A DNA stretch of 9,772 nucleotides from positions 1 through 9,772 of the forward strand of contig WJIO01000430.1 of the NCBI GenBank assembly GCA_014730235.1, given 5' to 3'. Shown here piece after piece: positions 1 through 9,772 of the stretch. Position 1 is the first letter of the stretch; the number at the start of each line of letters is the position of its first letter. The notes beneath the pieces are model-generated. The model made no database searches. It was not told where the DNA came from and worked only from the letters and a program-made list of their open reading frames with translations. The translations under genes and the position numbers were made by a program. Source of the stretch: Candidatus Poribacteria bacterium (lineage in GTDB: Bacteria; Poribacteria; DTPJ01; WJIO01).

Positions 1-163
1 AGTTTCAATCCCTTATAGGTATTCTATAAACAAAAGAAGACGAAGACGACATGGTAGAAGTATTCGCGTTTCAATCCCTTATAGGTATTCTATAAACAAA
101 CCAATTTGCAGACTCGTATATCTTGCCGGAAGGGTTTCAATCCCTTATAGGTATTCTATAAAC
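1..163 (-). CRISPR. Type I-B CRISPR array, leader-proximal end (continues off the left edge)
   Basis: Three identical 30-base repeats lie at 2-31, 68-97 and 134-163, separated by two 36-base spacers at 32-67 and 98-133. Position 1 is the last base of a further spacer, so the array is cut by the window. On the minus strand the repeat starts GTTTATAG and ends GATTGAAAC. It can form a 6-bp stem, TTATAG/CTATAA around an AATAC loop, followed by GGG and then the ATTGAAAC tag left on crRNAs by Cas6. This orientation means transcription runs leftward with the leader on the right, so the spacer at 98-133 is the most recently acquired. The repeat next to the leader is intact, as expected. In the plus direction the spacer at 32-67 can be read as a stop-free acidic peptide stretch, which would fit capture from a coding region, but its source is unknown. 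Confidence 0.98.
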
Positions 164-378
164 CCATCAAAACAGGCATAAATATTAGGTTTTTGGCTTT
201 TCTTTGATTCCATGAAAAGAGGGGATTTATATTAATCCCGATGAGTCCAAAAACCTATATACACAATAATATCATAGTTTCAGGCTAATTTCAAGTCATT
301 TTGTCGAACCCCCGGCATTTTTACGCTACCGAAGGCCGACAAAATTAAAATCATTGGATTGTTTTCCCTAAAAAGGTT
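164..378 (-). promoter_or_regulatory. CRISPR leader with near-consensus promoter
   Basis: This 215-base gap between the cas2 stop and the first repeat is the leader, judged from repeat polarity. On the minus strand it holds a -35 TTGAAA at 294-289, a 17-base spacer, and a -10 TATTAT at 271-266 preceded by the extended -10 motif TGA (274-272). Transcription should start near 260-258, giving about 95 bases of leader RNA before the first repeat. A 9-bp inverted repeat (298-306 with 337-345) sits just upstream of the -35 box. No stop-free reading frame of note is present. Confidence 0.85.
186..257 (-). other. Predicted three-way-junction fold in CRISPR leader RNA
   Basis: In the minus-strand RNA three stems fit together without overlap. 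P1 is 11 bp, 257-247 with 196-186 (UAGGUUUUUGG with CCAAAAACCUA). P3 is 6 bp, 239-234 with 227-222 (GGGAUU with AAUCCC). P2 is 6 bp, 219-214 with 202-197 (CUUUUC with GAAAAG). P2 abuts P1 directly, and P2 and P3 are separated by only two bases. The predicted transcription start lies within about three bases of the P1 5' end. The same pairing could form as a DNA cruciform. The pairing is seen in the sequence; any role is unknown. Confidence 0.5.
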
Positions 379-642
379 CTAAAGGATAAGACTTTGAGGA
401 GATTTTTCGATACCGATCACCGACCTGTTAAAATACCGGGTGGTTCTCAGTTCGTAAAATATGACAGAATCTTTGTCCTCATCAAGGGCCTGTTTCAGAG
501 CGGCTTTCAATCGCTCTAATCTGGCCTTTTCTATTTCCCCTTCAAAGACCGAGTTCTGAACCCAGTTAAGATACTGGCGGGATATTTTAAGGGCTTTAAC
601 CACCCTGGGTTGTTCCACATCGTAGACCATTACAACAAACAT
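379..642 (-). CDS. cas2: CRISPR-associated protein Cas2
   Basis: Cas2 is the small ferredoxin-like dimer that bridges two Cas1 dimers in the spacer-integration complex. The protein is 87 residues, within the normal family range, and begins MFVVMVYDV. The first beta strand ends in the conserved Asp (residue 8), followed by a helix rich in Arg and Lys as in other Cas2 proteins. I chose the ATG at 642: GGGAG ends six bases before it, whereas the in-frame ATG at 648 directly abuts GGGAG and is too close. Starting at 648 would add two residues. It follows cas1 by 33 bases and is the last gene before the CRISPR leader. No clear intrinsic terminator follows the stop codon, so operon transcripts may run into the leader. 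Confidence 0.95.
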   Translation of the reverse strand: MFVVMVYDVEQPRVVKALKISRQYLNWVQNSVFEGEIEKARLERLKAALKQALDEDKDSVIFYELRTTRYFNRSVIGIEKSPQSLIL

Positions 643-675
643 TATCATCTCCCAAAAATGTAAAACAGCATGCTG

Positions 676-1668
676 TTACCATGAAGCTATAAAGGGTTTA
701 TATTTTGCTTCGCCCAGAAGGTGCTTCTCCAGCTTGTAAAGCTCCAGCCGGATAAGCCTTTTATATGACACCTCTCGTTGAAGGGATGGATACTTTACCG
801 TTGTCTTCATCTTCTGGTCAAATTGAGTCAGAAACGTTATTCTACCCTTATCTTTCAGCATGATACCGCCGGTCTCGTCCTGGAAGTCCTTTGATGAGAT
901 CATCTTTTTATTCAGGAGGGTGAAGATCAATCGGTCAACTATCAAGGGTTTGAAGATTTCAGCCACATCCAGATTCAGGGAAAACCTGCGGAAGTTTGTG
1001 GTATGCAGGAAACCGATCCTGGGGTCAAGATGGGTTTTGTATATTTCGCTCAGAACGGTGGTATAGACCATGGAATTTCCGAAGCTGATAAGGGCGTTTA
1101 TCCTGTTGCGAGGTGGTCTTTTTGTCCGGGATTCAAAGGCAAATTCAGGGTCATCAACAATTGCGTCGAAAGCCCTGTAGTAATATTCCCGGGCATTGCC
1201 TTCTATGCCCATAAGGGCATCCACATCATCCATTTTCCCTGTCTGCTTCATCATTTCCTCTATACCTTTTGTCACATCAGAAAGCTCAGTTCCCCGACGG
1301 GCATAATAACTTAAAACCTTCGCCATGTTTTCCATGCCGCCCCGGACAAAGGATTTGGCTATCTCCAGACGGCTGGCCTGCTCTATGTAATGTTGAGCCT
1401 GCATTAACACCAGATGACCTGAATTCAGATGCTCCCGGGGGTAAAACGTGCCGGAGTAGTAACCGTAGTAGTTGAAGAAATGGACAGGTATGCCATTTTG
1501 GGACAGGAAATCCAGAAGCTTTTTGTTGATAGTCACCTCGCCAAAGACCATAATGTCCTGGGTATCCTGAATAGGTATATACTTCCTGCCTTTCTTCGTC
1601 TCAAAGTAGAGTGTATTGTCTTTACGCTTGAATTCGCCGCTGGAGGCCAGATATATTGTTTTTCTCAT
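676..1668 (-). CDS. cas1: CRISPR-associated endonuclease/integrase Cas1 (type I-B)
   Basis: Cas1 is the metal-dependent integrase that joins new spacers to the leader-end repeat. The 330-residue product starts MRKTIYLASSGEF, with the N-terminal beta domain at about residues 1-80 and the helical catalytic domain after it. The expected metal ligands are visible: Glu156 in ALMGIEGNAREYYY, His222 in GFLHTTNFRR, and the LNLDVAEIFKP motif with Asp234 and Glu237. Length and motif order are normal, with no sign of decay. It starts three bases after the cas4 stop. The ribosome binding site is weak (GGGTG just upstream), so translation is probably coupled to cas4. The cas4-cas1-cas2 block is the adaptation module. 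Confidence 0.97.
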   Translation of the reverse strand: MRKTIYLASSGEFKRKDNTLYFETKKGRKYIPIQDTQDIMVFGEVTINKKLLDFLSQNGIPVHFFNYYGYYSGTFYPREHLNSGHLVLMQAQHYIEQASRLEIAKSFVRGGMENMAKVLSYYARRGTELSDVTKGIEEMMKQTGKMDDVDALMGIEGNAREYYYRAFDAIVDDPEFAFESRTKRPPRNRINALISFGNSMVYTTVLSEIYKTHLDPRIGFLHTTNFRRFSLNLDVAEIFKPLIVDRLIFTLLNKKMISSKDFQDETGGIMLKDKGRITFLTQFDQKMKTTVKYPSLQREVSYKRLIRLELYKLEKHLLGEAKYKPFIASW

Positions 1669-1671
1669 TTT

Positions 1672-2178
1672 TTACACCCAACAAAAATCCCGGTAGCCGC
1701 ATGAAGAGCAATACTTGCACTTCTCAGGCTTCGGGGGTACATTTAAAGATACTATTGACTTAATTTCTCCGCATATTTTCTCAAGTTCTCCTTCCATCTC
1801 CGGGGTCAGTTCGATCTTCTCTTTACGCTTTTCGGAGGGAAAGCGAAGCTCCCCTACAGCTTCCAATCCAGCTTCCTTCAGCTTGGTCAGGTAAAAGGCA
1901 AGCTGCATGGTTGCGCTTTGTTTGAACCTGGAGCTTTTCTTTATCTCAGCTACAATGGTTTTTCCGTTATCATCGGTTATCACGTCCATCTTAACGCCGT
2001 CGAACTGTACCTCTTTCTTTTCTCTTTTATAGCTGGTTTCATGGATGAGTTTGCCTATGTCTATAAAGGGATTGTCCGAATCAGGCTCAAGGCCGTGGGC
2101 CATAAGCCATACCTCCCTCTTACAGATGTAATAGTACCATACCAGAGTGCCTGTGACGTTGAACGTTAAATTATCCAT
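1672..2178 (-). CDS. cas4: CRISPR-associated exonuclease Cas4 (RecB-like, Fe-S)
   Basis: Cas4 trims prespacers and helps choose those with a correct PAM during adaptation. The 168-residue protein has the RecB-type nuclease pattern: His46 in GKLIHE, Asp65 in VKMDV, the Glu78-Ile-Lys80 pair in AEIKK, and Gln92 in MQLAFYL. An iron-sulfur cluster is implied by Cys19 (YICKREVW) together with the C-terminal Cys157-x2-Cys160-x5-Cys166 pattern; Cys154 is an additional cysteine. The start is supported by GGAGG about seven bases upstream. The gene overlaps the cas3 stop by 13 bases and ends three bases before cas1, which fits a role alongside Cas1. Confidence 0.96.
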   Translation of the reverse strand: MDNLTFNVTGTLVWYYYICKREVWLMAHGLEPDSDNPFIDIGKLIHETSYKREKKEVQFDGVKMDVITDDNGKTIVAEIKKSSRFKQSATMQLAFYLTKLKEAGLEAVGELRFPSEKRKEKIELTPEMEGELEKICGEIKSIVSLNVPPKPEKCKYCSSCGYRDFCWV

Positions 2179-4622
2179 GTTGTATCCTCCGGTACTCGTT
2201 TAAACCCGGTGTCAATGCTGTAGTAATTTTCCAGAGCTTCTATGGGTAGTAAGAAAAAGTTCATGGATATGGGTACCAGTTCCGCCGCAAGCTCTTTAGG
2301 TAAGGATATTTTATATGAATGAAAATCGGCTTTCATCTCTGTGAAATTAAGCCTTTTTCTGTTAATATCCCGCTCTTTTATTACTTCCATCTGGTATCTT
2401 TCCCATAATTCAAGGGCTGAATCATCCACCTGGACGAAGACGTCAACCATATTGGGTAAGGATTCAATCAGAGCAAAGTCAGCTACGCACTTTTGGGTTT
2501 CGGAGCGAAAGCAAAGCCCACAGATGGCCTTCCATATATCCTTTGACTTCTGACTCGAAATTATCCTTTTTACATGGGCGAAGAAATCTTCCACCAGTTT
2601 ATGGTAATCTTCCTCTGAATGAATAACAGAATCAAGGGCTTCCCTGGCTGCATTGATAGAGCCGGGGCCATAGACATATTTGGCAAGACTCTGTTTTTTG
2701 TCATTTACAATGTTATATACATGGACATCAGACCTTGCTTTTTTTCCTGAACGGTTACACCTTCCGGCCACCTGAACGATGGAATCAATGGGCCCCAGGT
2801 CACGAATAACCATATCAAAATCAAGGTCAACACCAGCTTCTACCACCTGGGTGGAAACAAGTATGGGGTTTTCGCCGGAAATCAAAGCCTGGGAAACTTC
2901 TTCCACCCGCTGCCTGCGATGTCGGGGGATGATGTTTGACGAGAGGTAAAATGTGGGCCTGTCAAAAGCCGTTTCCTTTATCTTTTCATATAAATATAAC
3001 GAGGATTTTATAGTATTTGCCACCAGCATCAGGGATTTGTCATCCTGGCAAAGTCCCTCAAATTCCTGCACCATATCATCCAGAGATATTCCTTCCATGT
3101 TGGGCTTCAACTGGGTTCTTTGAAAATGGGCAAAATAACCTGAACTCCCTTCCAGAAGCTCAATACACTCTTCCTGATCAAAAAGCAGCGGCTTTGTAGC
3201 CGTTAGAAGTATGACGTAGCAGTTTAGCTCCCTGCATAAAGTCTTCAAGGAGTCGCTGACAAGCTGCCAGTATTCCACAGGTATATTTTGCACCTCGTCC
3301 AGAACTATTATAGAGCCTGCTATCTTGTGATATTTCTTCAGCCATCGGTTTCTGTAACCTATAACCGTCTGGAGAAGCTGGACAAAGGTAGTGACGATTA
3401 TTTCCGATTCCCAGCTTTCTATGAGCATTAAGGCGTTATCTGTCTCCATCTCCTGGTCTTTCCGCTTATATTCCACGTTGGACAGGTAATGGTGTTTCAG
3501 CAGGTATTCGCCCATGTTTGATGGGTAATCTTCCAGCATGGAAAGCACATCATCAGTGACCTGAAAATTCTGATCAATTATGCTGGTAAATGGCAGAGAG
3601 TATATGATCCTGGGGATATACCCCTGAGTATCTTCTATCCGGGTTCTGAGCTTAACTGCCGCTGACAGGGCCGATAAAGTTTTACCAGTGCCGGTAGGAG
3701 CGGTTAGAGTCATGATATGATGGGAGTTTATATCAATATTCTCAACAGCAGAACAGACCTTGTTGTATATCTCGTTCCTGATGCCATTTATACCCTCAGT
3801 TGCGGATGGATCGATCCTTGGTGAATTTTCCCTGAAATTATCCACCAGAGAAGATGGTAGGTTTCGCCTCTTTTGAGGAACTTCAGCATGGGCAGCGCTT
3901 TTCTTATCTGCGTCTATGAGTATGGAATAGGTTAGCAGGAGATATGTGTATGCTTCCACGCATATATTTTCATTCGCGTCATGCTGCAAACTGAACTTCA
4001 GCATGTCAATAGTATCCAGAAAATCCATCCAAGATTCTGCAAAATCCCTGATCCGGAAATTGCCAGACGGATATAAATCATCATAAATTTTCTGAATGGC
4101 TGGATAACGTTTCAGTATATCTTCTACCTGAATTTCCATATTTTTCATATTGTTAAGCTGGTTTGGCTCAAGCTTATTTATCCATGCGGGATCAAAACCA
4201 TCAGGCTGGATAATGTCTTTGTCCATATTCTCCAAATCACCGTGATGGTGGAGTATGCACAGGTAAGAAATAAGAGGTAGATACTTATCTACCCCATGAT
4301 TTATTTTCAATTCTGCCTTGTTTGTAAGATAAGCCGTGAACAGGGCAGATATAAAGCCATGATAGTGTTTTGTTCCATCACGTTTTCTATTTAAAAGGTA
4401 CTTCTGGAAATATGACGTAAACTTCCCAAAGTCATGTCCTATACATAGAACCTCCATCCATGATCTGAAGTTTTCATTCTCAGAAAACCTGGAAGGCATC
4501 TGAGATGCAACCCGTTGACCATGATTAATAACCTCTTTAAGATGTTGTTGCAATGTCTTTCGGCTGATAATTTCCCCTGTTTCATCCCTATGAATATGGG
4601 AATAAAACCGCACATCATTCAT
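2166..4622 (-). CDS. cas3: Cas3 helicase-nuclease (HD domain plus SF2 helicase)
   Basis: Cas3 is recruited by target-bound Cascade and unwinds and shreds the DNA. The 818-residue protein carries an N-terminal HD nuclease: His27 in LQQHL, the His63-Asp64 pair in GHDFGKF, the His125-127 cluster in LHHHGD, and Asp237/Asp239 in LIDADK. The SF2 helicase follows. Walker A is APTGTGKT (308-315), the Walker B box reads DEVQ (442-445) in place of DEAD/H, and motif III is TAT (474-476). The later motifs are STQVVEAGVDLDF (590-602) and QVAGRCNRSG (617-626). Both enzymatic halves look intact, so this should be a working single-chain Cas3. It overlaps the end of cas5 by eight bases (ATGAATGA), which suggests translational coupling, and it overlaps cas4 by 13 bases. 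Confidence 0.97.
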   Translation of the reverse strand: MNDVRFYSHIHRDETGEIISRKTLQQHLKEVINHGQRVASQMPSRFSENENFRSWMEVLCIGHDFGKFTSYFQKYLLNRKRDGTKHYHGFISALFTAYLTNKAELKINHGVDKYLPLISYLCILHHHGDLENMDKDIIQPDGFDPAWINKLEPNQLNNMKNMEIQVEDILKRYPAIQKIYDDLYPSGNFRIRDFAESWMDFLDTIDMLKFSLQHDANENICVEAYTYLLLTYSILIDADKKSAAHAEVPQKRRNLPSSLVDNFRENSPRIDPSATEGINGIRNEIYNKVCSAVENIDINSHHIMTLTAPTGTGKTLSALSAAVKLRTRIEDTQGYIPRIIYSLPFTSIIDQNFQVTDDVLSMLEDYPSNMGEYLLKHHYLSNVEYKRKDQEMETDNALMLIESWESEIIVTTFVQLLQTVIGYRNRWLKKYHKIAGSIIVLDEVQNIPVEYWQLVSDSLKTLCRELNCYVILLTATKPLLFDQEECIELLEGSSGYFAHFQRTQLKPNMEGISLDDMVQEFEGLCQDDKSLMLVANTIKSSLYLYEKIKETAFDRPTFYLSSNIIPRHRRQRVEEVSQALISGENPILVSTQVVEAGVDLDFDMVIRDLGPIDSIVQVAGRCNRSGKKARSDVHVYNIVNDKKQSLAKYVYGPGSINAAREALDSVIHSEEDYHKLVEDFFAHVKRIISSQKSKDIWKAICGLCFRSETQKCVADFALIESLPNMVDVFVQVDDSALELWERYQMEVIKERDINRKRLNFTEMKADFHSYKISLPKELAAELVPISMNFFLLPIEALENYYSIDTGFKRVPEDTTWII

Positions 4623-5400
4623 AATCTGTCTCCATAAAGGCTATATTTTTCCCCTTGATCCGAACAAAGGGCTTTGTCATTATGGCTCTGATGTTGCTAA
4701 GATTTTTTTCAAAGACAAAGCTGCCTGTGGCCCTGCTGGAACGGTCGGCGTTAAATTCTACAGGCATTATTTCTTTCAAATACTGGAGCATATTAACCCC
4801 GCTTTTAAACTCCAAACCTCTATCCGCTATTAGATCGGTGTTTATGACAGTGGCAAAATCCTGGTGTTGATCCGATTCCAGCACCTCTATGTCATCTCCA
4901 TGTATGTCGTCCACAGATTCCAGTTCTGCGATGAATTCAGATATACCCATGTATGGGGGATATACATATTTATTTTCTCTAACTCGCTTCGCTAAGTTGT
5001 CTAATATCCCCTGATCAGAATGCCATATATATATCCTGTAGACCAATTCCCCCCATTCTTTTAATCCTGATCCTGGTATCAGGGATTCAAATTGCACCTG
5101 TAGGGGATTTCCAGCTCGAACTACAAAGTCACTGCTGGACTTTGCCCACAGGTAATTTATAGTATTCATTATCTTTCTAAAAGGGGAGATAATGGACAGG
5201 GCGATCCTGCAACGCTCTTTGCTGAATTCCCGATAATAGCTGTCCCTGGGATACCCCATGATTCCGGCCAGAAGACCGGTAATTACGGTACGCGGCGGAA
5301 AGGAATATGTAAGGGACGACGAATTGGTATAAAAAGCTCTGAAGTGGGCCATAGCTCCATGCAGATCCATTACCAGTATTCGGTCTATGTTCTGTTCCAT
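4615..5400 (-). CDS. cas5: Cascade subunit Cas5 (type I-B)
   Basis: Cas5 is the RAMP-fold subunit that caps the 5' tag of the crRNA in Cascade. The 261-residue protein shows the family's N-terminal signature: a first strand ending DLHGAMAHFR (12-21), then YSFPPRTVITGLLAGIMG (32-49), the standard Cas5 FPP-T-GLL-G segment. The start is firm: GGAGG lies nine bases upstream of the ATG at 5400. It begins 18 bases after the cas7 stop and overlaps the start of cas3 by eight bases. Position, length and motif agree with the Cas5 of type I-B (Cas5b/Cas5h) operons. Confidence 0.95.
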   Translation of the reverse strand: MEQNIDRILVMDLHGAMAHFRAFYTNSSSLTYSFPPRTVITGLLAGIMGYPRDSYYREFSKERCRIALSIISPFRKIMNTINYLWAKSSSDFVVRAGNPLQVQFESLIPGSGLKEWGELVYRIYIWHSDQGILDNLAKRVRENKYVYPPYMGISEFIAELESVDDIHGDDIEVLESDQHQDFATVINTDLIADRGLEFKSGVNMLQYLKEIMPVEFNADRSSRATGSFVFEKNLSNIRAIMTKPFVRIKGKNIAFMETDYE

Positions 5401-5418
5401 AGGAACATACCTCCAGAA

Positions 5419-6438
5419 CTAATCTATGATTTCCATTTTTTCGCTTAAACCAGCCGATGATATATCTTTTAACTTACCTTTGTTTCCGTTGCAGATAAGT
5501 ATCAGATCATCATCTTGCCAAAACCTTATAGTATTTATCTTTTCTTTATTCTTTAACAGCTTTTTATCCAGTTCCGATATATCTAGGATAACTTCCGATA
5601 CATCCCTTAATCCTTCTTCTTTATCGACTTTTACATATCTGCGTAAGTCTCCCAGAAGGGTTTCATCATCTTTATACTCCACTCGAACAATGAGTCTGGG
5701 GTACTGACCTATTTTGCTCCTGGTGGCCTGAAGGGGTATGGCTTTGATCAGTGCCTCTTCCAGCTTTTTTACATCGTCATCTTTCATATTTGTCTTTTCA
5801 CCCCGACTGGCTGATACCACGCCATGAAAAGCTAGAAGAGAATAATATAAACGGTAATCCTTGCCCATAGCGCCGTATTCATCACCTTCGCCCTTGGTTC
5901 TTCCTGCGAAGGTGGAGGTTATGGTGTTGGAGTATACCGGTTCAACTTTGTTTAATGAATATCCCCAATTAAATTGAACAGGACCCGTAAAGGTAAACGA
6001 AGAACCTTTCTTTTCATCTTTTATTGGCATAGTAGCGCCAAAGGTCCTGACATCAATGAATCCTCTCAATATCTCCGCTTCGGAAGCTATTAACTTAACT
6101 ATATCACTAGCCGAAGGCTTTTTGCCTGATTCCAATGCTTTTTCTATTTTGTCAGCTTGTTTGATACTATCATTATCGGAACTTTCCCGGGCTTTCTGGC
6201 AAACCCAATAAGCCAGGCGAGTTGTCGCATCTACGGTTTTTTCATCTACCGTAGCCACAAATATATTTTCACCTTTATTCTGCCAGTAATCTCTTATGTA
6301 TCTCTTCAACCTTACATCAGTTACCAGATTGCGAGATGTCTCCACATCCATCCGGGGACGGTTCTCATCATCAGGATCACCATTAGGGTTACACATCTTG
6401 GCATCGTAGATAAACAGTATGTCGCTATTGTGGATCAT
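5419..6438 (-). CDS. cas7: Cascade backbone Cas7 (Csh2 type)
   Basis: Cas7 polymerises along the crRNA spacer to form the Cascade backbone. The product begins MIHNSDILFIYDAKMCNPNG and continues DPDDENRPRMD, followed by RNLVTDVRLKRYIRDY. This is the recognisable N-terminus of the Csh2/Cas7 group of type I-B systems. I placed the start at 6438 (339 residues): AGGAG lies about ten bases upstream, homologous proteins as I recall begin close to this point, and the overlap with cas8b becomes 14 bases, the same size as the open-frame overlap between cas6 and cas8b. An in-frame ATG at 6465 with AGGTGA upstream would add nine basic residues (MKQKRSKRN) and cannot be excluded. Confidence 0.95.
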   Translation of the reverse strand: MIHNSDILFIYDAKMCNPNGDPDDENRPRMDVETSRNLVTDVRLKRYIRDYWQNKGENIFVATVDEKTVDATTRLAYWVCQKARESSDNDSIKQADKIEKALESGKKPSASDIVKLIASEAEILRGFIDVRTFGATMPIKDEKKGSSFTFTGPVQFNWGYSLNKVEPVYSNTITSTFAGRTKGEGDEYGAMGKDYRLYYSLLAFHGVVSASRGEKTNMKDDDVKKLEEALIKAIPLQATRSKIGQYPRLIVRVEYKDDETLLGDLRRYVKVDKEEGLRDVSEVILDISELDKKLLKNKEKINTIRFWQDDDLILICNGNKGKLKDISSAGLSEKMEIID

Positions 6439-6859
6439 ATTCCTCTTGCTCCTCTTCTGTTTCATTTACACTTTCACCTTTTGCCCGTTGTCGTCGGTAT
6501 GAATAACCGGAAAGTATGTAAAAAACATTTTCCTGATCGTCCAAAGGCCAGTCGTTAATGTATAAATCCAGCAGTCGTTTAAATGCTGAAAATATAGATT
6601 TATTATATTTCAACACCTTGTATTGCTTCAGCTTTTCGAATATCTCATTGGTTAGCCTCAATAGTCTTCTGGCGTCTATTCCCTGGTAATTAAGCTTTTC
6701 CAGGATAGGTTCTTTGCCCCCCTGCCTATAGCCAATCTCTCTGATAAGGTTGCCCATCAGGAACATGGCTGTTCTAGTATCGTCGTAGCCCATCTCGGTT
6801 ACGAATTCCTGCATTCTGTCATCGTCCAGACCGATTGATTTCAGGTCTACTTCTGACAT
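6425..6859 (-). CDS. cas11b: Cascade small subunit Cas11b, internal translation within cas8b
   Basis: Type I-B, I-C and I-D systems are known to make the small subunit Cas11 from an internal start near the 3' end of the large-subunit gene. Such a start is plainly visible here. A near-perfect Shine-Dalgarno AAAGGAGG (6874-6867) lies seven bases before an in-frame ATG (6859-6857). The product is 144 residues, begins MSEVDLKSIGLDDDRMQ, and looks mainly helical with no cysteine, as expected for Cas11. It would line the belly of Cascade and steady the displaced strand. It shares the stop codon and acidic tail of cas8b. The start site is seen in the sequence; function is inferred from the family precedent. 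Confidence 0.85.
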   Translation of the reverse strand: MSEVDLKSIGLDDDRMQEFVTEMGYDDTRTAMFLMGNLIREIGYRQGGKEPILEKLNYQGIDARRLLRLTNEIFEKLKQYKVLKYNKSIFSAFKRLLDLYINDWPLDDQENVFYILSGYSYRRQRAKGESVNETEEEQEEYDPQ

Positions 6860-8383
6860 ATATTTTCCTCCTTTCAACAACTCCAACTTCCTAAGATATA
6901 ACATGAATAGGTTGCATTCCATTACTGCCATACTCATTTCCCACAAAGGGTTACCCTCTGTATTTATATTGAATATGGAAAATTTCTCAAATTTGTATAT
7001 CCTTATGAGTTCAGTAAATTGCCTTATCATAGAATAATATGAAACTTCCCCACCGGAGAGAATATTTGAGTATAAAACCAGTAAATCTTTATATGCTTTA
7101 GGAGCGCCCTTTGAAATTCTTATAGGTGTCAAAAAATATATTTTGCCCAAATCTATATTCCAAGAGTTTGATTCTCTCAATAACTTTTTGCCTATAATAC
7201 CAATATCGTTTGTCGTTTTCGTTAATGTTCTAAGTCTTATTGGGTTAACATCCTTAACGCATCTAAGGATCCTGAATTCGCTATTGTTTTCCTGGTAAAA
7301 GAGAAAATTCAATGTATAGCTGTTTTTATATGATTCCTGATATTTAAGATAACTTTGTAATAACCCATTAAATTTATTCATCCCTTTGAAATTCTTGGCA
7401 GCGTTAAAACTGAATATTACATAATCACCAAAACCATCTATATCTTCCGATGACATTTTTACATTGAATAAAAATTTTGGAATAACGTAGACTTGAAATC
7501 TACCCATGGCTGTTTTCATCTTGTTCTGTATAAAATTCTCGCCGGCAGAAAGATACATATAGCAAGGTTTACAAAAGCTGAAATTTTTACTGAAATCCTT
7601 CTCAAATCTCGATGAAAAGCTGATTTTATCCTTTATATAATATTTAAATTTTAGTTTTGCCACATCATAGGAAAGGTTTGATTCATTATGACATACAAAA
7701 CATTTAGCCTGATAAGTGTCATCAAAATCAGGAAGAAGGTTTTCCTGCATCAGGAAATTTTTGTAATCTGTAGATTGAGCCAAATTTTCTCCGTCAAGAA
7801 AAACAGTATACAAACCTATCTCCGAATCTCCAAGTTGCCGTTGGGATTCTATATATTTTTGTGTTTCATCTGAGACAATCTGAGCAACATCCTTTGCGCT
7901 TATATCCTCATTTTGTACCATTTCCCTTTGTTGATATAGATTCATTTCTGTATTAATGCCGCACTTGACGATATCCAAAACATATCTATAACGTCTCTGT
8001 TGACCTGGTATATCACCCAGATCAAGGAAATAATTATTTATTATACAATCAAGTTTTTTCCAGAGTTCCCAATCTTCGTTAAGTTCATCCTTCAGAGACG
8101 ATATAGATTGAGATACCAGGTAAGATAAATTGTCACTTGACAAACGCTTTTGAGTATCAGAACCTTTTGCATTACCTATCCATAGATATTTATGGGCTGT
8201 CTGATCATCTATCTCCTCCTCGTAAAATTTCAACTGATCTCCTGTGCTGCTGAAATCCATTATCGCTACATGCTGCTTTTTGTTTTTAACCTCAGCTTTT
8301 AGATCTTTCACCAGAAAATCAAGATACCTGCTTTGATCCCCTGCCATCAATATTTCGCCTATCTGGGCAATTCCTTCAATCAT
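6425..8383 (-). CDS. cas8b: Cascade large subunit Cas8b (Csh1/TM1802 type)
   Basis: Cas8b recognises the PAM and helps open the target DNA. The 652-residue protein is assigned from its place between cas6 and cas7, its size, and a four-cysteine zinc-finger-like pair: AKCFVCH and, about 40 residues on, SFCKPC (Cys228, 231, 271 and 274 from the start used here). That arrangement is typical of Csh1/Cas8b proteins. The rest is too divergent for residue-level claims. The C-terminus ends in an acidic tail. AAGGG sits about ten bases before the ATG at 8383 but only four before the ATG at 8389, so I prefer 8383; the longer form adds two residues. The stretch past the zinc finger is notably AT-rich. 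The last 144 codons also encode Cas11b from an internal start. Confidence 0.9.
   Translation of the reverse strand: MIEGIAQIGEILMAGDQSRYLDFLVKDLKAEVKNKKQHVAIMDFSSTGDQLKFYEEEIDDQTAHKYLWIGNAKGSDTQKRLSSDNLSYLVSQSISSLKDELNEDWELWKKLDCIINNYFLDLGDIPGQQRRYRYVLDIVKCGINTEMNLYQQREMVQNEDISAKDVAQIVSDETQKYIESQRQLGDSEIGLYTVFLDGENLAQSTDYKNFLMQENLLPDFDDTYQAKCFVCHNESNLSYDVAKLKFKYYIKDKISFSSRFEKDFSKNFSFCKPCYMYLSAGENFIQNKMKTAMGRFQVYVIPKFLFNVKMSSEDIDGFGDYVIFSFNAAKNFKGMNKFNGLLQSYLKYQESYKNSYTLNFLFYQENNSEFRILRCVKDVNPIRLRTLTKTTNDIGIIGKKLLRESNSWNIDLGKIYFLTPIRISKGAPKAYKDLLVLYSNILSGGEVSYYSMIRQFTELIRIYKFEKFSIFNINTEGNPLWEMSMAVMECNLFMLYLRKLELLKGGKYMSEVDLKSIGLDDDRMQEFVTEMGYDDTRTAMFLMGNLIREIGYRQGGKEPILEKLNYQGIDARRLLRLTNEIFEKLKQYKVLKYNKSIFSAFKRLLDLYINDWPLDDQENVFYILSGYSYRRQRAKGESVNETEEEQEEYDPQ
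6867..6874 (-). promoter_or_regulatory. Internal Shine-Dalgarno for Cas11b
   Basis: AAAGGAGG inside cas8b is the best match to the anti-Shine-Dalgarno sequence that I see anywhere in the operon, and it lies seven bases from an in-frame ATG. Within Cas8b it encodes the Lys-Gly-Gly-Lys segment just before Tyr-Met. A site this strong inside a coding region supports separate translation of the small subunit. Confidence 0.85.
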
Positions 8384-9131
8384 CTGCATTATCCCTTTTT
8401 AGAAATTTAAAACACCCAAAACCTTGTGAGTTCTTACTGCCTATACCTGCCTCGTGTCCTACCTTTATCAGTGCGGGATTTCCCTGAAGGGAATAGACTC
8501 CCCTCCAGGCCTTTATGACAGTGCCTTTATATTTCAGTATTTTTTCAGACCTTTTATCTACTTTCAAAGGATTTATTGTAAGAGTATAGCTTTCATCCGG
8601 TTCCGTTCCTGTAATAACGGCATATTTCTTTTTCAGGTTATTCTCTATAAGCTGTGAGAATTCATCCTCAAAGGGGGAATAATAGTATGTCTTGTTTTTG
8701 CCCTCCCCTGTTTTCAGGGTGCTGTAGACCGTTACAGGGGATAACATTCCTATTACTTCCGATTCATTGGGTTCTGTTTCTTCCGGCACGTCAAAACTGC
8801 TTACTCTCACAGGGTTAACGCCCAGGTTTAAATCATCCCGCACCATCATAAAGTATCCCAACTGCTGTATGAAATCATCCATAGGACTGCTTATGACCAG
8901 CTTAATCGGCGGCGAGAAGATTATATCGCTATTTGTCAGCCTGTATCTGCCGTTGATATTGGAAAATGTAAACATCTTAAAGCTGCGTTTGCCGTATGTA
9001 AATCCCGTATCATGAAGGTACCGGGCAAGCTCCGGGCTTATGTTGTTGTAGATCATCCCCTGTATAACAGAATTGTAGTGAATTGGCAGTCTGATTTCAC
9101 CCTCAGAATCCAGAGATATTTCAATTCTCAT
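8376..9131 (-). CDS. cas6: crRNA-processing endoribonuclease Cas6 (type I-B)
   Basis: Cas6 cuts the repeat RNA to leave the 8-base ATTGAAAC tag on each crRNA. The 251-residue protein has two RAMP halves. The strongest signature is the C-terminal glycine-rich loop GHEAGIGSKNSQGFGCFKF (about 226-244), matching the Cas6 G-loop. Near the N-terminus, His40 in ARYLHDTGF is the likely catalytic histidine, with Lys48 and Lys52 (GKRSFKMFTFS) as possible partners; this assignment is by analogy with other Cas6 proteins. The start is supported by AGGA eight bases upstream. It is the first gene of the operon, about 116 bases after the predicted transcription start, and its end overlaps the open frame of cas8b by 14 bases if the ATG at 8389 is used (8 bases with 8383). 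Confidence 0.95.
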   Translation of the reverse strand: MRIEISLDSEGEIRLPIHYNSVIQGMIYNNISPELARYLHDTGFTYGKRSFKMFTFSNINGRYRLTNSDIIFSPPIKLVISSPMDDFIQQLGYFMMVRDDLNLGVNPVRVSSFDVPEETEPNESEVIGMLSPVTVYSTLKTGEGKNKTYYYSPFEDEFSQLIENNLKKKYAVITGTEPDESYTLTINPLKVDKRSEKILKYKGTVIKAWRGVYSLQGNPALIKVGHEAGIGSKNSQGFGCFKFLKRDNADD

Positions 9132-9225
9132 TTTTACATTCCTGTATTTTAGATACGAAATGGTAGTATATAGCCACTTTATATAGTTGCATTATCGGTT
9201 GATTTAGTGAATAGCTTTAGGGAAG

Positions 9226-9240
9226 GTTTATTTAATAAAC
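9226..9240. promoter_or_regulatory. Operator-like palindrome in the cas 5' region
   Basis: GTTTATTTAATAAAC is a perfect palindrome with seven-base arms and one central base. It lies just downstream of the predicted cas transcription start (about 9247). The single-base centre cannot form an RNA loop with full pairing, so a dimeric DNA-binding regulator is the likelier reader. No regulator gene is in the window. Confidence 0.45.
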
Positions 9241-9253
9241 ACATTCTTGCCGC

Positions 9254-9282
9254 ATTATAAAAATTTCAGTAAAACAAATCAA
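9254..9282 (-). promoter_or_regulatory. Main promoter of the cas operon
   Basis: On the minus strand there is a -35 TTGATT (9282-9277), a 17-base spacer and a perfect -10 TATAAT (9259-9254). Transcription would start near 9247, leaving about 116 bases of untranslated leader before cas6. The -35 box lies inside the degenerate left copy of the 37-base repeat (9276-9312), so the promoter and the repeat relic share bases. Confidence 0.75.
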
Positions 9283-9384
9283 TATCCTTCGCGGATCGAG
9301 TATCACCTCAAGAAAGTATGAATTATCGTGATATTTATTTGAGATATGTTTCAATATCCTTTACGGATCGAGTACCACCTCAAG
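9276..9384 (-). CRISPR. Relic or regulatory mini-CRISPR: two diverged 37-base repeats and one 35-base spacer
   Basis: Two 37-base copies lie at 9348-9384 and 9276-9312, starting 72 bases apart and differing at six positions. On the minus strand the right copy begins CTTGAGGTGG and ends GGATATTGAAAC. It contains a stem ATCC/GGAT around a five-base loop, directly before the ATTGAAAC tag. In the left copy two changes fall in that loop, leaving the stem intact, and three hit the tag, which reads ATTGATTT. Intact first repeat, degenerate last repeat, a repeat-spacer size of 37+35 and the crRNA tag all fit a leftward mini-array. The repeat is clearly different from the main array's 30-base repeat. 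Alternatives are a tandem protein-binding site or a fragment of another repeat family. Confidence 0.55.
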
Positions 9385-9404
9385 AGCTGGGCTTCCAGAG
9401 TCGC

Positions 9405-9433
9405 ATGATAACTGGCTTTAGCATAGGCAAAAA
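9405..9433 (-). promoter_or_regulatory. Weak candidate promoter for the mini-CRISPR
   Basis: A -10-like TATCAT (9410-9405) has a poor -35 match TTTTTG (9433-9428) at 17 bases. Transcription would start near 9398, about 14 bases before the first 37-base repeat. The -35 overlaps the U-tract of the terminator. The position is apt, but the match is weak. Confidence 0.25.
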
Positions 9434-9467
9434 CGTAGGGGTCTGCAAAACACCCCTGACCCCTACG
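9429..9467 (-). terminator. Intrinsic terminator, leftward
   Basis: On the minus strand CGTAGGGGTC (9467-9458) pairs perfectly with GACCCCTACG (9443-9434) around a 14-base loop, and five T residues (9433-9429) follow at once. This is a standard Rho-independent terminator for leftward transcription. A second GACCCCTACG at 9523-9514 can pair with the same 5' arm instead, which would prevent the terminator from forming. Confidence 0.7.
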
Positions 9468-9671
9468 GCCAGAGCACCTGAAAAATGCCGTAAAACCGCA
9501 TGAATAAAGGCTACGTAGGGGTCGCGTCCTGTTAAAGCTGCATTTAACCCTGTCACAGCAAGGCTTTATACCACTTTTCCACACTCTTTTCATGACTTGT
9601 CTCTGACCCCCGCGTGTTAAATAAAAATTGGTTAAATAAGGTTAAACTTATAAAAACTTATCCGGTTTGCA
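9429..9671 (-). ncRNA. Candidate noncoding transcript upstream of the cas operon
   Basis: A strong leftward promoter (9706-9678) and an intrinsic terminator (9467-9429) bracket about 240 bases with no convincing gene. The segment contains alternating GGGGTC and GACCCC elements at 9610-9605, 9523-9518, 9463-9458 and 9443-9438. These can form either a 1:2 plus 3:4 arrangement, with 3:4 the terminator, or a 2:3 hairpin. It may be a small RNA, an attenuated leader, or a fragment of a repetitive element. I do not recognise a known RNA family. Confidence 0.35.
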
Positions 9672-9677
9672 TAACCT

Positions 9678-9706
9678 ATTATAAAATATTCGCTACAAAA
9701 ATTCAA
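9678..9706 (-). promoter_or_regulatory. Near-consensus leftward promoter, no gene attached
   Basis: On the minus strand there is a -35 TTGAAT (9706-9701), a 17-base spacer and a perfect TATAAT (9683-9678). The start would be near 9671. The only substantial open frame downstream (80 codons from 9593) lacks a ribosome binding site, so the transcript is probably noncoding or ends at the 9467-9429 terminator. Confidence 0.6.
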
Positions 9707-9772
9707 GCAGAAAATCAGTCTAAAATTGTGCTGACACAGCGCCAAAGCCATAGGTGATACACTTGCCTACAC

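Follow-up and report, generated by a model that had tools for sequence, protein, structure and literature searches.

A one-spacer CRISPR array with the repeat of a resident type III family upstream of the type I-B cas6 gene in a Candidatus Poribacteria genome

Small repeat–spacer units beside cas operons can be CRISPR arrays, remnants of arrays, or genes for guide RNAs that regulate or guard the operon. Which of these is the two-repeat unit that lies directly ahead of a type I-B cas operon in a Candidatus Poribacteria bacterium? The window analysed here is a whole contig (C377, 9,772 nt) of a 5.53-Mb, 451-contig assembly, and it holds the unit, the cas operon and the contig-end part of the main I-B array (Table 1). 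A first-pass annotation had described the unit as a mini-CRISPR of a different repeat family, and had offered three readings for it: a CreR-type regulator of the cas genes, a CreTA-type antitoxin, or the relic of a lost array. The observation was confirmed, while the interpretation was partly supported.

Table 1. Features of the window, listed from the mini-array through the type I-B operon to the main array
Feature	Position	Strand	Details
R1, first repeat, type III repeat family	9348..9385	-	TCTTGAGGTGGTACTCGATCCGTAAAGGATATTGAAAC
Single spacer	9314..9347	-	ATATCTCAAATAAATATCACGATAATTCATACTT; 34 nt, 79% AT
R2, terminal repeat	9276..9313	-	TCTTGAGGTGATACTCGATCCGCGAAGGATATTGATTT; stems intact, loops changed, tag eroded to ATTGATTT
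Sigma-70-like promoter candidate, cas operon	9254..9282	-	TTGATT, 17 nt, TATAAT; -35 hexamer inside the eroded tag of R2
Candidate guide target, cas6 5' region	9145..9156	-	TTC then GTATCTAAAATA; 10/12 to spacer positions 1-12
cas6, type I-B operon	8376..9131	-	TIGR01877, E 4.7e-42
Rest of I-B operon: cas8b/csh1, cas7/csh2, cas5, cas3, cas4, cas1, cas2	379..8389	-	
Main I-B array, contig-end part	2..163	-	Three identical 30-nt repeats, GTTTATAGAATACCTATAAGGGATTGAAAC

The mini-array spans 9276-9385 on the minus strand and comprises two 38-nt repeats (32/38 identical), with a start-to-start spacing of 72. Its lengths had been given before as 37 for the repeats and 35 for the spacer; the pair itself is real, but 38 and 34 fit it better, with a repeat/spacer boundary that is ambiguous by 1. 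The best 35-nt window contains 32/35 matches between R1 and R2, against a maximum of 24 among 200 shuffles of 9132-9600, and the repeat pair is therefore not due to chance. In this it has the make-up expected of a type III array: direct repeats enclose a spacer of typical length, which recurs nowhere else in the genome when up to 3 mismatches are allowed. The unit is upstream of cas6 and on the same strand, with 144 bp between R2 and the cas6 ATG.

Both repeats fold alike, into a GAGG/CUC(G) hairpin followed by an AUCC-(5 nt)-GGAU hairpin and then a tag. In R1, the second hairpin is AUCC-GUAAA-GGAU and directly precedes the tag ATTGAAAC (9355-9348), and an identical 8-nt tag ends the I-B repeat at 2-163. 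Fold and alignment thus agree with the earlier description of R1 as a repeat with the I-B tag and a stem right before it. The further claim that the changes in the second copy spare the stem and erode the tag also holds: of the six differences between R1 and R2, three affect loops (one the first, two the second), and the other three are the final three bases of the tag. Since the fold z-scores are modest (-0.55 to -1.25), the support for structure comes from this pattern of change rather than from energy, and six changes are too few for proof of selection.

The eroded tag of R2 overlaps the promoter candidate of the cas operon. Sigma-70-like promoters are not more numerous here than expected by chance (2 found, 2.0 expected). 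The idea that tag erosion created the -35 box is not convincing, because the tag, had it stayed intact, would read TTGAAA, which makes a better -35 box. Two 29-nt minus-strand stretches, at 9254-9282 and 9678-9706, are 76% similar, and each holds a TTGAWT-17-TATAAT promoter-like site.

The origin of the repeat was revealed by the rest of the genome. A search with 9240-9440 gave further matches in two places only, both on contig C410, and a pattern search at up to 3 mismatches added a single, chance-like place. On C410, three repeat copies and two spacers form a plus-strand array (126-309) with a spacing of 73-74, in which the first copy is degenerate in its 5' half and the last has an eroded tag end. 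The best copy (C410:272-307) is 97% identical to R1 over 36 nt. These copies precede, on the same strand, a sigma-factor gene and then an operon encoding Cas10, a Csm3-like RAMP protein, Csx10 and a further RAMP protein, the last gene being cut by the contig end. The operon is termed III-D-like here, as its Csx10 match (TIGR02674, 95 bits) is below the curated cut-off of 177.

Since its repeat is that of an array which, elsewhere in this genome, adjoins type III cas genes, the window unit is a one-spacer array of the resident type III family. It does not derive from the I-B repeat, which has mainly the tag in common with it; the two families differ, as had been noted, but the claim that they share no overall identity must allow for ATTGAAAC at the end of both. 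The view of the unit as a CRISPR-type element of another family, with a Cas6-like hairpin and tag, is correct. A dispersed repeat unrelated to CRISPR, which had been named as the refuting case, is excluded by the genome search: across 5.5 Mb, the repeat recurs only in the three-copy array beside the type III operon. Rfam gives no match in 9100-9772, and for C410 only a sub-threshold CRISPR-DR10 hit (15.9 bits vs 39).

The two arrays are alike in repeat, hairpins, tag, approximate spacing and the eroded end of the last tag. The C410 array differs in having three copies and two spacers, and in lying upstream of sigma-factor and type III genes rather than I-B cas6. Spacers and flanks are unrelated, and no leader is common to the two arrays, whose flanks (125 nt on C410) align no better than shuffles.

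Two further features of C410 were observed. A sigma-70-like gene (536-1153) separates the type III mini-array from the Cas10 operon, on the same strand. Between the genes for Csx10 and the final RAMP protein, a small gene (4918-5487) carries short in-frame tandem duplications, RDLMGSIDG and EFLLRVTE, and has no family match.

The unit is probably a minimal, one-spacer satellite of the III-D-like repeat family that now sits upstream of the I-B cas6 and has kept the parts for one crRNA. This satellite reading is favoured by the three C410 copies beside type III genes, by the array-like spacing (72 vs 73-74), by the retention of the stems with variation limited to loops and terminal tag, and by the presence of other two-copy arrays in the genome. 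The Cas6 complement and the two full-length cas1 genes of the genome also speak for it, as do two precedents taken up below, the pairing of type I-B with type III systems (PMC8482600) and a type III system that employs type I crRNAs (PMC5576922). If active, the mini-array would be transcribed leftward, either together with the cas operon or ahead of it. A Cas6 protein encoded in the genome would cut both repeats 3' of their GGAU stem, a step for which R2 would need only its stem, and a single crRNA would be freed, with the handle AUUGAAAC and a 34-nt guide. It would then enter a type III complex, or perhaps I-B Cascade, which is possible because the 8-nt handle is the same, and would target some mobile element. 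The concern that the resident Cas6 may not cut the foreign stem matters less than it seemed, since, besides the one PF01881 protein (the I-B Cas6), the genome has seven PF10040 Cas6-family matches. Together with many RAMP genes over several contigs, these indicate that type III machinery is plentiful.

Against a satellite array stands the spacer, for which no target was found. Phage records contain no convincing protospacer, and the exact 21-nt core does not occur in IMG/VR. A 16-nt piece occurs at 19 places in viral contigs, which is about chance level. The lack of a leader in common with C410 also counts against it, as does the state of the type III locus, whose contig ends within the operon, and which shows no Cas6 and has a Csx10 below cut-off. 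Moreover, the place and direction of the unit, just ahead of the cas promoter, would equally suit a regulator.

The mini-array could instead be the dead remainder of a type III array that has been lost, with no transcription or processing. This possibility, close to the verdict reached here and already raised by the first-pass annotation, is somewhat unlikely yet still a serious rival. It accords with the single spacer, the eroded last tag, the lack of a leader shared with C410, and the fact that the two nearest relatives found have no such unit ahead of cas6. However, the Cas6-type stems are undamaged in both repeats, as is the tag of R1, and the changes lie in the loops and the terminal tag, although six of them prove no selection.

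The comparison of this region among relatives, proposed earlier as a check, adds little. A search of 84 genomes of the phylum did not find the mini-array repeat, and no array with this repeat adjoins cas6 in the other 17 loci scanned. The exact core is missing from the genome_contigs and viral_contigs collections, from which records very near the source genome may be left out, and 9130-9600 matches no phage or plasmid. The two closest relatives have cas6 identities of 56% and 42%, and at such distances the absence of the unit says little about function.

Small arrays recur in this genome, with two-copy arrays on C128 and C388. The C128 mini-array (1305-1420, minus strand) has another repeat and an eroded last tag, and its spacer resembles an intrinsic terminator, with the hairpin GGGAGC-CATAA-GCTCCC-TTTTTT (-11.2 kcal/mol); the mini-array lies about 45 bp ahead of a putative CARF-like gene. 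At the end of C388 (1-115), two copies of a further repeat end in ATTGAAAC and ATTGATAC, beside genes for a PF10040 Cas6 and RAMP proteins. On C422 (near 1000, minus strand), one repeat-like AGTAGACCCGACTTCAAGGGGATTGAAAC stands before a second copy that is truncated. Where a contig breaks at an array, the full array may be longer.

CreR RNAs guide Cascade or Cas12a to the promoter of their cognate cas operon (PMC12737573, review). A comparable autoregulator would here be a crRNA-like RNA whose AUUGAAAC handle lets it guide I-B Cascade to the 5' region of cas6, with repression of the operon as the result. The unit directly precedes the cas promoter of the operon it would regulate, in matching orientation, and the identical 8-nt tag of the type III and I-B repeat families is in keeping with such a role. 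The repeats, however, belong to the type III family and are not derived from the I-B repeat, and the full-length spacer matches 9132-9275, the cas6 promoter region, at only 19/34 positions, which is not significant (p 0.21-0.26). Comparison of seven spacers with five promoter or leader regions gave nothing outstanding after 35 tests.

Also in favour of a CreR-like role is one TTC-flanked 10/12 seed match, at 9156-9145, a suggestive but weak lead. Shuffled spacers reach 10/12 in 5.0% of cases and 10/12 with TTC in 0.22%, and TTC is among the 11 diverse PAMs reported for type I-B systems (PMC8482600). Yet TTC was noted as a PAM only after the match had been seen, spacer positions 1 and 7 are mismatched, and there is no notable pairing past position 12. 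Among overlapping AT-matched segments of the contigs examined from this genome, 32/327 reach 10/12, two of them with TTC; these two must hold the 9156-9145 site itself, because it is the sole TTC-flanked site in those contigs. When the genome was scanned for the 12-nt seed preceded by TTC, with up to 2 mismatches allowed, 39 places were found against 56 for the reversed pattern, and a better one lies elsewhere. A CreR-like autoregulator is accordingly improbable. So, marginally more, is its cross-type form, in which a guide with type III repeats would enter I-B Cascade via AUUGAAAC and repress the I-B cas genes through 9156-9145. If true, this would tie the expression of one CRISPR system to repeats that belong to a second.

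A CreTA-type antitoxin guide that guards the I-B locus would likewise have two repeat copies around one guide near a cas operon. The repeats of CreTA/CreA in haloarchaeal type I-B systems are extensively degenerated (PMC9458426). Those of the window are nearly intact, at 97% identity with the resident type III array over 36 nt, the guide has no significant match to the neighbouring promoter, and no toxin unit was recognised on inspection of the stretch between the array and cas6. The CreTA suggestion finds no support and is scarcely credible.

Most probably, then, the mini-array is a satellite array of the ordinary kind, or a relic, rather than a regulatory RNA of a new sort. An apparent regulatory mini-CRISPR can be explained by searching the rest of the genome, where the foreign-looking repeat proves to be that of a second resident system. 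If active, the unit would exemplify an array of one CRISPR type that lies within a locus of a different type, and the common crRNA handle would permit guide sharing.

Of the known systems, CreR (PMC12737573) shares with this unit a position ahead of a cas operon and two repeats around one guide. It differs in that the repeats here are not from the cognate system and the promoter match is weak and post hoc. CreTA/CreA (PMC9458426) also has two repeat copies around a short guide near an I-B locus, but CreA repeats are extensively degenerated and derived from the linked system, whereas those of the window are nearly intact and of the type III family, and no toxin unit was recognised. A further related arrangement is the documented co-occurrence of type I-B and type III systems with distinct repeats and shared acquisition machinery (PMC8482600). 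This genome resembles it in having cas1-cas2-cas4 in the I-B locus; it differs in that such sharing is here an inference, that the second of its two full-length cas1 genes lies on C357, and that its type III locus is cut short. In Marinomonas, a type III system is reported to make use of type I crRNAs (PMC5576922).
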